In this document: positions 1 through 64,000 of the stretch, piece after piece
Layout of the letters: each line of letters starts with the position of its first letter
Numbering within the stretch: the stretch's first letter is position 1
Source: Cupriavidus basilensis OR16
GTDB taxonomy: Bacteria; Pseudomonadota; Gammaproteobacteria; Burkholderiales; Burkholderiaceae
Reading direction: 5' to 3'
NCBI RefSeq assembly: GCF_000243095.1
Contig: NZ_AHJE01000017.1
Coordinates: 1 to 64,000 of the forward strand
DNA length: 64,000 bases
Notes under the pieces: generated by a model
What the model was told of the DNA's origin: nothing
The model's input: only the letters and a program-made list of their open reading frames with translations
The model's database searches: none
Position numbers and translations under genes: made by a program

Positions 1-501
1 CCGGTCAGCGTGTTGTTGGTGCCGTTGATGTTGATCGAGGCGGGCTTGGCGGTGCCGGGCGTGAAGACGGCGCCCTCGGTGGTCCCGAATTCGATCGTTA
101 TCTTGGCGCTGCCCAGCAACTGGCCCGTGCTGTGCCCAGCAACTGGCCCGTGCTGTCGGCGATGCCGTTGGACACCAGTGTTTGCGACTGCGCCAGCTGC
201 GACACCTTGACCGCATAGCTGCCCGCCAACGCGGACTTGTCGGCCACCACGCCCAGCACGCCGGTGTTGCTGGATGTGGTGGTGCTGCTGTTGTACAGGC
301 TCGCCGTGCCAAGCGCGCTGGCAGCATTCTGGAACGAAGCCAGCGCCCCTTGCAGCAGACCATAAGCGCGGAGAGCTTGGTGGTGTGGACGGTGGCCTTC
401 TTGGTCAGGGCAGTGAGCTTGGTCTCTTCCGCCTTTTGCAGATTGTCCAGCAAGGTGCTCAGGTCCAGCTGGGACCCGACTCCTATCGAGGAAATAGCCA
501 T
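1..501 (-). pseudogene. fliD: Flagellar hook-associated protein 2 (FliD), 5' part, broken
   Basis: FliD is the cap at the tip of the growing flagellar filament, needed for flagellin assembly. Reading left from the ATG at 501-499, the protein begins MAISSIGVGSQLDLSTLLDN, a typical FliD N-terminus with the coiled-coil D0 region. At about 361-372 the frame must change to continue (AYGLLQGALASFQNAASALG). A second break is an exact 23-bp tandem duplication at 111-156. With one copy removed, the FliD frame continues to the window edge (LLGSAKITIEFGTTEGAVFT). The two shifts do not cancel. The gene continues beyond position 1. Identity is secure; whether it is a true pseudogene or sequencing error is open. 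Confidence 0.8.
111..156. repeat. 23-bp perfect tandem duplication inside fliD
   Basis: The unit GCCCAGCAACTGGCCCGTGC plus TGT occurs at 111-133 and again at 134-156. Because 23 is not a multiple of three, it shifts the fliD frame. Removing one copy restores a normal FliD sequence. Confidence 0.95.
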
Positions 502-1108
502 GGTTGCAATCCCTTAATTGCGTGTTGGAGGAGGTCGGCCCGCCGAAGCGGCCCGGCTAGTCAGGAGAGCCAGTTGCGCGCGGATGGTACGGCCGGCACG
601 CAGGGCTTCCTCGGGCGAGGTACTGATCGATGGCGTCGCCATAGGCGTGCGCTGTATTGCGACAAGCCGCTGGTTCCTGGCAGGAAATCCGGTGCCCGTC
701 GCCTGGCTGTCGCGTCGCCCTTGATGCTGTCGACACGAGGGTAGATACGGGTACGCCGGGACAGCCATGGGACATCACCGGCCATTAAGATGTTGCTGAC
801 TTCACCCCGGATCGCTGATCTGTCGGCTGTGTGCGCCGATCTTGTCCTCGTGTCGCGCAGAAGAGGTGCGCATCGACCGAAAACCAGGGGGTAGTCCCGA
901 TCGTGTGCTTCACTCTTCACGCTCAAGATCGTAGCGGCGTGAGTCTAGGGCCAATTGAAAGAATAAGAGGTGAAATTCCGCGCATATCGTTTGGGTCGGC
1001 GCCGCGCCCCCGCGCGTTGCCAGCCACCGCGAAACCCATCGCCGGGCCTGCAGAAAAAGCACTGCGGGGCCGTTCATTTGCCATTAAGTTCGAGAGGGAG
1101 ATGCCGAT
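502..1108. other. Region without a recognisable gene
   Basis: Upstream of fliD on the minus strand and upstream of the small plus-strand gene at 1109. Several open frames of 68-121 codons cross it on both strands, but none resembles a known protein and they overlap one another. The base composition is less regular in the third codon position than in neighbouring genes. It may hold the fliD promoter; I see no convincing one. Confidence 0.5.
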
Positions 1109-1372
1109 ATGAACCGCAAGGGTTTGCTCGACGCAGCGGCGGTACTGGAAGACCTGGCTGCCGGCCTCGAGCCGGATCGCGGCCGGATCGTGGCCGGCGC
1201 GCAGGCGCTTGAGGCCATGCACGCCGATCACCCGTCGTGGCGCGACATGACCGACGCCGCGTTCGGCCTGCAGGCGCTGGCCGCGGGCGGGGCGCTTGAC
1301 CTGGACGCGAAAGGGTGCGCCCGCGCTGCCCGCCTGGCGGAGATTGTCCGCAGCCTCGCCGACTCTCTGTAG
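1109..1372 (+). CDS. Small hypothetical protein, 87 aa
   Basis: The product is acidic, alanine- and leucine-rich and probably all-helical (MNRKGLLDAAAVLEDLAAGL at the start). It has no signal peptide, membrane segment or known motif. The start at 1109 is supported by GAGAGGGAG at 1092-1100. GC at the third codon position is high, like real genes in the window, so it is probably coding. It converges with the DUF4126 gene 20 bp downstream. I do not recognise the family. Confidence 0.6.
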   Translation: MNRKGLLDAAAVLEDLAAGLEPDRGRIVAGAQALEAMHADHPSWRDMTDAAFGLQALAAGGALDLDAKGCARAARLAEIVRSLADSL

Positions 1373-1391
1373 GGCGCCCGGCGTCGCTCGC

Positions 1392-1856
1392 CTAAGCCAG
1401 CGACAGTACGATGACTGCGGCGCCGGCAACGGCAACCAGGTCTTCTATCACCGCCGCAGGCAGGTCTTGGCCAAAGATCGCCGCAAGGCGCGCGCGCGCA
1501 GCCGCGCCGCCAAGCGTGCCGATCACCGCGCCCGCGGCGCCAAGGATGCCCCCTCCCACCAGCATGCCGCCACCCGCCCCGATCGTGGCCCCGCAGAGCG
1601 CCCCCGAAAGGATGCGCGCGCCGAACTGCTGCGGCACCTTGCGGCTCGGCGTGCCGGGCAGCTTGTCGGTGATGAGTTCCACCGCCGCCAGCAGGCTGAA
1701 GATCCAGGGCGTGAACCGATATCCCATGAAGGCAAGCCAGCTACCCGACAGGTCCAGCAAGCCTGCGTGGACCGCCCAACTGACAGCGGCGGGTGCCGTC
1801 ATGGCGCGCAGGCCAGCCACGATTCCGATTAAAAGCGAGAGCAAGTACAGGGTCAT
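1392..1856 (-). CDS. DUF4126 family membrane protein
   Basis: A 154-residue inner-membrane protein of unknown function. Its first hydrophobic segment follows the start directly (MTLYLLSLLIGIVAGLRAMT). A short polar loop with a DKLPGTPSRK-type motif comes next, then glycine/alanine-rich hydrophobic segments to the C-terminus. The DKxPGTPSR loop and the small-residue-rich C-terminal half are typical of the DUF4126 family. The ATG at 1856-1854 is preferred over an in-frame TTG five codons upstream. Nothing in the neighbourhood suggests a role. Confidence 0.75.
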   Translation of the reverse strand: MTLYLLSLLIGIVAGLRAMTAPAAVSWAVHAGLLDLSGSWLAFMGYRFTPWIFSLLAAVELITDKLPGTPSRKVPQQFGARILSGALCGATIGAGGGMLVGGGILGAAGAVIGTLGGAAARARLAAIFGQDLPAAVIEDLVAVAGAAVIVLSLA

Positions 1857-1871
1857 GGCGGCTGTTCTCAA

Positions 1872-2120
1872 TCAAGGCTGGCAAAGGTGGCGCGCCTGAC
1901 GCAGTGAGCTTAGCCCTGTGCCATGCGCGGGCACGTGCGCTAACCCACACGGCGGGTATGCCAGCGGCGCCTGCCGTGCTTGTCACCGGGCACACCTGGC
2001 ACTTCCCCTTGCGGCTAACACCAATACCTGGCGGCTGCCCGTCGATATGACGGTGCGGCCACTTTTCTTGCTCATGACCGGGTGGCGGCCGCGTTGTGAC
2101 TGGACAAGGTTTACCATTAA
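1872..2120. other. Intergenic region upstream of the catabolic operon
   Basis: This lies between the divergently read DUF4126 gene and the hydrolase gene at 2184. Apart from the promoter at its right end, I see no structured element or coding potential. Confidence 0.5.
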
Positions 2121-2149
2121 TTGACATGCACTCAAATAACGCCTAGATT
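2121..2149 (+). promoter_or_regulatory. Sigma-70 promoter of the aromatic-acid operon
   Basis: A perfect -35 box TTGACA (2121-2126), a 17-bp spacer and TAGATT (2144-2149). It lies 35 bp before the GTG start at 2184. The surrounding bases are AT-rich compared with the window. It probably drives the genes from 2184 to 8963. Confidence 0.65.
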
Positions 2150-2183
2150 ATTGAGACGGTAGCATTTAGACAAAGGAGACGCC

Positions 2184-3450
2184 GTGACGGAGCAGAACAA
2201 GGCACAGGTAACAGCGGGCATGCGTGGCGCGTCGTGGGATGCACGGCTGATGACGCGCCATTACCAGATGGTTCCCTATACGCTGGGTACCGCGGACGGC
2301 CAGCGCACGCTCGGCTTTCTCTTCACGGCGACCGGCACGGAAAGGACTGTCGTCTCCATCATGCACCCCCGCGAGATGGCGATCACGCACTATCTCGTGC
2401 CGTTCATTCTCGACGCCGGCTGCGCCTGCTCGCTGCGCCTGCTGGGTGCAGGGCCCCCGGTCGATCGGCAACGACCTGCGGCTGGAGCATGAGATCGCGC
2501 TGTTCGACGTGGCGGCAGGCATGACACACCTGCGCGAGCTGGGTTTTGAGCGCATCGTGCTGCTGGGCAATTCCGGCGGCGCTTCGCTGTACACCTTTTA
2601 CAACCAGCAGGCGCTCGCGCCCGCAGCGCAGCGCATCGCCCGGACCCCGGGCGGGCGTCCGACCAACCTGGCCGCGCTGCGGATGCCCGCGGTCGACGGC
2701 ATGATCCTGGTCTCTCCCCATCCGGGGCAAGGCAAGCTGTTGATGACCGGGCTCGATCCCTCGGTTGTCGATGAGAACGACCCGATGCAAACCGATGCGT
2801 CGCTCGATCCGTTCTCCGCGGCGAACGGCTTCGACGCCGCCAGCGGGCGCGGCAGCTATGCGCCGGACTTTGTCGCGCGCTACAGCACCGCGCAGCAAGA
2901 GCGGGTGAAGCGGATCGACGAGCACGCCAGGCAGTTGCTGCGCAGCAAGCAGGCCGCCCGCCAGCGTATCAAGGCAGGCGCCGGCAGCGAGTTGGACCGG
3001 CGCGTGGCCGCGCATGCGCCCATCTTCCACGTCTGGCGCACGGACGCCGACCTGCGGTCCTGGGACATCGCCCTGGACCCGTCGGACCGCCAAACGGGCA
3101 CGCTGTGGGGCAAGGACCCCTTTGTTTCCAACTGGGGCAGCGTCGGCTTCGCACGCGTGGTGACGCCGGAGTCCTGGCTGTCGACCTGGTCGGGCCTGAG
3201 TTCCAACGCGTCGCTGGACAAGACCATTGGCGCGGTGCACCAGCCCACGCTACTGCTGGAATATACCGGCGACCAGTGCACGTTCCCGGCCGATATCGAG
3301 TCCATCTACGCGCAGATCGGCAGTACGGAAAAGCGCCACGTCCGCGTGCGCGGCAATCACCATGGCATGGCACTGAGCCCCGACGAGGAGCCGGGCCAGC
3401 GTATCGCCGGGGCGCATATCGTCGAATGGCTGCGCGAGCTGATGGTGTAG
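2184..3450 (+). pseudogene. Alpha/beta hydrolase, frameshifted by a 13-bp duplication
   Basis: First gene of the aromatic-acid operon. The start is GTG 2184 with AAAGGAG at 2172-2178. The first 87 or so residues read in one frame. The rest reads in another from about 2446 (WVQGPRSIGNDLRLEHEIAL) to the stop at 3450. The shift is caused by a near-perfect 13-bp tandem duplication at 2419-2443; removing one copy gives a continuous protein of about 417 residues. It has the nucleophile elbow GNSGG, a late acidic region (EYTGDQCTFPAD) and a C-terminal histidine (GNHHGM), so the catalytic triad is complete. Next to a CoA/AMP ligase it may be a thioesterase or a ring-cleavage-product hydrolase; the substrate is unknown. 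Confidence 0.75.
2419..2443. repeat. 13-bp tandem duplication inside the hydrolase gene
   Basis: GCTGCGCCTGCT occurs at 2419-2430 and 2432-2443. Deleting one 13-bp unit restores the reading frame across the gene (DAGCACWVQGPRSIG). Confidence 0.9.
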
Positions 3451-3529
3451 GAAAAGTCATCCCGCACGTCGCAGGCCAATGTGGCGCGCAGACAAAAAAC
3501 AGACAACAGACAAGCAAGGGTAGACAGAC

Positions 3530-4994
3530 ATGGTGCAATCCCAATCGGTACGGCCCCCGGAATTGCTGGCGGGCGTCAGGTACCCCGACGAAGACCGGCT
3601 ACGGCGCTACGTTGCCGACGGCGTGCTGACGCAAGAAACGCTGACCGGGGCCTTTCGCGCGTCGTTCGAGACCCATGCGGACCGGCTCGCGCTGGTTGGC
3701 CCGGAGGGCCGGCTGACCTACCGCGACCTTGACGAGAAGACCGAGCGCCTTGGCGCCGCGCTGCTGGCGCTGGGCCTGCAGCCCCTGGATCGCGCGGTGT
3801 TCCAGTGCGGCAACAGCAATGAGCTGCTGCTGGCGTTCCTGGGCTGCCTGAAGGCGGGCATCATTCCGCTTTGCTCGCTGCAGGCCTTCCGCAAGCTGGA
3901 AATCGGCTACCTCGGCAATCTCTGCGAAGCCCGCCTGCATGTCGTGCAGGGCGACGACGCCCGGTTCGACGACGTGGCCTTCGCGCAGGAAATGCAGGCC
4001 GAAGTACCGAGCTTGTCCATCATCGTGCAAGCACGTGGCGAGCGTCGTGGCAGCGCGGTGCTACTGGCCGACCTGATCGAAGAGATGCCGCTGGGCCGGG
4101 CGCGCGAGATCCTGGGTCACGCCAGATATCAGCGAGGAAAACCTGCGCGGCCTGGTGCGCGACTACCAGCCCACCTGGTTCGGCGTGGCGGGGCCGATCC
4201 TCACGCGCATTGCGCCGGAGCTGGCGCAGTCGGATGGCAGTGCGCGAGCGCGCAGGAATTTCATCGTGCCGAAAAACGCCGCCGGCCTGACGCGCCTGAC
4301 GGGCTCGCCCGCATACCATATCTTCGGCATGACAGAAGGTGTGATCATGTTTTCGCGCAAGGACGACCCGCAAGAGATCCGCGACACCTCCGTCGGCAGC
4401 CCGGTGTCCGCGCATGACGAGGTCAAGCTCGTGTCACCGGGCACGGAGGATCCCGTGGCCGACGGCGAACCCGGCGAGGCCCTGTTCCGCGGGCCTTACA
4501 CCATCCGCGGTTACTACAAATCCGAGAAGGAGGACGTGACGCGCTTCACCGCGGACGGCTTCTACCGCTCCGGCGACCTGATGACGTCGCGCGTGGTGGA
4601 CGGCAAACGCTATTACTTCTTCTTCGGGCGCATCAAGGATGTGGTGGACCGCGGCGGCGAGAAGATCAATGCCGAGGAGCTGGAGAACGTCATCAACCTG
4701 CATCCGAGCGTGTTGGCCTGCGCCGTAGTGGGCATGCCCGACCGCGTCTATGGCGAGCGCGTGTGCGCCTTCGTCACACCCAAGGCGCCCGCAAGCGACC
4801 TCACGCTGGCGCAGCTGACCCGCTACCTGCAGGAGGCCGGCCTGGCCAAGTTCAAGTGGCCCGAGCGGCTGGAAGTCATCCGAGAGTTCCCGCTGACCGC
4901 ATCCGGCAAGCTCAGCAAGGTGCTGTTGCGCCAGCAGATCATCCAGTTGCTCGAGGCCGAGACGGCCGGCAACACCGTAACCGAAGGGAAGTGA
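3530..4994 (+). pseudogene. AMP-dependent aryl-acid ligase (EntE-like), internally deleted and frameshifted
   Basis: This family activates an aromatic carboxylate as the acyl-adenylate and usually passes it to CoA. The N-terminal part (3530 to about 4112) has the family start: an RLTYRDLDEKTERL stretch, then FLGCLKAGIIPLCSLQAFRK. The C-terminal part in another frame (about 4118-4994) carries the motifs FGMTEG, YRSGDL, GRIKDVVDRGGEKINAEE and the C-terminal lysine in LTASGKLSK. Between them the glycine/serine-rich phosphate loop (SGGTTGxPK), expected near residue 200, is absent: about 60-90 residues are missing and the frame changes at about 4110-4117. An intact enzyme would be about 550 residues. 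As written the protein could not be made or bind ATP normally. Confidence 0.8.
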
Positions 4995-4995
4995 A

Positions 4996-5868
4996 ATGAC
5001 CGAAGCGAAACACCTTGCCGGCGTGCCGTCCGTGCGGTTGCACGGCGTGCATCACACCGCGCGTCCCACCTGGAAGCTGGCCGAGACCGTGCATTTCTAC
5101 CGCGACCTGCTTGGCCTGCCGCTGGTCCACGCCATCTCGGCCAAAGGCTGGGGCCCGGACAACCATGCGGACTTCCTGCACTTCTTCTTCGATAGCGGCA
5201 ACGGCAGCACCATTGCTTTCTTCTACTACATCGGCACCGAGCGGCCGGACTGGCTGGCGGTGCGCGAGCACTACCAGGATCGCGCCACGCACACTGCCTG
5301 GCGCGTGCGCGACGAAGCGGAGCTCCTGGAATGGCGCCAGCGCGTGGAAGCGGTTGGCATTGCGCTGCGCTACCAGATCCGCCACGAGGTCATCGAGTCG
5401 ATCTACTTCAACGATCCCAACGGCTATCCGATCGAGATCACCTGGCAACTGCGCCCGTTCAGCGAGGCCGACGCGCTTGATGCGAGGCTGACCATCGAGG
5501 CAGCCATGCAGCTGGAGACGACGGCGGACGCTGCCACCGCGTTCACGTCCATCGAGCCGGTCTGGCAACGCAAGGCCGCGCAGATCGGCACGGCGCCGGA
5601 GCAGGCCGGCAAGGCATCGGTCTATGTGCTGGACGTGCCGGAATTTGCCGCGCTGATCGGCGTGGCGCGCACGACCGAAGGCTATGCCACCACCCCGTTG
5701 CAGAACGGCTATGTGCGCATTGACGGCAATCCGCAGATCCGCTTCGGGCGCAAGGCGCTGGGCTTCAAGCCGGCAGTCTGGTACGGCGCGCTGACCGGCG
5801 GCCTGATCGGGCGCATCGTCCAGTTCGATATGGACGCGCTGGTGATTTCCCCGCGGGAGGGGCAATGA
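4996..5868 (+). CDS. VOC-superfamily protein (glyoxalase/extradiol-dioxygenase fold)
   Basis: A 290-residue protein starting at 4996, one base after the ligase stop. The N-terminal half is one vicinal-oxygen-chelate domain. Its putative metal ligands are H in LHGVHHTARP, a histidine in the middle (RATHTAWRV or the following HEV) and E in YPIEITWQL. The NDPNGYPIE segment is typical of VOC enzymes. The C-terminal half (from about residue 170) is less familiar. In this operon it may act on a hydroxylated aromatic CoA ester or its ring-opened product. Ring cleavage, isomerisation and lyase activity are all possible for the fold; I cannot choose. Confidence 0.75.
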   Translation: MTEAKHLAGVPSVRLHGVHHTARPTWKLAETVHFYRDLLGLPLVHAISAKGWGPDNHADFLHFFFDSGNGSTIAFFYYIGTERPDWLAVREHYQDRATHTAWRVRDEAELLEWRQRVEAVGIALRYQIRHEVIESIYFNDPNGYPIEITWQLRPFSEADALDARLTIEAAMQLETTADAATAFTSIEPVWQRKAAQIGTAPEQAGKASVYVLDVPEFAALIGVARTTEGYATTPLQNGYVRIDGNPQIRFGRKALGFKPAVWYGALTGGLIGRIVQFDMDALVISPREGQ

Positions 5869-7034
5869 AAGCCGCAATGAAAGTCGCCATTGTCGGAGGC
5901 GGCCCCTCCGGGCTCTTTCTCTCCATCCTGCTGAAGGAGCGGCTGGCGTCGGTGGAGATCGACATCTACGAGCAAAACCCGGAAGACGCCACGTTCGGCT
6001 TCGGCGTGGTGCTCGCGGACACCGGGCTGTCCAGCCTGCGCGCCGCATCCCCGGTGGTGGTCGACGAGCTTGCCAAGGCGATGCGCTTCAGCGACCGGCA
6101 CACCATCGTGAGCCACGAGGCGCCTATCACCATGAAGCGCCCCGGCGCGGGCGGCGGCGCGATTCCTCGCATCCAGCTGCTGTCGGTGCTGCAGGCGCGT
6201 GCCCGCGAGCTCGGCGTGCGCGTGGCGTACAACAAGCGCATCAGCGGCTTTTCGGCCATCGAAGCGGACCTGGTCGTGGGCGCCGATGGGGTCAACTCGC
6301 TGCTGCGGGCGTCCAACGAGGAGGGCTTCGGCACCTCGCGCCACAACCTGACCAACCACTTTGCCTGGTACGGCGTGGAGAAGGCGTTTCCCAATCCGGC
6401 CCTGGTGTTCCGGCAGTACGAGGGTGGCTATTTTGTCGCGCACTACTACCCGTACTCGGACGCCATGAGTACGTTCGTGGCCGAGTGCGACCACCAGACC
6501 TGGCAGGATCTCGGCATGGACGCAATGTCCAACGAGGCGCGCCAGGCCCTGTTCGAGACGGTGTTTGGCGCGGAGTTGGGTGGCTACAAGCTGGTCTCCA
6601 ACAACTCGAGCTGGCGGCAGTTCCCGGTCGTGATCAATCAGACCTGGCATGTCGGCAACCAGGTGCTGATCGGGGATGCGCTGACCAGCGCCCACTTCTC
6701 GATCGGCTCGGGCACCCGCATCGCCATGGAGGACGCGATCGCGCTGGCCGAGGCCATCGTCGCTTTCCCCGGGGATGTGCCGGCGGCGCTGCGGCGCTAC
6801 GACGATGTGCGCCGCCCGCAAAAGGCCAAGCTCATCCGCGCCTCGGAGGCCTCGTACAACTGGTACGAGCGTATTCGCGAATGGATGAACCTGGCAACGC
6901 CGCATGAGTTTGTCTACCGCTTCATGACCCGCACCGGCCGCGTGGACGTGAACCGGCTGCGCGAGGAGTATCCCACCCTGATCGCCGAGCTGGCGGCCGC
7001 TGGCGTCACCGATCTCGGCGCGCCGCGGCCATGA
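5865..7034 (+). CDS. FAD-dependent aromatic hydroxylase, salicylyl-CoA 5-hydroxylase-like
   Basis: A 389-residue single-component flavoprotein monooxygenase. The N-terminus has the FAD dinucleotide motif GGGPSGL after an alternative start (ATG 5865 or 5877). GADGVNS and the GD motif GDALTSAHFSIGSGTRIAMED complete the flavin site. The stretches YFVAHYYPYSDAMSTFVAEC and FGFGVVLADTGLSSL resemble salicylyl-CoA 5-hydroxylase and the N-terminal domain of 2-aminobenzoyl-CoA monooxygenase more than free-acid hydroxylases. This agrees with the ligase two genes upstream. The ATG at 5865 overlaps the VOC stop (ATGA), implying translational coupling. It would use NAD(P)H and O2 to hydroxylate an aromatic CoA ester; the substrate is inferred. 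Confidence 0.8.
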   Translation: MKAAMKVAIVGGGPSGLFLSILLKERLASVEIDIYEQNPEDATFGFGVVLADTGLSSLRAASPVVVDELAKAMRFSDRHTIVSHEAPITMKRPGAGGGAIPRIQLLSVLQARARELGVRVAYNKRISGFSAIEADLVVGADGVNSLLRASNEEGFGTSRHNLTNHFAWYGVEKAFPNPALVFRQYEGGYFVAHYYPYSDAMSTFVAECDHQTWQDLGMDAMSNEARQALFETVFGAELGGYKLVSNNSSWRQFPVVINQTWHVGNQVLIGDALTSAHFSIGSGTRIAMEDAIALAEAIVAFPGDVPAALRRYDDVRRPQKAKLIRASEASYNWYERIREWMNLATPHEFVYRFMTRTGRVDVNRLREEYPTLIAELAAAGVTDLGAPRP

Positions 7035-7110
7035 TGCGCGCCACCAAATACGTGCTGAGCGAGCAGCCGTTTGTGGTCCGCTCGCCGGGCCCCAGACCTA
7101 ACGAGAACAA
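7031..7110 (+). pseudogene. Possible 5' remnant of a lost gene
   Basis: An ATG at 7031 overlaps the stop of the flavoprotein gene (ATGATG), a coupling typical of this operon. The first residues read MMRATKYVLSEQPFVVRSPG, plausible coding sequence. After about 7110 the same frame is only a shadow of the next gene. This looks like the beginning of another operon gene whose remainder is missing. I do not recognise it, and chance is possible. Confidence 0.3.
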
Positions 7111-7121
7111 GCGACCCCAAG

Positions 7122-7667
7122 ATGAATTACCGAATCGGCCAGATCGTCCCCAGCTCCAACATCACGATGGAGCGCGAAGTGCCCGCCATCTTTGCCGGGC
7201 GCATGCGGCAACTGCCAGAGCGTTTCTCCTTTCATTCCAGCCGCGTGCGCCTGCACCGCGTGGTGGCGCAAGAGCTGGAGCGCATGAACCGCGACATGGG
7301 CCGCTGCGCGCTGGAGCTTGCCGAACTGACGCGCACCGTGGTTGAGTACATCGAAAGCGAAGGCATCGAGGTCAAGGACGCAATCAACTTCTCGATCCTC
7401 GACAACCTGGAGGTCGGCGAGCGCGATCCGCTGCAGTTGCTGGAGGACGTGACGCGCCTGGATACCGCCGGCGTGGACACGGTGGTGCTGTCCGCCTGCG
7501 TGCAGATGCCGTCGTTCGCGGCGATCGAGCGCGCGCAGCTGGCGCTGGGCGTGCCGGTCACTTCCACGGCCGTCTGCACGGCGCGGCAGATGATGCGGCG
7601 CCTGGGCCTCGAAGCGGTGGCGCCGGATGCCGGCGCGTATCTCGGCAGCAAGGCCGGGCTGGTGTAG
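7122..7667 (+). CDS. Maleate isomerase-like protein (Asp/Glu racemase family), shortened
   Basis: Maleate cis-trans isomerase makes fumarate from maleate using two cysteines. The start MNYRIGQIVPSSNITMEREV at 7122 and the later LDNLEVGERDP and LSACVQMPS (second catalytic Cys) are typical. The family is about 250 residues; this is 181. Alignment from memory puts an in-frame loss of roughly 60 residues at about 7316-7332. The loss removes the segment that carries the first catalytic Cys. The protein as written would be inactive. In the operon an intact version would feed maleate, a product of gentisate-type or 2,5-dihydroxypyridine-type pathways, into the citric acid cycle. Confidence 0.7.
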   Translation: MNYRIGQIVPSSNITMEREVPAIFAGRMRQLPERFSFHSSRVRLHRVVAQELERMNRDMGRCALELAELTRTVVEYIESEGIEVKDAINFSILDNLEVGERDPLQLLEDVTRLDTAGVDTVVLSACVQMPSFAAIERAQLALGVPVTSTAVCTARQMMRRLGLEAVAPDAGAYLGSKAGLV

Positions 7668-7698
7668 GCAACGGGCCGTCAGCGCCCGAGGAGACAAC

Positions 7699-8963
7699 AT
7701 GATGCAAGAAACCCATCGGACGGCGTCGCAGGTTGGACGTTGGCCTTATATCGCGGTGGTGCTGGGCGCGGCGCTTGGCATGCTGGCCGGCTATGCGCCT
7801 TTGTTCAACGCCACTGCTGGCGTGTTCGTGCGCCCGCTGGCCGCCGAGTTCGGCTGGGGCCGCTCGGAGGCGTCCCTGTCCTACGCAGCCTCGATGTTCG
7901 GGCTGGCGGTGGTGAGTCCGCTGGTTGGGACCATGATGGACCGTTACGGCATCCGGCGCGTGATCGCGGTGTCTGCGGTGGTCTTCGGCATCGCCACGGC
8001 GTGCATGGCGTGGCAGGACGGCAGCAAGGCCATGTGGGTCAGCCTGTCCGTGGTGGTAGGCGTGTTCGGCGCGGCCACGTCGGTGCTCGGCTATCTCGCC
8101 GTGTTGCCGCAGTGGTTCGACCGCCGTCTTGGCTTGGCGCTTGGCGTTGCCATGTGCGGCCTGGGGCCGGCACCGTGTTGATGCCGGCCACCGCGCAGTA
8201 TCTGGTGACCGGCTATGGGTGGCGCACAGCCTACGTGGTGCTGGGCGCCGGCTCGATCGTCTTGTCCTTGCTGGCATGCTCGCTGTTGCGCGAGCGCAAG
8301 GCGGCGGGAAGGGTGCAGGGCGCCGTGCGCGGCCAGCTGGTTGACGGCGTGCCGTTCCCCGAGGCGCTGCGCAGCTATCGCTTGTGGGCCATCTGGGCGG
8401 TGTTCGTGCTGGCGTCCTCCGCCACGCTGTCGCTCGGGCCGCATCTGCCGGCGATGTTTGCCGACCGGGGCTTCAGCCCGGAGCAGGCAGCGCGCAGCGC
8501 CTCGATGGTGGGCATCGGCCTGCTGATCGGCCGCATCCTGACCGGCGTGCTGATCGACCGGATCCACGCACCATTGGTCGCCTGCGTGTTCTTTGGCGGT
8601 GGCGCGCTGGGCATCTTCCTGTTGCGCTCGGCGCATGATTACCAGGCGTTGCTGCTCGCCACCACGCTGATCGGCCTCACCATCGGCGCGGAAGGCGACC
8701 TGATCTCCTACCTGGTGCGATCGTACTTCGGCTTGCGTTCCTTTGGTGCCTTGTTCGGCATTGCGTTTTCCGGCTACGGCTTCGGCGCGGTGCTCGGCCC
8801 GATCGGGCTCGGCGCCTGGTTCGACCGCCACGGCAGCTACGATGCGCCGCTGCTGGCACTGCCCGGCATGCTGCTGCTGGCCGCCGCGCTGACGCTTTCC
8901 CTCGGCCGGTACCGGCGGGCGGGCGAACTGCCGGCCGTGGCGCCGGCGGCCGCTAGCGCCTGA
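7699..8963 (+). pseudogene. MFS transporter, one-base frameshift
   Basis: Start ATG 7699 with GAGGAGA at 7689-7695. About 155 residues read in the first frame, with membrane segments such as WPYIAVVLGAALGMLAGYAP and the MFS loop motif DRYGIRRV. The protein continues in a second frame (LMPATAQYLVTGYGWRTAYV) to 8963. A single missing base at about 8162-8166 (within CTGGGGCCGG) explains the shift; the repaired protein has about 421 residues and 12 helices. It resembles the oxalate/formate antiporter-like group common next to aromatic-acid genes, and would import the operon's substrate. Confidence 0.75.
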
Positions 8964-9058
8964 GCAGGAGTCAGGACCGGACCCGGTCCGTTGACAGGTA
9001 GAATCAGCACGGGCGCAATTATCAAGCCGCGCCACCTGTGCCGATCCGCCACCGACCT

Positions 9059-9886
9059 ATGCCAGCCGCCAAGAAATCCGCCACCGTAGCCGAAAGCCCT
9101 CCCGCCATGCCGCGCCGCCGGGGCCGTCCGCCCAAGACGGATTCGCCGATCGGCGCGGAGGCGACGCTGAGCCGGGTCGCCATCCTGCAGCGCGCCATTG
9201 AACTGACGAAGACCATGCCGCTGGACCAGATCTCCATGGTCCAGCTAGCCAAGGATTTCGGCGTGGCGCCCGGGCTCATCCACTATTACCTGGGCGGGCG
9301 GGATCAACTGGTCTCCGGTGTGCTGAATGACTACTACCGGCAGCGGCTGGGCCGGCTCTCGTCGCTCACCGGGGACTGGCGCCGCGACGTGGAGTCTTTT
9401 GTGCGGCTGAGCTTCCAGGTGGCGATCGAAAACCCCGGCGTGAGCATCTATGTCGCCTCGCACAACCGTTTCCGCCTCTTCCAGGATGTGCAGCCGGGTG
9501 AGACCGACTACGGGATGGAGTTTTTCAACCGCATGACATCGGCCATCATGCAAGGCGGCTTCAACGCGGACCAGGTCGCGCTCGGCTATCACCTGCTGGC
9601 GCAATACCTGGTGTCCGCCAGCATGGCGGAGGCTTCCCGCCAGTTGCCGGCCTACCACCAGGCCTTCATCGAGAACAAGCTGGAGTCCGTGTCGCCGCTG
9701 CAGTATCCCGGGGCCCGCTTTGTCAGCAAGTCGTTCTCGCGGCTGAGCTCGGAGACAGCGTTCGAGGAAGGGCTGCGCATGACGCTGGACGGCATCGAGG
9801 GATGGAAGCGGGACGCGGGCCTTGCCACCATGCCGGCGGCCAGCGGTGCCGCCACGCCGCGCAAGCCCCGCGCCAGGAAGGCCTGA
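9059..9886 (+). CDS. TetR-family transcriptional regulator
   Basis: A 275-residue regulator starting MPAAKKSATVAESPPAMPRR; a GTG 21 bp upstream is the alternative start. A basic N-terminal tail (RRRGRPPKTDSP) precedes the helix-turn-helix at about residues 40-85 (ISMVQLAKDFGVAPGLIHYY). A ligand-binding helical domain follows, and a lysine/arginine-rich tail (PRKPRARKA) ends the protein. The tails are unusual for TetR and may add nonspecific DNA affinity. It follows the MFS gene in the same orientation and is the likely local regulator of the 2184-8963 operon, although no operator was identified there. Confidence 0.8.
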   Translation: MPAAKKSATVAESPPAMPRRRGRPPKTDSPIGAEATLSRVAILQRAIELTKTMPLDQISMVQLAKDFGVAPGLIHYYLGGRDQLVSGVLNDYYRQRLGRLSSLTGDWRRDVESFVRLSFQVAIENPGVSIYVASHNRFRLFQDVQPGETDYGMEFFNRMTSAIMQGGFNADQVALGYHLLAQYLVSASMAEASRQLPAYHQAFIENKLESVSPLQYPGARFVSKSFSRLSSETAFEEGLRMTLDGIEGWKRDAGLATMPAASGAATPRKPRARKA

Positions 9887-9943
9887 CCCCACCAGTCCTT
9901 GGGGCTCGATGACGGCGAGCGCGCATTGCGCCGGGGGGCAACC

Positions 9944-10390
9944 CTACAGCATCGACTCCACCTGTGTCACCAGCTTGCCCAGTGCGAGCTCCATCACCGC
10001 GCGTTCCTGGGGGGAGAGCGCGGACATCAGCGTCTCGTGCCGGCTGGAGGCGATCCGCATGATCTTCTCGAACAGCGGCTTGCCCTCGGCGGACAGCGAG
10101 ATCAGCACCGCGCGGCCGTCGGTGGGTGACGGCTCGCGCTTGACCAGGCCTTGCTTGATGAGGTGATCGGCGGCGCGGCTGGCCTGGCTCTTGTCGAGGT
10201 TGGCGAAGCGCGCCAGATCGATGATCAGGAAGGGGCCGAACTCGCCAATGGCGGCGAGCGTCCTGGCTTCGCTGAGCGACAGGTTCAGCGCTTCCGAATA
10301 CGCATGCGCGATGCCGCGGTCGAACTGCTTGACGATGCGGTGCAGGCGGTACGTGGCGAAGTCGGCGAGGGAGGGATTGGGGCCGCTCAC
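9944..10390 (-). CDS. MarR-family regulator
   Basis: A 148-residue winged-helix regulator. The GTG at 10390-10388 is chosen because it overlaps the upstream DUF2783 stop (GTGA) and gives the normal MarR length. The DNA-binding region is visible as LIIDLARFANLDKSQASRAA followed by the wing (REPSPTDGRAVLISLS). It is the last gene of the minus-strand unit with DUF2783 and the MhpA-like hydroxylase. It likely binds the paired palindromes at 12291-12342 and senses an aromatic compound; that link is inference from position. Confidence 0.8.
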   Translation of the reverse strand: MSGPNPSLADFATYRLHRIVKQFDRGIAHAYSEALNLSLSEARTLAAIGEFGPFLIIDLARFANLDKSQASRAADHLIKQGLVKREPSPTDGRAVLISLSAEGKPLFEKIMRIASSRHETLMSALSPQERAVMELALGKLVTQVESML

Positions 10391-10605
10391 GATGCGGGGT
10401 CCGGCATGTTGCTGGCTTCTTCGAAGCTCTGCGAGACCTCGTCGAGCAATCGCGCCGCATCGGTAAAGCCGGTATGGCGGCTGAGCGCCAGCAGCGCCAC
10501 GCGGGCCAGGTAGAGCGAGGTGTTGTGCTCGCCGAGCGCGGTCATGCGGTAGCACATCGCCGTGTAGATTTCATCGAGCTCGGTCGGGCTCATGGTCGGT
10601 TGCAT
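10387..10605 (-). CDS. DUF2783 family small protein
   Basis: A 72-residue helical protein, MQPTMSPTELDEIYTAMCYR onward. I recall DUF2783 proteins as small partners encoded beside MhpA-like flavoprotein hydroxylases, with the same ELxxxYxxL and LARxALLL pattern. It sits between the hydroxylase (14 bp upstream) and the MarR gene (4-bp overlap), so all three are co-translated. The function is unknown; a role in assembling or regulating the hydroxylase is possible. The start is ATG 10605 with GGAGAA just upstream. Confidence 0.7.
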   Translation of the reverse strand: MQPTMSPTELDEIYTAMCYRMTALGEHNTSLYLARVALLALSRHTGFTDAARLLDEVSQSFEEASNMPDPAS

Positions 10606-10619
10606 GTTGTTCTCCGGCT

Positions 10620-12278
10620 TCAGTCGATCTGCATGGCAAGGGCGATGGCGTCCCGCACATCGCTGGCGCGGGCTTGTCTCCAGCGGCCGCTGACGTAGCC
10701 ATCCGGGCGGACCAGGTAGAGCGTACCGTCGACGGCGTCCAGTGCGCGCCTCACGGCATCGCGTGGATCGGCCAGCCGTCCCGCCGCTGGCACCGCGTTC
10801 GCAATCAGGTAGCAATCCAGTTCCAGGCCGCCGTCGCAAAGCTGGCGCAGCCCGGGCACGGCGTGCTCCAGGTCCGCGCCGGCGCCAGCAAAGCAAAACG
10901 CGGTGAAGCCCTTGCCAATGCAGCGGACCAGCGAAGTCGGCGTGCCGTCCGGGCCGACCAGCGGCATGTCAGGCAGCGTGGCGCCCGGTGCCGGGCCGGC
11001 CTTGAAGGCAGGGTCGTCCGTCGCGGCAATGGGCGAATCGGCAAAGACAGCGGGGCTGGTCTGGCGCGGGTTGATCAGCGAGCGCAGTTCCGCGTGCGCC
11101 GCCGATAGGCCCAGCACGGCTTCACGCATCAACGCAAAGGCAGGCGAGGGCGGGGCCATGAACTCCGTGCTCTTCGCGCCGAAGCGCATGTTCTCGCGCG
11201 CCGCCGCCACGCGCTCCGTGGAGTAGGAGGGCAGCAAGCCGGGGGAGGCCTTGCCGCGCACGGCAAGGGCGAGCTTCCAGGCGAGGTTGAAGGCATCGTC
11301 GAAGCCGCTGTTCAGCCCGCGCACGCCAAAGATCGGCACCAGGTGCGCGGCGTCGCCGGCAAAGAGCGTGCGGCCGTGCACGTAGCTATCCAGCGTGAGG
11401 CACTTCGCGTTGTAGATCGAGATCCACAGTGGCTCCCACGGCGCGCTCACGCCCATCATCTTGAGGTGGCTCGCCACGCGCGGCAGCACATTCTCCGGCT
11501 TGACCGCCTGCTCCGCATCCTCGTGCTCGCCGACCTGGTAGTCGATGCGCCACACCTGGTCCGGCTGCTGGTGCAGCAAGATGGTGGAGCCGGGGTTGGA
11601 TGGCGGGTCGAACCATGCCAGCCGCTCGACCTCGCGCGGGGCGTCGATGGCGATATCCACGATGACGTAGCGGCCCTCGTACTGCATGCCGCGCAAGGAC
11701 AGGCCGAGCGCATCGCGCACGGCGCTGCGGCCGCCGTCGGCTGCCACCAGCCAGTCCGCGCGCATGGTGTAGGCGCGTTCGCCCGCGGCTACCGCCAGCG
11801 TCACGCCGTTGCCGTCCTGCGTGACGTCGGTAACGCGGTTGTGCCAACGGACCTCGATCAGGCCCGGGTAGCGCGCGATGGCGTCGAGCAGGTATTGCTC
11901 GATGTAGTACTGCTGGATATTGACCATCGGCGGGAAGGCCTGGCCAGGCTCGTGCGGCATGGTGAAGTGCAGCACTTCGTCGTTGCGGTAGTAGCTGCGC
12001 CCGCCTGCCCAGGCGAGGCCCTTCTCGAGCACGGCGTTGGCCACCCCGAGCGCGTCGAGGATTTCCAGCGAACGCCGGGAGATGCAGATGGCCCGGCTGC
12101 CTTCGCAGGTGCCGTCATCTGCCTCCAGCACCACGCTGGGGATGCCGTGGCGGGCCAGGGCCAGCGCGACCGCCAGCCCGACCGGGCCGCCGCCGGCGAT
12201 GACGACCCGGCGCGGCGCGTCCAGGCCGTCGGGGTTCAGCACCGGCAGGGATGCGGCGTGGACTTCGCGCTGGTACAT
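10620..12278 (-). CDS. FAD-dependent monooxygenase, MhpA-like (3-(3-hydroxyphenyl)propionate hydroxylase type)
   Basis: A 552-residue class A flavoprotein hydroxylase. FAD motif GGGPVGLAVALALARHG is near residue 30, the DG-type motif VAADGGRSAVRDALG is in the middle, and GDAAHLVPIFGVRGLNSGFD near residue 300 is the ribityl-phosphate GD motif. The C-terminal thioredoxin-like domain ends in VRPDGYVSGRW. The order and length match MhpA/OhpB-type enzymes that hydroxylate phenolic acids before meta cleavage. The start is ATG 12278 with a strong AGGAGACC directly upstream. It is transcribed leftward with DUF2783 and MarR. The exact substrate is not determined. Confidence 0.85.
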   Translation of the reverse strand: MYQREVHAASLPVLNPDGLDAPRRVVIAGGGPVGLAVALALARHGIPSVVLEADDGTCEGSRAICISRRSLEILDALGVANAVLEKGLAWAGGRSYYRNDEVLHFTMPHEPGQAFPPMVNIQQYYIEQYLLDAIARYPGLIEVRWHNRVTDVTQDGNGVTLAVAAGERAYTMRADWLVAADGGRSAVRDALGLSLRGMQYEGRYVIVDIAIDAPREVERLAWFDPPSNPGSTILLHQQPDQVWRIDYQVGEHEDAEQAVKPENVLPRVASHLKMMGVSAPWEPLWISIYNAKCLTLDSYVHGRTLFAGDAAHLVPIFGVRGLNSGFDDAFNLAWKLALAVRGKASPGLLPSYSTERVAAARENMRFGAKSTEFMAPPSPAFALMREAVLGLSAAHAELRSLINPRQTSPAVFADSPIAATDDPAFKAGPAPGATLPDMPLVGPDGTPTSLVRCIGKGFTAFCFAGAGADLEHAVPGLRQLCDGGLELDCYLIANAVPAAGRLADPRDAVRRALDAVDGTLYLVRPDGYVSGRWRQARASDVRDAIALAMQID

Positions 12279-12290
12279 GTCTGGTCTCCT

Positions 12291-12306
12291 GGTTGTGTGC
12301 GCAACC
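12291..12306. promoter_or_regulatory. Palindromic operator copy 1
   Basis: GGTTGTGTGCGCAACC, arms GGTTG/CAACC, just downstream of the predicted -10 box of the hydroxylase promoter. It has the same arms and spacing as the copy at 12327-12342. A repressor here would block initiation or elongation; the adjacent MarR is the likely binder. Confidence 0.65.
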
Positions 12307-12307
12307 A

Positions 12308-12341
12308 GTTCAGGATAGTCCAAAATGGTTGCGTGCACAAC
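12308..12341 (-). promoter_or_regulatory. Promoter of the MhpA-like hydroxylase operon
   Basis: On the minus strand, TTGTGC (-35) and TATCCT (-10) are separated by 17 bp. The -35 box lies inside operator copy 2 and the -10 box lies between the two operator copies. The transcript would run left into the gene starting at 12278. Confidence 0.5.
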
Positions 12342-12342
12342 C
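12327..12342. promoter_or_regulatory. Palindromic operator copy 2
   Basis: GGTTGCGTGCACAACC overlaps the predicted -35 box of the hydroxylase promoter. It starts 36 bp from the start of copy 1. Two near-identical 16-bp palindromes flanking a promoter are typical of cooperative repression. Confidence 0.65.
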
Positions 12343-12394
12343 AGATGGCTGCTCGGACATGTTTAGCTGGATGGCCTGGCGATGCCGGTCCCGC

Positions 12395-12826
12395 TCAAAA
12401 CGCCACCATCGCAAAGTCTTCCTTGCCCACGTCGCAGAGCGGGCAGCGCCAGTCGTCCGGGATGTCCTCCCAGCGGGTGCCTGGGGCGATGCCCTCTTCG
12501 GGAAGGCCGGCGGCTTCGTCGTAGACCCAGCCGCAGATGATGCACACCCATTGCTTGAACTCGTTGGCGGCGCTGGGCGTGGCGGCATTTTCCGCAGCGG
12601 GGGGCGCTTTTGGCGCTTCGGCCTGTTTCGCCTGCGCCGGCTCATCCAGGCTAAAGACAAGCGGCGCGGCCGTGGCTTCGCCGTTGGGTGCCAGGCGCGC
12701 CTGCAACTGCACAAGGAGCGCTTGTGCCTCTTCCGTGGTCAGGTCGATCCAGTACGGATCGCCCGCGCCGTCGTTCAAGCGTTTTGGGGAAAACTGGATC
12801 TCTACTGCGGTGCCTTTCTTGTACAT
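12395..12826 (-). CDS. Rubredoxin with a long N-terminal extension
   Basis: A 143-residue protein. The last 55 residues are a standard one-iron rubredoxin with the two Cys pairs in CIICGWVYDEAAG and CPLCDVGK and the usual PGTRWEDIPDDWRCP segment. Before it lie about 85 residues: a folded-looking part (QFSPKRLNDGAGDPYWIDLT) and a proline/alanine-rich linker. Most rubredoxins are about 55 residues, so the extension is unusual. It may dock the electron carrier to a particular oxygenase. The start is ATG 12826. It lies upstream of the MhpA-like gene, same strand, separated by the operators. Confidence 0.85.
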   Translation of the reverse strand: MYKKGTAVEIQFSPKRLNDGAGDPYWIDLTTEEAQALLVQLQARLAPNGEATAAPLVFSLDEPAQAKQAEAPKAPPAAENAATPSAANEFKQWVCIICGWVYDEAAGLPEEGIAPGTRWEDIPDDWRCPLCDVGKEDFAMVAF

Positions 12827-12840
12827 GCGATCAGGGGGCG

Positions 12841-12872
12841 GGGTATCGGGTTTCGGGTTTCGGGTTTTCGGG
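12841..12872 (+). other. G-quadruplex-like, telomere-like repeat
   Basis: Five GGG tracts at 12841, 12848, 12855, 12862 and 12870 are separated by 4-5 nt loops (TATC, TTTC, TTTC, TTTTC). This fits the simple G4 pattern. It lies in the 64-bp gap between the esterase and rubredoxin genes, with the C-rich strand in the rubredoxin leader. Confidence 0.6.
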
Positions 12873-12890
12873 TCCTGTGCAGGGTAAGGA

Positions 12891-13595
12891 TTAGACAGGA
12901 AAAAGCACGCCGGCGAGCCATTGCTGGAAATCGGCAACCACGTCGCCGTCCAGTTCATGGCCGATCGGGTAGCGCCGGGACTGGTGCGGCACGCCCAGCG
13001 CGTCCAGCCAATGGTCCGCGCGCTCGGCCCACGCTACGGGCAGTTTGTTGTCGAGTTCGCCGTGCGCGATGAAGGCCGATAGCCCGGCAAGCGCCTCGCG
13101 CGGGGCGAGATGCGGCGCGATCTCCGGCAGGATGCGCCCGCTCAGCACGGCAAAGCCGGCCACGTCGGCCGGCGCGCTCAGGCCAACGCTGGCACTGAGG
13201 ATGCCACCCTGGCTGAAGCCGGCGATCACCGTGCGCGCGGGCAGGGCGCCATCCTGTGCATGGAGGGCACGGACGAAGGCAATCAGTTGCTGGCGGCTGT
13301 GCTCCGCCTGGACTGCGTTGATGGACGGCGCGCCACCGGCGAAGCTGACCTCGAAAAAGCCATGCTGGCCGGGCCCGAAGGTGAGCGGGCCTTGCACCAG
13401 CACCACTTCGACGCGCGCGTCTATACGCGTGGCCACCGGCGCGAGGCTGGTCTCGTTGCTGCCCACACCGTGCAGCAGCAGGAGCCGCGCGGCAGGTACC
13501 GCGGCTGAATCCGCTTGCGCCTTTCGCAAGCGATAACGCAGGCCGGTCGCGGGATCTTCGGCCAACGGGCCGATTTCATTGCGGGTGGTGTTCAT
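12891..13595 (-). CDS. Phospholipase/carboxylesterase family hydrolase
   Basis: A 234-residue cytoplasmic alpha/beta hydrolase of the carboxylesterase/YpfH type. The oxyanion strand LLLLHGVGSNETS is near residue 40, the nucleophile elbow is GFSQGG, the acid is in HGELDNKLPV, and the histidine is in PIGHEL. All triad elements are present. It lies between rubredoxin and the dioxygenase gene, same strand, 39 bp from the latter, so may be part of one unit. It could hydrolyse small esters or lactones from aromatic breakdown; the substrate is not deducible. Confidence 0.8.
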   Translation of the reverse strand: MNTTRNEIGPLAEDPATGLRYRLRKAQADSAAVPAARLLLLHGVGSNETSLAPVATRIDARVEVVLVQGPLTFGPGQHGFFEVSFAGGAPSINAVQAEHSRQQLIAFVRALHAQDGALPARTVIAGFSQGGILSASVGLSAPADVAGFAVLSGRILPEIAPHLAPREALAGLSAFIAHGELDNKLPVAWAERADHWLDALGVPHQSRRYPIGHELDGDVVADFQQWLAGVLFPV

Positions 13596-13634
13596 ATCGT
13601 ATCGAGTGGTGTATCGAGTGGCTGTGAAGCAGGA

Positions 13635-14464
13635 TCAGGCCGCAACGGGCTGCGCGGCTAGCGGCTGGCATTGGCCAAGCACATACGATTCCATCGACAA
13701 GATCCCGTAGGTGATGCCGCCGTCGATCACCGCCAGCGGCTCGCCCGCCTCGGCCGCGCCGATGGCAACCAGCAGCGGCAGGAAGTGCTCGTCGGTCGGG
13801 TGCGCGCGCTCCGCGTGCGGGGCCAGTCGGCGGTAATCGATCAGCGGCTGCGAGTCGCCGGTGCGCATGGCGCTGCGCACCGCCTCGCGCACCCACTGCG
13901 TAAATGCTGCCACGTACGCGCATCGCCGCCGCCATGGCCGCGGAATTCATGGAGGTTGTGCGTCATGCTGCCGGAGGCGACGATCAGCACGCCCTGCTCG
14001 CGCAGCGGCGCCAGGGCACGGCCCAGCGCCAGCGCGCCGGCCGTGTCCAGCGGCTGCGGCAGCGACACCTGGAACACCGGCACCTGCGCATCGGGATAGA
14101 GATGGCGGATCGGTACCCATGCGCCGTGATCCAGGCCGCGCTGGGGATCGAGCCCGGCGTTGAAGCCGGCCTGTGCCAGCAGCGCCACCGTGCGCTCGGC
14201 CAACGCCGGATGTCCGGCCGCCGGGTAGCGGATCTCGTACAAGGCACGCGGGAAACCGCCGAAATCGTGGATGGTCTGGGGCTGCGCGCTTGCCGTCACG
14301 CGCACGCCGCCGCGCGTTTCCCAGTGGGGCGAGACCACCAGCACCGCCTTGGGCGGCGGCAGTGCCTGGCCCAGCGCGGCGAGTTGCGGGCCGGCCAGGC
14401 CCGGCTCGATGGCGAAGGTGGGCGCGCCATGGGAGACGAACAGGACGGGCAGTACGGTAGACAT
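13635..14464 (-). pseudogene. Class III extradiol dioxygenase (LigB/4,5-DOPA dioxygenase type), one-base frameshift
   Basis: The start MSTVLPVLFVSHGAPTFAIE carries the first iron ligand histidine. VVSPHWET, LDHGAWVPIRHLYP and SGSMTHNLHEF supply the other conserved histidines of LigB-type ring-cleavage enzymes. After DARTW the frame fails; the other frame continues correctly (AAFTQWVREAVRSAM to QPVAA). One base is missing at about 13917-13921 in GCGCGTACG. The repaired length is about 276 residues, normal for the family. It is divergent from the LysR gene at 14627, which probably regulates it. Confidence 0.8.
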
Positions 14465-14626
14465 CTCGGGTTCTCCGGTAGCCACGGCAAAACGCGCGGC
14501 ATGCAAGGATAAAAGGACAGAAGGGATGTTGGTAGTCTATTGATTCATATGGCGTCGATAAACTACCCTATGCGTGATATATAGTCCCGATTATCGAGAT
14601 AATCCGCCAAGCGTCGAGGCAATCCC

Positions 14627-15523
14627 ATGGACCGAGCCCTGGAAATGACCGTATTCACCGCCGTGGTCGACGCCGGCAGCTTTGTCGGCGCGGTCGAGGG
14701 CCTGCGCATGTCCAAGGCCGCGGTCTCGCGCCACGTGGATGCGCTGGAGCAGCGCCTGGGCGTGCGCCTGCTGCAGCGCACCACGCGCCGGCTGTCGCTG
14801 ACCGAGGAAGGGCGCATCTTCTACCAGCGCGCGCGCGAAGTGCTGGCGGCGCTGGACGATGCCGAATCCGATATCACGTCCCGCACGCAGGAGCCCAGCG
14901 GGCTGATCCGCATCAACGTGCCGCTCACGTTCGGCATCCTGCACCTCGCGCCGCGCTGGAGCGGCTTCATGGCGGCGTATCCGCAGGTTGATCTCGATAT
15001 CACCCTCAATGACCGCGTGGTGGACCTCGTCGACGAAGGCTACGACCTCGCGGTGCGCATCGGCGACATGCCAAGTTCCGCACTGATCAGCCGCAAGCTG
15101 GTCGCAACCCGCATGGTGCTATGCGCGTCGCCCACCTACCTCGCGCAGCACGGCGCGCCGACCCATCCGCATGAACTGGCCGGGCACCGCGTGCTGGCCT
15201 ATACCAACTGGTCCGGGCGCGACGAATGGCAATTCGATGGCCCGCACGGCAAGGTCAGCGTGAGCACCCGCGCCCGGGTGTACGCCAACAATGGCGATAC
15301 CTGCCGCGCCATCGCGCTGGCGCATGGCGGCATCATGCTGCAGCCGAGCTTCATGCTCCAGGACGACCTGCGGCGTGGGGACCTGGTCGAACTGATGCCC
15401 GAGTTCCGCGCGATCGAGATCGGCGTCTACGCCGTGTATCCGACGCGCAAGCAGTTGCCGCTCAAGGTGCGCCGGCTGGTGGATTTTCTGGTGGAGGCGT
15501 TTCGGGATGTGTCTTGGGGGTAG
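14627..15523 (+). CDS. LysR-family regulator
   Basis: A 298-residue regulator. The N-terminal winged helix-turn-helix is clear (AVSRHVDALEQRLGVRLLQR, residues about 30-50), followed by the periplasmic-binding-protein-like sensor domain (IRINVPLTFGILHLAPRW onward). The start at 14627 is the normal LysR length. It is transcribed away from the dioxygenase gene, with 162 bp between starts, an arrangement typical of LysR control of the divergent gene. The AT-rich interval around 14540-14600 is the probable binding region. Confidence 0.85.
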   Translation: MDRALEMTVFTAVVDAGSFVGAVEGLRMSKAAVSRHVDALEQRLGVRLLQRTTRRLSLTEEGRIFYQRAREVLAALDDAESDITSRTQEPSGLIRINVPLTFGILHLAPRWSGFMAAYPQVDLDITLNDRVVDLVDEGYDLAVRIGDMPSSALISRKLVATRMVLCASPTYLAQHGAPTHPHELAGHRVLAYTNWSGRDEWQFDGPHGKVSVSTRARVYANNGDTCRAIALAHGGIMLQPSFMLQDDLRRGDLVELMPEFRAIEIGVYAVYPTRKQLPLKVRRLVDFLVEAFRDVSWG

Positions 15524-15597
15524 GAGCGAGGAGGCGGCGGGGCCTGCGCAAAAGCTAGCGCAATGCCCTATGTGTGTAGTATTTTGCAAAAAGCTAA

Positions 15598-15611
15598 ATT
15601 AGCTAGCTAAT
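15598..15611. promoter_or_regulatory. 14-bp perfect palindrome upstream of a MarR gene
   Basis: ATTAGCTAGCTAAT is a perfect palindrome in an AT-rich stretch 43 bp before the MarR start at 15654. A related AAGCTA/AGCTAGC sequence recurs just upstream (15551-15597). It is a plausible autoregulatory operator. Confidence 0.5.
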
Positions 15612-15653
15612 ACCTTGGCTGGCAGAGCAACGGGATAAGGGAGTCAATAAGGC

Positions 15654-16196
15654 ATGGCAACTAACACGAAGGGCAAGGCGCTGACGATCACCAATCCGGC
15701 TTGCCTTGTCGACGGCTCGGATAGTGAATTCCGGCACCTGGTGAGCGGTCTGCTGCCGTTTGCCGCCCGCCTGCTGTCCGTGCGCGACGGTTTCGGCAGC
15801 CTGATCGGCCTGACGGGTGTCCAGTACTCCTTGATACGGTCCATTGCGCATCTCTCGCAACAGGGCGAAGTGACGGTGAACCAATTGGCGGAGCATCTTC
15901 ATTTGAGTGGGCCATTCGTCACCGTCGAAACAGGCAAGCTCAAGAAGCTCGGGCTGATCGACAAGAAAGCCCACCCCGAAGACAAGCGCAAGATGCTGCT
16001 CACCGTGGCCGCGGCGGGCTCCAGGCTTCTGAATGAGCTGACGCCCGTGCAGCAGCGCATCAACGACGTCCTCTTCGAGGGCGTCACCCGCACTGAGTTC
16101 AAGGTGCTGTGCTCGGTAGTGGATCGCCTTGTTGTCAACGGGGATCGCGCCGCGCTCGATCTGGCGCATCTTCTGGCGCGCCAGCAAAAAGCATGA
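15654..16196 (+). CDS. MarR-family regulator
   Basis: A 180-residue winged-helix regulator. The recognition region is VNQLAEHLHLSGPFVTVETG and the wing is KAHPEDKRKMLLTV. The N-terminus is about 25 residues longer than usual. It converges with iscS 34 bp downstream and stands about 1.7 kb from the HpaC/HpaB genes, so it may regulate them or itself through the palindrome at 15598. No ligand can be inferred. Confidence 0.8.
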   Translation: MATNTKGKALTITNPACLVDGSDSEFRHLVSGLLPFAARLLSVRDGFGSLIGLTGVQYSLIRSIAHLSQQGEVTVNQLAEHLHLSGPFVTVETGKLKKLGLIDKKAHPEDKRKMLLTVAAAGSRLLNELTPVQQRINDVLFEGVTRTEFKVLCSVVDRLVVNGDRAALDLAHLLARQQKA

Positions 16197-16230
16197 CCGA
16201 TCACCCCAAGGCGCGCCACGGCTACCGTGG

Positions 16231-17454
16231 TCAGTGGGCTGCCCACTTGATAGAGCCAATGTCGATGCCTTCGCGATGCATGTCCCACAGCGGGCTGAGA
16301 TGGCGCAGCTTGGTGACAGTGGCCAGCAACATCTGAATCACTTGCTCCACTTCCGCCTGGGTCGTATACCGCCCAAGCGTAAAGCGAATCGAGCTGTGCG
16401 CCAGTTCATCGCTGCGCCCGAGTGCGCGCAGCACGAAGGACGGCTCAAGCGACGCGGAAGTGCAGGCCGAGCCGGAGGAAACGGCCACCCCCTTGATACC
16501 CATGATCAGGGATTCCCCTTCAACGAAGTTAAAGCTGACGTTCAGGTTGTGGGGGATGCGACTGGCCATGCTGCCGTTGACATAGACCTCATCGAGTTGC
16601 CTGAGCCCGGCCAGCAGCATGTCTCGCAGCCCTGCAACCCGGCGCGATTCGTCGGCTAGTTCCAGCCTGGCGATGCGGAAGGCCTCGCCCATGCCGACGA
16701 TCTGGTGCGTTGCCAGCGTACCGGATCGCATGCCCCGTTCATGCCCGCCGCCGTGCATCTGCGCCTCGATGCGCACGCGCGGCTTGCGCCGGACGTAGAG
16801 CGCCCCGATGCCCTTGGGCCCGTACACCTTATGTGCGGTCACGGTCAGCAGGTCGATCTTGAGTGCATCGAGATCGATGGGAATCTTCCCGGCGGCCTGC
16901 ACGGCGTCGCAATGAAAGAGGATGCCCTTGTCCCGGCATAGCTCCCCGATCTGCGCCACTGGCTGGATGACGCCAATCTCGTTGTTGACCATCATCACGG
17001 ATACGAGGATGGTGTCGGGCCGCAGCGCCGCGCGCAGGGCGTCAAGGCCCAGCAAGCCATCCTCCCCGACGTCGAGGTACGTGACCTCAAAGCCCTGGCG
17101 CTCCAGTTCACGGCATGTGTCGAGCACCGCCTTGTGCTCCGTCTTCACCGTAACGATGTGCTTCCCCTTGCCGCTGTAGAAATGGGCCGCGCCCTTGAGC
17201 GCCAGGTTGTTCCCCTCCGTCGCGCCCGACGTCCAGACGATCTCGCGAGGATCCGCGTTCAGCAATGCCGCAACCTGCGCGCGCGCCGTTTCCACGGCCT
17301 GCTCGGCATGCCATCCATAGCTATGGCTGCGTGAAGCGGGGTTGCCGAAGTGCTGGTACAGGAACGGCACCATCTTGTCGACTACCCGAGGGTCGACAGG
17401 CGTGGTGGCGCTGTAGTCCATGTAGATGGGGGCTGCGGTGGGTTCGCCTTGCAT
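16231..17454 (-). CDS. Cysteine desulfurase, IscS type, isolated copy
   Basis: A 407-residue PLP enzyme that removes sulfur from cysteine and passes it on as a persulfide. Visible features are the start [17 protein letters not shown], the TEHKAVLDT histidine that stacks on PLP, the PLP lysine in [10 protein letters not shown], and the active-site cysteine in [14 protein letters not shown]. The length and C-terminus ([10 protein letters not shown]) are those of IscS. The usual partners iscR, iscU, iscA and fdx are not nearby. This is probably a second copy beside oxygenase genes, perhaps serving local Fe-S proteins. The start is ATG 17454. Confidence 0.85.
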
Positions 17455-17561
17455 TCCTTTGTCCTCCTGAAGCGTGTTGATGCACTTGTTGCCCTGCGGG
17501 GATAGCGATCGCCACAGGGTTTTTGCTAGGTTGAATACAGGTCAATAGTAGCATTTATTAA

Positions 17562-17582
17562 TACATAAGTTACAAAGATAAA
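17562..17582 (+). repeat. 21-bp direct repeat, copy 1 (possible operator)
   Basis: The core is TAAGTTACAAAG with TACA before it and ATAAA after. It matches copy 2 at 17773-17793 in 19 of 21 positions, same orientation, 211 bp apart. It lies about 108 bp upstream of the iscS start. Confidence 0.6.
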
Positions 17583-17772
17583 TGCGATGCAGGAAGTGGT
17601 TGTGGCATGTGATCGCAACGACGCAAGCCGCGCCCGTGTGGGCCAAGCGAATTCAGGGGCCGCTCGTGAACCACCGGGCTACTTTCATCGGGACACTCAG
17701 CGCGCCAACACCGCAGGCTCCTTCCAAGGGTTTCCACTAGCTTGAATTTCAATCTCATATGGCATTCAATAC

Positions 17773-17793
17773 TACCTAAGTTACAAAGGTAAA
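17773..17793 (+). repeat. 21-bp direct repeat, copy 2 (possible operator)
   Basis: The core TAAGTTACAAAG is preceded by TACC and followed by GTAAA. It lies 67 bp upstream of the flavin reductase start. The shared motif suggests one regulator acting on both divergent genes. Confidence 0.6.
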
Positions 17794-17859
17794 AAACAAA
17801 GACAAATAGCCGGCGGATCGTGTTGGAAGGATCCCTGGTTCGGATTATGTACAGGAGGG

Positions 17860-18410
17860 ATGATGGCCGAAGCCAATGCAAAGCGCGAAGTGGATTCCGA
17901 TGCCGAAGCCGATGCCAATGAGCAGCGTCGCTTCAGAAGCACGCTCGCCATGTTCGCCACCGGCGTGGCCGTGATCACCGCGCCCCGAAAGCACGGCGTG
18001 CCGGTTGGCATCACGGTGGCGTCGTTCAACTCGGTCTCGCTCGATCCGCCCTTGATCCTGTTCTCGGTGGATCGGCGTTGCCTGAGCCTGGAGGATCTTT
18101 GTTCCACCTCCCGGTACGCCGTCAACGTGCTCGAGGAAGGCCAGCAAGACATTTCCAACCGTTTTGCCAGGGCGAACTCCGGCAAATGGGATGGCATCGG
18201 CATGGCGGCGCAGGGTGGCGAAGCCCCGGTGCTATTGCCAGATGCGCTCGCCACGTTCGAGTGTGAGCCGTATGCGCAGCATGACGGAGGCGATCACGTC
18301 ATCTTCATCGGACGCGTGATTCGCCACCAGGCCCGGCACGACGGCAGGCCACTGGTTTTTTCGGAGGCAGGTATCGCGCGCTCGAAAAGTCGCCTGCAGC
18401 CCCCGTGTGA
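17860..18410 (+). pseudogene. Flavin reductase (HpaC-like), frameshift near the 3' end
   Basis: This supplies reduced flavin to the oxygenase encoded next. The sequence FRSTLAMFATGVAVITAPRK, then GITVASFNSVSLDPPLILFS, is the FMN-binding flavin reductase domain. In the C-terminus the expected LVFF then GRYRAL appears only if one T is added to the six-T run at 18356-18361; the corrected frame stops at 18410, giving about 183 residues. As written the frame reads on to 18519 with unrelated residues and overlaps hpaB. The start is ATG 17860 or 17863 with AGGAGGGA upstream. A homopolymer sequencing error is the simplest explanation. Confidence 0.8.
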
Positions 18411-18443
18411 ATCAACGACAGATACGTATTTAGGAGAGAAGAC

Positions 18444-19924
18444 ATGGTCAAGACTGGTAGCCAGCATATTGAGATGCTGCGTGATGGCAGAGAGGTTTAC
18501 CTGGACGGCAAGCGCGTGACGGATGTCACCACGCACGCGGCCTTCCGGAACTCGATCCGTAGTTACGCAAACCTCTACGACTTTCAGGCCCGCCCGGAGA
18601 ACATCGGGAAGATGACATTCGAGTCGCCGGATACGGCGATCGCGTGAGCCGGATCTGGCAACTGCCGGAGAGCTATGACGACCTGGTTGAGCGCCGGATG
18701 GCGCTTGAGGCCTGGACCGAACTGCACTATGGCTTCATGGGCCGCTCGCCGGATCACGTGGCGTCCTGCATCTCCGGCATGTATATGGGGATCGACGTTT
18801 TCGAGCAGCATGACCGGGCGCGAGCCGGCGCCCTGCGCGAGTACTACAAGTACGCCCGGGACAATGATCTCTTCCTCACGTACGTCATCGTCAACCCGCA
18901 GGCCAACCAGTCGAAGGCGGCGCACGAGCAGGAAGACAAATACCTGGCCGTGGGCATCGTCGACCAGGATGCCGAAGGCATCACGGTGCGCGGCGCAAAG
19001 ATGCTGGCCACCAGCGGCATCATGGCCAACGAGGTGTTCTGCAGTTGCATCCAGCCCTTGCGCGAGGGCGACGAGATGTACGCGCTGTCGTTCGCGGTGC
19101 CCATGAACATCAAGGGCCTGAAAGTCATGTCGCGCAAGTCGTACGAAGCCAACGCGACTTCGGTGTTCGACAACCCGCTGTCGAGCCGCTACGACGAGAA
19201 CGATGCGGTGCTCTACTTCGACGACGTCAAGGTGCCATGGGAGCGCGTCTTCATAGCGGGCGATGTCGGCATGTGCGCCAAGCAGTTTCATGCCACGCCG
19301 GCGCATAGCTACCAGAACTACCAGTGCCAGGTTCGGCTGATGGTGAAGCTGCGCTTCCTGGTAGGCATTGCGCAGAAGATCACCGAGATCAACGGCACCA
19401 ACGGATTCCCGCAGGTCAGGGAGATGCTGGGGCAGCTCGCCGCCGAGGCGGGCATGGTGGAAGCCTTCGTCTATGGCATGGAGTCCAAGGGGCGCATGGA
19501 GCGTGGCTACTTCATGCCGGACCGCAATCTCCTGTACGGCTCGCAGGTGATCACCCAGCAGCTCTACGCCAAGGTGCTCAATACCCTGCGCGAGCTGGCA
19601 GGCGGCGGGATGATCATGCTGCCGTCGAGCCTCCACGATTTCGAGAATCCCGAGCTGGCCAGGATCATCGAGAAGACGCAGAAATCTTCGGCCTGCAGCT
19701 CGGAGGAGCGCGTCAAGTTCTTCAAGCTGGCTTGGGACGCCGTGGGGTCCGAGTTTGCATCGCGCCACAACCAATACGAGATGTTCTATGCCGGTGCGGG
19801 CTTCGTGACCAAGGGCCACACCTATCGGACCTATGACTGGAAGAAGGCCACCGGCCTGGTCGACAACATCCTGGACAGCTATTCGCTCAGCGCGGAGCTG
19901 GGCCAGCTGGCACGCGCCGCCTGA
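18444..19924 (+). pseudogene. 4-hydroxyphenylacetate 3-monooxygenase-type oxygenase (HpaB family), frameshifted
   Basis: The FADH2-using oxygenase component that ortho-hydroxylates phenols. Residues 1-63 or so read from ATG 18444 (GGAG at 18432 upstream) and stop at 18647. The rest reads from the overlapping frame, VSRIWQLPESYDDL, to 19924. Adding one G at about 18636 gives an uninterrupted protein of about 493 residues, close to the HpaB/TcpA group. Conserved stretches include FMGRSPDHVA, TYVIVNPQANQSKA, DDVKVPWERVF and the C-terminal EMFYAGAG. With the reductase upstream it forms a two-component hydroxylase. The substrate could be a phenol, chlorophenol or hydroxyphenylacetate. Confidence 0.85.
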
Positions 19925-19970
19925 GCGGGTAGCGGTGCACTGACATTCCCTGGCACACACGGAGATAACC

Positions 19971-20351
19971 ATGGCGATCAACAAGCTTCACGATGAGTTC
20001 CACACCATTGACCTGGCGAGCGGCTGGGAGGTGCCGGAGGGCTATCCCGCCGGCATCCAGCAAAAGATCCTCTCAGGCTCGCTCGACGAAAGCGGCGGCC
20101 GCGGCAGCCGCACCCGCCTGCTGCGCTTCCAGCCCGGTGTATTCACCACCGCGCCGTTCGTGCATCGCTACTGGGAGGAGGTGTACCTGCTCAGCGGCGA
20201 CCTGACCGTCGGCAACGACGAACAGGGCGAGGGCGGGCAGGCGTTCGATCCGCACACTTATGCCTGCCGTCCGCCGGGCGCCTTCCACGGGCCCTTCAAG
20301 TCTAACGCGGGTTGCATGCTGCTGGAAATCCACTACTTCGACCCGGCCTGA
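19971..20351 (+). CDS. Cupin-fold protein
   Basis: A 126-residue single-domain cupin. Possible metal ligands are H in [12 protein letters not shown] (with the two following Glu) and H in [11 protein letters not shown]. The start at 19971 follows GGAGATAACC. It is 46 bp after the oxygenase gene and 2 bp before the amidase, so is co-transcribed. Small cupins in such operons are often dioxygenases, isomerases or sensors; no activity can be assigned. Confidence 0.75.
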
Positions 20352-20353
20352 TC

Positions 20354-21600
20354 ATGGCAGCGACCGTGGATTCCGCGATGCGCCAGCTCTCGGCGGGCAC
20401 CGCCGATGCGGCGTCCCTGCTGGCGGGCTGTGTCGAGCGCGCCTGCAATCCCGGCGGGGAGGGCGCCCGCGTTTTCCCGCACGGCGTGAGCATGGCCGCG
20501 TCGAAGCAGGCCAGGGCAAGCGACATGTTGCGCGGGCAGGGCGTAGCCGGGCCGCTGTCGGGCTTGCCGATCTCGGTCAAGGACCTGTTCGACGTGCAGG
20601 GCGACGTCACGCGGGCCGGTGCGCGCGTGTTGCCCGAACAGGTTGCCGCGGCGGATGCGGCCGCCATTGCGCGGTTGCGCGCGGCCGGCGCGGTATTTGT
20701 CGGCCGCACCAACATGACCGAATTCGCGTACTCCGGGGTTGGCATCAATCCGCACTACGGGACGCCCCGCAATCCGTTCGAGCGTGCGGTTGGCCGCATT
20801 CCCGGCGGTTCCTCGTCCGGGGCCGCGGTGTCGGTGACGGACGGCATGGCCGTGGCCGCGATCGGCTCGGATACGGGCGGCTCGTGCCGGATTCCCGCGG
20901 CGCTCTGCGGCATTGTGGGATTCAAGCCCACGGCGCGCCGGGTGCCGCTGCAGGGAACGGTGCCGCTGTCGCCCAGCTATGACTCGATCGGTTGCCTGGC
21001 GCGGACGGTTGCCTGTTGCGCCGCGCTCGACCGGGTCATGGCGGACGAGCCGGATGGGCCGGTGGCAGCGCGTCCGGTGCGTGGCCTTCGGCTGGCGGTG
21101 GCAAGGAATGTAGTGCTCGACGGGCTTTCCGGAGAAGTCGCCAGCGCCTATGAGCGTGCCCTTGGGCGGCTGGCGGCAGCCGGCGCGGTGCTGCGCGAAG
21201 TTGCCTTCGATAGCTGGGACCCGTTGCCGGAACTGGGCATCAACGGGGGCCTGGTGGCGGCCGAGGCAAGCGCGTGGCATGCCGAACGGGTTGCTGCCCT
21301 CGGGGATCGCTATGACCCGCGTGTGCTGTCGCGTATCCGCATGGGCGAGCAGCAGAGCGCCGCGGACTACCTGCGCACGCGCGCCCGGCGAATGGCCTTG
21401 TGCCGGGAGGCGCAGGGCGAAATGAAAGGGTTCGACGCCGTGGTGCTGCCGACCGTGCCGATCGTGGCGCCGCGCATCGCCGACCTGGCCGATGACGCTG
21501 CATTCTTTAGTGTCAACCGGCTGTTGCTGCGCAACCCCGCCATCGCCAATGTGCTCGACCTGTGCGCCTTGAGCATGCCGTGCCATGAGGCGGGCGATGC
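20354..21600 (+). pseudogene. Amidase-signature enzyme, 3' end missing
   Basis: Start ATG 20354, two bases after the cupin stop. The Ser-Ser-Lys triad is complete: K in ISVKDLFD, the cis-Ser in [11 protein letters not shown] and the nucleophile in [16 protein letters not shown]. The family normally runs to about 450-470 residues; this one is recognisable to about residue 415 ([14 protein letters not shown]) and then changes without a stop into CopA sequence. The lost tail would carry the family's VGLMLVG-type end. The intact enzyme would hydrolyse an amide, perhaps of an aromatic acid. Confidence 0.75.
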
Positions 21601-23242
21601 GCGCCTTGGCAAGTGGCTTGAAACGCGCGCCAAGCGCCAGACGGCGGACGCCATCCGCGCACTCGCCGCGTTGCGCCCCGATAGTGCGATTGTGCGCCGC
21701 GACGGTGTGGAGGCAAGCGTGCCGCTGGGCTCGGTACGGGTCGGAGACGAGATCGTGGTGCTGCCGGGCGCACGCGTGCCGGTGGACGCCAAGGTGATCG
21801 AGGGCAGCAGCCATGCCGACGAATCGATGCTGACCGGCGAGAGCCTGCCGGTACCCAAGGAGCCCGGTGCCCTGCTGACCGGTGGCGCCATCAACTATGA
21901 GGGCCGCCTGGTGGCGCGCACGGTAGCGGTGGGCGCGGAAACGGTGCTGGCGCGCATCATCCGCATGGTCGAGCACGCGCAGGCGGCCAAGGCGCCGATC
22001 CAGCGCATGGTCGACCGCGTGAGCGCCGTGTTCGTGCCGGTGGTGCTGGGCATCGCGCTGGCGACGCTGCTGGGCTGGGGCCTGATTGGCGGCAACTGGG
22101 AGACGGCGTTGCTCAACGCCGTGGCGGTGCTGGTGATCGCCTGCCCGTGCGCGCTGGGCCTGGCGACGCCGACCGCGATCATGGCGGGCACGGGCGCGGG
22201 TGCGCGCGCCGGCATCCTGATCAAGGACGCCGAGGCGCTGGAAGTGGCGCACCGGGTCAAGGTGGTGGCGTTCGACAAGACCGGCACGCTCACGGTGGGC
22301 AAGCCGGAAGTGGTGGCGCTGGCAGTGCCGGCGGGCGCGGGTGACGACGGGGAGCAACGCTTGCTGGCGCGCCTGGCCGCGCTGCAGGCCGGCAGCGAGC
22401 ATCCGCTGGCGCACGCGGTGCTGGCAGCGGCGCGCACGCGCGGCATCCACGCGCCGACCGCTACCGATGTGCGCGCATTGCCCGGCATGGGCTTGTCCGG
22501 CAAGGTCGATGGCGTGGCGCTGCAGCTTGGCAGCGAGCGCCTGCGCGCGTCGCTGGGCGCAGCGGCGGGTACGCTCGAAGCGCAGGCGCAGGCACTGCAG
22601 CAAGCGGGCCGCACGGTATCGTGGCTGATCGAGACGGGCGCGCAGGATGCGTCGCCTGTGCCAAACCGCGTGGCAGGCCTGGTTGCCTTTGGCGACGCCA
22701 TCAAGCCCGGCGCGCGCGGCGCGATCGAGCGGCTGCGAGCCGCCGGCGTGCGCACGGTGATGCTGTCCGGCGACAACAAGGGCGCCGCCGCGCGCGTGGC
22801 CGAGACGCTGGGGCTGGACGAGGTGCAGGCGGAAGTACTGCCGGCCGACAAGGCCGAGCGCGTGAACGGGCTCAAGGCGGGCGGCACCGTGGTAGCGATG
22901 GTGGGGGATGGCATCAACGATGCGCCGGCGCTGGCCGCGGCGGATGTCGGCATCGCGATGTCGACCGGCACCGATGTGGCCATGCATGCCGCCGGCATCA
23001 CGCTGATGCGCGGGGACCCGGCGCTGGTGGCCGACGCGCTGGCGATTTCGCACCGCACCGTGCGCAAGATTCGCGAGAACCTGTTCTGGGCCTTCTTCTA
23101 CAATGTGATCGGCATCCCGCTGGCGGCGGCCGGCCTGCTCAACCCGGTGGTGGCCGGCGCGGCCATGGCCTTCTCCAGTGTGAGCGTGGTCGGCAATGCA
23201 CTGCTGTTGCGGCGCTGGAAGCCGGCGGGAGAGAAAGCATGA
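21601..23242 (+). pseudogene. copA: Copper-exporting P1B-ATPase (CopA), N-terminus missing
   Basis: About 545 residues from [20 protein letters not shown] onward. The actuator motif TGES, the metal-binding CPC in [11 protein letters not shown], the phosphorylation site DKTGTLT, the SEHPLAHAV histidine and [10 protein letters not shown] are all present. The N-terminal heavy-metal domains and the first membrane helices (250 or more residues) are absent. The frame is open continuously with the amidase upstream, creating a 976-codon reading frame. The ATPase is followed directly by cueR with an ATGA overlap, the usual copA-cueR arrangement. Confidence 0.8.
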
Positions 23243-23732
23243 ATATCGGCGAAGCGGCACAGGCTAGCGGCGTTTCCGCCAAGATGATCCGGCACTACGA
23301 GTCCATTGGCTTGCTGGCGGCACCGCCGCGCGCGAGGGCGGCTACCGCCGCTACGATGCGCGCGCGGTGCACACCTTGCGCTTCGTGCGGCGTGCCCGTA
23401 ATCTCGGGTTCTCGCTGGACGAAATACGCGGGCTGCTGTCGTTGTGGCACGATCGCGCACGGGCCAGCGCCGACGTCAAGGCGCTCACCTTGCGCCACGT
23501 GACGGACCTGGAGCAGCGCATTGCCGAGCTTGCCGCCATGCGCGACACGCTGCGCCAGCTGGCCGAGGCCTGCAGCGGCGATGCGCGGCCCGACTGCCCG
23601 ATCCTCGCGGATATGGCGCAGACGGGATCCGGCCTCGAGGTGGAGGAAGTGGAAACCGGCACCGGACCCGGCAGCGTTGGCGTGGTGCCGGCCTGCCATG
23701 GTTACGGCGAGGACAGCACCGCGGCCTCCTAG
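23239..23732 (+). pseudogene. cueR: Copper-responsive MerR-family regulator CueR, one-base frameshift
   Basis: The start overlaps the copA stop (ATGA at 23239). The first frame gives [20 protein letters not shown] and ESIGLL, the MerR helix-turn-helix. The second frame gives VHTLRFVRRARNLGFSLDEI to the stop at 23732. One base is missing or extra at about 23331-23337. The metal-binding loop with its two cysteines, CSGDARPDC, eight residues apart, is that of Cu(I)-sensing CueR. The tail with HGYGEDS is longer than in E. coli. It would activate copA when copper rises. Confidence 0.8.
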
Positions 23733-23767
23733 TCATGGCAGGCCGGCGGCACCGTAGCGGAACACAG

Positions 23768-24730
23768 ATGGAGATCAACCGAATGGATCGACCGAGTACC
23801 GCTGCTCCCGCCGAGCCGGCCGCCATCGGCGCCGATGGTGCCGGCCCTGCCGTGGCGGCCCCCGCGCGGCCCGTCACCCCGATCGAAAGCCGCCAGCGCA
23901 TGCGCGACGGCACGGAGCTGCTGCTGCGCACCTGGCAGCCCGATCCCGAGCTGTTCCCGGAACCCGCCGGCTCGCTATTGCTGGTGCACGGCCTGGCCGA
24001 GCATTGCGGCCGCTACCAGCACGTGGCGCAGCTGCTGTGCGGCCTGGGCTTGCGCGTGCGGGCCTACGACCAGCGCGGCCATGGCGCCAGCGGCGGTCCG
24101 CGCATGGTGGCGGAGCATGCGGATGTGTTCGTCGAAGACCTCACCGAAATTCACGACGCCGCGGTGGGCCAGTGGCAGGAGCTGCCATTCCTGCTCGGGC
24201 ACAGCATGGGCGGGCTGGTGGCGGCGCGCTTCGCCACGGCGCGCGTGCGGCCCATCCGCGCGCTCGTGCTGTCATCGCCGGCCCTGGCCTTGAGGCTGTC
24301 CGGCCCGATGCTGGTCTTGCACCGCATGCTGCTGGCGCTGGTGCCGCGCCTGCGGGTGCCCAACCCGATCGATGCGCGCTACCTGTCGCACGACGCGGTG
24401 GTGGTGGCGCAGTACCGCACTGATCCGCTGGTGCAGGGCACCATCAGCGCCGGCGTGCTGGAGTCGTTCGTGCGTGGCATGGCACAGGCGCAAACCGATG
24501 CGCCCCTGCTGGAAGCGCCCATGCTGATGCTGGTGGCGGGCGACGATCGCATCGTCGACCCGGCCGGCAGCCGCCGCTTCTTCGACACCGCGCCGCCCGA
24601 CCTGCGCGACGCGCGCTGGTTCGACACCGGCTACCACGAGATCTTCAACGAGGCACAGCCGCTGCGTGGTGAGGTATTCGCCGCGCTCACCGACTGGCTG
24701 CGCAAACATCTGCAACCGCCGGCCGCGTGA
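23768..24730 (+). CDS. Monoacylglycerol lipase/lysophospholipase-like alpha/beta hydrolase
   Basis: A 320-residue hydrolase. LLLVHGLAEHCGRYQHVA is the oxyanion region and matches monoacylglycerol lipases; GHSMGG is the nucleophile elbow; AGDDRIVDP and TGYHEIFNE supply Asp and His. The start at 23768 or 23783 is uncertain: GGAGA lies 10 bp before the second. The first 35 residues are Ala/Pro-rich and lack a clear signal peptide. It is 35 bp downstream of cueR but functionally unrelated to copper. Confidence 0.8.
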   Translation: MEINRMDRPSTAAPAEPAAIGADGAGPAVAAPARPVTPIESRQRMRDGTELLLRTWQPDPELFPEPAGSLLLVHGLAEHCGRYQHVAQLLCGLGLRVRAYDQRGHGASGGPRMVAEHADVFVEDLTEIHDAAVGQWQELPFLLGHSMGGLVAARFATARVRPIRALVLSSPALALRLSGPMLVLHRMLLALVPRLRVPNPIDARYLSHDAVVVAQYRTDPLVQGTISAGVLESFVRGMAQAQTDAPLLEAPMLMLVAGDDRIVDPAGSRRFFDTAPPDLRDARWFDTGYHEIFNEAQPLRGEVFAALTDWLRKHLQPPAA

Positions 24731-24885
24731 GCGTGCATGATGCGTTCCTGGCTGCCGTCGCCTGAACCATCGCGCGCATCCGCGGCCCAAGCCTGGCATG
24801 CCGCGCAGAGGCGCGGGCATTTGCAATCCCGGCGGGACGGTCCCGCGCGGACCCATCATCAACCTTTCCAAACGCGGCGCAAGGC

Positions 24886-26613
24886 ATGACAAGAGAAAGC
24901 ATGGAGACTTACGACTACATCATCGTCGGCGCCGGATCGGCCGGCTGCGTGCTGGCCAACCGCCTGACCCAGGATCCCGAAGTGAGCGTGCTGCTGCTTG
25001 AGGCCGGCGGGCGCGACGACTACCACTGGATCCATATCCCGGTGGGCTACCTGTACTGCATCGGCAACCCGCGCACCGACTGGATGTACCGCACCGTGGC
25101 CGAAGCCGGCCTGGGCGGCCGCTCGCTGGGCTACCCGCGCGGGCGCGTGCTGGGTGGCTCGTCGTCGATCAACGGCATGATCTATATGCGCGGGCAGCGC
25201 GAAGACTATGACAACTGGGCGCGCCTGACCGGTGACGACGGCTGGCGCTGGGACAATGTGCTGCCGCTGTTCAAGCGCAGCGAGGACCATCATCGCGGCG
25301 GCGACGAATTCCATGGCGCGGGTGGCGAATGGCGGGTGGAAGGGCAGCGCTTGCGCTGGGACATCCTGGAGCGTTTTATCGATGCCGCGGAGCAGGCCGG
25401 CATTCCGCGCACCGAGGACTTCAATCGCGGCGACAATTTTGGCGTGGGCTACTTCGAAGTCAACCAGCGCCGCGGCATTCGCTGGAATACCGCCAAGGCG
25501 TTCCTGCGCCGCGCGGCGGAGCGGCCCAACCTGACCATCGTCACCGGCGCCCAGGTGAGCGCGCTGACATTCACCGGGCGCCGCTGCAGCGGCGTGGATT
25601 ATCTCGGCGGCGGCAAGCCGTTCACGGCGGCAGCGCGCGAGGAAGTCATCCTGGCGGCGGGCGCGGTCAATACGCCGCAGTTGCTGGAACTGTCTGGCAT
25701 CGGCCAGCCCGAGCGGCTGCAGGCGGCGGGCATCGCGGTGCGCCACGCGCTGCCCGGCGTGGGTGAAAACCTGCAGGACCACCTGCAGCTGCGCAGCGTG
25801 GTCAAGGTGGACGGCGTGCGCACGCTCAATACGCGCGCGGGCAGCTGGTGGGGCAAGCTCGGCATCGGCCTGCAGTATGCGGTCAACCAGAGCGGCCCGA
25901 TGAGCATGGCGCCGTCGCAGCTCGGCGCCTTCGCGCGCTCCGATGCATCCTATGCGCGGCCCAACCTCGAGTACCACGTGCAGCCGCTATCGCTCGACAA
26001 GTTCGGCGATCCACTGCATCGCTTCAATGCGTTCACCGCCAGCGTGTGCAACCTGCGCCCGACCTCGCGCGGCAGCGTGCATATCGCCGATGCGGATTTC
26101 CGCCATGCGCCGGTGATCGCGCCCAACTATCTGACGACCGATGCCGACCGCAAGGTCGCGGCGGATTCGCTGCGGCTGACGCGGCGCATCGTCGCTTCGC
26201 CCGCGCTCGCGCCCTACAAGCCGCGGGAATGGCTGCCGGGCCCGGCGTTCGAGACCGACGAGCAACTGGCCCAGGCCGCGAGCGAGATCGGCACCACCAT
26301 CTTCCATCCAGTGGGCACCTGCCGCATGGGCCGCCCCGATGACCCCGAGGCGGTGGTGGACCAGCGCCTGCGTGTGATCGGCATCGATGGGCTGCGCGTG
26401 GTCGATGCCTCGGTGATGCCGTTGATCACGTCTGGCAACACCAACTCGCCGACCATCATGATCGCGGAGCGTGCCAGCGACATGATCCGCGAAGACCGCC
26501 GCCGGCGCATGGCCGGGATGGACGCCGCCACCGGCGCGGCAACGGGGAGCACCAGCCTGGCAACCGCCGGCGCCGCGGCGAATGCCAAGGCGGGAGCCGC
26601 GACACAGACCTGA
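24886..26613 (+). CDS. GMC-family oxidoreductase (choline/alcohol dehydrogenase-like)
   Basis: A 575-residue FAD enzyme. FAD motif YIIVGAGSAGCVLANRL at the start, the GMC signature GRVLGGSSSINGMIYMRG, the second signature GAVNTPQLLELSGIG, and the catalytic His in TIFHPVGTCRMG. It resembles choline dehydrogenase-like alcohol dehydrogenases such as AlkJ. ATG 24901 is an alternative start giving the usual short N-terminus. An Ala/Thr-rich tail of about 40 residues after REDRRRRM is unusual. It oxidises an alcohol to an aldehyde; the substrate is unknown. Confidence 0.85.
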   Translation: MTRESMETYDYIIVGAGSAGCVLANRLTQDPEVSVLLLEAGGRDDYHWIHIPVGYLYCIGNPRTDWMYRTVAEAGLGGRSLGYPRGRVLGGSSSINGMIYMRGQREDYDNWARLTGDDGWRWDNVLPLFKRSEDHHRGGDEFHGAGGEWRVEGQRLRWDILERFIDAAEQAGIPRTEDFNRGDNFGVGYFEVNQRRGIRWNTAKAFLRRAAERPNLTIVTGAQVSALTFTGRRCSGVDYLGGGKPFTAAAREEVILAAGAVNTPQLLELSGIGQPERLQAAGIAVRHALPGVGENLQDHLQLRSVVKVDGVRTLNTRAGSWWGKLGIGLQYAVNQSGPMSMAPSQLGAFARSDASYARPNLEYHVQPLSLDKFGDPLHRFNAFTASVCNLRPTSRGSVHIADADFRHAPVIAPNYLTTDADRKVAADSLRLTRRIVASPALAPYKPREWLPGPAFETDEQLAQAASEIGTTIFHPVGTCRMGRPDDPEAVVDQRLRVIGIDGLRVVDASVMPLITSGNTNSPTIMIAERASDMIREDRRRRMAGMDAATGAATGSTSLATAGAAANAKAGAATQT

Positions 26614-26946
26614 CATCTGGTTCATGTTTCATAATCAGTGCAAACCCGGATGTTTTGCGACGCAGCAGACGCACACAATAGACGCCCAGATGCCGTGCAG
26701 CACCGCTCACATTGGCGCGCCCCCCCAAGGGCGCGTCGCGCGTTCCGGGAGGGCACGGTACGGTGGCGATCAACGCAGCAAATAAAGCAATAAATAAAGA
26801 CTAGCGGCGCTAACGCCGCAAGGCACGGGGAGCGCGACTGGATTGGCGTGACCTGTGCGGTAGTGGTGCGACCGGCATCACAGTTCTGACCATTTGACGG
26901 TGCCGACCAGAAGCCGGCGCCGCAGCAAGAGGGCGGGCAGGAGACC
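26614..26946. other. Intergenic region upstream of the first Liv operon
   Basis: 333 bp without a gene. A weak sigma-54-like site (GG-N10-GC) lies at 26844-26858 on the plus strand. I see no sigma-70 promoter that stands out and no strong hairpin. Confidence 0.5.
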
Positions 26947-27723
26947 ATGAATCAGCAAGAAACGATCCTGGAAACGCGGAACCTCACCAAGGAGTTCAAG
27001 GGGTTCACCGCGGTAAGCGACGTCAATCTCAAGGTGCGGCGCGGCGCCATCCATGCCTTGATCGGCCCCAACGGCGCCGGCAAGACCACCTGCTTCAACC
27101 TGCTGACCAAGTTCCTCGAGCCGACCACGGGCACGATCCTGTTCAACGGCATCGACATCACCCGTGAAAAACCGGCGCAGATCGCCCGGCGCGGCGTGAT
27201 CCGCTCGTTCCAGATCTCTGCCGTGTTCCCGCACCTGACGGCGCTGGAGAACGTGCGCATCGGGCTGCAGCGCCAACTTGGCACCTCCTATCATTTCTGG
27301 CGCAACGAAACCACGCTCGACGCGCTCAACGCGCGCGGCATGGAATTGCTGGAGCAGGTTGGGCTGACCGACGTGGCGCAGACCGTGACGGTCAACCTGC
27401 CGTACGGCCGCAAGCGCGCGCTCGAAATCGCCACCACGCTGGCGATGGAGCCGGAGATGATGCTGCTGGACGAGCCGACTCAGGGCATGGGCCACGAAGA
27501 CGTGGCGCGCGTGACCGAGCTGATCCGCAAGGTGGCGGTAGGGCGCACCATCCTGATGGTCGAGCACAACATGAATGTGGTTTCGTCGATCGCCGACAAG
27601 ATCACGGTATTGCAGCGCGGCGCGATCCTGGCCGAGGGGCCGTACGCCGAGGTATCGAAAGACCCGCGCGTGATGGAGGCCTACATGGGCACCGTCGAAG
27701 CCGAACTGCAGGGCGCGCACTGA
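26947..27723 (+). CDS. Branched-chain amino acid-type ABC importer ATPase (LivG-like)
   Basis: A 258-residue cytoplasmic ATPase. Walker A GPNGAGKTT, the LivG-type variant signature LPYGRKRALEIATTLAMEP in place of LSGGQ, Walker B MMLLDEPTQGM and the switch histidine in VEHNMNVV. GCAGGAGA lies just before the start. First gene of a five-gene import operon in the order ATPase, ATPase, binding protein, permease, permease. The ligand could be an amino acid, amide or aromatic acid, as Liv-type systems in these bacteria vary widely. Confidence 0.85.
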   Translation: MNQQETILETRNLTKEFKGFTAVSDVNLKVRRGAIHALIGPNGAGKTTCFNLLTKFLEPTTGTILFNGIDITREKPAQIARRGVIRSFQISAVFPHLTALENVRIGLQRQLGTSYHFWRNETTLDALNARGMELLEQVGLTDVAQTVTVNLPYGRKRALEIATTLAMEPEMMLLDEPTQGMGHEDVARVTELIRKVAVGRTILMVEHNMNVVSSIADKITVLQRGAILAEGPYAEVSKDPRVMEAYMGTVEAELQGAH

Positions 27724-27732
27724 GGAGCCAGG

Positions 27733-28458
27733 ATGAGCACAACGCCCGCACTAGAAATCAAGGACCTGCACGCCTGGTACGGCGAATCGCACATCCTGCA
27801 CGGCGTGGACCTGACCGTGAATGCCGGCGAGGTGGTGACGCTACTGGGCCGCAACGGCGCCGGACGTACCACCACGCTGCGCGCCATCATGGGCCTGACC
27901 GGCCAGCGCAAGGGCTCGATCCGCGTCAACGGCACCGAGACCATCGGCATGCCGACGCACAAGATCGCGCACTGTGGCATCGGCTATTGCCCGGAAGAGC
28001 GGGGCATCTTCGCCAGCCTGTCGTGCGAGGAAAACCTGCTGTTGCCGCCGCTGCTGAAAGGGCAGGGCACCAGCGCGGTCACCGGCATGAGCGAGGCCGA
28101 GATCTACGAGATGTTCCCTAACCTGAAGGAGCGCCGCCAGAGCCAGGGCACGCGCCTGTCGGGTGGCGAGCAGCAGATGCTGGCTGTTGGCCGCATCTTG
28201 CGCACCGGCGCCAACCTGCTGCTGCTTGACGAGATCTCCGAGGGCCTGGCGCCCGTGATCGTGCAAGCGCTGGCGCGCATGATCCTGATGCTCAAGAAAA
28301 AGGGCTACACGGTGGTGATGGTGGAGCAGAACTTCCGCTTTGCCGCGCCGCTGGCCGACCGTTTTTATGTGATGGAACACGGCACGATCGTCGAGCGCTT
28401 CGCGGCTGCGGAGCTGCAGGCCAAGATGCCGGTGCTGAACGAACTGCTTGGGGTCTGA
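27733..28458 (+). CDS. Liv-type ABC importer ATPase (LivF-like) with Arg in Walker A
   Basis: A 241-residue ATPase, 9 bp after the LivG-like gene. The phosphate loop reads GRNGAGRTT: the invariant Lys is Arg (codon CGT). The signature LSGGEQQMLAVGR is intact. Walker B is followed by an unusual LLLLDEISEGLAP instead of DEPT/SLGLAP. The catalytic Glu and the switch region VEQNFRF are present. Related LivF proteins with this substitution exist to my recollection. The importer may rely mainly on the LivG site for hydrolysis. Confidence 0.85.
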   Translation: MSTTPALEIKDLHAWYGESHILHGVDLTVNAGEVVTLLGRNGAGRTTTLRAIMGLTGQRKGSIRVNGTETIGMPTHKIAHCGIGYCPEERGIFASLSCEENLLLPPLLKGQGTSAVTGMSEAEIYEMFPNLKERRQSQGTRLSGGEQQMLAVGRILRTGANLLLLDEISEGLAPVIVQALARMILMLKKKGYTVVMVEQNFRFAAPLADRFYVMEHGTIVERFAAAELQAKMPVLNELLGV

Positions 28459-28553
28459 TTCGGATCGGCGCGCGGCGCTGTCATGAATCGCAGGCATTGT
28501 TTTAGGGCAGGAACGGGTGGCGTCAGGTGCCGCCGAAACTAAGGAGACAGGCA

Positions 28554-29762
28554 ATGAAGATGACTCGGCTGGCGGTCGCTCTGGCGGCTATCGTAACGGG
28601 CGTGGCAATGGGTTCGGCATCGGCGCAGGTCTCGGGCGATACCGTCAAGATCGGCTACATCACCGACATGTCGGGCTTGTACGCCGACATCGACGGCCCG
28701 GGCGGCCTTGAAGCCATCAAGATGGCAATCGAGGACAACGGTGGCAAGGTGCTGGGCAAGCCGATCGAACTGGTCTCGGCCGATCACCAGAACAAGGCCG
28801 ACATCGCGGCATCGAAGGCGCGCGAGTGGATGGACCAGCAGGGCCTGGACGCGCTGATCGGCGGCACCAATTCCGCCACCGGCCTGGCCATGAACAAGGT
28901 GGCATCGGAGAAGAAGAAGGTCTACTTCAATATCGGCGCGGGCTCGGCCCGCCTGACCAACGAAGAGTGCTCGCCGTACACCGTGCACTATGCCTATGAC
29001 ACCGTGGCGCTGGCCAAGGGTACCGGCAGCGCGGTGGTCAAGCAGGGTGGCAAGTCGTGGTTCTTCCTGACCGCCGACTACGCCTTCGGCCATTCGCTGG
29101 AAAACGATACTGCGGCCGTGGTGAAGGCCAACGGCGGCACGGTGGTGGGTTCGGTGCGCCATCCGCTGTCGGCATCGGATTTCTCGTCGTTCCTGCTGCA
29201 GGCGCAAGCGTCCAAGGCGCAGATCCTGGGCCTGGCCAATGCCGGCGGCGACACGATCAACTCGATCAAGGCGGCCAAGGAATTCGGCATCACCAAGACA
29301 ATGAAGATCGCCGGCCTGCTGATGTTCATCAACGACATCCACAGCCTGGGCTTGAAGAACACCGAAGGCCTGCTGATGACCGACAGCTGGTACTGGGACA
29401 TGAACGACGATACGCGCAAGTTCGCCGCGCGCTTCTTCACCAAGATGAAGAAGATGCCGAGCAGCTTGCAGGCCGCCGACTACTCCGCTGCGCATACCTA
29501 CCTGAAGGCGGTCGAGGCGGCCAAGACGGATGACCCGGACAAGGTCATGGCCGAGCTCAAGAAGATGAAGATCAACGACTTCTACACCAAGGGCTACATC
29601 CGCCAGGACGGCCGCGGCATCCACGACATGTACCTGATGCAGGTGAAGTCGCCGGCCGAGTCGAAGAAGCCGTGGGACTACCTGAAGGTGGTGGCCACGA
29701 TCCCGGGTGAGCAGGCTTTCACCACGGTGGCGGAATCGAAGTGCGCGATGCTGAAGAAGTAA
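28554..29762 (+). CDS. Periplasmic binding protein of the first Liv operon
   Basis: A 402-residue type 1 binding protein. The signal peptide MKMTRLAVALAAIVTGVAMG with SASA at the cleavage region is followed by VKIGYITDMSGLYADIDGPG. IGGTNSATGLA and YAFGHSLEND are typical of LivJ/amide-binding relatives. The start is ATG 28554 with AAGGAGACAGG upstream. It binds the ligand for the permease pair downstream. Confidence 0.85.
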   Translation: MKMTRLAVALAAIVTGVAMGSASAQVSGDTVKIGYITDMSGLYADIDGPGGLEAIKMAIEDNGGKVLGKPIELVSADHQNKADIAASKAREWMDQQGLDALIGGTNSATGLAMNKVASEKKKVYFNIGAGSARLTNEECSPYTVHYAYDTVALAKGTGSAVVKQGGKSWFFLTADYAFGHSLENDTAAVVKANGGTVVGSVRHPLSASDFSSFLLQAQASKAQILGLANAGGDTINSIKAAKEFGITKTMKIAGLLMFINDIHSLGLKNTEGLLMTDSWYWDMNDDTRKFAARFFTKMKKMPSSLQAADYSAAHTYLKAVEAAKTDDPDKVMAELKKMKINDFYTKGYIRQDGRGIHDMYLMQVKSPAESKKPWDYLKVVATIPGEQAFTTVAESKCAMLKK

Positions 29763-29814
29763 GCGTGTGAACTGAGTTGATTTGACTTGAGTTTGTGTTG
29801 AGTTGATTGAGGTA

Positions 29815-29868
29815 TGGCGCCCCCGCCCGAGGCCGTTGCATGTTGACCGGGATCGGGAGCGGGGGCCA
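29815..29868 (+). terminator. Hairpin after the binding-protein gene, probable attenuator
   Basis: A GC-rich arm (TGGCGCCCCCGCCC, 29815-29828) pairs imperfectly with GGGAGCGGGGGCCA (29855-29868), followed by a T-rich stretch at 29871-29890. It lies between the binding-protein gene and the permease genes, where partial termination gives excess binding protein. Before it are TTGA-rich repeats at 29772-29811. Confidence 0.45.
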
Positions 29869-29952
29869 GTGTCTTTCTTCGCTTCATTTTGACAGCGCCT
29901 GCCTGGCGGGGAACGACGAATCCCGGCTGGTGCGCAAACGGTAACGCCTGCG

Positions 29953-30837
29953 ATGGACATCTTCGGTATTCCTCTGCCCGCCATGCTGTCCCAGTTACTG
30001 CTGGGACTGGTCAACGGTGCCTTTTATGCGATGTTGAGCCTTGGCCTTGCGGTCATCTTCGGGCTGCTCAACGTCATCAATTTTGCCCACGGGGCGCTGT
30101 TCATGCTCGGCGCGGTCCTGGCCTGGATGGGCATGGAGTACGCCGGGCTCAACTACTGGACGATGCTGGTGCTCTCGCCGCTGGCGGTGGCCCTGATCGG
30201 CATCGCGATCGAGCGCACCATGCTGCGCTGGATCTACAAGCTCGACCATATCTACGGCCTGCTGCTGACGCTCGGCATTACGCTGGTGATCGAAGGCATC
30301 TTCCGCTCGATCTACGGGGTGTCCGGGCTGCCCTACTCGGCGCCGGAGGTGCTTGGCGGCGCGACCAACCTGGGCTTCATGATGTTGCCGAACTACCGCG
30401 CCTGGGTGGTCGCGGCGTCGCTGGTGGTGTGTTTCTCCACCTGGTACCTGATCGAGAAGACCAAGCTGGGCGCCTACCTGCGCGCTGGCACGGAGAACCC
30501 CAAGCTGGTCGAAGCGTTCGGCGTCAACGTGCCGCTGATGGTAACGCTGACGTATGGCTTCGGCGTGGCGCTGGCGGCATTCGCCGGCGTGCTGGCGGCA
30601 CCGGTGATCCAGGTCTCGCCGCTGATGGGGCAGAACCTGATCATCATCGTGTTCGCGGTGGTGGTGATCGGCGGGATGGGCTCGATCATGGGCTCGATCC
30701 TCACCGGCCTCGGTCTGGGCGTGATCGAGGGCTTGACCAAGATGTTCTACCCCGAGGCCTCGGCCACGGTGGTGTTCCTCATCATGGCGATCGTGTTGAT
30801 GTTGCGCCCGTCGGGGCTGTTTGGAAGGAGTCAATGA
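29953..30837 (+). CDS. Liv-type permease (LivH-like)
   Basis: A 294-residue inner-membrane protein with about eight hydrophobic helices. GLAVIFGLLNVINFAHGALF and the cytoplasmic-loop region GTENPKLVEAFGVNV are LivH hallmarks. The gene starts at 29953 after the likely attenuator and overlaps the next gene (ATGA). Confidence 0.85.
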   Translation: MDIFGIPLPAMLSQLLLGLVNGAFYAMLSLGLAVIFGLLNVINFAHGALFMLGAVLAWMGMEYAGLNYWTMLVLSPLAVALIGIAIERTMLRWIYKLDHIYGLLLTLGITLVIEGIFRSIYGVSGLPYSAPEVLGGATNLGFMMLPNYRAWVVAASLVVCFSTWYLIEKTKLGAYLRAGTENPKLVEAFGVNVPLMVTLTYGFGVALAAFAGVLAAPVIQVSPLMGQNLIIIVFAVVVIGGMGSIMGSILTGLGLGVIEGLTKMFYPEASATVVFLIMAIVLMLRPSGLFGRSQ

Positions 30838-31822
30838 TGGGAACGATGGGTCAGTCAACCAAGAACGTGTGGTACGGATTGCTGCTGGCAGCGCTGGTGC
30901 TGGCGCCGATGGCCGGGGCATATCCGGTGTTCGTGCTCAAGGTGCTGTGCTTCGCGCTGTTCGCGTGCGCGTTCAACCTGTTGGTCGGCTATGCCGTGCT
31001 GTCGTTCGGCCATGCGGCCTTCTTCGGCGGCGCGGGCTATGCGGCGGGCCATGCCATGAAAGTGTGGGGCGTCACGCCGGAAGCGGGCATGGTGCTGGGG
31101 ACGCTGGCCGGCGGCCTGACCGGCTACGTGTGGGGTTGCTGGCGATCCGGCGCCAGGGCATCTATTTCTCGATGATCACGCTGGCGCTGGCGCAGATGCT
31201 GTTCTTCTTCTGCCTGCAGGTGCCCTACACGGGTGGCGAGGACGGCTTGCAGGGTATTCCGCGTGGCAAGCTGTTCGGTGTGTTGTCGCTATCCAACGAT
31301 CTGACGCTGTATTACGTGGCGCTGGCGATCATCGTGGCGGCCTTCGCGCTGATCGTGCGAACCGTGCATTCGCCGTTCGGGCAGATCCTCAAGGCGATCA
31401 AGGAAAACGAGCCGCGCACCATTTCGCTGGGCTACGATACGGACCGATTCAAGTTGATGGTGTTTGTGCTGTCAGCGGCTCTTTCCGGGCTGGCCGGCTC
31501 GATCAAGGCACTGGTGCTGGGCTTTGCCACGCTGACCGATGTGCACTGGTCGATGTCGGGCTCGGTGATCCTGATGACGCTGGTGGGCGGCCTGGGCACG
31601 CTTTCCGGGCCGCTGGTCGGTGCGTTCGTGGTGGTGGCCCTGGAGAACAAGCTGGGCGACATCGGCAACTTCCTGGCCTCGACGACGGGCATCGAGTGGT
31701 TCGGCTCACTGGGCGAATCCGTCACCATGGTGACCGGCGTGATCTTCGTGATCTGCGTGCTGACGTTCCGCCGCGGCATCATGGGAGAGTTGCTTGCGCG
31801 CTTTGGGAAGCCCCGGGAGTGA
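30834..31822 (+). pseudogene. Liv-type permease (LivM-like), one-base frameshift
   Basis: The start ATG 30834 overlaps the LivH stop. The first 99 or so residues (NLLVGYAVLSFGHAAFFGGA) are in one frame. The rest, MGLLAIRRQGIYFSMITLAL to GKPRE, is in another. Inserting one base after 31130 (GTG then ATG GGG) restores a protein of about 330 residues. The EAA-like loop ILKAIKENEPRTISLGYD is present. The defect would inactivate the importer if real. Confidence 0.8.
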
Positions 31823-32144
31823 TCGTGGGGCGACATGCCCGCTTTTGGGGCTAGGGTTTCTTCTAGCTTGCTCGAAACGCACCGCTTCGTTACATTCCAT
31901 ATACGGTTTTCGCAGGTTAAATGGAGGCGGAAGCGAGGAGACGACAGGCGCGCAGTCACTAGGCTGCAGTGTCAATATAAGATAAGGGCGTTGCTGGGTG
32001 ATCCTCGGCAACGCCTTTTTTAATGTCCGTTTCTATGCCCGTTTCTATGCCTGATTCTGGTGCGTGATGATTGCGCCATGCGGGATCCTCAGCAGAGCGC
32101 ACCCAGTGCGCATGCGACAATGCGGCCTTGCCATTGGGCCCGCC
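31823..32144. other. Intergenic region with a terminator
   Basis: 322 bp between the permease and a hypothetical gene. Apart from the terminator at 31987-32021, nothing is recognisable. Confidence 0.5.
31987..32021 (+). terminator. Intrinsic terminator of the first Liv operon
   Basis: GGCGTTGC (31987-31994) pairs perfectly with GCAACGCC (32008-32015), loop of 13 nt, followed by six T. It lies 165 bp after the permease stop. Confidence 0.8.
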
Positions 32145-32663
32145 ATGCGTTCAGATTGCCCCTCTCCGCTTCCTTCCTCGCCTGAATCTGCCAGTCCCCT
32201 GGCCTCCGTACGCCTGGCCGGCACGGCCGATGCGCACAGCCTGGGTGCCTGGCTGCAGTCGCGGCACCCGTTGCCCGTAGCGGCGGCGCGCGCCCGGCAG
32301 GCGCTGCTCGAGGGGCTGCTGGCGCGGCCCGAGCGTGGGGCCTGTGTGGTGGTGGAAACCACCGCTGGTCCGCAATGGCTCGGGTGCCTGCCTGTCACGC
32401 TCGTGCCCCACCTCGAACTGGCCGGCCTCGCGGCGCTTGCCACCGAATGGTGGTGCGGCGGCGTGCTTGCGGGCCAGGACGCCGCCTTGCTGCTGGATTG
32501 CTGTGGCCTGCTGGCCGACTGGTGCCGCGCGCATGGTGTGCGCCACCTGTTGCTGGCACCGGCGCTGCTGACGGCTGCGCAAGCAGCGCCGGCGGGCTTT
32601 GTGCCGCATGGCAGCGGCTTGTGGCATCTGAATTTGTCGCCAGCGGCCAAGATGCTGGGCTGA
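32145..32663 (+). CDS. Hypothetical protein, possibly acetyltransferase-like
   Basis: 172 residues from ATG 32145; an upstream in-frame start at 32064 is possible. After a Ser/Pro-rich N-terminus the pattern ASVRLAGTADAHSLGAWLQS, strand-like CVVVETTAGPQWLGCLPVTL and AWCRAHGVRHLLL-like helix-strand units resembles GNAT proteins. The acetyl-CoA loop is not evident. It stands between two transport operons and next to a permease gene 78 bp downstream. No function can be stated. Confidence 0.5.
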   Translation: MRSDCPSPLPSSPESASPLASVRLAGTADAHSLGAWLQSRHPLPVAAARARQALLEGLLARPERGACVVVETTAGPQWLGCLPVTLVPHLELAGLAALATEWWCGGVLAGQDAALLLDCCGLLADWCRAHGVRHLLLAPALLTAAQAAPAGFVPHGSGLWHLNLSPAAKMLG

Positions 32664-32741
32664 CGCTTCCAGCGCGCCGGCCGCGCCTGTTCCTGTTGCT
32701 CCCCCTGCCTCCGTTTTCTCCTCTTTCGTCTCCTCGCGTCC

Positions 32742-33500
32742 ATGGAATTCGCGTTTCTAGCGGTTGCCGCTTTTCTTGCTGGCCTGATCGATGCTGTCGC
32801 CGGCGGCGGCGGGCTGGTGCAGATCCCCGCGCTCTTTTCGGCCTATCCCAATATGCCGCCGGCCACGCTGCTCGGCACCAGCAAGGTCGCCTCGCTGGCC
32901 GGCACCACCAATGCCGCGTTGCGCTATGGCCGCAGTGTGCGCATCTACTGGGGCGCGACGCTGCCGACGATGCTGTCGGCCTTTGCCTTCTCGATGGCGG
33001 GCGCTTATGCGCTAACGCTGATCCCCGCGGAGCCGCTGCGCAAGTCGCTGCCCTTCATCCTGGTGACCCTGCTGGTGTATACGGTGGCCAAGAAGAGCCT
33101 GGGCACCGAGCATGCACCGTCGCTCTCGGGCGGCAGGGAACGCGCCGCGGCCTTGCTGGCGGGAGCCGTGATCGGCTTCTATGACGGCGTGTTCGGGCCT
33201 GGCACCGGCAGCTTCCTGATGATCGTGTTCGTGCGCGTGTTTGGCTACGATTTCCTGCACGCCTCGGCCTCGACCAAGGTGGTCAACCTCGCCACCAACC
33301 TGGCGGCCTTGCTGCTGCTGGCGGCGAAGGGCCACGTCTGGTGGCAGCTCGGGCTGGTCATGGCTCTGGCTAACGTTGCCGGCAGCCAGATCGGCAGCCG
33401 CCTCGCGCTCAAGCATGGCAGCGCCTTCGTGCGGCGGGTGTTCATCGTGGTGGTGGCCGCGCTGATCGTGAAGACCGCCTGGGATGCCTTTGGCGGCTGA
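32742..33500 (+). CDS. TauE/SafE-family membrane permease (TSUP)
   Basis: A 252-residue protein with about eight hydrophobic segments and the two TSUP signature repeats: DAVAGGGGLVQIPAL with LLGTSKVAS in the N-terminal half, and GFYDGVFGPGTGSF with ASASTKVVNLATN in the C-terminal half. The family exports or imports sulfonates, sulfite or other organic anions. It is complete. The start MEFAFLAVAAFLAG lacks a strong Shine-Dalgarno sequence. Confidence 0.85.
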   Translation: MEFAFLAVAAFLAGLIDAVAGGGGLVQIPALFSAYPNMPPATLLGTSKVASLAGTTNAALRYGRSVRIYWGATLPTMLSAFAFSMAGAYALTLIPAEPLRKSLPFILVTLLVYTVAKKSLGTEHAPSLSGGRERAAALLAGAVIGFYDGVFGPGTGSFLMIVFVRVFGYDFLHASASTKVVNLATNLAALLLLAAKGHVWWQLGLVMALANVAGSQIGSRLALKHGSAFVRRVFIVVVAALIVKTAWDAFGG

Positions 33501-33896
33501 GCGTCAAGTTGCAGCCGTGTCGCTTGCATGCTGCGATGCGGGTTAATCCCGCTACCCCGGCGATATGCCTGTTGCTAGACTCGCTACGCATTCCCGACCG
33601 TGCGGTCGGTGAATGAGCGGCCGGCAAGGCGTGCCATGGAACGGTTTGGCAGGTCGTGCCGAGCGCCGCCGGGGATCACGCGCAGGACGGGAGATGGGGC
33701 AGGGCGGATTCGCATTCGGATTCGCCAATTGCCCCGGGGTAGCAGACCGGCGCCGGCGTTGCGCCTGGATACGGGCCCGCAAGGGCACCGGCACAATAAG
33801 ATCGAAGACAAGACAGAGAAGACCAGATTGAGGCATCCGCGCGGCCGCAAGGCGGCGCGGATGCCTCTTCCGTTTGCCGCAATGGAAGGAGACACG
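33501..33896. other. Intergenic region upstream of a binding-protein gene
   Basis: 396 bp containing a strong palindrome at 33589-33615 and otherwise no recognised element. The last 60 bp includes the Shine-Dalgarno GGAAGGAG of the next gene. Confidence 0.55.
33589..33615. promoter_or_regulatory. Palindromic operator candidate
   Basis: The centre CCGACCGTGCGGTCGG is an almost perfect inverted repeat, extended by CATTC and GAATG on the outside. ACCG/CGGT half-sites are typical of TetR-type regulators. It lies about 280 bp before the binding-protein start at 33897. Confidence 0.5.
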
Positions 33897-35048
33897 ATGA
33901 CATTCAAGCGCGCCAGCCTGCTGGCTCTCGCCGCCGCCAGCCTGTGCGCCGGCACCGCCAGCGCACAGGTCAAAGTCGGGGTAACGCTATCGGCCACCGG
34001 GCCCGCCGCTTCGCTGGGCATTCCGGAGAAGAACACGATCTCGCTGCTGCCCAAGGAGATTGCTGGCAAGAAGATCGAGTACATCGTGCTAGACGATGCG
34101 TCGGACACCACCACCGCGGTCAAGAACACGCGCAAGCTGATCAGCGAAGACAAGGTCGACGTGATCGTCGGCTCCACCGTCACGCCCAACTCGCTGGCCA
34201 TGGTGGACGTCGTCGCCGAGAACGACACGCCGATGATCACGCTGGCTGCCTCGGCCCGCATCATCGAGCCGATGGACGCCAAGCGCGCCTGGGTCTTCAA
34301 GACGCCGCAGAACGACTCGCACATGGCGACCGCCATTGCCGAGCACATGACCAACCACAACGTGAAGACGGTGGCCTTTATCGGCTTCGCGGATGCCTAC
34401 GGTGACAGCTGGGCGCAGGAATTCGCCAAGGTGGGCGAGATGCGCAAGGTCAAGGTGGTGGCCAACGAACGCTTTGCGCGTACCGACACCTCGGTCACCG
34501 GGCAGGTGCTCAAGATGATGGGCAGCAACCCCGACGCGGTGCTGATCGCAGGTTCGGGTACGCCCGCCGCGCTGCCGGCCAAGGCGCTCAAGGAGCGCGG
34601 CTTCAAGGGCAAGATCTACCAGACCCACGGTGTGGCCAACGCCGACTTCCTGCGCGTGTGCGGCAAGGATTGCGAAGGCACCTTCCTGCCGGCCGGCCCG
34701 CTGCTGGTGGCCGAGCAGCTGCCGGATACCAATCCGGTGAAGAAGCCCGCCATGACCTACAAGACCGCGTATGAAAAGGCGTTTGGCGGCCAGGTATCGA
34801 CCTTCGGCGGCCATGCCTGGGATGCCGGCCTGCTGCTGCAGCGAGCCATTCCCGAGGCGCTCAAGAAGGGCCAGCCGGGCACCAAGGAGTTCCGCAAGGC
34901 GCTGCGCGATGCCATGGAGCAGACCAAGGAACTGCCGATCTCCCACGGCATCATGAACATGACGCCGACCGACCACCTTGGCCTGGACCAGCGTGCGCGT
35001 GTGATGGTGGAGATCGTCGACGGCAAGTGGAAGCTGCAGACCAAGTAA
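33897..35048 (+). CDS. Periplasmic binding protein of the second Liv system
   Basis: A 383-residue type 1 binding protein. The signal peptide MTFKRASLLALAAASLCAGT ends near ASAQ, followed by VKVGVTLSATGPAASLGIPE. IVGSTVTPNSLAM and FIGFADAYGDSW are typical ligand-lobe segments. A terminator follows directly, so it can be expressed separately from the permease genes at 35468. The ligand is probably an organic acid or amino acid. Confidence 0.85.
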   Translation: MTFKRASLLALAAASLCAGTASAQVKVGVTLSATGPAASLGIPEKNTISLLPKEIAGKKIEYIVLDDASDTTTAVKNTRKLISEDKVDVIVGSTVTPNSLAMVDVVAENDTPMITLAASARIIEPMDAKRAWVFKTPQNDSHMATAIAEHMTNHNVKTVAFIGFADAYGDSWAQEFAKVGEMRKVKVVANERFARTDTSVTGQVLKMMGSNPDAVLIAGSGTPAALPAKALKERGFKGKIYQTHGVANADFLRVCGKDCEGTFLPAGPLLVAEQLPDTNPVKKPAMTYKTAYEKAFGGQVSTFGGHAWDAGLLLQRAIPEALKKGQPGTKEFRKALRDAMEQTKELPISHGIMNMTPTDHLGLDQRARVMVEIVDGKWKLQTK

Positions 35049-35073
35049 GGGCGGCCTGCATTTGACGCAACGA

Positions 35074-35103
35074 GGGCGCATGGCCAGCCATGCGCCCTTT
35101 TTT
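35074..35103 (+). terminator. Intrinsic terminator after the binding-protein gene
   Basis: GGGCGCATG (35074-35082) pairs with CATGCGCCC (35089-35097), followed by six T (35098-35103). It lies 26 bp after the stop. Confidence 0.85.
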
Positions 35104-35467
35104 GTTGCACACGCCACAGTACGCCACCTCACGCCACCCCACACCAACCCTTGCTTGCGTGCGGCTACAGGCAATCCCGTACTTGACACCGTAGCTGTCA
35201 TGCACGATCTTTAACGTGTTAATGAATTTGGCATTGGCCCGGGTAAGCAAAACGGGATGACGGCCATGGTGCGCTGCGGATATGCTGCATTCGGCATGTA
35301 CAGCGTTTCCCGCCCGCCGTGCCAGATTGCCAATGCGGCACTGCGCAATCTAAGGGTTCGTCGGGATTTCCGCTATGCGTAAGTTGTTTCATATTTCGTA
35401 ATTCGTAATTTCATAAGCCAGCCGGCCTCCCTCCGCCGGCCGGACCCATCAACAATACGGGGAGACA
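35104..35467. other. Intergenic region before the second permease operon
   Basis: 364 bp without a gene. TTGACA occurs at 35183-35188 but without a good -10 partner. The last part is AT-rich with small TTCGTAATT repeats near 35394-35412. A promoter for the permease operon is likely here but not pinpointed. Confidence 0.5.
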
Positions 35468-36498
35468 ATGGACCTCTCGATCGCCGCCATCCTGGCGCAG
35501 GACGGCATCACTTCGGGCGCCATCTATGCGCTGCTCGCGCTGGCCTTGGTGCTGGTGTTCTCGGTGACCCGCGTCATCTTCATTCCGCAAGGGGAGTTCG
35601 TCGCCTATGGCGCGCTGACCCTGGCGGCGATTCAGTCCGGCCATGCGCCGCAAAGCAGCTGGCTGCTGCTGGTCATGGGCGTGCTGACCTTTATTTACGA
35701 GACAGTCACCATCCTGCGCAGCGCCGAGCTGCGCCGGACCGCGCCAAGGCGGCTGGCGGTGCTGGCCGGCAAGTACCTGGTCTTCCCGCTGGCCGTGCAC
35801 CTGCTGGCGCAGAACTTCGACGGGCAGACCATGCCCATGCTGGCGCAGATCGCGCTGACCCTGCTGATCGTGATTCCGCTCGGGCCCATGCTGTACCGCC
35901 TGCCAGCACCCTGGTACTGCTGATCGTCTCGGTCGGCGTGCACTTCGCGCTGGTGGGCCTGGGGCTGGTGATGTTCGGCGCCGAGGGCTCGCGCACCACG
36001 CCGTTCTCGGAGGCACGCTTTGAAGTGGGCAGCCTGACGATCTCCGGGCAGAGCCTTTGGGTGGTTGGCGTATCGGCATTGCTGATCGCGGCGCTGTATT
36101 TCTACTTCGAACGCACGATTGCCGGCAAGGCGTTGCGTGCCACCGCGGTCAATCGCCTGGGCGCGCGGCTGGTTGGCATCGGCACGACGCAGGCCGGGCG
36201 CCTCTCGTTCACGCTTGCGGCGGCAATGGGCGCGCTGTGCGGGATCCTGATCGCGCCGCTCACCACGGTGTACTACGAGTCGGGCTTCCTGATCGGCCTG
36301 AAGGGCTTCGTCGGCGCGATCGTCGGCGGCCTGGTGAGCTATCCCGCGGCGGCCGCCGGCGCCATCCTGGTGGGGCTGCTCGAATCCTATTCGTCCTTCT
36401 GGGCCAGTGCTTTCAAGGAGGTCATCGTGTTCACCCTGATCCTGCCCGTGCTGCTGTGGCGCTCGCTCACCAGCAAGCATGTGGAAGACGAGGAATAA
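35468..36498 (+). pseudogene. Liv-type permease (LivH-like), one-base frameshift
   Basis: Start ATG 35468 after ACGGGGAGAC. The first frame runs to 35923 and contains ALLALALVLVFSVTRVIFIP. The second frame, STLVLLIVSVGVHFALVGLG onward, runs to 36498. One G is missing at about 35902 (CTG then GCC AGC ACC). The repaired protein is about 343 residues, longer than E. coli LivH because of an extra segment between helices 2 and 4, as in related betaproteobacterial systems. It carries the loop GKALRATAVNRLGARLVGI. Confidence 0.8.
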
Positions 36499-36508
36499 GG
36501 GACACGCC

Positions 36509-38296
36509 ATGAACACCAACCTCAAGAACCGAATCTTCCTGCTGGCCTTCGCGGTAGTGTTGGCGCTGCTGCCCGTGCTGCCCACGCCGGAATTCTGGAT
36601 CACGCTGGGCAACTATATCGGCCTGTACAGCATCGTCGCCATCGGCCTGGTCCTGCTCACCGGCGTGGGCGGCATGACCTCATTCGGCCAGGCCGCGTTT
36701 GTTGGCCTCGGCGCCTACAGCACGGCCTATCTCACCACGCAGTTCGGGCTGTCGCCGTGGCTCGGCCTGCTGGTCGGGCTGGTGATCACGATGGCCTCGG
36801 CCTATGTGATCGGCCTGATCACCATGCGCATGTCGGGCCACTACCTGCCGCTGGCCACCATCGCCTGGGGCCTGTCGCTGTTCTTCCTGTTTGGCAACCT
36901 GGAATTCCTCGGCAAGTACGACGGCCTCAACGGGATTCCCGTGCTGCACGTGGTTGGCATCGAGCTTGCCTCCGGCCGCTCGATGTTCTACCTGATCTGG
37001 GCCGTGGTGCTGGTGTCGGTGATCGCCATGCAGAACCTGCTCAACTCGCGCCCGGGCCGCGCCATTCGCGCGTTGAAGGGCGGTGGCACCATGGCCGAGG
37101 CGATGGGCGTGAACACCGCATGGATGAAGGTGGTGATCTTTGTGGTGGCGGCGATGCTGGCCTGCATCTCGGGCTTCCTCTACGCGCATCTGCAGCGCGC
37201 GGTGAACCCCACGCCGTTCGGGCTGAACTACGGCATCGAGTACCTGTTCATGGCGGTGGTGGGCGGCGTTGGCCACGTGTGGGGCGCGGTGCTTGGCGCC
37301 GGTATCCTGACCATCCTGAAGGACGTGCTGCAGGGCGTGCTGCCCAAGTTGCTGGGCGCCAACGGCAACTTCGAAACCATCGTCTTCGGTGTGCTGATGG
37401 TGCTGCTGCTGCAATACGCGCGCGATGGCATCTGGCCCTTCATCAAGAAGCTGTTCCCGAGCGGCCCGCCGGTGGTGGCGCCGGCGCAAGCGCCTGCGCT
37501 GGCGCTGCGCGCCAAGCCGCAGGCCGGCGAGCTGATCCTCGATGTGAAGGCGGCACGCAAGGAGTTCGGCGGGCTGGTGGCGGTCAACGATGTGAGCTTC
37601 CAGGTACGGGCCGGCGAGATCATCGGGCTGATCGGCCCCAACGGCGCGGGCAAGTCCACCACCTTCAACCTCGTCACCGGCGTGCTGCCCGCCACGCGCG
37701 GCGAGGTGCTGTATCGCGGCGAGCAGATCTCCGGGCTGCCATCGCGCGAGATCGTCAAGCGCGGCATCGGCCGTACCTTCCAGCACGTGCATCTGCTGCC
37801 CACGATGACGGTGCTGGAGAACGTGGCGATCGGCGCGCACCTGCGCGGCGACTTCGCGCCGCAGGGCGGTGTGACAGCGGCCATCCTGCGGATGAACAAG
37901 AATGAGGAGGCAAAGCTGCTGCACGAAGCCGCGCGCCAGCTCGAGCGCGTGGGCCTGGCCGACTGCATGTACATGGAAGCCGGCAGCCTCGCGCTCGGCC
38001 AGCAACGCATCCTGGAGATCGCGCGCGCGCTGTGCTGCGATCCCGCGCTGCTGTTGCTCGACGAGCCGGCCGCAGGGCTGCGCTACAAGGAAAAGCAGGC
38101 GTTGGCCGAGTTGCTGAAGAAGCTCAAGGGCGAGGGCATGAGCGTGCTGCTGGTCGAGCACGACATGGACTTCGTGATGAACCTGACGGACCGGCTGGTG
38201 GTGATGGAGTTTGGTACGCGCATCGCGGAGGGCGTGCCCGAGGACGTGCAGAAGAACCCGGCGGTGCTTGAGGCCTACCTCGGCGGCGTGGAGTAA
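36509..38296 (+). CDS. Fused Liv permease-ATPase (LivM-LivG)
   Basis: A 595-residue fusion. Residues 1 to about 320 are a LivM permease with ten or so hydrophobic segments and the loop NSRPGRAIRALKGGGTMAEA. A short Pro/Ala linker (APAQAPALALRAKPQ) joins a complete LivG ATPase: GPNGAGKST, a LALGQQRILEIARALCCDP signature, LLLLDEPAAGL and VEHDMDFV. Both halves are complete and the linker is natural-looking, so this is a genuine domain fusion as known in some Burkholderiales, unlike the truncated joins elsewhere in the window. The start is ATG 36509. Confidence 0.85.
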   Translation: MNTNLKNRIFLLAFAVVLALLPVLPTPEFWITLGNYIGLYSIVAIGLVLLTGVGGMTSFGQAAFVGLGAYSTAYLTTQFGLSPWLGLLVGLVITMASAYVIGLITMRMSGHYLPLATIAWGLSLFFLFGNLEFLGKYDGLNGIPVLHVVGIELASGRSMFYLIWAVVLVSVIAMQNLLNSRPGRAIRALKGGGTMAEAMGVNTAWMKVVIFVVAAMLACISGFLYAHLQRAVNPTPFGLNYGIEYLFMAVVGGVGHVWGAVLGAGILTILKDVLQGVLPKLLGANGNFETIVFGVLMVLLLQYARDGIWPFIKKLFPSGPPVVAPAQAPALALRAKPQAGELILDVKAARKEFGGLVAVNDVSFQVRAGEIIGLIGPNGAGKSTTFNLVTGVLPATRGEVLYRGEQISGLPSREIVKRGIGRTFQHVHLLPTMTVLENVAIGAHLRGDFAPQGGVTAAILRMNKNEEAKLLHEAARQLERVGLADCMYMEAGSLALGQQRILEIARALCCDPALLLLDEPAAGLRYKEKQALAELLKKLKGEGMSVLLVEHDMDFVMNLTDRLVVMEFGTRIAEGVPEDVQKNPAVLEAYLGGVE

Positions 38297-38314
38297 GGAA
38301 ACAAGGAAACGACA

Positions 38315-39058
38315 ATGAGCCTGATCCTGGAAGTAAAGGACCTCCACGTGCGCTACGGCAAGGTCGAAGCCGTGCACGGCGCCAACCTGAAAGTCGAGGC
38401 GGGAAAGATCGTCACGGTGATCGGCCCCAATGGCGCGGGCAAGTCCACCATGCTCAACGCCATCATGGGCGCGTTGCCGGTGAGCGGTTCGTCCAGCGGC
38501 GCGGTGACCTACCTCGGCCACGACCTCGCCGGCCTGCCGGTGGAAGGGCGCGTGGCGCGTGGCATGTGCCTGGTGCCGGAGAAGCGCGAACTGTTCAGCT
38601 CGATGAGCGTGGCGGACAACCTGGTGCTCGGCGCCTATCGGCGCAAGCGCGCGGGCGAGAAGCACTTCCTCGACCAGATGGAAGTCGTCTACAGCCTCTT
38701 CCCGCGCTTGAAGGAGCGCGCGAAGCAAGATGCCGGCACGCTGTCCGGCGGCGAACGCCAGATGCTGGCGGTCGGCCGCGCGCTGATGGCCAAGCCGCAG
38801 CTGCTGATGCTGGACGAGCCGAGCCTGGGGCTGGCACCGCTGATCGTGAAGGAGATCTTCCACATCATCAATGACCTGCGCAAGACGGGGGTGGCGACGC
38901 TGCTGATCGAGCAGAACGCGCGGGCGGCGCTGCAGGTGGCTGACTACGGTTACGTGATCGAGACGGGGGATATGGCGATGGAGGGGCCGGCTGCCGAACT
39001 GGCGGCTAACCCGAAGGTGATCGAGACGTATCTGGGGCTGGCGAAGAAGGCGGCATGA
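38315..39058 (+). CDS. Liv-type ABC importer ATPase (LivF-like)
   Basis: A 247-residue ATPase with normal motifs: GPNGAGKST, LSGGERQMLAVGRALMAKP, LLMLDEPSLGLAP and the switch region IEQNARA. It follows the fusion gene by 18 bp and completes the second importer. Confidence 0.85.
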   Translation: MSLILEVKDLHVRYGKVEAVHGANLKVEAGKIVTVIGPNGAGKSTMLNAIMGALPVSGSSSGAVTYLGHDLAGLPVEGRVARGMCLVPEKRELFSSMSVADNLVLGAYRRKRAGEKHFLDQMEVVYSLFPRLKERAKQDAGTLSGGERQMLAVGRALMAKPQLLMLDEPSLGLAPLIVKEIFHIINDLRKTGVATLLIEQNARAALQVADYGYVIETGDMAMEGPAAELAANPKVIETYLGLAKKAA

Positions 39059-39105
39059 CCTTGCGATTGTCGCGCGTCCGTTAAGTTTTGTTCGTGTGAT
39101 GAATG

Positions 39106-39132
39106 ATGGCTCGCATTTACGGGCCATTTTTA
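39106..39132 (+). terminator. Intrinsic terminator of the second Liv operon
   Basis: ATGGCTCG (39106-39113) pairs with CGGGCCAT (39120-39127) with one G-T pair, loop CATTTA, then five T. It lies 47 bp after the ATPase stop. Confidence 0.75.
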
Positions 39133-39398
39133 TTTGTCTGGTCGATGTGGGCGGGCTCACCGGATCACGCCGGGTATGCTGGGTCCCGTAGTCAGGTCAG
39201 TCAGATCAAAGCAGCATGGCAGGCGCATTGGCCGCCGCAAGTGCCTTGGCCGCGGTTTGAGAGGGAAGCGGACTTGGAAATTCGCCTAATGAATTTATGC
39301 TTGCGAGAATGCGAGTTTTATATCCATTTGGTAGATTTATCTGCTGAGGCCCGGTAGAAATATTCTCGTGACCGCTTATTGTCGATCACGAATATCTA
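39133..39398. other. Convergent intergenic region
   Basis: 266 bp (340 bp counting the terminator side) between the ATPase and the LysR gene, which ends here. An 84-codon open frame crosses it but includes the terminator and shows no family resemblance. The right part is AT-rich. Confidence 0.5.
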
Positions 39399-40346
39399 TT
39401 AGTATTCATCCTGTAAATTATCCCGGCCAGCCTCCGCCACGTCGGGATCCTCCGCAACCGTCGCCAGCAACCACGCCCGAAACTGTGCAAATGCCGGATG
39501 GTCCCGCCGCTCACGCGGGGCGCACAGGAAGTAGCCCCGTGTCAGCCGGATCGGCAGATCGAACGGCGCCACGACGCGCCCCGCGGCGATTTCATCCCGT
39601 ACCAGGCAGCGCTGCAGCACTGCCACGCCCATATCGGCCTTGACCGCCTGCACCAGGATCGAGACTTGGTCGAAGCCCTTTGAGAGCGTTGGCGCAGCAC
39701 TGGGTACGCCAGCGGCCCACAGCCAGTGCTGCCAGTTTGCCGGCGCGGTGGTGTGGTAGAGCAGGGTCTCTTCGAGCAGTTCGGCGGGTTCCGACCACCG
39801 TCCTGCCTCATGGCGCGCGCGGGCGCGGTCCGGGTGGCAGATGGGTACCATCTCTCTGCCGATCACGTAGTCGCATTGCAGGCCGGGCCAGCGGTCCGTG
39901 GTGCCAGCCAGGATGGCGGCATCCGGCGCCGGGCCGGAGAAGTCCTCGTCGCGCCGGTAAGGCACGAAGTCCAGGCGGACCTCGGGATAGCGGCGATGGA
40001 AATCCGGCAGCCTGGGCACCAGCCATACGCTGGCCAGCGTGGGCACGGCCGACAGGGTCAGGTGATGCTGGCGGTCGCGGGTGAGGAGGGCGGCGCTGGC
40101 GTTCTCGATGGCCGCCAGCGGGCCGGCTACCGAGTCGAGCAGCTGGCGCCCAGCGTCCGTCAGGGTCAGGCGATGCGCATTGCGCTGGAGCAGAGACAGC
40201 CCGAAATGCGATTCCAGCCGCGCGATGGCACGGCTGATTGCGCCCTGCGTGACGCAAAGATGCTCGGCCGCACGCGTGAAACTGCCCAGCCGCGCGGCGG
40301 CGGCAAAGGCATGCAGTTCGGACATGGAGGGCGAGCGTAGCCGCAT
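39399..40346 (-). CDS. LysR-family regulator (GcvA-like)
   Basis: A 315-residue regulator; start ATG 40346 or 40325. The winged helix is LGSFTRAAEHLCVTQGAISR with AIARLESHFGLSLLQR. The effector domain begins LTLSAVPTLASVWLVPRLPD, a pattern of the GcvA-like subgroup. It is divergent from the Bug gene at 40475, with 128 bp between, and probably controls it. Confidence 0.85.
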   Translation of the reverse strand: MRLRSPSMSELHAFAAAARLGSFTRAAEHLCVTQGAISRAIARLESHFGLSLLQRNAHRLTLTDAGRQLLDSVAGPLAAIENASAALLTRDRQHHLTLSAVPTLASVWLVPRLPDFHRRYPEVRLDFVPYRRDEDFSGPAPDAAILAGTTDRWPGLQCDYVIGREMVPICHPDRARARHEAGRWSEPAELLEETLLYHTTAPANWQHWLWAAGVPSAAPTLSKGFDQVSILVQAVKADMGVAVLQRCLVRDEIAAGRVVAPFDLPIRLTRGYFLCAPRERRDHPAFAQFRAWLLATVAEDPDVAEAGRDNLQDEY

Positions 40347-40474
40347 GAGGTGGGGGAGGGCTGGGCCGAGAATGAGCTTTGGTAATGTAACCGTGCAATA
40401 TAGTCGTTTGTGCGCACTCGGTAAACTCCCGACACTTGGCGAGCCAACCCGTATAAATCCAAGGAGAAGTCCGC

Positions 40475-41470
40475 ATGATCCGAGTCCAACTGCCGCGCCG
40501 GCATTTTGTCCTGTCTTGCCTGGCGGCATGCGCCAGCCTCAGTGCCGCCGGCGGTGCGCAAGCGCAGGCCAACTATCCGAACAAGCCGATTCGGCTGATC
40601 GTGCCGTTCGCTGCGGGCGGCTCTACCGACCTGTCGGCACGCCTGGTCGCGGAGTTCGGCGGGCGTGAGCTGGGCCAGTCGATCGTGGTGGAGAACAAGG
40701 GGGGCGCCGGTGGCTCGCTGGGCATGGAGCAGGTCGCCCGCGCGGCACCGGACGGCTATACCATCGGCATGGCGACGGTCAGCACGCACGGCTCCAACCC
40801 GGCTGTGTACCCCAAGCTGAACTACGACCCGATCAAGGATTTCGCGCCGATCACCAATGTGGTCGCCATCCCTAGCGTGTTCGCGGTGCACCCCAGCGTG
40901 CCGGCAAAGACCATGCAGGAGTTCGTCGCCCTGGTCCGTGCCAACCCCGGCAAGTACAGTTTTGCCTCTCCCGGCGCTGGCTCGCTCGGCCATGTGAACA
41001 TCGAGAACTTCATGATGCTGGCCAAGATCGACATGCTGCATGTGCCGTACAAGGGCGCTGGCCTGGCGCTCAACGATGCGGTGGCGGGGCAGGTCAATGC
41101 CATCACCGACAACCTGTCGTCCACGCTGCCCCACGTGAAATCGGGCCGGCTGCGGGCATTGGCTGTGCTCGGCGCCACCCGCTCGCCGCTGCTGCCCAAC
41201 GTGCCGACGTACGCCGAACTGGGTTACAAGGAGATGGGCGATGGCGGTTGGTTCGGCATCGTCGCACCGGCCGGCACGCCGCCGGCCATCGTCGCCAAGC
41301 TCAACGGTGCCATCCACAAGGCGATGCTGAACCCCGAGTTCAAGCGCAAGGTGGAGGAGTCGGGCGGCACGCTGGTGCCGACCACGCCGGACGGCTTCAA
41401 GGTGCAGATCCAGCAGGCGATGGCGCGCTATGCCCGCGTGGCCAAGGCCGCCAACATCAAGCTGGACTGA
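40475..41470 (+). CDS. Tripartite tricarboxylate-type binding protein (Bug family)
   Basis: A 331-residue periplasmic protein. The N-terminal signal has an RR pair and hydrophobic core with AQA before NYPNKPIRLIVPFAAGGSTD, the typical Bug start. SFASPGAGSLGHVNIENFM and LLPNVPTYAELGYKEM are ligand-pocket segments. No TctA/TctB membrane genes are nearby, common for the many orphan Bug proteins of these bacteria. AAGGAGAAG lies upstream of the start. The ligand is unknown. Confidence 0.85.
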   Translation: MIRVQLPRRHFVLSCLAACASLSAAGGAQAQANYPNKPIRLIVPFAAGGSTDLSARLVAEFGGRELGQSIVVENKGGAGGSLGMEQVARAAPDGYTIGMATVSTHGSNPAVYPKLNYDPIKDFAPITNVVAIPSVFAVHPSVPAKTMQEFVALVRANPGKYSFASPGAGSLGHVNIENFMMLAKIDMLHVPYKGAGLALNDAVAGQVNAITDNLSSTLPHVKSGRLRALAVLGATRSPLLPNVPTYAELGYKEMGDGGWFGIVAPAGTPPAIVAKLNGAIHKAMLNPEFKRKVEESGGTLVPTTPDGFKVQIQQAMARYARVAKAANIKLD

Positions 41471-41475
41471 CGGCA

Positions 41476-42336
41476 ATGAGTGACAACTTCGAGCCCTTTG
41501 TCCGCTTCGAGCCGCAGGCGCAGTCGCTGCCGCTGGTTTGCGATTCGCCGCATAGCGGCACGCACTACCCGCAGGATTTCCGGGCAGCCATCCCCATCCA
41601 GCGGCTGCGTGCCGGCGAGGACACGCATATCGATGCGTTGTGGGAATCCGTGCCGCGTGTGGGCGGCACGCTGATCGCTGCAAATTTCCCGCGGGTCTAT
41701 ATCGACCCCAACCGCACCCTCGACGATCTGGACCCTGAGCTGCTGGACGGCACGTGGCCGGAGCCGCTGGCGCCAGGCGAGAAGACCCGGCTTGGCTATG
41801 GGCTGATCTGGCGCCGTATGGATGCGGCCACCCCGATCTACGACCGCAAGCTCTCGCTGCAAGAGGTACGCAACCGGATCGATCGCTATTACCGACCCTA
41901 CCATCAGACGCTCTCGGGAGCAGTGGAGGACACCTATCTGCGCTTCGGTTCGGTCTGGCATCTGAACCTGCATTCGATGCCGAACAACGCCTACGAGCGG
42001 CTCAAGATTCAGAGTCCGCATCCACTGGCGGACTTTGTATTGGGCGACCGCGATGGCACCACCTGCGAGCCGGGCTTTGTCGGCCTGGTGGCGTCGGAGC
42101 TGCGGGCGTTGGGCTATTCGGTGGCGCGCAATGATCCGTATAAGGGCGTGCAACTGATCGCGCAGATTGGCCGGCCGGCTGAACGGCGCAACAGCTTGCA
42201 GATCGAGATTCGCCGGCCCCTGTATATGGACGAAGTAACGCGTGAACGTAACGCCGGCTTTGACGAGCTCCGGGCCAATCTTGGTCGGCTCGTCGAGCGT
42301 ATCGGCGCTTATCTGCGTGAGCAGCGCAAGCCGTAA
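41476..42336 (+). CDS. N-formylglutamate amidohydrolase family protein
   Basis: 286 residues. LVCDSPHSGTHYPQDF, EDTHIDALWESVP with Glu and His, and WHLNLHSMPN supply the metal-binding residues of the family; IDPNRTLDDLD is also conserved. The start ATG 41476 is 5 bp after the Bug stop, so the two are co-transcribed. The family removes formyl groups from N-formylglutamate or related amides. The pair may import and deformylate an N-formyl or N-acyl compound. Confidence 0.8.
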   Translation: MSDNFEPFVRFEPQAQSLPLVCDSPHSGTHYPQDFRAAIPIQRLRAGEDTHIDALWESVPRVGGTLIAANFPRVYIDPNRTLDDLDPELLDGTWPEPLAPGEKTRLGYGLIWRRMDAATPIYDRKLSLQEVRNRIDRYYRPYHQTLSGAVEDTYLRFGSVWHLNLHSMPNNAYERLKIQSPHPLADFVLGDRDGTTCEPGFVGLVASELRALGYSVARNDPYKGVQLIAQIGRPAERRNSLQIEIRRPLYMDEVTRERNAGFDELRANLGRLVERIGAYLREQRKP

Positions 42337-42368
42337 GTACCGCAGCCTCTGCGGAGCACAGAAGAAAG

Positions 42369-42394
42369 CCGGGCCAGCGTGCCCGGTTTTTTTT
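42369..42394 (+). terminator. Intrinsic terminator
   Basis: CCGGGC (42369-42374) pairs with GCCCGG (42381-42386), followed by eight T. The last T is also the first base of a parS site. Confidence 0.85.
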
Positions 42395-42409
42395 GTTTCA
42401 CGTGGAACA
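42394..42409. other. parS site 1
   Basis: TGTTTCACGTGGAACA, one base from a perfect palindrome and matching the parS consensus TGTTYCACGTGRAACA. It is the centromere-like site for ParB, encoded 3.2 kb downstream. Confidence 0.9.
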
Positions 42410-42431
42410 CACCCAGGTTATTCATGCAGCA

Positions 42432-42447
42432 TGTTTCACGTGAAACA
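42432..42447. other. parS site 2
   Basis: TGTTTCACGTGAAACA, a perfect 16-bp palindrome. It sits inside a longer perfect palindrome of 28 bp at 42426-42453. It lies 22 bp from site 1. Confidence 0.93.
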
Positions 42448-42519
42448 TGCTGCGGCGCAGGGAAGCTCTGGAGATTGCCGTTATAATTCGGCATCCCGAT
42501 TTATTCCCGCTAGCGTGGC

Positions 42520-44415
42520 CACGCCGGCACCGAAGCTGCACTCGCTGCGGCGCGTATGGGTTGCCAGACCCTGCTGCTGAGCCACAACATCGAGACCCTT
42601 GGTCAGATGAGCTGCAATCCGTCCATCGGCGGCATTGGCAAGGGCCATCTCGTCAAGGAGGTGGATGCAATGGGCGGCGCCATGGCGGCAGCCACGGATG
42701 AGTCGGGCATCCAGTTCCGCATCCTGAATTCCAGCAAAGGCCCGGCCGTTCGTGCAACCCGCGCCCAGGCGGATCGCGTGCTGTATCGCAAAGCGATTCG
42801 CACCCGGCTGGAGAACCAGCCCAACCTGATGCTGTTCCAGCAGGCCGTGGATGACCTGGTGGTGGAGGGCGACCGCGTGGTCGGCGCCGTCACGCAGGTT
42901 GGCATTACCTTCCGCGCGCGCGCTGTGGTGCTGACCGCAGGAACCTTCCTCGACGGGAAGATCCACGTGGGGCTGGATAACTACACCGGCGGCCGCGCAG
43001 GTGACCCTGCCTCGGTGTCGCTATCGGCGCGCCTGAAGGAGCTCAAGCTGCCGCAGGGCCGGCTGAAGACGGGTACGCCGCCGCGCATCGATGGACGCAC
43101 CATCGACTTCTCCGTGATGGTCGAGCAGCCCGGTGATCTGGATCCGGTACCGGTGTTCTCCTTCATGGGTCGTGCGGAGCAGCACCCGCAACAACTGCCG
43201 TGCTGGATCACGCATACCAATAGCCAGACCCACGACATCATCCGTGGCGGCCTGGATCGCTCGCCGATGTACACCGGGGTGATCGAAGGGGTAGGGCCAC
43301 GGTACTGTCCTAGCATCGAGGACAAGATCCACCGCTTTGCCAGCAAGGACAGCCACCAGATCTTCCTGGAACCGGAAGGGCTGACAACCAACGAGTTCTA
43401 CCCCAACGGTATCTCCACGAGCCTGCCGTTCGATGTGCAGCTTGCCCTGGTGCACTCGATCCGCGGCATGGAGAACGCGCACATCCTGCGTCCCGGCTAC
43501 GCCATTGAGTACGACTACTTCGACCCGCGCGCCCTCAAGGCTTCGCTGGAGTCCAAGGCAATCGGCGGTCTGTTCTTCGCCGGCCAGATCAACGGCACCA
43601 CCGGCTACGAAGAGGCCGCGGCCCAGGGCCTGCTGGCAGGCATCAATGCCGGTTGCTTCGTACGGGAACGGGACGCCTGGACTCCCCGGCGGGACCAGGC
43701 CTATCTTGGGGTTCTGGTCGACGACCTGATCACCCGCGGGGTCTCGGAACCGTACCGAATGTTCACCAGCCGCGCCGAGTTCCGTTTGAGCCTACGCGAA
43801 GATAATGCCGATATGCGACTGACGGAAGCCGGGCGGGAGCTGGGTGTGGTCGATGATGTGCGCTGGGATGCCTTTAATCGGAAGCGCGATGCTGTTTCAC
43901 GTGAAACAGAGCGCTTGAAGGGCACTTGGGTCAATCCGAGCATCTTGCCGGAAGCCGATGCTGTACCGCTGCTGGGCAAAGCGATCGAGCGCGAGTACAA
44001 CCTGGCCGATCTGTTGCGCCGTCCCGCTGTTACCTACGAAGCGCTGATGGCATTGCAAGGTGGCAAGTTCGCTCCCGCCCTGGCACTCGATGCCGACCCG
44101 CTGCTGGTCGGGCAGATTCGCGAACAGATCGAGATCGGCATCAAGTACCACGGCTACATCACCCGCCAGGCTGCCGAAGTGGACAAGCTGGAAGCCAATG
44201 AATCCACCCGCCTGCCGGAAGGCTTCGATTACACCGAAGTACGCGGCCTTGGCATCGAGGTAGGCCAGAAGCTGAATCAGCATCGGCCCGAGACGCTCGG
44301 CCAGGCATCGCGCATTTCCGGCGTGACGCCGGCCGCGATTTCGCTGCTGTTGGTCCATCTGAAAAAGAAGGGCATGGGGCGTACCAAATCCGACTCCAGC
44401 CAAGAGGCCGCCTGA
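42520..44415 (+). pseudogene. mnmG: tRNA uridine-5-carboxymethylaminomethyl modification enzyme MnmG (GidA), 5' end missing
   Basis: MnmG with MnmE modifies U34 of certain tRNAs. The frame is recognisable from [20 protein letters not shown] (about 42520) to the stop at 44415, including [25 protein letters not shown] and [11 protein letters not shown]. The start codon and the first 15 or so residues containing the FAD GGG motif are absent; an in-frame TAG lies just upstream. The first ATG left is at 42556, which would give a 619-residue protein without the FAD loop. A deletion of roughly 50 bp at about 42514-42520 is inferred. An essential-type core gene is unlikely to be broken, so misassembly is probable. 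A parS site lies inside it. Confidence 0.85.
43893..43908. other. parS site 3, inside mnmG
   Basis: A perfect TGTTTCACGTGAAACA read in frame as part of the residues AVSRETE of MnmG. ParB sites inside genes are known in other bacteria. Together with sites 1 and 2 it gives three parS sites within 1.5 kb. Confidence 0.92.
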
Positions 44416-45105
44416 GTGAGGAGCCAACGCTACGCGGCCGTGGATGACGCCGACCAGCGCCGTCGCCTGGAGGCCGGCTTGTCCGCCATCGGCCTGGCGG
44501 CCTCCGCAAGCCAGATCGATCAGTTGTTTGCCTACCTGGCACTGCTGCGCAAATGGAACGCCATCTATAACCTGACCGCCATCCGTCATCCCGACGAGAT
44601 GTTGACCCACCACATGCTCGACTCGCTGGCCGCCGTGCCGGCGCTGGCGGAAGCGGCTCGCGCCGCGGCGGTGGAAGAGGGCGGCCGTGGCCGGGTGCTG
44701 GACGTGGGCTCGGGTGGTGGCATGCCTGGCCTGCCGCTGGCCATCACGTGTCCCGACCTGTCGGTGCTGATGGTTGACATCGTGCAAAAGAAAACCGCTT
44801 TCCTGACGCAGTGCCGGGCACAGCTTGGCCTGTCCAACGCCGCTGCCCATTGGGGCCCGGTCGAAAAGCTGGAAGACGGCAACGGGTATGCCGTCATCAC
44901 GTCGCGCGCGTTTGCCGAGCTGACCGATTTCGTATCGCTAGCCGGCCACCTGCTGGCGCCGGGCGGCAAGCTGATTGCCATGAAGGGCGTTTATCCTCAG
45001 CCCGAACTCGATCGCATGGAAGCGGCCGGGTTGATGGCCGAGTGGCAGGTCGAGGCGATACCGCGCCTGACCGTGCCGGAACTGGACGCAGAACGTCACC
45101 TGGTG
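44416..45105 (+). CDS. rsmG: 16S rRNA (guanine-527-N7) methyltransferase RsmG, joined to ParA
   Basis: Starts at GTG 44416 directly after the mnmG stop. Residues 1 to about 230 are RsmG: LRKWNAIYNLTAIRHPDEML, the SAM loop VLDVGSGGGMPGLPLA, and the family's C-terminal ERHLV. Only the last few residues and the stop are missing before the frame runs into ParA sequence. The methyltransferase domain itself is practically complete. Confidence 0.8.
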
Positions 45106-45567
45106 CTGGCCGGTGCTGAAGTGGAACTGGTCGAACTGGACCAGCGCGAGAAACGTCTCAAGAACGCCATCGCCGAGGTCAATGCCCTGCTGACCCTCAA
45201 CGGGCTGTGCGCGGCCCACGGCGTGATCGTGCCGATGCAGTGCGAGTACTTCGCGCTGGAAGGGCTCTCCGATCTCGTCAACACCATCAAGCAGGTTCAC
45301 GCCAACCTCAATCGTGACCTGAAGGTGATCGGCCTGCTCCGTGTGATGTTTGATCCACGTGTTACATTGCAGCAACAGGTGTCGGCCCAGCTCGAGTCGC
45401 ATTTTGGCGACAAGGTCTTCAAGACCGTCATCCCGCGCAATGTACGGCTGGCCGAGGCACCGTCCTATGGTGTGCCGGGCGTGGCGTTCGATCCGTCGTC
45501 CAAGGGGGCCAAGGCCTACCTCGATTTCGGCGCCGAGATGATCGCGCGCGTCAAGCAACTCGACTGA
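45106..45567 (+). pseudogene. parA: Chromosome-partition ATPase ParA, both ATP motifs missing
   Basis: In frame with RsmG. About 153 residues of ParA remain, from LAGAEVELVELDQREKRLKN, including NGLCAAHGVIVPMQCEYFAL and the C-terminal AYLDFGAEMIARVKQ. The first 90 or so residues with the deviant Walker A (KGGVGKTT) are missing, and a second gap at about 45180 (IAEV then NALLTLNGL) removes the segment with the DCPP Walker B. Two losses in one short gene beside intact parB point to assembly error. The native gene should be about 258 residues. Confidence 0.8.
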
Positions 45568-45619
45568 GCACCGGGTTGAGAGTCACCGGGTTGAGAATCA
45601 CCGAATACAGGATACCGAG

Positions 45620-46522
45620 ATGAGCACCGCGAAGAAGAAGGGCCTGGGCCGCGGACTGGAGGCCCTGCTGGGTGGTCCGGCCGAAATCGTCGACGCCGTG
45701 AAGCAGGAGGGCGCCCCCTCCGTGCTCCGTCTGGACCAGCTCCAGCCCGGCAAGTACCAGCCGCGCACGCGCATGGACGAAGGCGCGCTGCAGGAGTTGG
45801 CCGCGAGTATTCGCGCCCAGGGCCTGATGCAGCCGATCCTGGTGCGCCGCGTTGCCGAGCCGGACCGCTACGAGATCATTGCCGGTGAGCGACGCTTCCG
45901 CGCATCCAAGATCGCCGGACTCGACGAAGTGCCTGTGCTGGTCAAGGACGTGGCCGACGAAGCTGCAGCCGCGATGGCGCTCATCGAGAATATCCAGCGC
46001 GAAGACCTCAACCCGCTGGAAGAAGCGCAGGGCATCATGCGCCTGGTGCGCGAGTTCAATTTCACGCATGAGCAGGCGGCGGAATCGGTAGGGCGCTCGC
46101 GCAGCGCGGTGTCCAACCTGCTGCGTCTCTTGAACCTGGCCCAACCCGTCCAGACCATGCTGATGGCTGGCGATCTCGACATGGGCCACGCCCGCGCGTT
46201 GCTCTCCGTCGACGGCGCCAATCAGATCACACTCGCCAATCAGATAGTTAATAAACGTTTATCGGTGCGCGAGACCGAAAAGCTGGTAGCCTCCACCCTC
46301 AAGCCCTTTGACCTCAGGCTGCAGAAGCCGAACAACGGCACGCCGGCGCGCGATGTGGCGCGACTCGAGGAAGAGCTATCCGACGTGCTTGGCCTGTCGG
46401 TGCAGATCAAGCTGAGCGTGCGGGGCAAAGGCCAACTTACCATTCACTTCACCAGCAATGATGCGCTCGACGGTGTGCTGACACGCCTGCGCGAGCCCGG
46501 CGAAAGCCCGTCTCCCGCCTGA
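45620..46522 (+). CDS. parB: Chromosome-partitioning protein ParB
   Basis: A 300-residue CTP-dependent clamp. The N-terminal ParB box GERRFRASKIAG and IENIQREDLNPLEEAQ, the central helix-turn-helix (EQAAESVGRSRSAVSNLLRL) that reads parS, and the C-terminal dimerisation domain are all present. The start KKKGLGRGLEALLGG is canonical and includes the ParA-interaction segment. It acts on the parS sites at 42394-43908. Confidence 0.92.
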   Translation: MSTAKKKGLGRGLEALLGGPAEIVDAVKQEGAPSVLRLDQLQPGKYQPRTRMDEGALQELAASIRAQGLMQPILVRRVAEPDRYEIIAGERRFRASKIAGLDEVPVLVKDVADEAAAAMALIENIQREDLNPLEEAQGIMRLVREFNFTHEQAAESVGRSRSAVSNLLRLLNLAQPVQTMLMAGDLDMGHARALLSVDGANQITLANQIVNKRLSVRETEKLVASTLKPFDLRLQKPNNGTPARDVARLEEELSDVLGLSVQIKLSVRGKGQLTIHFTSNDALDGVLTRLREPGESPSPA

Positions 46523-46957
46523 GCGCGGAATTTCCCAAAAATAGTGCGCGATTAACGGTCGCTGCCGGTCCGCTGCAGATCGGTGCATTTTGGTGCGGGC
46601 CGGTTTTGGCGCGGTCTGCGTGCGACTGCGCCAGGTTTGCGCTCGGCCGATAAACGACCATGGTGCGCCGCCAGCCAAGGCGGATCAATTACCTGGCGCG
46701 TTATTGGTATGCGTCGGCCGCGCGCGCACTATGGGCTCGTGGCGAATGCAAGCGGAATGCGGACTGTTGCAAGGCGTCTGTAAGCAGATTGACTCGCATG
46801 GTGCATTCCTCGTAAAATCGTGCGGTTTGAATTCCGGCCGGTCCAGAATAGTTCCGGGGCGGATTAAATGGCCGGCAAATGGCAGGCTGCTCGGTCCGTG
46901 AGCGAACGGCGCGTGAGCAAACGGCGAGCGCACGGCAATAAGCAGAGGCAATAGCAG
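46523..46957. other. Intergenic region upstream of the ATP synthase operon
   Basis: 435 bp between parB and atpI. It holds the promoter at 46789-46818. Overlapping open frames here have no family resemblance. The segment after the promoter is the atpI leader. Confidence 0.6.
46789..46818 (+). promoter_or_regulatory. Promoter of the ATP synthase operon
   Basis: TTGACT (46789-46794), 18-bp spacer, TAAAAT (46813-46818). It lies about 140 bp before atpI and is the best sigma-70 match in the interval. Confidence 0.55.
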
Positions 46958-47458
46958 GTGGTTTCAGATCGTCAGGATGCTGGTCGGAAGAAAGACTGGC
47001 AGACGCGTGATGCCTGGGAAGACGAGGCAGAGCGCGAAGAAGAGGCGGTCGATCCGCTGTCGCGCGTCGAGGCGGAAACGCTGTTCGGCGAGCACGCGCT
47101 GCGCCCTTCGCGCATGACGCCCGGCAGGGTCGTGCTGGCGCAGGTTGCGGTTACTTTGTTGTCGGCCATTGCCTGGCGACTGTTTGCTGGCGGCAACGCC
47201 GGCGCGGCGGGTTGGTCGGCACTGTTCGGCGGCACGGTGTGTTTCGTGCCCAGCGGTTTCTTCGCGCTGCGGCTCTGGATGGCGCGCGAGCGTCCCTCGA
47301 TCAGCGGACTGGTGGTCGGCGAGGCGATCAAGGTGTTTGCCACCGCCGGACTGTTCGTCCTGGTAGTGGTGTTGTACAGCGAGTTGCGCTGGGTACCGAT
47401 GCTGGTCACGTTCCTGCTTGCCCTCAAGACCTACTGGGTCGCGTTGGCGATTCGCTGA
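46958..47458 (+). CDS. atpI: ATP synthase protein I (AtpI)
   Basis: A 166-residue membrane protein starting with GTG 46958. A charged N-terminal tail of about 55 residues is followed by four hydrophobic segments (VVLAQVAVTLLSAIAWRLFA onward) ending LLALKTYWVALAI. AtpI helps assemble the c-ring or carry Mg2+ into the complex. The position directly before atpB is canonical. Confidence 0.85.
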   Translation: MVSDRQDAGRKKDWQTRDAWEDEAEREEEAVDPLSRVEAETLFGEHALRPSRMTPGRVVLAQVAVTLLSAIAWRLFAGGNAGAAGWSALFGGTVCFVPSGFFALRLWMARERPSISGLVVGEAIKVFATAGLFVLVVVLYSELRWVPMLVTFLLALKTYWVALAIR

Positions 47459-47592
47459 GGGTGTGCCCCAGGGCAGGCCGGCCAGGCGCGGTAGGTCGGA
47501 TAAGTGTGCTTCTCGTCGAAGTGGGGCACGAAAACAGAATATCAAGATGTTTTTGCGTGGCGCGTCACAACAGTGAAGCGCGGCGTGGATAA

Positions 47593-48567
<975 letters not shown>

Positions 48568-48572
48568 TTTAA

Positions 48573-48896
<324 letters not shown>

Positions 48897-48995
48897 TTCT
48901 TTTCGGTCTGCATGATGCTGACGGGCGGCGCGGGCCACTTAGCCTGGCCGCCCTTGCGCATTTATCTGTAGTTTGATTACCGAAAGGAACACACC

Positions 48996-49466
48996 ATGAA
49001 TCTGAACGCAACGTTTTTTGCGCAGATGGTCGTGTTCTTCATCCTGTGGTGGGTAGTTGCCAAATTTATTTGGCCGCCGCTGGTGAAGGCGCTCGACGAA
49101 CGCGCAAAGAAGATCGCCGATGGCCTCGCCGCCGCCGAAAAAGGCAAGGCTGAGCTCGAACTCGCCAACAAGCGTGTGGACCAGGCCCTGGCCGAAGCCC
49201 GCACCGAAGGTGCTCAACGCGTCGCTGACGCCGAGAAGCGCGCTCAGCTGACGGCTGACGAGATCAAGCAAAACGCCCAGGCAGAAGCCGCACGCATCAT
49301 TGCCCAGGCCAAGGCCGAAGCCGAACAGCAAGTCACCCGCGCGCGCGAGCAATTGCGCGACCAGGTTGCCGTGCTGGCCGTCAAGGGTGCCGAGCAGATC
49401 CTCAAGCGCGAAGTGAACGCGCAGGTCCACATGGATCTGCTCAATCAACTCAAGGCTGAGCTCTAA
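48996..49466 (+). CDS. atpF: ATP synthase F0 subunit b (AtpF)
   Basis: 156 residues: one N-terminal membrane helix ([20 protein letters not shown]) and a long Ala/Glu/Lys-rich helix that forms the peripheral stalk dimer. It has the normal length and sits 2 bp before atpH. Confidence 0.92.
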
Positions 49467-49468
49467 TC

Positions 49469-50008
49469 ATGGCTGAAACCGCAACCATTGCCCGTCCCTA
49501 CGCCGAGGCGCTGTTCCGCGTCGCGACCGAATCGAGCGGCAATCTGGATGCATGGTCCGAGCTGGTGTCGGAAATGGGGCAAGTTGCCGCCAATCCCGAC
49601 ATGAAGGCGGTGGCTGGCGATCCGAACGTGCACGGCGACAAGCTGAGCGCACTGTTCCTGTCGGCCCTGAAGTCTCCGGTCAACGACGAAGCCAAGCGCT
49701 TCGTCAGCCTGCTGGTGGATAACCACCGCCTGTCGGTATTGCCGGAAATCGCCGAGCAGTTCCATGCGCTCAAGAACGACCGTGAAGGGTCGGCTGATGT
49801 CGAGATCACGAGTGCCTTCCCCCTTGAGGGCGCAAGCCTGACCGACCTCGTCGCCGCGCTCGAACGCAAGTTCGGCCGCAAGCTGCAGCCCTCGGTTGCG
49901 GTGGACCCGTCGCTGATTGGCGGCGTGCGCGTCAAGGTCGGCGACGAAGTGCTCGACACCTCCGTGCGTGCGCGCCTGGCAGCAATGCAAGTGGCGCTGA
50001 CCGCATGA
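49469..50008 (+). CDS. atpH: ATP synthase F1 subunit delta (AtpH)
   Basis: 179 residues, linking the peripheral stalk to the top of F1. The N-terminus [14 protein letters not shown] and the C-terminal [20 protein letters not shown] are the family signatures. Confidence 0.92.
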
Positions 50009-50057
50009 TGCGCGAGAAGCGCACCAGCCGACGGATTGAAGAATTAGGAGCATTGTG

Positions 50058-51599
50058 ATGCAACTGAACCCCTCAGAAATCAGCGAGCTGATCAAGTCCC
50101 GCATCTCGGGTCTTGGCGCCGACGCTGAAGTGCGCAACACCGGCACGGTGATTTCCGTGACCGATGGTATCTGCCGCGTGCACGGCCTGTCCGGCGTGAT
50201 GCAGGGCGAGATGCTGGAATTCCCCGGTAACACGTTTGGTCTCGCACTGAACCTCGAGCGCGACTCTGTCGGCGCCGTGGTGCTGGGCGACTACGAACAC
50301 ATTTCGGAAGGCGACCCGGTCAAGTGCACCGGCCGCATTCTCGAAGTGCCGGTTGGCAAGGAACTGCTGGGCCGCGTGGTCAACACGCTGGGTCAGCCGA
50401 TCGACGGCAAGGGCCCGATCAACGCCAAAGAATCCGACGTGATCGAAAAGGTTGCCCCTGGCGTGATCGCACGTCAGTCGGTCAGCCAGCCGGTGCAGAC
50501 CGGCCTGAAGTCGATCGACGCGATGGTGCCGATCGGCCGTGGCCAGCGCGAGCTGATCATTGGCGACCGCCAGACCGGCAAGACGGCCGTCGCTGTCGAC
50601 GCCATCATCAACCAGAAGGGCAAGGGCGTTTTCTGCGTCTACGTGGCAATCGGTCAGAAGGCTTCGACCGTGAACAACGTGGTGCGCAAGCTCGAAGAAC
50701 TGGGCGCGATGGAGTACACCATCGTCGTGGCTGCCACGGCATCGGACTCCGCCGCCATGCAGTACCTGGCTGCCTACGCCGGTTGCACGATGGGCGAGTA
50801 CTTCCGCGACCGCGGCGAAGACGCGCTGATCGTCTATGACGACCTGACCAAGCAAGCCTGGGCCTACCGCCAGGTGTCGCTGCTGCTGCGCCGCCCGCCG
50901 GGCCGCGAAGCTTACCCTGGCGACGTGTTCTACCTGCACTCGCGTCTGCTCGAGCGCGCAGCCCGCGTGAACGCCGACTACGTCGAGAAGTTCACCAAGG
51001 GCGCAGTGACCGGCAAGACCGGCTCGCTGACCGCGCTGCCCGTGATCGAAACGCAAGCTGGCGACGTGTCCGCTTTCGTGCCGACCAACGTGATCTCGAT
51101 CACCGACGGCCAGATCTTCCTGGAAACCGACCTGTTCAACGCCGGTGTGCGCCCCGCAATCAACGCCGGTATCTCGGTGTCGCGCGTTGGTGGTGCCGCC
51201 CAGACCAAGGTTGTCAAGAAGCTCTCCGGCGGTATCCGTACCGACCTGGCCCAGTACCGTGAACTGGCTGCGTTCGCGCAGTTCGCTTCCGACCTGGACG
51301 ATGCCACCCGCAAGCAGCTGGAGCGCGGCCGCCGCGTGACGGAACTGCTCAAGCAGGCTCAATACCTGCCGCTGCAGGTGTGGCAGCTGGCCGCGTCGCT
51401 GTACGCAGCCAACAACGGCTTCCTCGACAACGTGGAAGTGAAGGACATTCTCCCGTTCGAGAAGGGCCTGCACGACCATCTGAAGACCAAGTACGCCGAC
51501 CTCATCAACCGTATCGAAGATTCCAAGGATCTGTCGAAGGAAGATGAAGCCACGCTGCGTGCCGCGATCGAGGATTTCAAGAAGTCCGCCGCGTTCTAA
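50058..51599 (+). CDS. atpA: ATP synthase F1 subunit alpha (AtpA)
   Basis: 513 residues, non-catalytic nucleotide-binding subunit. The phosphate loop is GDRQTGKT, and [10 protein letters not shown] carries the arginine that reaches the catalytic site. ATG 50058 follows TAGGAG; a GTG one codon earlier is possible. It is complete. Confidence 0.94.
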
Positions 51600-51673
51600 C
51601 CGCGCAATTCCACGAAACTGTGCTGGCACCGTTGCCATGACGGTGCCGGTGCGGCACGAATGGAGAGGAAGAT

Positions 51674-52549
51674 ATGGCCGGAACGAAAGAAATTCGAACC
51701 AAGATCAAGAGCGTGCAAAACACGCGCAAGATCACCAAGGCGATGGAGATGGTCGCCGCGTCCAAGATGCGCAAGGCGCAGGAACGGATGCGCAACGCCC
51801 GTCCCTACGCTGAGAAAGTGCGCAATATCGCGGCGCACCTGGCTGCGGCCAACCCCGAGTTCAAGCACCCGTTCATGGTGGCACGCGAGATCAAGCGCGC
51901 CGGCATGATCGTGGTAACGACGGACAAGGGGCTGTGCGGCGGCATGAACACGAACGTGCTGCGTGCGGTAACCAATGAGCTGCGTGAGCTGCAAAGCCGC
52001 GGCGTGGAGGTGCAGAGCACCGCCATTGGTTCCAAGGGCTTGCAGTTCATGGGCCGCATCGGCGCCAAGGTGCTCTCGCACGTGGTGCACCTCGGTGACA
52101 CCCCGCATCTGGAAAAACTGATCGGTGCCATCAAGGTCCAGCTCGACGCCTTCACCAATGGTGAAGTCGATGCTGTGTACCTGGCTTACACCAAGTTCAT
52201 CAATACGATGAAACAGGAGCCGATGGTGGAGCAGCTGCTGCCGCTCCCCGCCGACAAGTTTGCCCAGACCGAAGATGAAAAGCGCGCCTACTCGTGGGAT
52301 TACATCTACGAGCCCGACGCACAGACCGTAGTGGAAGAGCTGTTGGTCCGCTACGTCGAAGCGCTGGTGTACCAGGCCGTGGCCGAAAACATGGCGTCCG
52401 AGCAATCGGCGCGCATGGTGGCCATGAAGGCGGCATCCGACAATGCCAAGAACGTGATCGGCGAACTGCAACTGGTCTACAACAAGACCCGTCAGGCAGC
52501 GATTACCAAGGAACTGTCGGAAATCGTCAGCGGTGCCGCAGCCGTCTAA
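51674..52549 (+). CDS. atpG: ATP synthase F1 subunit gamma (AtpG)
   Basis: 291 residues, the rotor shaft. The N-terminal helix [20 protein letters not shown] and the C-terminal helix [15 protein letters not shown] are the conserved coiled-coil halves. It is complete, with GAGAGGAAG upstream. Confidence 0.93.
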
Positions 52550-53986
<1,437 letters not shown>

Positions 53987-54131
53987 GCGGCGTCTTTCGC
54001 TGCCAGCGTCGTAGTGGCGGCCTAGCGACGGACAGCAATGTCCGGGGCGGGCGGCCGCATTTGGCCTGGCAGCGGAATACTTGCTTCCTGGCAACGGGAA
54101 GCCGAAGCTTTCAGGGACTAAAGGAATTCAC

Positions 54132-54548
54132 ATGGCAACCATTCTTGTAGACGTCGTCAGCGCCGAATCGTCGATCTTCTCCGGTCAGGCGAAGTTCGTG
54201 GCGCTGCCGGGCGAGTCGGGCGAGCTGGGTATCCTGCCGGGCCATACGCCGCTGATTACGCGTATCCAGCCGGGCGCGGTGCGCATCGAGAAAGCAGACG
54301 GCAGCGAAGAGTTCGTGTTCGTGGCCGGCGGGATTCTCGAAGTCCAGCCCAAGCATGTCACCGTGCTGGCGGACACCGCCATCCGCGGCGGCGACCTCGA
54401 CGAAGCCAAGGCGCAGGAAGCCAAGCGCGCCGCCGAGGAGTTGATGCAGAACCAGAGCAGCGATCTCGACCTGGCACGTGCGCAGGGCGAGCTGGCTGTG
54501 GCTACTGCGCAACTGGCTGCCATCGCGCGCCTGCGCCGGAAACGGTAA
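54132..54548 (+). CDS. atpC: ATP synthase F1 subunit epsilon (AtpC)
   Basis: 138 residues, with the N-terminal beta sandwich ([20 protein letters not shown]) and two C-terminal helices that can inhibit ATP hydrolysis. It is the last gene of the operon, with a terminator 48 bp downstream. Confidence 0.93.
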
Positions 54549-54589
54549 GAAAACAAGGCCGCCCAACCGGGTGTCTTTTGGCGGTGGCG

Positions 54590-54622
54590 AAAAAAAGGCA
54601 GCTGCGAGGCTGCCTTTTTTTT
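54590..54622. terminator. Bidirectional terminator after atpC
   Basis: GGCAGC (54597-54602) and GCTGCC (54609-54614) with loop TGCGAG, flanked by seven A on the left and eight T on the right. It can stop transcripts from either strand. Confidence 0.9.
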
Positions 54623-54652
54623 ATCCCAACGACTATTCTGTCGGCTCAGGAC

Positions 54653-54688
54653 AAAAAAAAAGCGCGCGGGCCGGGGAGGCACCGCGCG
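54653..54688 (-). terminator. Minus-strand intrinsic terminator with no gene
   Basis: CGCGCGG (54663-54669) pairs with CCGCGCG (54682-54688). The nine A at 54653-54661 read as nine T after the hairpin on the minus strand. No minus-strand gene ends here. Confidence 0.7.
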
Positions 54689-54689
54689 G

Positions 54690-55201
54690 ACGGGAAAATC
54701 CCTTCGAGGGGTCAATTCGAAGGAACGGGTAAGGTCCAGGTCAACCAACAGGCGCTAACCACTCTCTTTGTGGTTCAGCACTCGGTCAGGCGGTATTGAT
54801 CGCATTCAGACGATCCAACCAGCCGGAACCGGCAAGCGCCAACATCATCTCAACCTGGTACACCGATCACAGGCGTCGCCTGCGATCCGGTCAATCTGGG
54901 TGGGAATGCTTCCTTAGGCTTTCTTCACTGACGCCCTCCCTTTCTGTTTGGGGGAGGGAGCGCCTTTCACAAAAACTGATTGTGTTAAAGCATTGTGGGG
55001 GAAACTTTTGGGGATGGCAGTAACAAAATGTATCGGTTTGCAAGAAGTTGAAAGCGCGGTAACCAAATAAATGTCTAAATAGGCATGTTAATCCACATGC
55101 TACCGCACTCGCCGTCAGGCGGCGGGAACATCACCACGCGGCGCGGGTCCGATAGTTTTTGCTGATTCGCCATCCGCCTTGCGGTCCGGCCCTCGATTGC
55201 C
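54690..55201. other. Gap after the ATP synthase operon; possible minus-strand small RNA
   Basis: About 510 bp without a protein gene. A perfect CCTTCGA/TCGAAGG hairpin (54701-54723) lies just upstream, on the minus strand, of the orphan terminator at 54653-54688. This arrangement would suit a short structured RNA on the minus strand. I see no convincing promoter. The rest of the gap is featureless. Confidence 0.3.
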
Positions 55202-56308
55202 ATGCCGCGCTCCTTCTCCGTTTTCCCCTTTCCCCAGGCCCCGCGCCGTATCGCAGAACGCCTTGTCCAGCATAGGCTGGCGGTGTTGCTGGCCACGTCT
55301 TTCATCGCGCTTGGCCAGGCTGGCGCGGCCGAGGCACAGGCCCCCGCCGGTGTGCTGTGGCAAGGGGAACTGGACGGCCACGTCCAGGTATCGCTGACGA
55401 TATTTCCGCGCGCGGGGACCGAAGCGATCGACGGCACCGCCCGTTACGATTCAATGCTTGCCGCCGCGCCGCGTCAACTCGATGGCCAATTGACATCCGA
55501 CGGACGGTTGATCGTGCGCGAGCGCGATACCGGCCAGGAGCCGGTTGCGTATCCCCAGGCTCGCGACGGCGCACGTTTCGAGGGCATGGTCTCCGCCGAT
55601 AGGTTGAGTGTCAGCGGGGAATGGATGAATACCGACGGGACCGGCCGCCAGGCATTAACGCTAACACGCAAGGCAATCTATCGCGAGCGCACCGTGGATG
55701 TGGCTGGGGCGCGGCTTACCGAACGCTATCCCGAAACGGGTCGCCCGCGCCTGGATGCCCTGATTGCGTCACTGCGCGCCGGCGGCTGCGGAGCGGGCGA
55801 GCAGGAATGCCGCAGCGCGATCGAGCTGACGCGGCTGGATGCCGGCAACGTCAGCCTGCTGCGTACCACCTGGCGCTACAGCGGTGGCGCGCATGGCAGC
55901 CTCGACTATGTGAGTGGCAACTGGCGGCGCCAAGCCCCGCAAGGCGCAACGGCGTCCGCGCCAGCTCCCCAGCCGGTCTATCGCCGGGTCGCGCTAGCCG
56001 ATCTCCTGCGGCCCGGCGACGCTTGCCTGCGAACATTCAACGATGAGCTACAGGCTGCGCTGAAGCGGCAGGGCGCAGCTGAACCCGCGCGTGGCGTGCT
56101 CGACGCACAAGCTCTGCAGGAATCACGGCTCCCGTTTACCCTGTACCGCGGTGGCGTGGTGTTGCACTATGCCCCCTACGCGGTCGGCCCGTTTGCGCAG
56201 GGCTCTTACCAGGTGGCGGTGCCGTTCGCGCGGCTGGGCAGTTGTGCCCGCCCGGCCGCTACCGGCCGCGACAATTCCCCCGAACCCTTTGAGAAGGAAT
56301 CGACGTGA
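55202..56308 (+). CDS. Secreted DUF3298 (RsiV-like) protein
   Basis: A 368-residue protein. A signal-like segment (RLAVLLATSFIALGQAGAAE) follows about 25 leading residues, so the true start may be downstream of ATG 55202. The middle is beta-rich and unknown. The C-terminal third, VLHYAPYAVGPFAQGSYQVA, matches the DUF3298/RsiV C-terminal domain, which in some proteins senses cell-envelope stress or binds lysozyme. It is translationally coupled to the next gene (GTGA overlap). Confidence 0.7.
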   Translation: MPRSFSVFPFPQAPRRIAERLVQHRLAVLLATSFIALGQAGAAEAQAPAGVLWQGELDGHVQVSLTIFPRAGTEAIDGTARYDSMLAAAPRQLDGQLTSDGRLIVRERDTGQEPVAYPQARDGARFEGMVSADRLSVSGEWMNTDGTGRQALTLTRKAIYRERTVDVAGARLTERYPETGRPRLDALIASLRAGGCGAGEQECRSAIELTRLDAGNVSLLRTTWRYSGGAHGSLDYVSGNWRRQAPQGATASAPAPQPVYRRVALADLLRPGDACLRTFNDELQAALKRQGAAEPARGVLDAQALQESRLPFTLYRGGVVLHYAPYAVGPFAQGSYQVAVPFARLGSCARPAATGRDNSPEPFEKEST

Positions 56309-56736
56309 GCGAGATGCAGACAGCCATTCGCGGCATGCTGGCGATGAAGACGGTAGCCGTGGCCGGCCTGTCCGGGCACCCGGACCGCCCCAGCCATGAG
56401 GTAGCCGCCTACTTGCAGCGCCAAGGCTATCGCATTGTCCCCGTCAATCCGCGCCATGCGGGCGAGCGCATCCTGGGCGAGACCTGCTACGCCAGCCTGG
56501 CAGATGCGGCCGCGGCGCTGGCCGGGATCGGGCAGCGCATCGAATGGGTCGATATCTTCCGCCGTGCCGTCGATGTGCCACCGGTGGTCGAGGATGCCAT
56601 CGCGATCAGGGCCCGTGGCGTCTGGCTGCAGCTCGGCATTGTCAATGACGAGGCTTTCGGTCGGGCCACTGCCGCCGGGTTGCTGGCGGTGCAGGACCGC
56701 TGCAGCAAGATCGAGCTGATGCGCCGCGCTGCCTGA
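56305..56736 (+). CDS. CoA-binding domain protein (Rossmann fold)
   Basis: 143 residues from GTG 56305. The fold is visible as TVAVAGLSGHPDRPSHEVAA, YRIVPVNPRHAGERILGE, and VWLQLGIVNDEA, as in small succinyl-CoA-synthetase-like CoA-binding proteins. No catalytic His domain is attached. The function is unknown. Confidence 0.8.
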   Translation: MSEMQTAIRGMLAMKTVAVAGLSGHPDRPSHEVAAYLQRQGYRIVPVNPRHAGERILGETCYASLADAAAALAGIGQRIEWVDIFRRAVDVPPVVEDAIAIRARGVWLQLGIVNDEAFGRATAAGLLAVQDRCSKIELMRRAA

Positions 56737-56795
56737 GCCCGCTAAACTAGCCACCTCAGGTCCCAATCCAGCCCTCAATCCAGCCCAACGCAGCC

Positions 56796-57752
56796 ATGGC
56801 CATCGATCCCCAGCTTCTCGACTACTACCGCCGGCTTTCCGAACGCTACGCCGGCCAGCCTGAGCCGGCCGGTGCCGCGGACCGGCGAGCGCGCTTCGCC
56901 GAGATCGCGGCGACCTCGGTCGTGCCCGACCCGGAAGGCATCAAGGCCACCGACATGGAGCTGGCGTTGCCCGGCCGCACCCTCGCGGCGCGGTTGTTCC
57001 GCCCGGAAGGCGTGGCCGAGCCGCGTCTGATCGTCTATTTCCACGGTGGCGGCTGGGTGGTGGGCTCGCATGACACGCATCACAGCGTGGCAGCGCTGCT
57101 CGCGGCCGACACCGGCTGCGCGGTGGCCAGCGTGGACTACCGGCTGGCGCCGGAGCATCCGTTCCCCGCGCCGTGCGACGACGCGCTGCAGGCGGTGCTG
57201 TGGTTCGCCGAGCAGCGCGTGCGCTTGCGCCTGGACGCGGGCTTCCTGGCCGTGGCGGGCGACAGCGCGGGCGGGCACCTGGCCGCGCAGGCCGCGCGCT
57301 GGGCCAATGCGCACGGACGCCCAGGCCTGGTCAACGCCCAGTTGCTGATCTATCCCGTGGCCGCGCCGGTGCTGGCTAGCGAAAGCTATCGCGCCTTCGC
57401 GGATGGCCCCGGCCTCACGCGCGACGAAATGGCCTGGTTCTGGACGGAATTCATCGGTGCCGAGCGCCTTGCCGCCGGCGCCGCCATCGAAGACACGCGC
57501 ATCCACCTGATGGGCGCCGCGCCACAGCACCTGCCCCCGGCCAGCGTGGTGATGGTGGCCGCGCACGACGTGCTGCGCGACGATGGCCTGGCCTACGCCG
57601 ACTACCTGGTGCGCTACGGCGCGCCGGTGATCACGCTGGAGGCAAGCGGCATGACGCACGGCTTTGCCCGCCTGCAACCCGACGCCCCGCGCGCGCGCGA
57701 ATGGATGCGCCGCGCCGCGCAGGCCTTCAAGGAACTGGCGGCGGACATCTAA
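56796..57752 (+). CDS. Alpha/beta hydrolase, hormone-sensitive-lipase type esterase
   Basis: 318 residues. The oxyanion motif HGGGW, nucleophile GDSAGG, acid in AAHDVLRDDGLAYA and histidine in GMTHGFAR are complete. The family cleaves short-chain esters. It lies between the CoA-binding gene and hemE, same strand. Confidence 0.85.
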   Translation: MAIDPQLLDYYRRLSERYAGQPEPAGAADRRARFAEIAATSVVPDPEGIKATDMELALPGRTLAARLFRPEGVAEPRLIVYFHGGGWVVGSHDTHHSVAALLAADTGCAVASVDYRLAPEHPFPAPCDDALQAVLWFAEQRVRLRLDAGFLAVAGDSAGGHLAAQAARWANAHGRPGLVNAQLLIYPVAAPVLASESYRAFADGPGLTRDEMAWFWTEFIGAERLAAGAAIEDTRIHLMGAAPQHLPPASVVMVAAHDVLRDDGLAYADYLVRYGAPVITLEASGMTHGFARLQPDAPRAREWMRRAAQAFKELAADI

Positions 57753-57806
57753 GCTGCCGGCAGCGGCCGGCCCATCCCGTAAAATGGCGGTCTTACGAGG
57801 ATGACC

Positions 57807-58898
57807 ATGACCGCATTGCAGAACGATACCTTCCTGCGCGCGCTGCGCCGGCAACCGACCGAGTACACCCCGCTGTGGCTGATGCGCCAGGCGGGGCGCT
57901 ACCTGCCCGAATACAACGCTACGCGCGCTCGTGCCGGCAGCTTCCTCGGCCTGGCCAAGAACCCGGCCTATGCCACGGAAGTTACCCTGCAGCCCCTCGA
58001 GCGCTATCCGCTCGACGCGGCCATCCTCTTCTCCGACATCCTGACCGTGCCCGATGCCATGGGCCTCGGGCTGTCGTTCGCGCAGGGCGAGGGTCCGCGC
58101 TTTGCCCACCCGTTGCGCACCGAAGGCGACGTCAAGAAGCTGGCGGTGCCCGACATGGCCTCCCTGTCCTACGTGTTCGACGCGGTCAGCGAGATCCGCC
58201 GGGCACTGGTGCAGGATGGCCGCCAGCGCGTGCCACTGATCGGCTTCTCGGGCAGCCCCTGGACGCTGGCCTGCTACATGGTCGAAGGCGCCGGCTCGTC
58301 CGATTTCCGCACGGTCAAGGCCATGATGTACAGCCGCCCCGACCTGATGCACCGCATCCTGGAGATCAACGCGCAGGCCGTGTCGGCCTACCTGAATGCG
58401 CAGATCGAGGCAGGTGCCCAGGCCGTGATGCTGTTCGACACCTGGGGCGGCACGCTGGCCGACGGCATGTACCAGGCGTTTTCCCTGGCCTATATGCGTC
58501 AGGTGTTGGCCGGACTCAAGCGCGAGCACAACGGCGAGCAGGTGCCGGCCATCGTGTTCACCAAAGGCGGTGGCCTGTGGCTGGAAGCGCTCACCGAGAT
58601 CGGCGCCGATGCGCTCGGCCTGGACTGGACGGTCAACCTGACACAGGCGCGCCGCCGCACGGGTGGCAAGGTGGCCCTGCAGGGCAATATCGACCCCAAT
58701 GTGCTGTTTGCGCCGGAAGCGGCGATTCGCGAGCAGGTGCGTGGCGTGCTCGACAGCTACGCCGCCGCTGGCGGCAGCGACGGACACGTCTTCAATCTCG
58801 GCCACGGCATCTCCCAGTTCACTCCGCCCGAGAATGTGACGGTGCTGGTGGATGAGGTGCATCGCTACAGCCGACAACTGCGCACCGCTGCAAGGTGA
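57807..58898 (+). CDS. hemE: Uroporphyrinogen decarboxylase
   Basis: This removes four carboxyl groups from uroporphyrinogen III to give coproporphyrinogen [21 protein letters not shown] is the substrate-binding signature, and [17 protein letters not shown] carries the key Asp. [12 protein letters not shown] and the C-terminal [13 protein letters not shown] are typical. ATG 57807 is favoured because GAGG lies 7 bp upstream; ATG 57801 is also possible. 363 residues, complete. Confidence 0.93.
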
Positions 58899-59078
58899 CA
58901 GCCGGTGCACGTCTTCCCTCCCACCCGGGGGTACCGCCTGTGCGGCGCAGCGAGCCGCCCTCGCGCGCCGCACCCGGACGGGCGGGTGCCGGGGGAGGCT
59001 TGCCCGAAGCGCTGTCAAGTAAACTATTTTGCAATATTTCTCCCTTTCGGTGCCGGTTCGCGCTTGTCAAGGCTTGAC

Positions 59079-59087
59079 TTATGCACA
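59079..59087 (+). promoter_or_regulatory. DnaA-box-like site 1
   Basis: TTATGCACA fits the relaxed consensus TTWTNCACA. It is one of two such sites before priA. Confidence 0.45.
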
Positions 59088-59257
59088 TCAATGGGTTTTC
59101 CGCAGTGCAAGAGCGGGTTAGTCCTTAACTCATCTGAGGGGGGTCTCCAAGTCCTTGATTTACAAGGGATTGCATCTAGCCATGCACAGGCTGGAATGCC
59201 AGTGGGAGCCTTGTTTTACGGGGCTTGGCGGGAACACCGGACGAGTTTTCAACAAAG

Positions 59258-59266
59258 TTATCCACA
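59258..59266 (+). promoter_or_regulatory. DnaA box 2
   Basis: TTATCCACA is the perfect high-affinity DnaA box, on the same strand as site 1 and 179 bp away. Confidence 0.6.
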
Positions 59267-59427
59267 GGCGGTGCCCGGGGCCGGGAAAACCAGCCATCTA
59301 TCATCCACCGCACACTGAATTTGTCTGGAAAGCGGCTCAGCCTCGGTCTGCACATGCATTGGGCTTTCTCGCCCCAATCTGGACCGTACCCATCGCTGCG
59401 CTGGACGATCGGCCCAGGAGGCCCGGC

Positions 59428-61734
59428 GTGACGTTGCCAACGCTCCCCGAGCAAGCCGGACTGGCTGCGGAACCCGCCGACGGCGCACCGCTTGCCGTCG
59501 TGCAGGTGGCGCTCGATACGCCGGCTGACGATGTCTTCGATTACCTTGCCGGGCCGGAAGTCGCGCCCGGCGAACTGGTCACGGTGCCGTTCGGCCGCCG
59601 TACGCTGGTCGGCGTGGCCGTATCGCGTTGCGCGCACTCCGATGTACCCGCCGACAAACTTCGCGCCGTGGCGCAGCGCCTGGACTGGCTGCCGCCGCTT
59701 GGTGCCCACTGGATCGCGCTGGCGGGCTTTGCCGCTCGCTATTACCACCGCTGCCTCGGCGAAGTCATGCTGCCCGCGCTGCCACCGGCGCTGCGTGAAG
59801 CCGACGGCTGGGCACGGCTGGCGCTGCGCGCGCGCAGCGAGCATTACCGCGTAGCGCCGGGGCAGGGCGAGGCCCTGCTGGCGGCGGTGCCGCCGCGCGC
59901 CCGCACCGTGCTGGCGCTGGCGCAGGCGCTGGTGGCGGCAGCCGGCCAAGGGCAGGCGATCTCTGCCGCCGAGGCGCGCGTGCTGTGCAGCGCGGCGCCG
60001 GCGCGCCTGGCGCAGTGGGCCGAGGCGGGCTGGGTGAGCTCCGAGCGGGCCGACCAGCCCTTGCTGGGCGCGCCCTCGGCCGCAGCGCCGTCCCCCGCGC
60101 CGCCGCTGCACGAAGAGCAGCGCGTGGCCGTGGAGGCGATCGGGCAGGCCAAGGGATTCGCGCCTTTCCTGCTCCATGGCGTCACCGGTAGCGGCAAGAC
60201 CGAGGTCTACCTGCACGCCATGGCCGAAGTACTGGCGCGGGACGCGCAGGCACAGGTATTGATGCTGGTGCCCGAAATCAACCTCACCCCGCAGCTGCAG
60301 GGCCGCATTGCCTCGCGCTTTCCCCATTTGCCGCTGGCGGTGCTGCACAGCGGCCTGGCCGACCAGGAGCGCACCCTGCAATGGCTGGCGGCGCACCGCG
60401 GCGAGGCCCGCATCGTGCTGGGCACGCGGATGGCGGTGCTGGCTTCGCTGCCGCACCTGGCGCTGATCGTGGTGGACGAGGAGCACGACACGTCCTACAA
60501 GCAGCAGGAAGGCCTGCGCTACTCCGCGCGCGACCTGGCCGTCTGGCGTGCCAAGCAGCTCGGCACGGCCGTGGTGCTGGGCTCCGCCACGCCGTCCATG
60601 GAGTCCTGGTGGCGCGCCGAGCAGGGCACCTACCGCAAGCTGGTGCTGCGCGAGCGGGCCCAGACCGACGCCACGCTGCCCACGGTACGCCTGATCGACA
60701 TCAACCAGGAGCGTCAGCGCCAGCGCGCGCTCTACGAAGGCTTGTCGGTGCCGCTGCTCAACGCAATCGAGGCCCGCCTGCAGCGCGGCGAACAGAGCCT
60801 GCTGTTCCTGAACCGGCGCGGCTACGCCCCGGTGCTCGCCTGCGACAGCTGCGGCTGGCTCTCCGGCTGCCCGCGTTGTTCCGCCTATATGGTGCTGCAC
60901 CGGCCGGAGCGCCGCCTGCGCTGCCACCACTGCGGGCTGGAATCCCCTGTGCCGCATCACTGCCCCGATTGCGGCAATGTGGATGTGGCGCCGCTTGGAA
61001 GGGGTACCCAGCGCATCGAGGAGGCCCTCGCCGCGCGCTTCCCGCAAGCGCGCATCGCCCGCATCGATGCCGACTCCACGCGCCGCAAGGGCAGTGCCCA
61101 GGCCATGTTCGATGAAGTCCACGCAGGCGAGGTCGACATCCTGGTCGGCACCCAGATGGTGGCCAAGGGGCACGACTTCCAGCGCGTGACCCTGGTCGGC
61201 ATCGTCCATCCGGACGCCGCCATGTTCAGCCATGATTTCCGCGCGGCCGAGCACTTGTTCGCCTCCCTGATGCAGGTGGCCGGGCGTGCCGGGCGGGCAG
61301 GGCTGGCGGGCGAGGTGCTGATCCAGACCCGCTATCCCGATGCATCGGCATTGCAGGCATTGGTACGCCATGACTATGATGGATTCGCGGCGACGCAGTT
61401 GCGCGAGCGTCGCCAGGCCGGGTTGCCCCCGTTTGCCTACCAGGTGCTCGTCACGGCCGACCATGCCGAACTGGAGCGCGCGCTGGCCTTCCTCCAGAGC
61501 GCGCGGAACCGGGCCGATGCGTGCCGGCTGGCACCTGAGGTGCAACTCCACGACCCGGTGCCGATGTCGATGGTGCGGGTGGCTAACCGGGAGCGCGCAC
61601 AGATGTTGGTGGAAAGCACGTCACGCCTTGCGTTGCAACGCTTTATCAGCGAGTGGGTGCAAACTTTCGGCGCGGCGCTGGCGGATGCCAAGGGCGTGCG
61701 CTGGCAACTGGAGATCGATCCATTGCGAATCTGA
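59428..61734 (+). CDS. priA: Primosomal protein N', replication-restart helicase
   Basis: PriA reloads the replisome at stalled forks. The GTG at 59428 with CAGGAGG 7 bp upstream gives 768 residues and the usual N-terminus (VVQVALDTPADDVFDYLAGP). The N-terminal DNA-binding domain is followed by Walker A GVTGSGKTEVY, DEEH, then the zinc motifs CDSCGWLSGCPRC, CHHCG and CPDCG, and VAGRAGRAG. It is complete. The frame is open upstream to 59155 but without homology. Confidence 0.92.
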   Translation: MTLPTLPEQAGLAAEPADGAPLAVVQVALDTPADDVFDYLAGPEVAPGELVTVPFGRRTLVGVAVSRCAHSDVPADKLRAVAQRLDWLPPLGAHWIALAGFAARYYHRCLGEVMLPALPPALREADGWARLALRARSEHYRVAPGQGEALLAAVPPRARTVLALAQALVAAAGQGQAISAAEARVLCSAAPARLAQWAEAGWVSSERADQPLLGAPSAAAPSPAPPLHEEQRVAVEAIGQAKGFAPFLLHGVTGSGKTEVYLHAMAEVLARDAQAQVLMLVPEINLTPQLQGRIASRFPHLPLAVLHSGLADQERTLQWLAAHRGEARIVLGTRMAVLASLPHLALIVVDEEHDTSYKQQEGLRYSARDLAVWRAKQLGTAVVLGSATPSMESWWRAEQGTYRKLVLRERAQTDATLPTVRLIDINQERQRQRALYEGLSVPLLNAIEARLQRGEQSLLFLNRRGYAPVLACDSCGWLSGCPRCSAYMVLHRPERRLRCHHCGLESPVPHHCPDCGNVDVAPLGRGTQRIEEALAARFPQARIARIDADSTRRKGSAQAMFDEVHAGEVDILVGTQMVAKGHDFQRVTLVGIVHPDAAMFSHDFRAAEHLFASLMQVAGRAGRAGLAGEVLIQTRYPDASALQALVRHDYDGFAATQLRERRQAGLPPFAYQVLVTADHAELERALAFLQSARNRADACRLAPEVQLHDPVPMSMVRVANRERAQMLVESTSRLALQRFISEWVQTFGAALADAKGVRWQLEIDPLRI

Positions 61735-61755
61735 GTGGCACGCAGCGCCAGGTAC

Positions 61756-61763
61756 GGTGCAAC
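61756..61763 (+). promoter_or_regulatory. PutA operator half 1
   Basis: GGTGCAAC, exact reverse complement of the site at 61798-61805. It contains TGCAAC, i.e. GTTGCA on the other strand, the recognition sequence known for E. coli PutA. Confidence 0.55.
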
Positions 61764-61797
61764 CACGTATTCCAGTGAAACCAGGTGGTTGTACCTA

Positions 61798-61805
61798 GTT
61801 GCACC
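61798..61805 (+). promoter_or_regulatory. PutA operator half 2
   Basis: GTTGCACC contains the PutA recognition sequence GTTGCA. With the copy at 61756-61763 it makes an inverted pair about 42 bp apart in the putA control region. Confidence 0.55.
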
Positions 61806-61896
61806 TTTGGTTTGCCCCGGAGTATGATCGCGCCGATCTGCAGGTTTCCTCGCAGGAACGGAAACCGGCGTCCGCGTCTTACGGAGAATCAAGCGC

Positions 61897-64000
61897 ATGG
61901 CCACCACCACCCTCGGCGTCAAACTCGACGACGCCTCTCGCGAGCGCCTCAAGCGCGTCGCGCAGTCGATCGACCGCACGCCGCACTGGCTGATCAAGCA
62001 GGCAATCTTCACGTATCTGGAGCAAGTCGAGCGGGGCAACATCCCGCATGAGACGAGTGCCGCCGGTACGGCGAGCGAGGGCGCGGCGGACAGCGCGGAC
62101 GGTTTTGACGGCGCGGCTGGCGACGGCGCGACGCAGCCTTTCCTGGAGTTTGCCCAGAGCGTGCATCCGCAATCGGTGCTGCGCGCGGCCATCACCGCCG
62201 GCTATCGCCGCCCGGAGTCCGAGTGCGTGCCGGTGCTGCTTGAGCAGGCCCGCCTGCCGCATCAGCAGGCCGAAGCCGCTCTCGCCATGGCCCGGACCCT
62301 GGCCACGCGACTGCGCGAGCGCAAGGTCGGCACCGGCCGCGAAGGGCTGGTGCAGGGGCTGATCCAGGAATTCTCGCTGTCCTCCCAGGAGGGCGTGGCG
62401 TTGATGTGCCTGGCCGAGGCGCTGCTGCGCATTCCCGACAAGGCCACCCGCGACGCACTGATCCGCGACAAGATCAGCGGCGCCAACTGGCAGTCGCATC
62501 TGGGCCAGAGCCCGTCGGTGTTCGTCAACGCCGCCACCTGGGGCCTGCTGTTCACGGGCAAGCTGGTGGCCACCCATACCGAAGCCGGCCTGTCCAAGGC
62601 GCTTACCCGCATCATCGGCAAGGGCGGCGAGCCGTTGATCCGCAAGGGCGTGGACATGGCGATGCGCCTGATGGGCGAGCAGTTCGTCACCGGCGAAACC
62701 ATCTCCGAGGCGCTGGCCAACGCACGCAAGTACGAGGCCGAAGGCTTCCGCTACTCGTACGACATGCTGGGCGAGGCGGCCATGACCGAGGCCGACGCGC
62801 AGCGTTACCTGGCCTCCTACGAGCAGGCCATCAACGCCATCGGCCAGGCTTCGCGCGGGCGCGGCATCTATGAAGGCCCGGGCATCTCGATCAAACTCTC
62901 CGCGTTGCATCCGCGCTACAGCCGCGCGCAGCACGAACGCGTTGTCAGCGAGCTGTACGGCCGCCTCAAGTCGCTGACCTTGCTGGCCCGCCAATACGAC
63001 ATCGGCATCAATATCGACGCCGAGGAAGCCGACCGGCTGGAAATCTCGCTCGACCTGCTCGAGCGCCTGTGCTTCGAGCCTGAGCTGGCTGGCTGGAACG
63101 GCATCGGCTTCGTGGTGCAGGGCTACCAGAAGCGTTGCCCGTTCGTGATCGACTACCTGATCGACCTGGCCCGCCGCAGCCGCCACCGCCTGATGATCCG
63201 CCTGGTCAAGGGCGCGTACTGGGACAGCGAGATCAAGCGCGCCCAGGTGGACGGGCTGGAGGGCTATCCGGTCTACACGCGCAAGGTCTATACCGATGTG
63301 TCCTACGTGGCCTGCGCGCGCAAGCTGCTGTCGGTACCGGATGTGATCTACCCGCAGTTCGCCACCCACAACGCCCATACGCTGGCGGCCATCTACCAGA
63401 TCGCCGGCCACAACTACTACCCGGGCCAGTACGAGTTCCAGTGCCTGCACGGCATGGGCGAGCCGCTGTACGACCAGGTGGTCGGCCCGTTGGCCGACGG
63501 CAAGTTCAACCGCCCGTGCCGGATCTACGCGCCAGTGGGCACGCACGAGACGCTGCTGGCCTACCTGGTGCGCCGCCTGCTGGAAAACGGCGCCAACACG
63601 TCCTTTGTCAACCGCATCGCGGACGACACCATCTCGCTGGACGAGCTGGTGGCCGATCCGGTGGCCGTGGTCGAGCAGATGCACGCCGAAGAGGGCACGC
63701 TTGGCCTGCCGCATCCGCGCATTGCGCAGCCGCGCACCCTGTATGGCGAATCGCGCGCCAATTCCGCCGGCATCGACCTCTCCAACGAGCATCGCCTGGC
63801 CTCGCTGTCGTCCGCGCTGCTGGCTGGCACGAGCGAGGCGGTCAGCGCCGTGCCGCTGCTGGCCACGGAAGCCGCCGCCAGCGCCGACGCCAATCAGCCG
63901 GCCCCCGTGCGCAACCCGTCCGACCTGCGCGACGTGGTCGGCCATGTCACCGAAGCCAGCATGGCCGAGGTGGAGGCCGCGCTGCAGGCCGCGGTGAACG
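61897..64000 (+). CDS. putA: Trifunctional proline catabolism protein PutA, 5' part
   Basis: Proline is oxidised to glutamate by this membrane-associated flavoprotein, which also represses its own gene. ATG 61897 begins MATTTLGVKLDDASRERLKR and the ribbon-helix-helix domain runs to about residue 50. The proline dehydrogenase barrel follows: GEAAMTEADAQRYLASYEQA, EGPGISIKLSALHPRYSR, FVVQGYQKRCPFVIDYL, RLVKGAYWDSEIKRAQ and the FAD/substrate segment GTHETLLAYLVRRLLENGAN. The aldehyde dehydrogenase domain is only beginning where the window ends (over 700 residues seen; the family is about 1300). The upstream inverted GTTGCA sites support autoregulation. Confidence 0.92.
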   Translation, partial: MATTTLGVKLDDASRERLKRVAQSIDRTPHWLIKQAIFTYLEQVERGNIPHETSAAGTASEGAADSADGFDGAAGDGATQPFLEFAQSVHPQSVLRAAITAGYRRPESECVPVLLEQARLPHQQAEAALAMARTLATRLRERKVGTGREGLVQGLIQEFSLSSQEGVALMCLAEALLRIPDKATRDALIRDKISGANWQSHLGQSPSVFVNAATWGLLFTGKLVATHTEAGLSKALTRIIGKGGEPLIRKGVDMAMRLMGEQFVTGETISEALANARKYEAEGFRYSYDMLGEAAMTEADAQRYLASYEQAINAIGQASRGRGIYEGPGISIKLSALHPRYSRAQHERVVSELYGRLKSLTLLARQYDIGINIDAEEADRLEISLDLLERLCFEPELAGWNGIGFVVQGYQKRCPFVIDYLIDLARRSRHRLMIRLVKGAYWDSEIKRAQVDGLEGYPVYTRKVYTDVSYVACARKLLSVPDVIYPQFATHNAHTLAAIYQIAGHNYYPGQYEFQCLHGMGEPLYDQVVGPLADGKFNRPCRIYAPVGTHETLLAYLVRRLLENGANTSFVNRIADDTISLDELVADPVAVVEQMHAEEGTLGLPHPRIAQPRTLYGESRANSAGIDLSNEHRLASLSSALLAGTSEAVSAVPLLATEAAASADANQPAPVRNPSDLRDVVGHVTEASMAEVEAALQAAVN

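Follow-up and report, generated by a model that had tools for sequence, protein, structure and literature searches.

Among described regulatory RNAs, the closest counterparts of the RNA considered here are ArcZ of the Enterobacterales, S17 of Bordetella pertussis and NcS25 of Burkholderia, Paraburkholderia and Pandoraea. ArcZ has, like this RNA, a variable 5′ part and a highly conserved 3′ part, and it pairs at Shine-Dalgarno sites, as is predicted here; its 3′ part is released by RNase E, and an antisense mRNA was proposed to destabilise it (PMC11331407). S17 (the Betaproteobacteria toxic sRNA, RF02278) is likewise betaproteobacterial, its loops pair with ribosome-binding sites, and its long form is processed to a short 3′ form (PMC11722255). 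NcS25 (RF02869) has a comparable length of ~84 nt and a similar GC-rich terminator, and it is described as acting on a conserved gene for a surface protein by anti-Shine-Dalgarno pairing (PMC10117139). A further parallel is PilR of Synechocystis, which is reported to lower a type IV pilin, pilA11 (PMC5924778), as is proposed here for another pilin.

When the window, that is the whole 64-kb stretch of Cupriavidus DNA that was analysed, was compared with Rfam 15, there were no matches at the gathering score, and the best weak matches in 54600-55150 reached at most 18.7 bits. The weak matches to suhB/mmgR, NcS25, tfoR and other families stayed below a third to half of their cut-offs and were rejected; for NcS25 the score was 16.5 bits (E 2.1), with the cut-off at 46. 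S17 was also rejected, as RF02278 gave no gathering-score match in the window and did not appear in the list of matches with E ≤ 10 for 54600-55150. Separate copies of RF02278 are present elsewhere in the own genome of the window, with two of the five matches above the cut-off.

The locus lies downstream of the ATP synthase operon and is read in the opposite direction, from the minus strand. The operon terminator is a hairpin flanked on either side by A and T tracts (54590-54622, no strand assigned). The initial annotation had described here a strong hairpin followed by nine T, which ended no known gene, with a second perfect hairpin directly upstream, and both hairpins are real. The intrinsic terminator (54653-54688) consists of a hairpin at 54688-54663 and the T9 tract at 54661-54653. 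Hairpin 1 (54698-54726) has arms at 54726-54717 and 54707-54698, which enclose a 9-nt loop at 54716-54708 with the seed sequence AUUGACCCC; its inner 7 bp (CCTTCGA/TCGAAGG) are perfect, while the whole 10-bp stem includes G-U pairs. The two hairpins, the linker and T9 make up an invariant 83-nt 3′ module (54653-54735, minus strand), which folds with an energy of −31.8 kcal/mol, compared to −19.1 ± 2.62 kcal/mol for shuffled sequences (z −4.85), and none of 200 shuffles was equally stable; the z value of the plus strand over the same stretch was −2.77. The single long minus-strand open reading frame across the terminator (54185-54748) overlies atpC, and hence no plausible gene ends there, in agreement with the initial annotation. 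The U tract of the terminator and the AU-rich linker GAUUUU would be compatible with an Hfq-dependent sRNA. A simple consensus terminator scan of the window listed two sites, with 4.7 obtained in shuffles, and missed this terminator, so the case for the sRNA rests on conservation.

The alignment of 43 Cupriavidus loci showed that positions 54730-54656 are nearly invariant, with a mean identity of 15-base blocks of 1.00 at 54730-54686 and 0.94-0.99 at 54685-54656, while it falls to 0.20-0.37 at 54820-54746. A second island of identity is located ~300 nt upstream of the 3′ module, at 55060-54986, with values of 0.20-0.78 between this island and that at 54730-54656. Among all loci there were 52 distinct versions of a 94-nt form of the module. 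The structure was compared in 23 sequences from three genera, where 98.2% of cells of hairpin 1 were paired with no compensatory change. The covariation check that had been suggested for the locus was carried out and was not informative: 99.0% of cells pair over the 19 pairs of the whole structure, two pairs vary one-sidedly and none compensates. Covariation says little because the sequence hardly varies, and shuffles cannot discriminate. The invariance of the sequence in the absence of covariation indicates that selection acts on the sequence itself, as expected of a seed which has to fit its targets.

The sRNA gene was detected in 35 of 36 genomes of the same genus, including the own genome, and the only miss was a genome that is 54% complete (G012). 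It was also present in all 16 genomes of the Ralstonia group. In a family-wide sample of 200 genomes, 39 had strong matches (E < 1e-15), which comprised 22 from the own genus, 16 from a second genus and one from a third, and nine further matches were weak (E 0.002 to 0.009). Scanning named genomes for the exact pattern yielded 50 stretches, all from Cupriavidus, Ralstonia or unclassified Burkholderiaceae. An order-wide sample of 300 genomes gave three matches and nothing else, two of them in the own genus and one a 24-base chance match in a coding gene, and the plasmid and phage collections searched contained no copy of the sRNA. The genome of C. necator UYPR2.512 has two copies near opposite ends of one contig (G029:C1:8605 and 4124473; L106 and L107), perhaps because the overlapping ends of a circular chromosome were not merged. 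Elsewhere, a stretch of 39 bases (L058, G001:C9:3275-3313), located ~130 nt upstream of the start of a periplasmic binding protein gene, matches, at 83%, the complementary sequence of the linker and the terminator arm of the sRNA.

The position of the site between convergent units, with the atp terminator adjoining, could also suggest a conserved DNA element or a barrier to convergent atp read-through that involves no RNA regulator. This explanation is highly improbable, since the conservation extends beyond the terminator to hairpin 1, the loop and the linker, and since it persists in Ralstonia, where atpC was recognised beside the sRNA gene in none of the eight loci with long flanks; it would also leave the complementarity to pilA, described below, unexplained. 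In the only fully listed Ralstonia locus (L110), the genes on the other side, for DUF3298-like, CoA-binding and hydrolase proteins, are shared with Cupriavidus. Hence, the atp neighbourhood is not essential to the sRNA gene. We conclude that the locus is almost certainly a real, conserved regulatory RNA gene.

The upstream island (54986-55060, minus strand) contains TTGCAA at 55043-55038, the box GATACATTTTGTTAC at 55034-55020, and CACAATGC, at fixed spacing, with a −10-like CACAAT at 54997-54992. The box is reminiscent of OmpR-type sites. The pattern was found in 42 of 43 Cupriavidus loci, with the 43rd off by one base, in all eight Ralstonia loci and in the locus from the third genus (L055). 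Although a sigma-70 consensus scan gave no match within it, the island at 55060-54986 looks like the promoter of the sRNA, with the transcript predicted to start 7 nt downstream of the −10 element. The distance from the end of the island to the seed is 205-333 nt in Cupriavidus, 100-120 nt in the eight Ralstonia loci, widening to 100-122 nt over all the Ralstonia loci tabulated, and 83 nt in L055; the fixed island and module at a varying distance indicate that the promoter and the 3′ module travel together while the length of the body varies. The probable full transcript has ~330 nt with a variable 5′ part (54653-54985, minus strand), and an ~83-nt processed 3′ form is possible. The gene therefore appears to be a free-standing intergenic unit, with its own conserved promoter-like island and intrinsic terminator. 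The original reading of this site as a minus-strand sRNA, lying downstream of the ATP synthase operon and oriented against it, is supported by the promoter-like island, the variable body and the invariant 3′ module in three genera. Its interval, 54653-54723, holds as the 3′ end but is too short for the whole gene, which likely extends to ~54985, with the promoter at 55060-54986. An open reading frame for MMLALAGSGWLDRLNAINTA can be read in the 5′ part (54848-54786, minus strand), which could point to a gene for a short protein or leader peptide. Such a gene is barely credible, as conservation is lacking in this portion of the RNA, L004 has lost the start codons, and most of the genus has no counterpart.

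The BLAST side matches of the sRNA pointed, on the complementary strand, to the starts of pilin genes. The second, partial matches (q25-61) are located where pilin genes start and have the opposite orientation, and hence a paralogous sRNA was rejected as their source. The start of pilA in the own genome, AAAATCtCTTCGAGGGGTCAaatcATGCAACGGGTACAAC, is predicted to form 22 contiguous base pairs over its Shine-Dalgarno sequence with positions 54695-54716 of the sRNA (minus strand). The duplex includes a second helix of a further 8 bp, in which ACCCGUU at 54724-54730 (minus strand) is complementary to AACGGGU of the first pilA codons, and it has a predicted energy of −47.4 kcal/mol. None of the 222 open reading frame starts and none of the 167 sites with a Shine-Dalgarno sequence and ATG in the window reached an energy as low. 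For 42 Cupriavidus pilA windows the mean duplex energy was −46.7 kcal/mol and the mean z value against shuffled windows −7.7, with the weakest at −2.4; as these windows were picked by their first-codon pattern, which is part of the second helix, they are somewhat biased toward pairing, and other pilin types were excluded.

The specificity of this match was examined by searching 60 Cupriavidus genomes for the 14-mer CTTCGAGGGGTCAA, the complement of the sRNA stretch, with the reversed pattern as a control. There were 88 matches, of which 59 were at the sRNA gene (including two in G029), 29 were before pilA and none was elsewhere, compared to a single match for the control. The pilA matches occurred once each in 29 genomes, 14-20 bases ahead of an independently found pilin reading frame. 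Among the 42 pilA windows, the 14-mer was exact in 29, had one mismatch in 11, and had four and six mismatches in one window each. The pilins of the C. metallidurans/pauculus type carry the seed match at most. In 20 Ralstonia pilA windows there was no special pairing (mean z −0.76) and the Shine-Dalgarno sequence was different, even though Ralstonia keeps the 3′ module with its loop. The second 13-mer sites in Ralstonia were rejected as targets, because all 10 are inside one ABC-transporter coding sequence and not at its start, which is explained by coding coincidence. Hence, the conserved complementarity to the start of a distant gene that marks a trans-encoded sRNA is present for pilA in Cupriavidus and not for pilA in Ralstonia. 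These data strongly suggest that the sRNA acts on pilA in Cupriavidus. Since its sequence matches the beginning of the pilA mRNA in reverse, the sRNA probably turns pilus production down.

The conservation, anatomy, complementarity and specificity observed are best explained by a trans-acting sRNA gene that blocks the translation of pilA, to which we assign a probability of about 80%. The regulated promoter at 55060-54986 would drive the synthesis of an ~330-nt RNA ending at 54653, whose constant 3′ module would display the seed AUUGACCCC in the hairpin loop. The seed would pair with GGGGUCAAU at the pilA Shine-Dalgarno sequence, and the duplex could then extend across the linker and the stem of the hairpin until it reaches the 22 contiguous base pairs, with the second helix in the first codons. 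A duplex at this site is proposed to exclude ribosomes from the pilA mRNA, so that less pilin would be made. Hfq would presumably be required and the 5′ part may be processed, while pilC and pilZ, which have the same short seed site, may be co-regulated.

Of 15 Cupriavidus genomes, 14 have the sequence GGGGTCA before the start of pilC, against none of nine Ralstonia genomes. It also precedes the start of pilZ in 12 of the 14 Cupriavidus genes that could be resolved, a count from which L332 and nine Ralstonia genes were left out. In the own genome, pilC (T2SSF) follows a gene for a pilB-type ATPase, and pilZ follows the gene for DNA polymerase III delta′. A genome-wide search for GGGGTCAA-N0-5-ATG, with the reversed pattern as the control, gave 7 versus 5 matches in the own genome, 16 versus 8 in G031, 13 versus 4 in G030 and 4 versus 1 in a Ralstonia genome, and hence the 8-base seed is modestly commoner than its control. 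The seven matches in the own genome were at pilC, pilA, a minor pilin gene with a doubtful start, a Porin_4 porin gene, an inovirus coat protein gene and two places without a gene. The pilus genes matched were pilin, pilZ and pilC in G031, and pilA, pilZ and pilC in G030, with none among the four Ralstonia matches. Many remaining matches were outside gene starts, and those outside pilus genes included genes for an Excalibur-domain protein and a periplasmic binding protein. The hypergeometric P values for pilus genes were ~6e-4 (2 of 7), ~1e-4 (3 of 16) and ~4e-5 (3 of 13), assuming 6,500-7,500 genes with 40 pilus genes and treating every match as a gene start. By duplex energy, as many as 60 (pilC), 23 (pilZ), 41 (minor pilin) and 63 (porin) of the 222 background starts in the window were as good; these four are thus ordinary, and the claim for them is weaker than for pilA. 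On balance, the seed sites favour pilC and pilZ being under the same control as pilA.

The minor pilin gene (L370, own genome) was not counted as firm, because the ATG beside the seed would give a 35-residue leader while MVSAQLG is read from a later ATG; the seed site may thus lie ~90 nt ahead of the true start. The porin gene (L374, C372 in the own genome), with GGGGTCAACCATG at its start, is a possible further target. The Shine-Dalgarno sequence AAGGGGTCAATCATG of the inovirus coat gene (L409, G000:C400:94838, on the contig of the window and outside the window) matches the sRNA seed, and an identical coat protein start is present in a 6.8-kb viral contig (L408). Filamentous phages often have pili as receptors.

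Neither a pilC nor a pilZ gene was matched in three of 18 Cupriavidus genomes tested (G016, G482 and G032), in which the sRNA module is intact. Because Ralstonia, with its unpaired pilA, and Cupriavidus genomes in which pilC and pilZ are not detectable keep the sRNA gene, the sRNA must have other targets. This raises an alternative with somewhat less than an even chance, that the main ancestral targets of the trans-acting sRNA are other genes, and that the pilA pairing was added specifically in Cupriavidus or is of secondary importance. It is consistent with the presence of the gene in two groups where pairing with pilA is lacking, Ralstonia and the genus of G336, with its retention in the Cupriavidus genomes named above, and with the seed at the porin and inovirus coat genes of the own genome. 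On the other hand, no second target with long pairing emerged from the 14-mer search, which had no match elsewhere in 60 genomes. This alternative is compatible in mechanism with the blocking of pilA translation, and the pairing with pilA may have arisen after the sRNA or may have been lost in Ralstonia.

The opposite strand also carries a conserved signal. A −10-like TATTCT at 54634-54639 (plus strand), from which an antisense start would be expected near 54648, belongs to the pattern TAT(T/G/A/C)(C/T)T found on the atp strand between the atp and sRNA terminators in 43 of 43 loci of Cupriavidus, the genus tested. Its spacing from the atp terminator is kept even in four loci with extra sequence before the sRNA. 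In C. metallidurans CH34, a copper-responsive orphan start at CHR1 3,784,309, with a transcript of ~550 nt, was confirmed by 5′ and 3′ RACE (PMC7563307). If G031 is CH34, to which it is similar, this start is 9 nt downstream of the −10-like element and just past the sRNA terminator. If it were on the strand of the sRNA, it would come after a terminator and have no promoter, and hence it most likely belongs to an antisense RNA through the sRNA gene. The conserved element probably drives such an antisense transcript, the main text of PMC7563307 giving no strand for the start. This conserved −10 and the RACE-tested start could alternatively suggest that the functional RNA is the plus-strand transcript from ~54648, either an antisense or sponge with a pilA-like site or a long 5′ UTR of the next gene. 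We regard this as improbable, because the T tract, the promoter island and the fixed orientation, all common to Ralstonia and L055, point to the minus strand. A more elaborate form of the pilA-blocking model would make the one loop seed, UUGACCCC, a dedicated type IV pilus switch, in which the Shine-Dalgarno sequences of pilA, pilC and pilZ are drawn to the same heptamer, pilA is held by the 22-bp duplex, and the antisense RNA from the atp-side promoter titrates the sRNA through its pilA-like site; this model is speculative and rather unlikely as a whole.

The literature search, which covered a minority of subscription papers, found no sRNA of this locus, nor any trans-encoded sRNA of Cupriavidus or Ralstonia described as pairing with the mRNA of a major pilin. 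The sRNA is apparently so far undescribed. If the explanation is true, it would provide a simple means of controlling pili post-transcriptionally in strains that serve in metal bioremediation and biotechnology, as well as an example of an old sRNA whose target changed between neighbouring genera.

Compared to the described systems, ArcZ differs in belonging to another order and in having other targets, and no sequence relation to it is expected; processing and Hfq dependence are presumed for the Cupriavidus sRNA. S17 is distinguished by the lack of an RF02278 match in the window, and NcS25 differs from the Cupriavidus sRNA in hairpin 1, the seed, the neighbouring genes and the target. PilR is reported to be a cyanobacterial RNA (PMC5924778) encoded in cis, antisense to its own target, while the Cupriavidus sRNA is encoded away from pilA.
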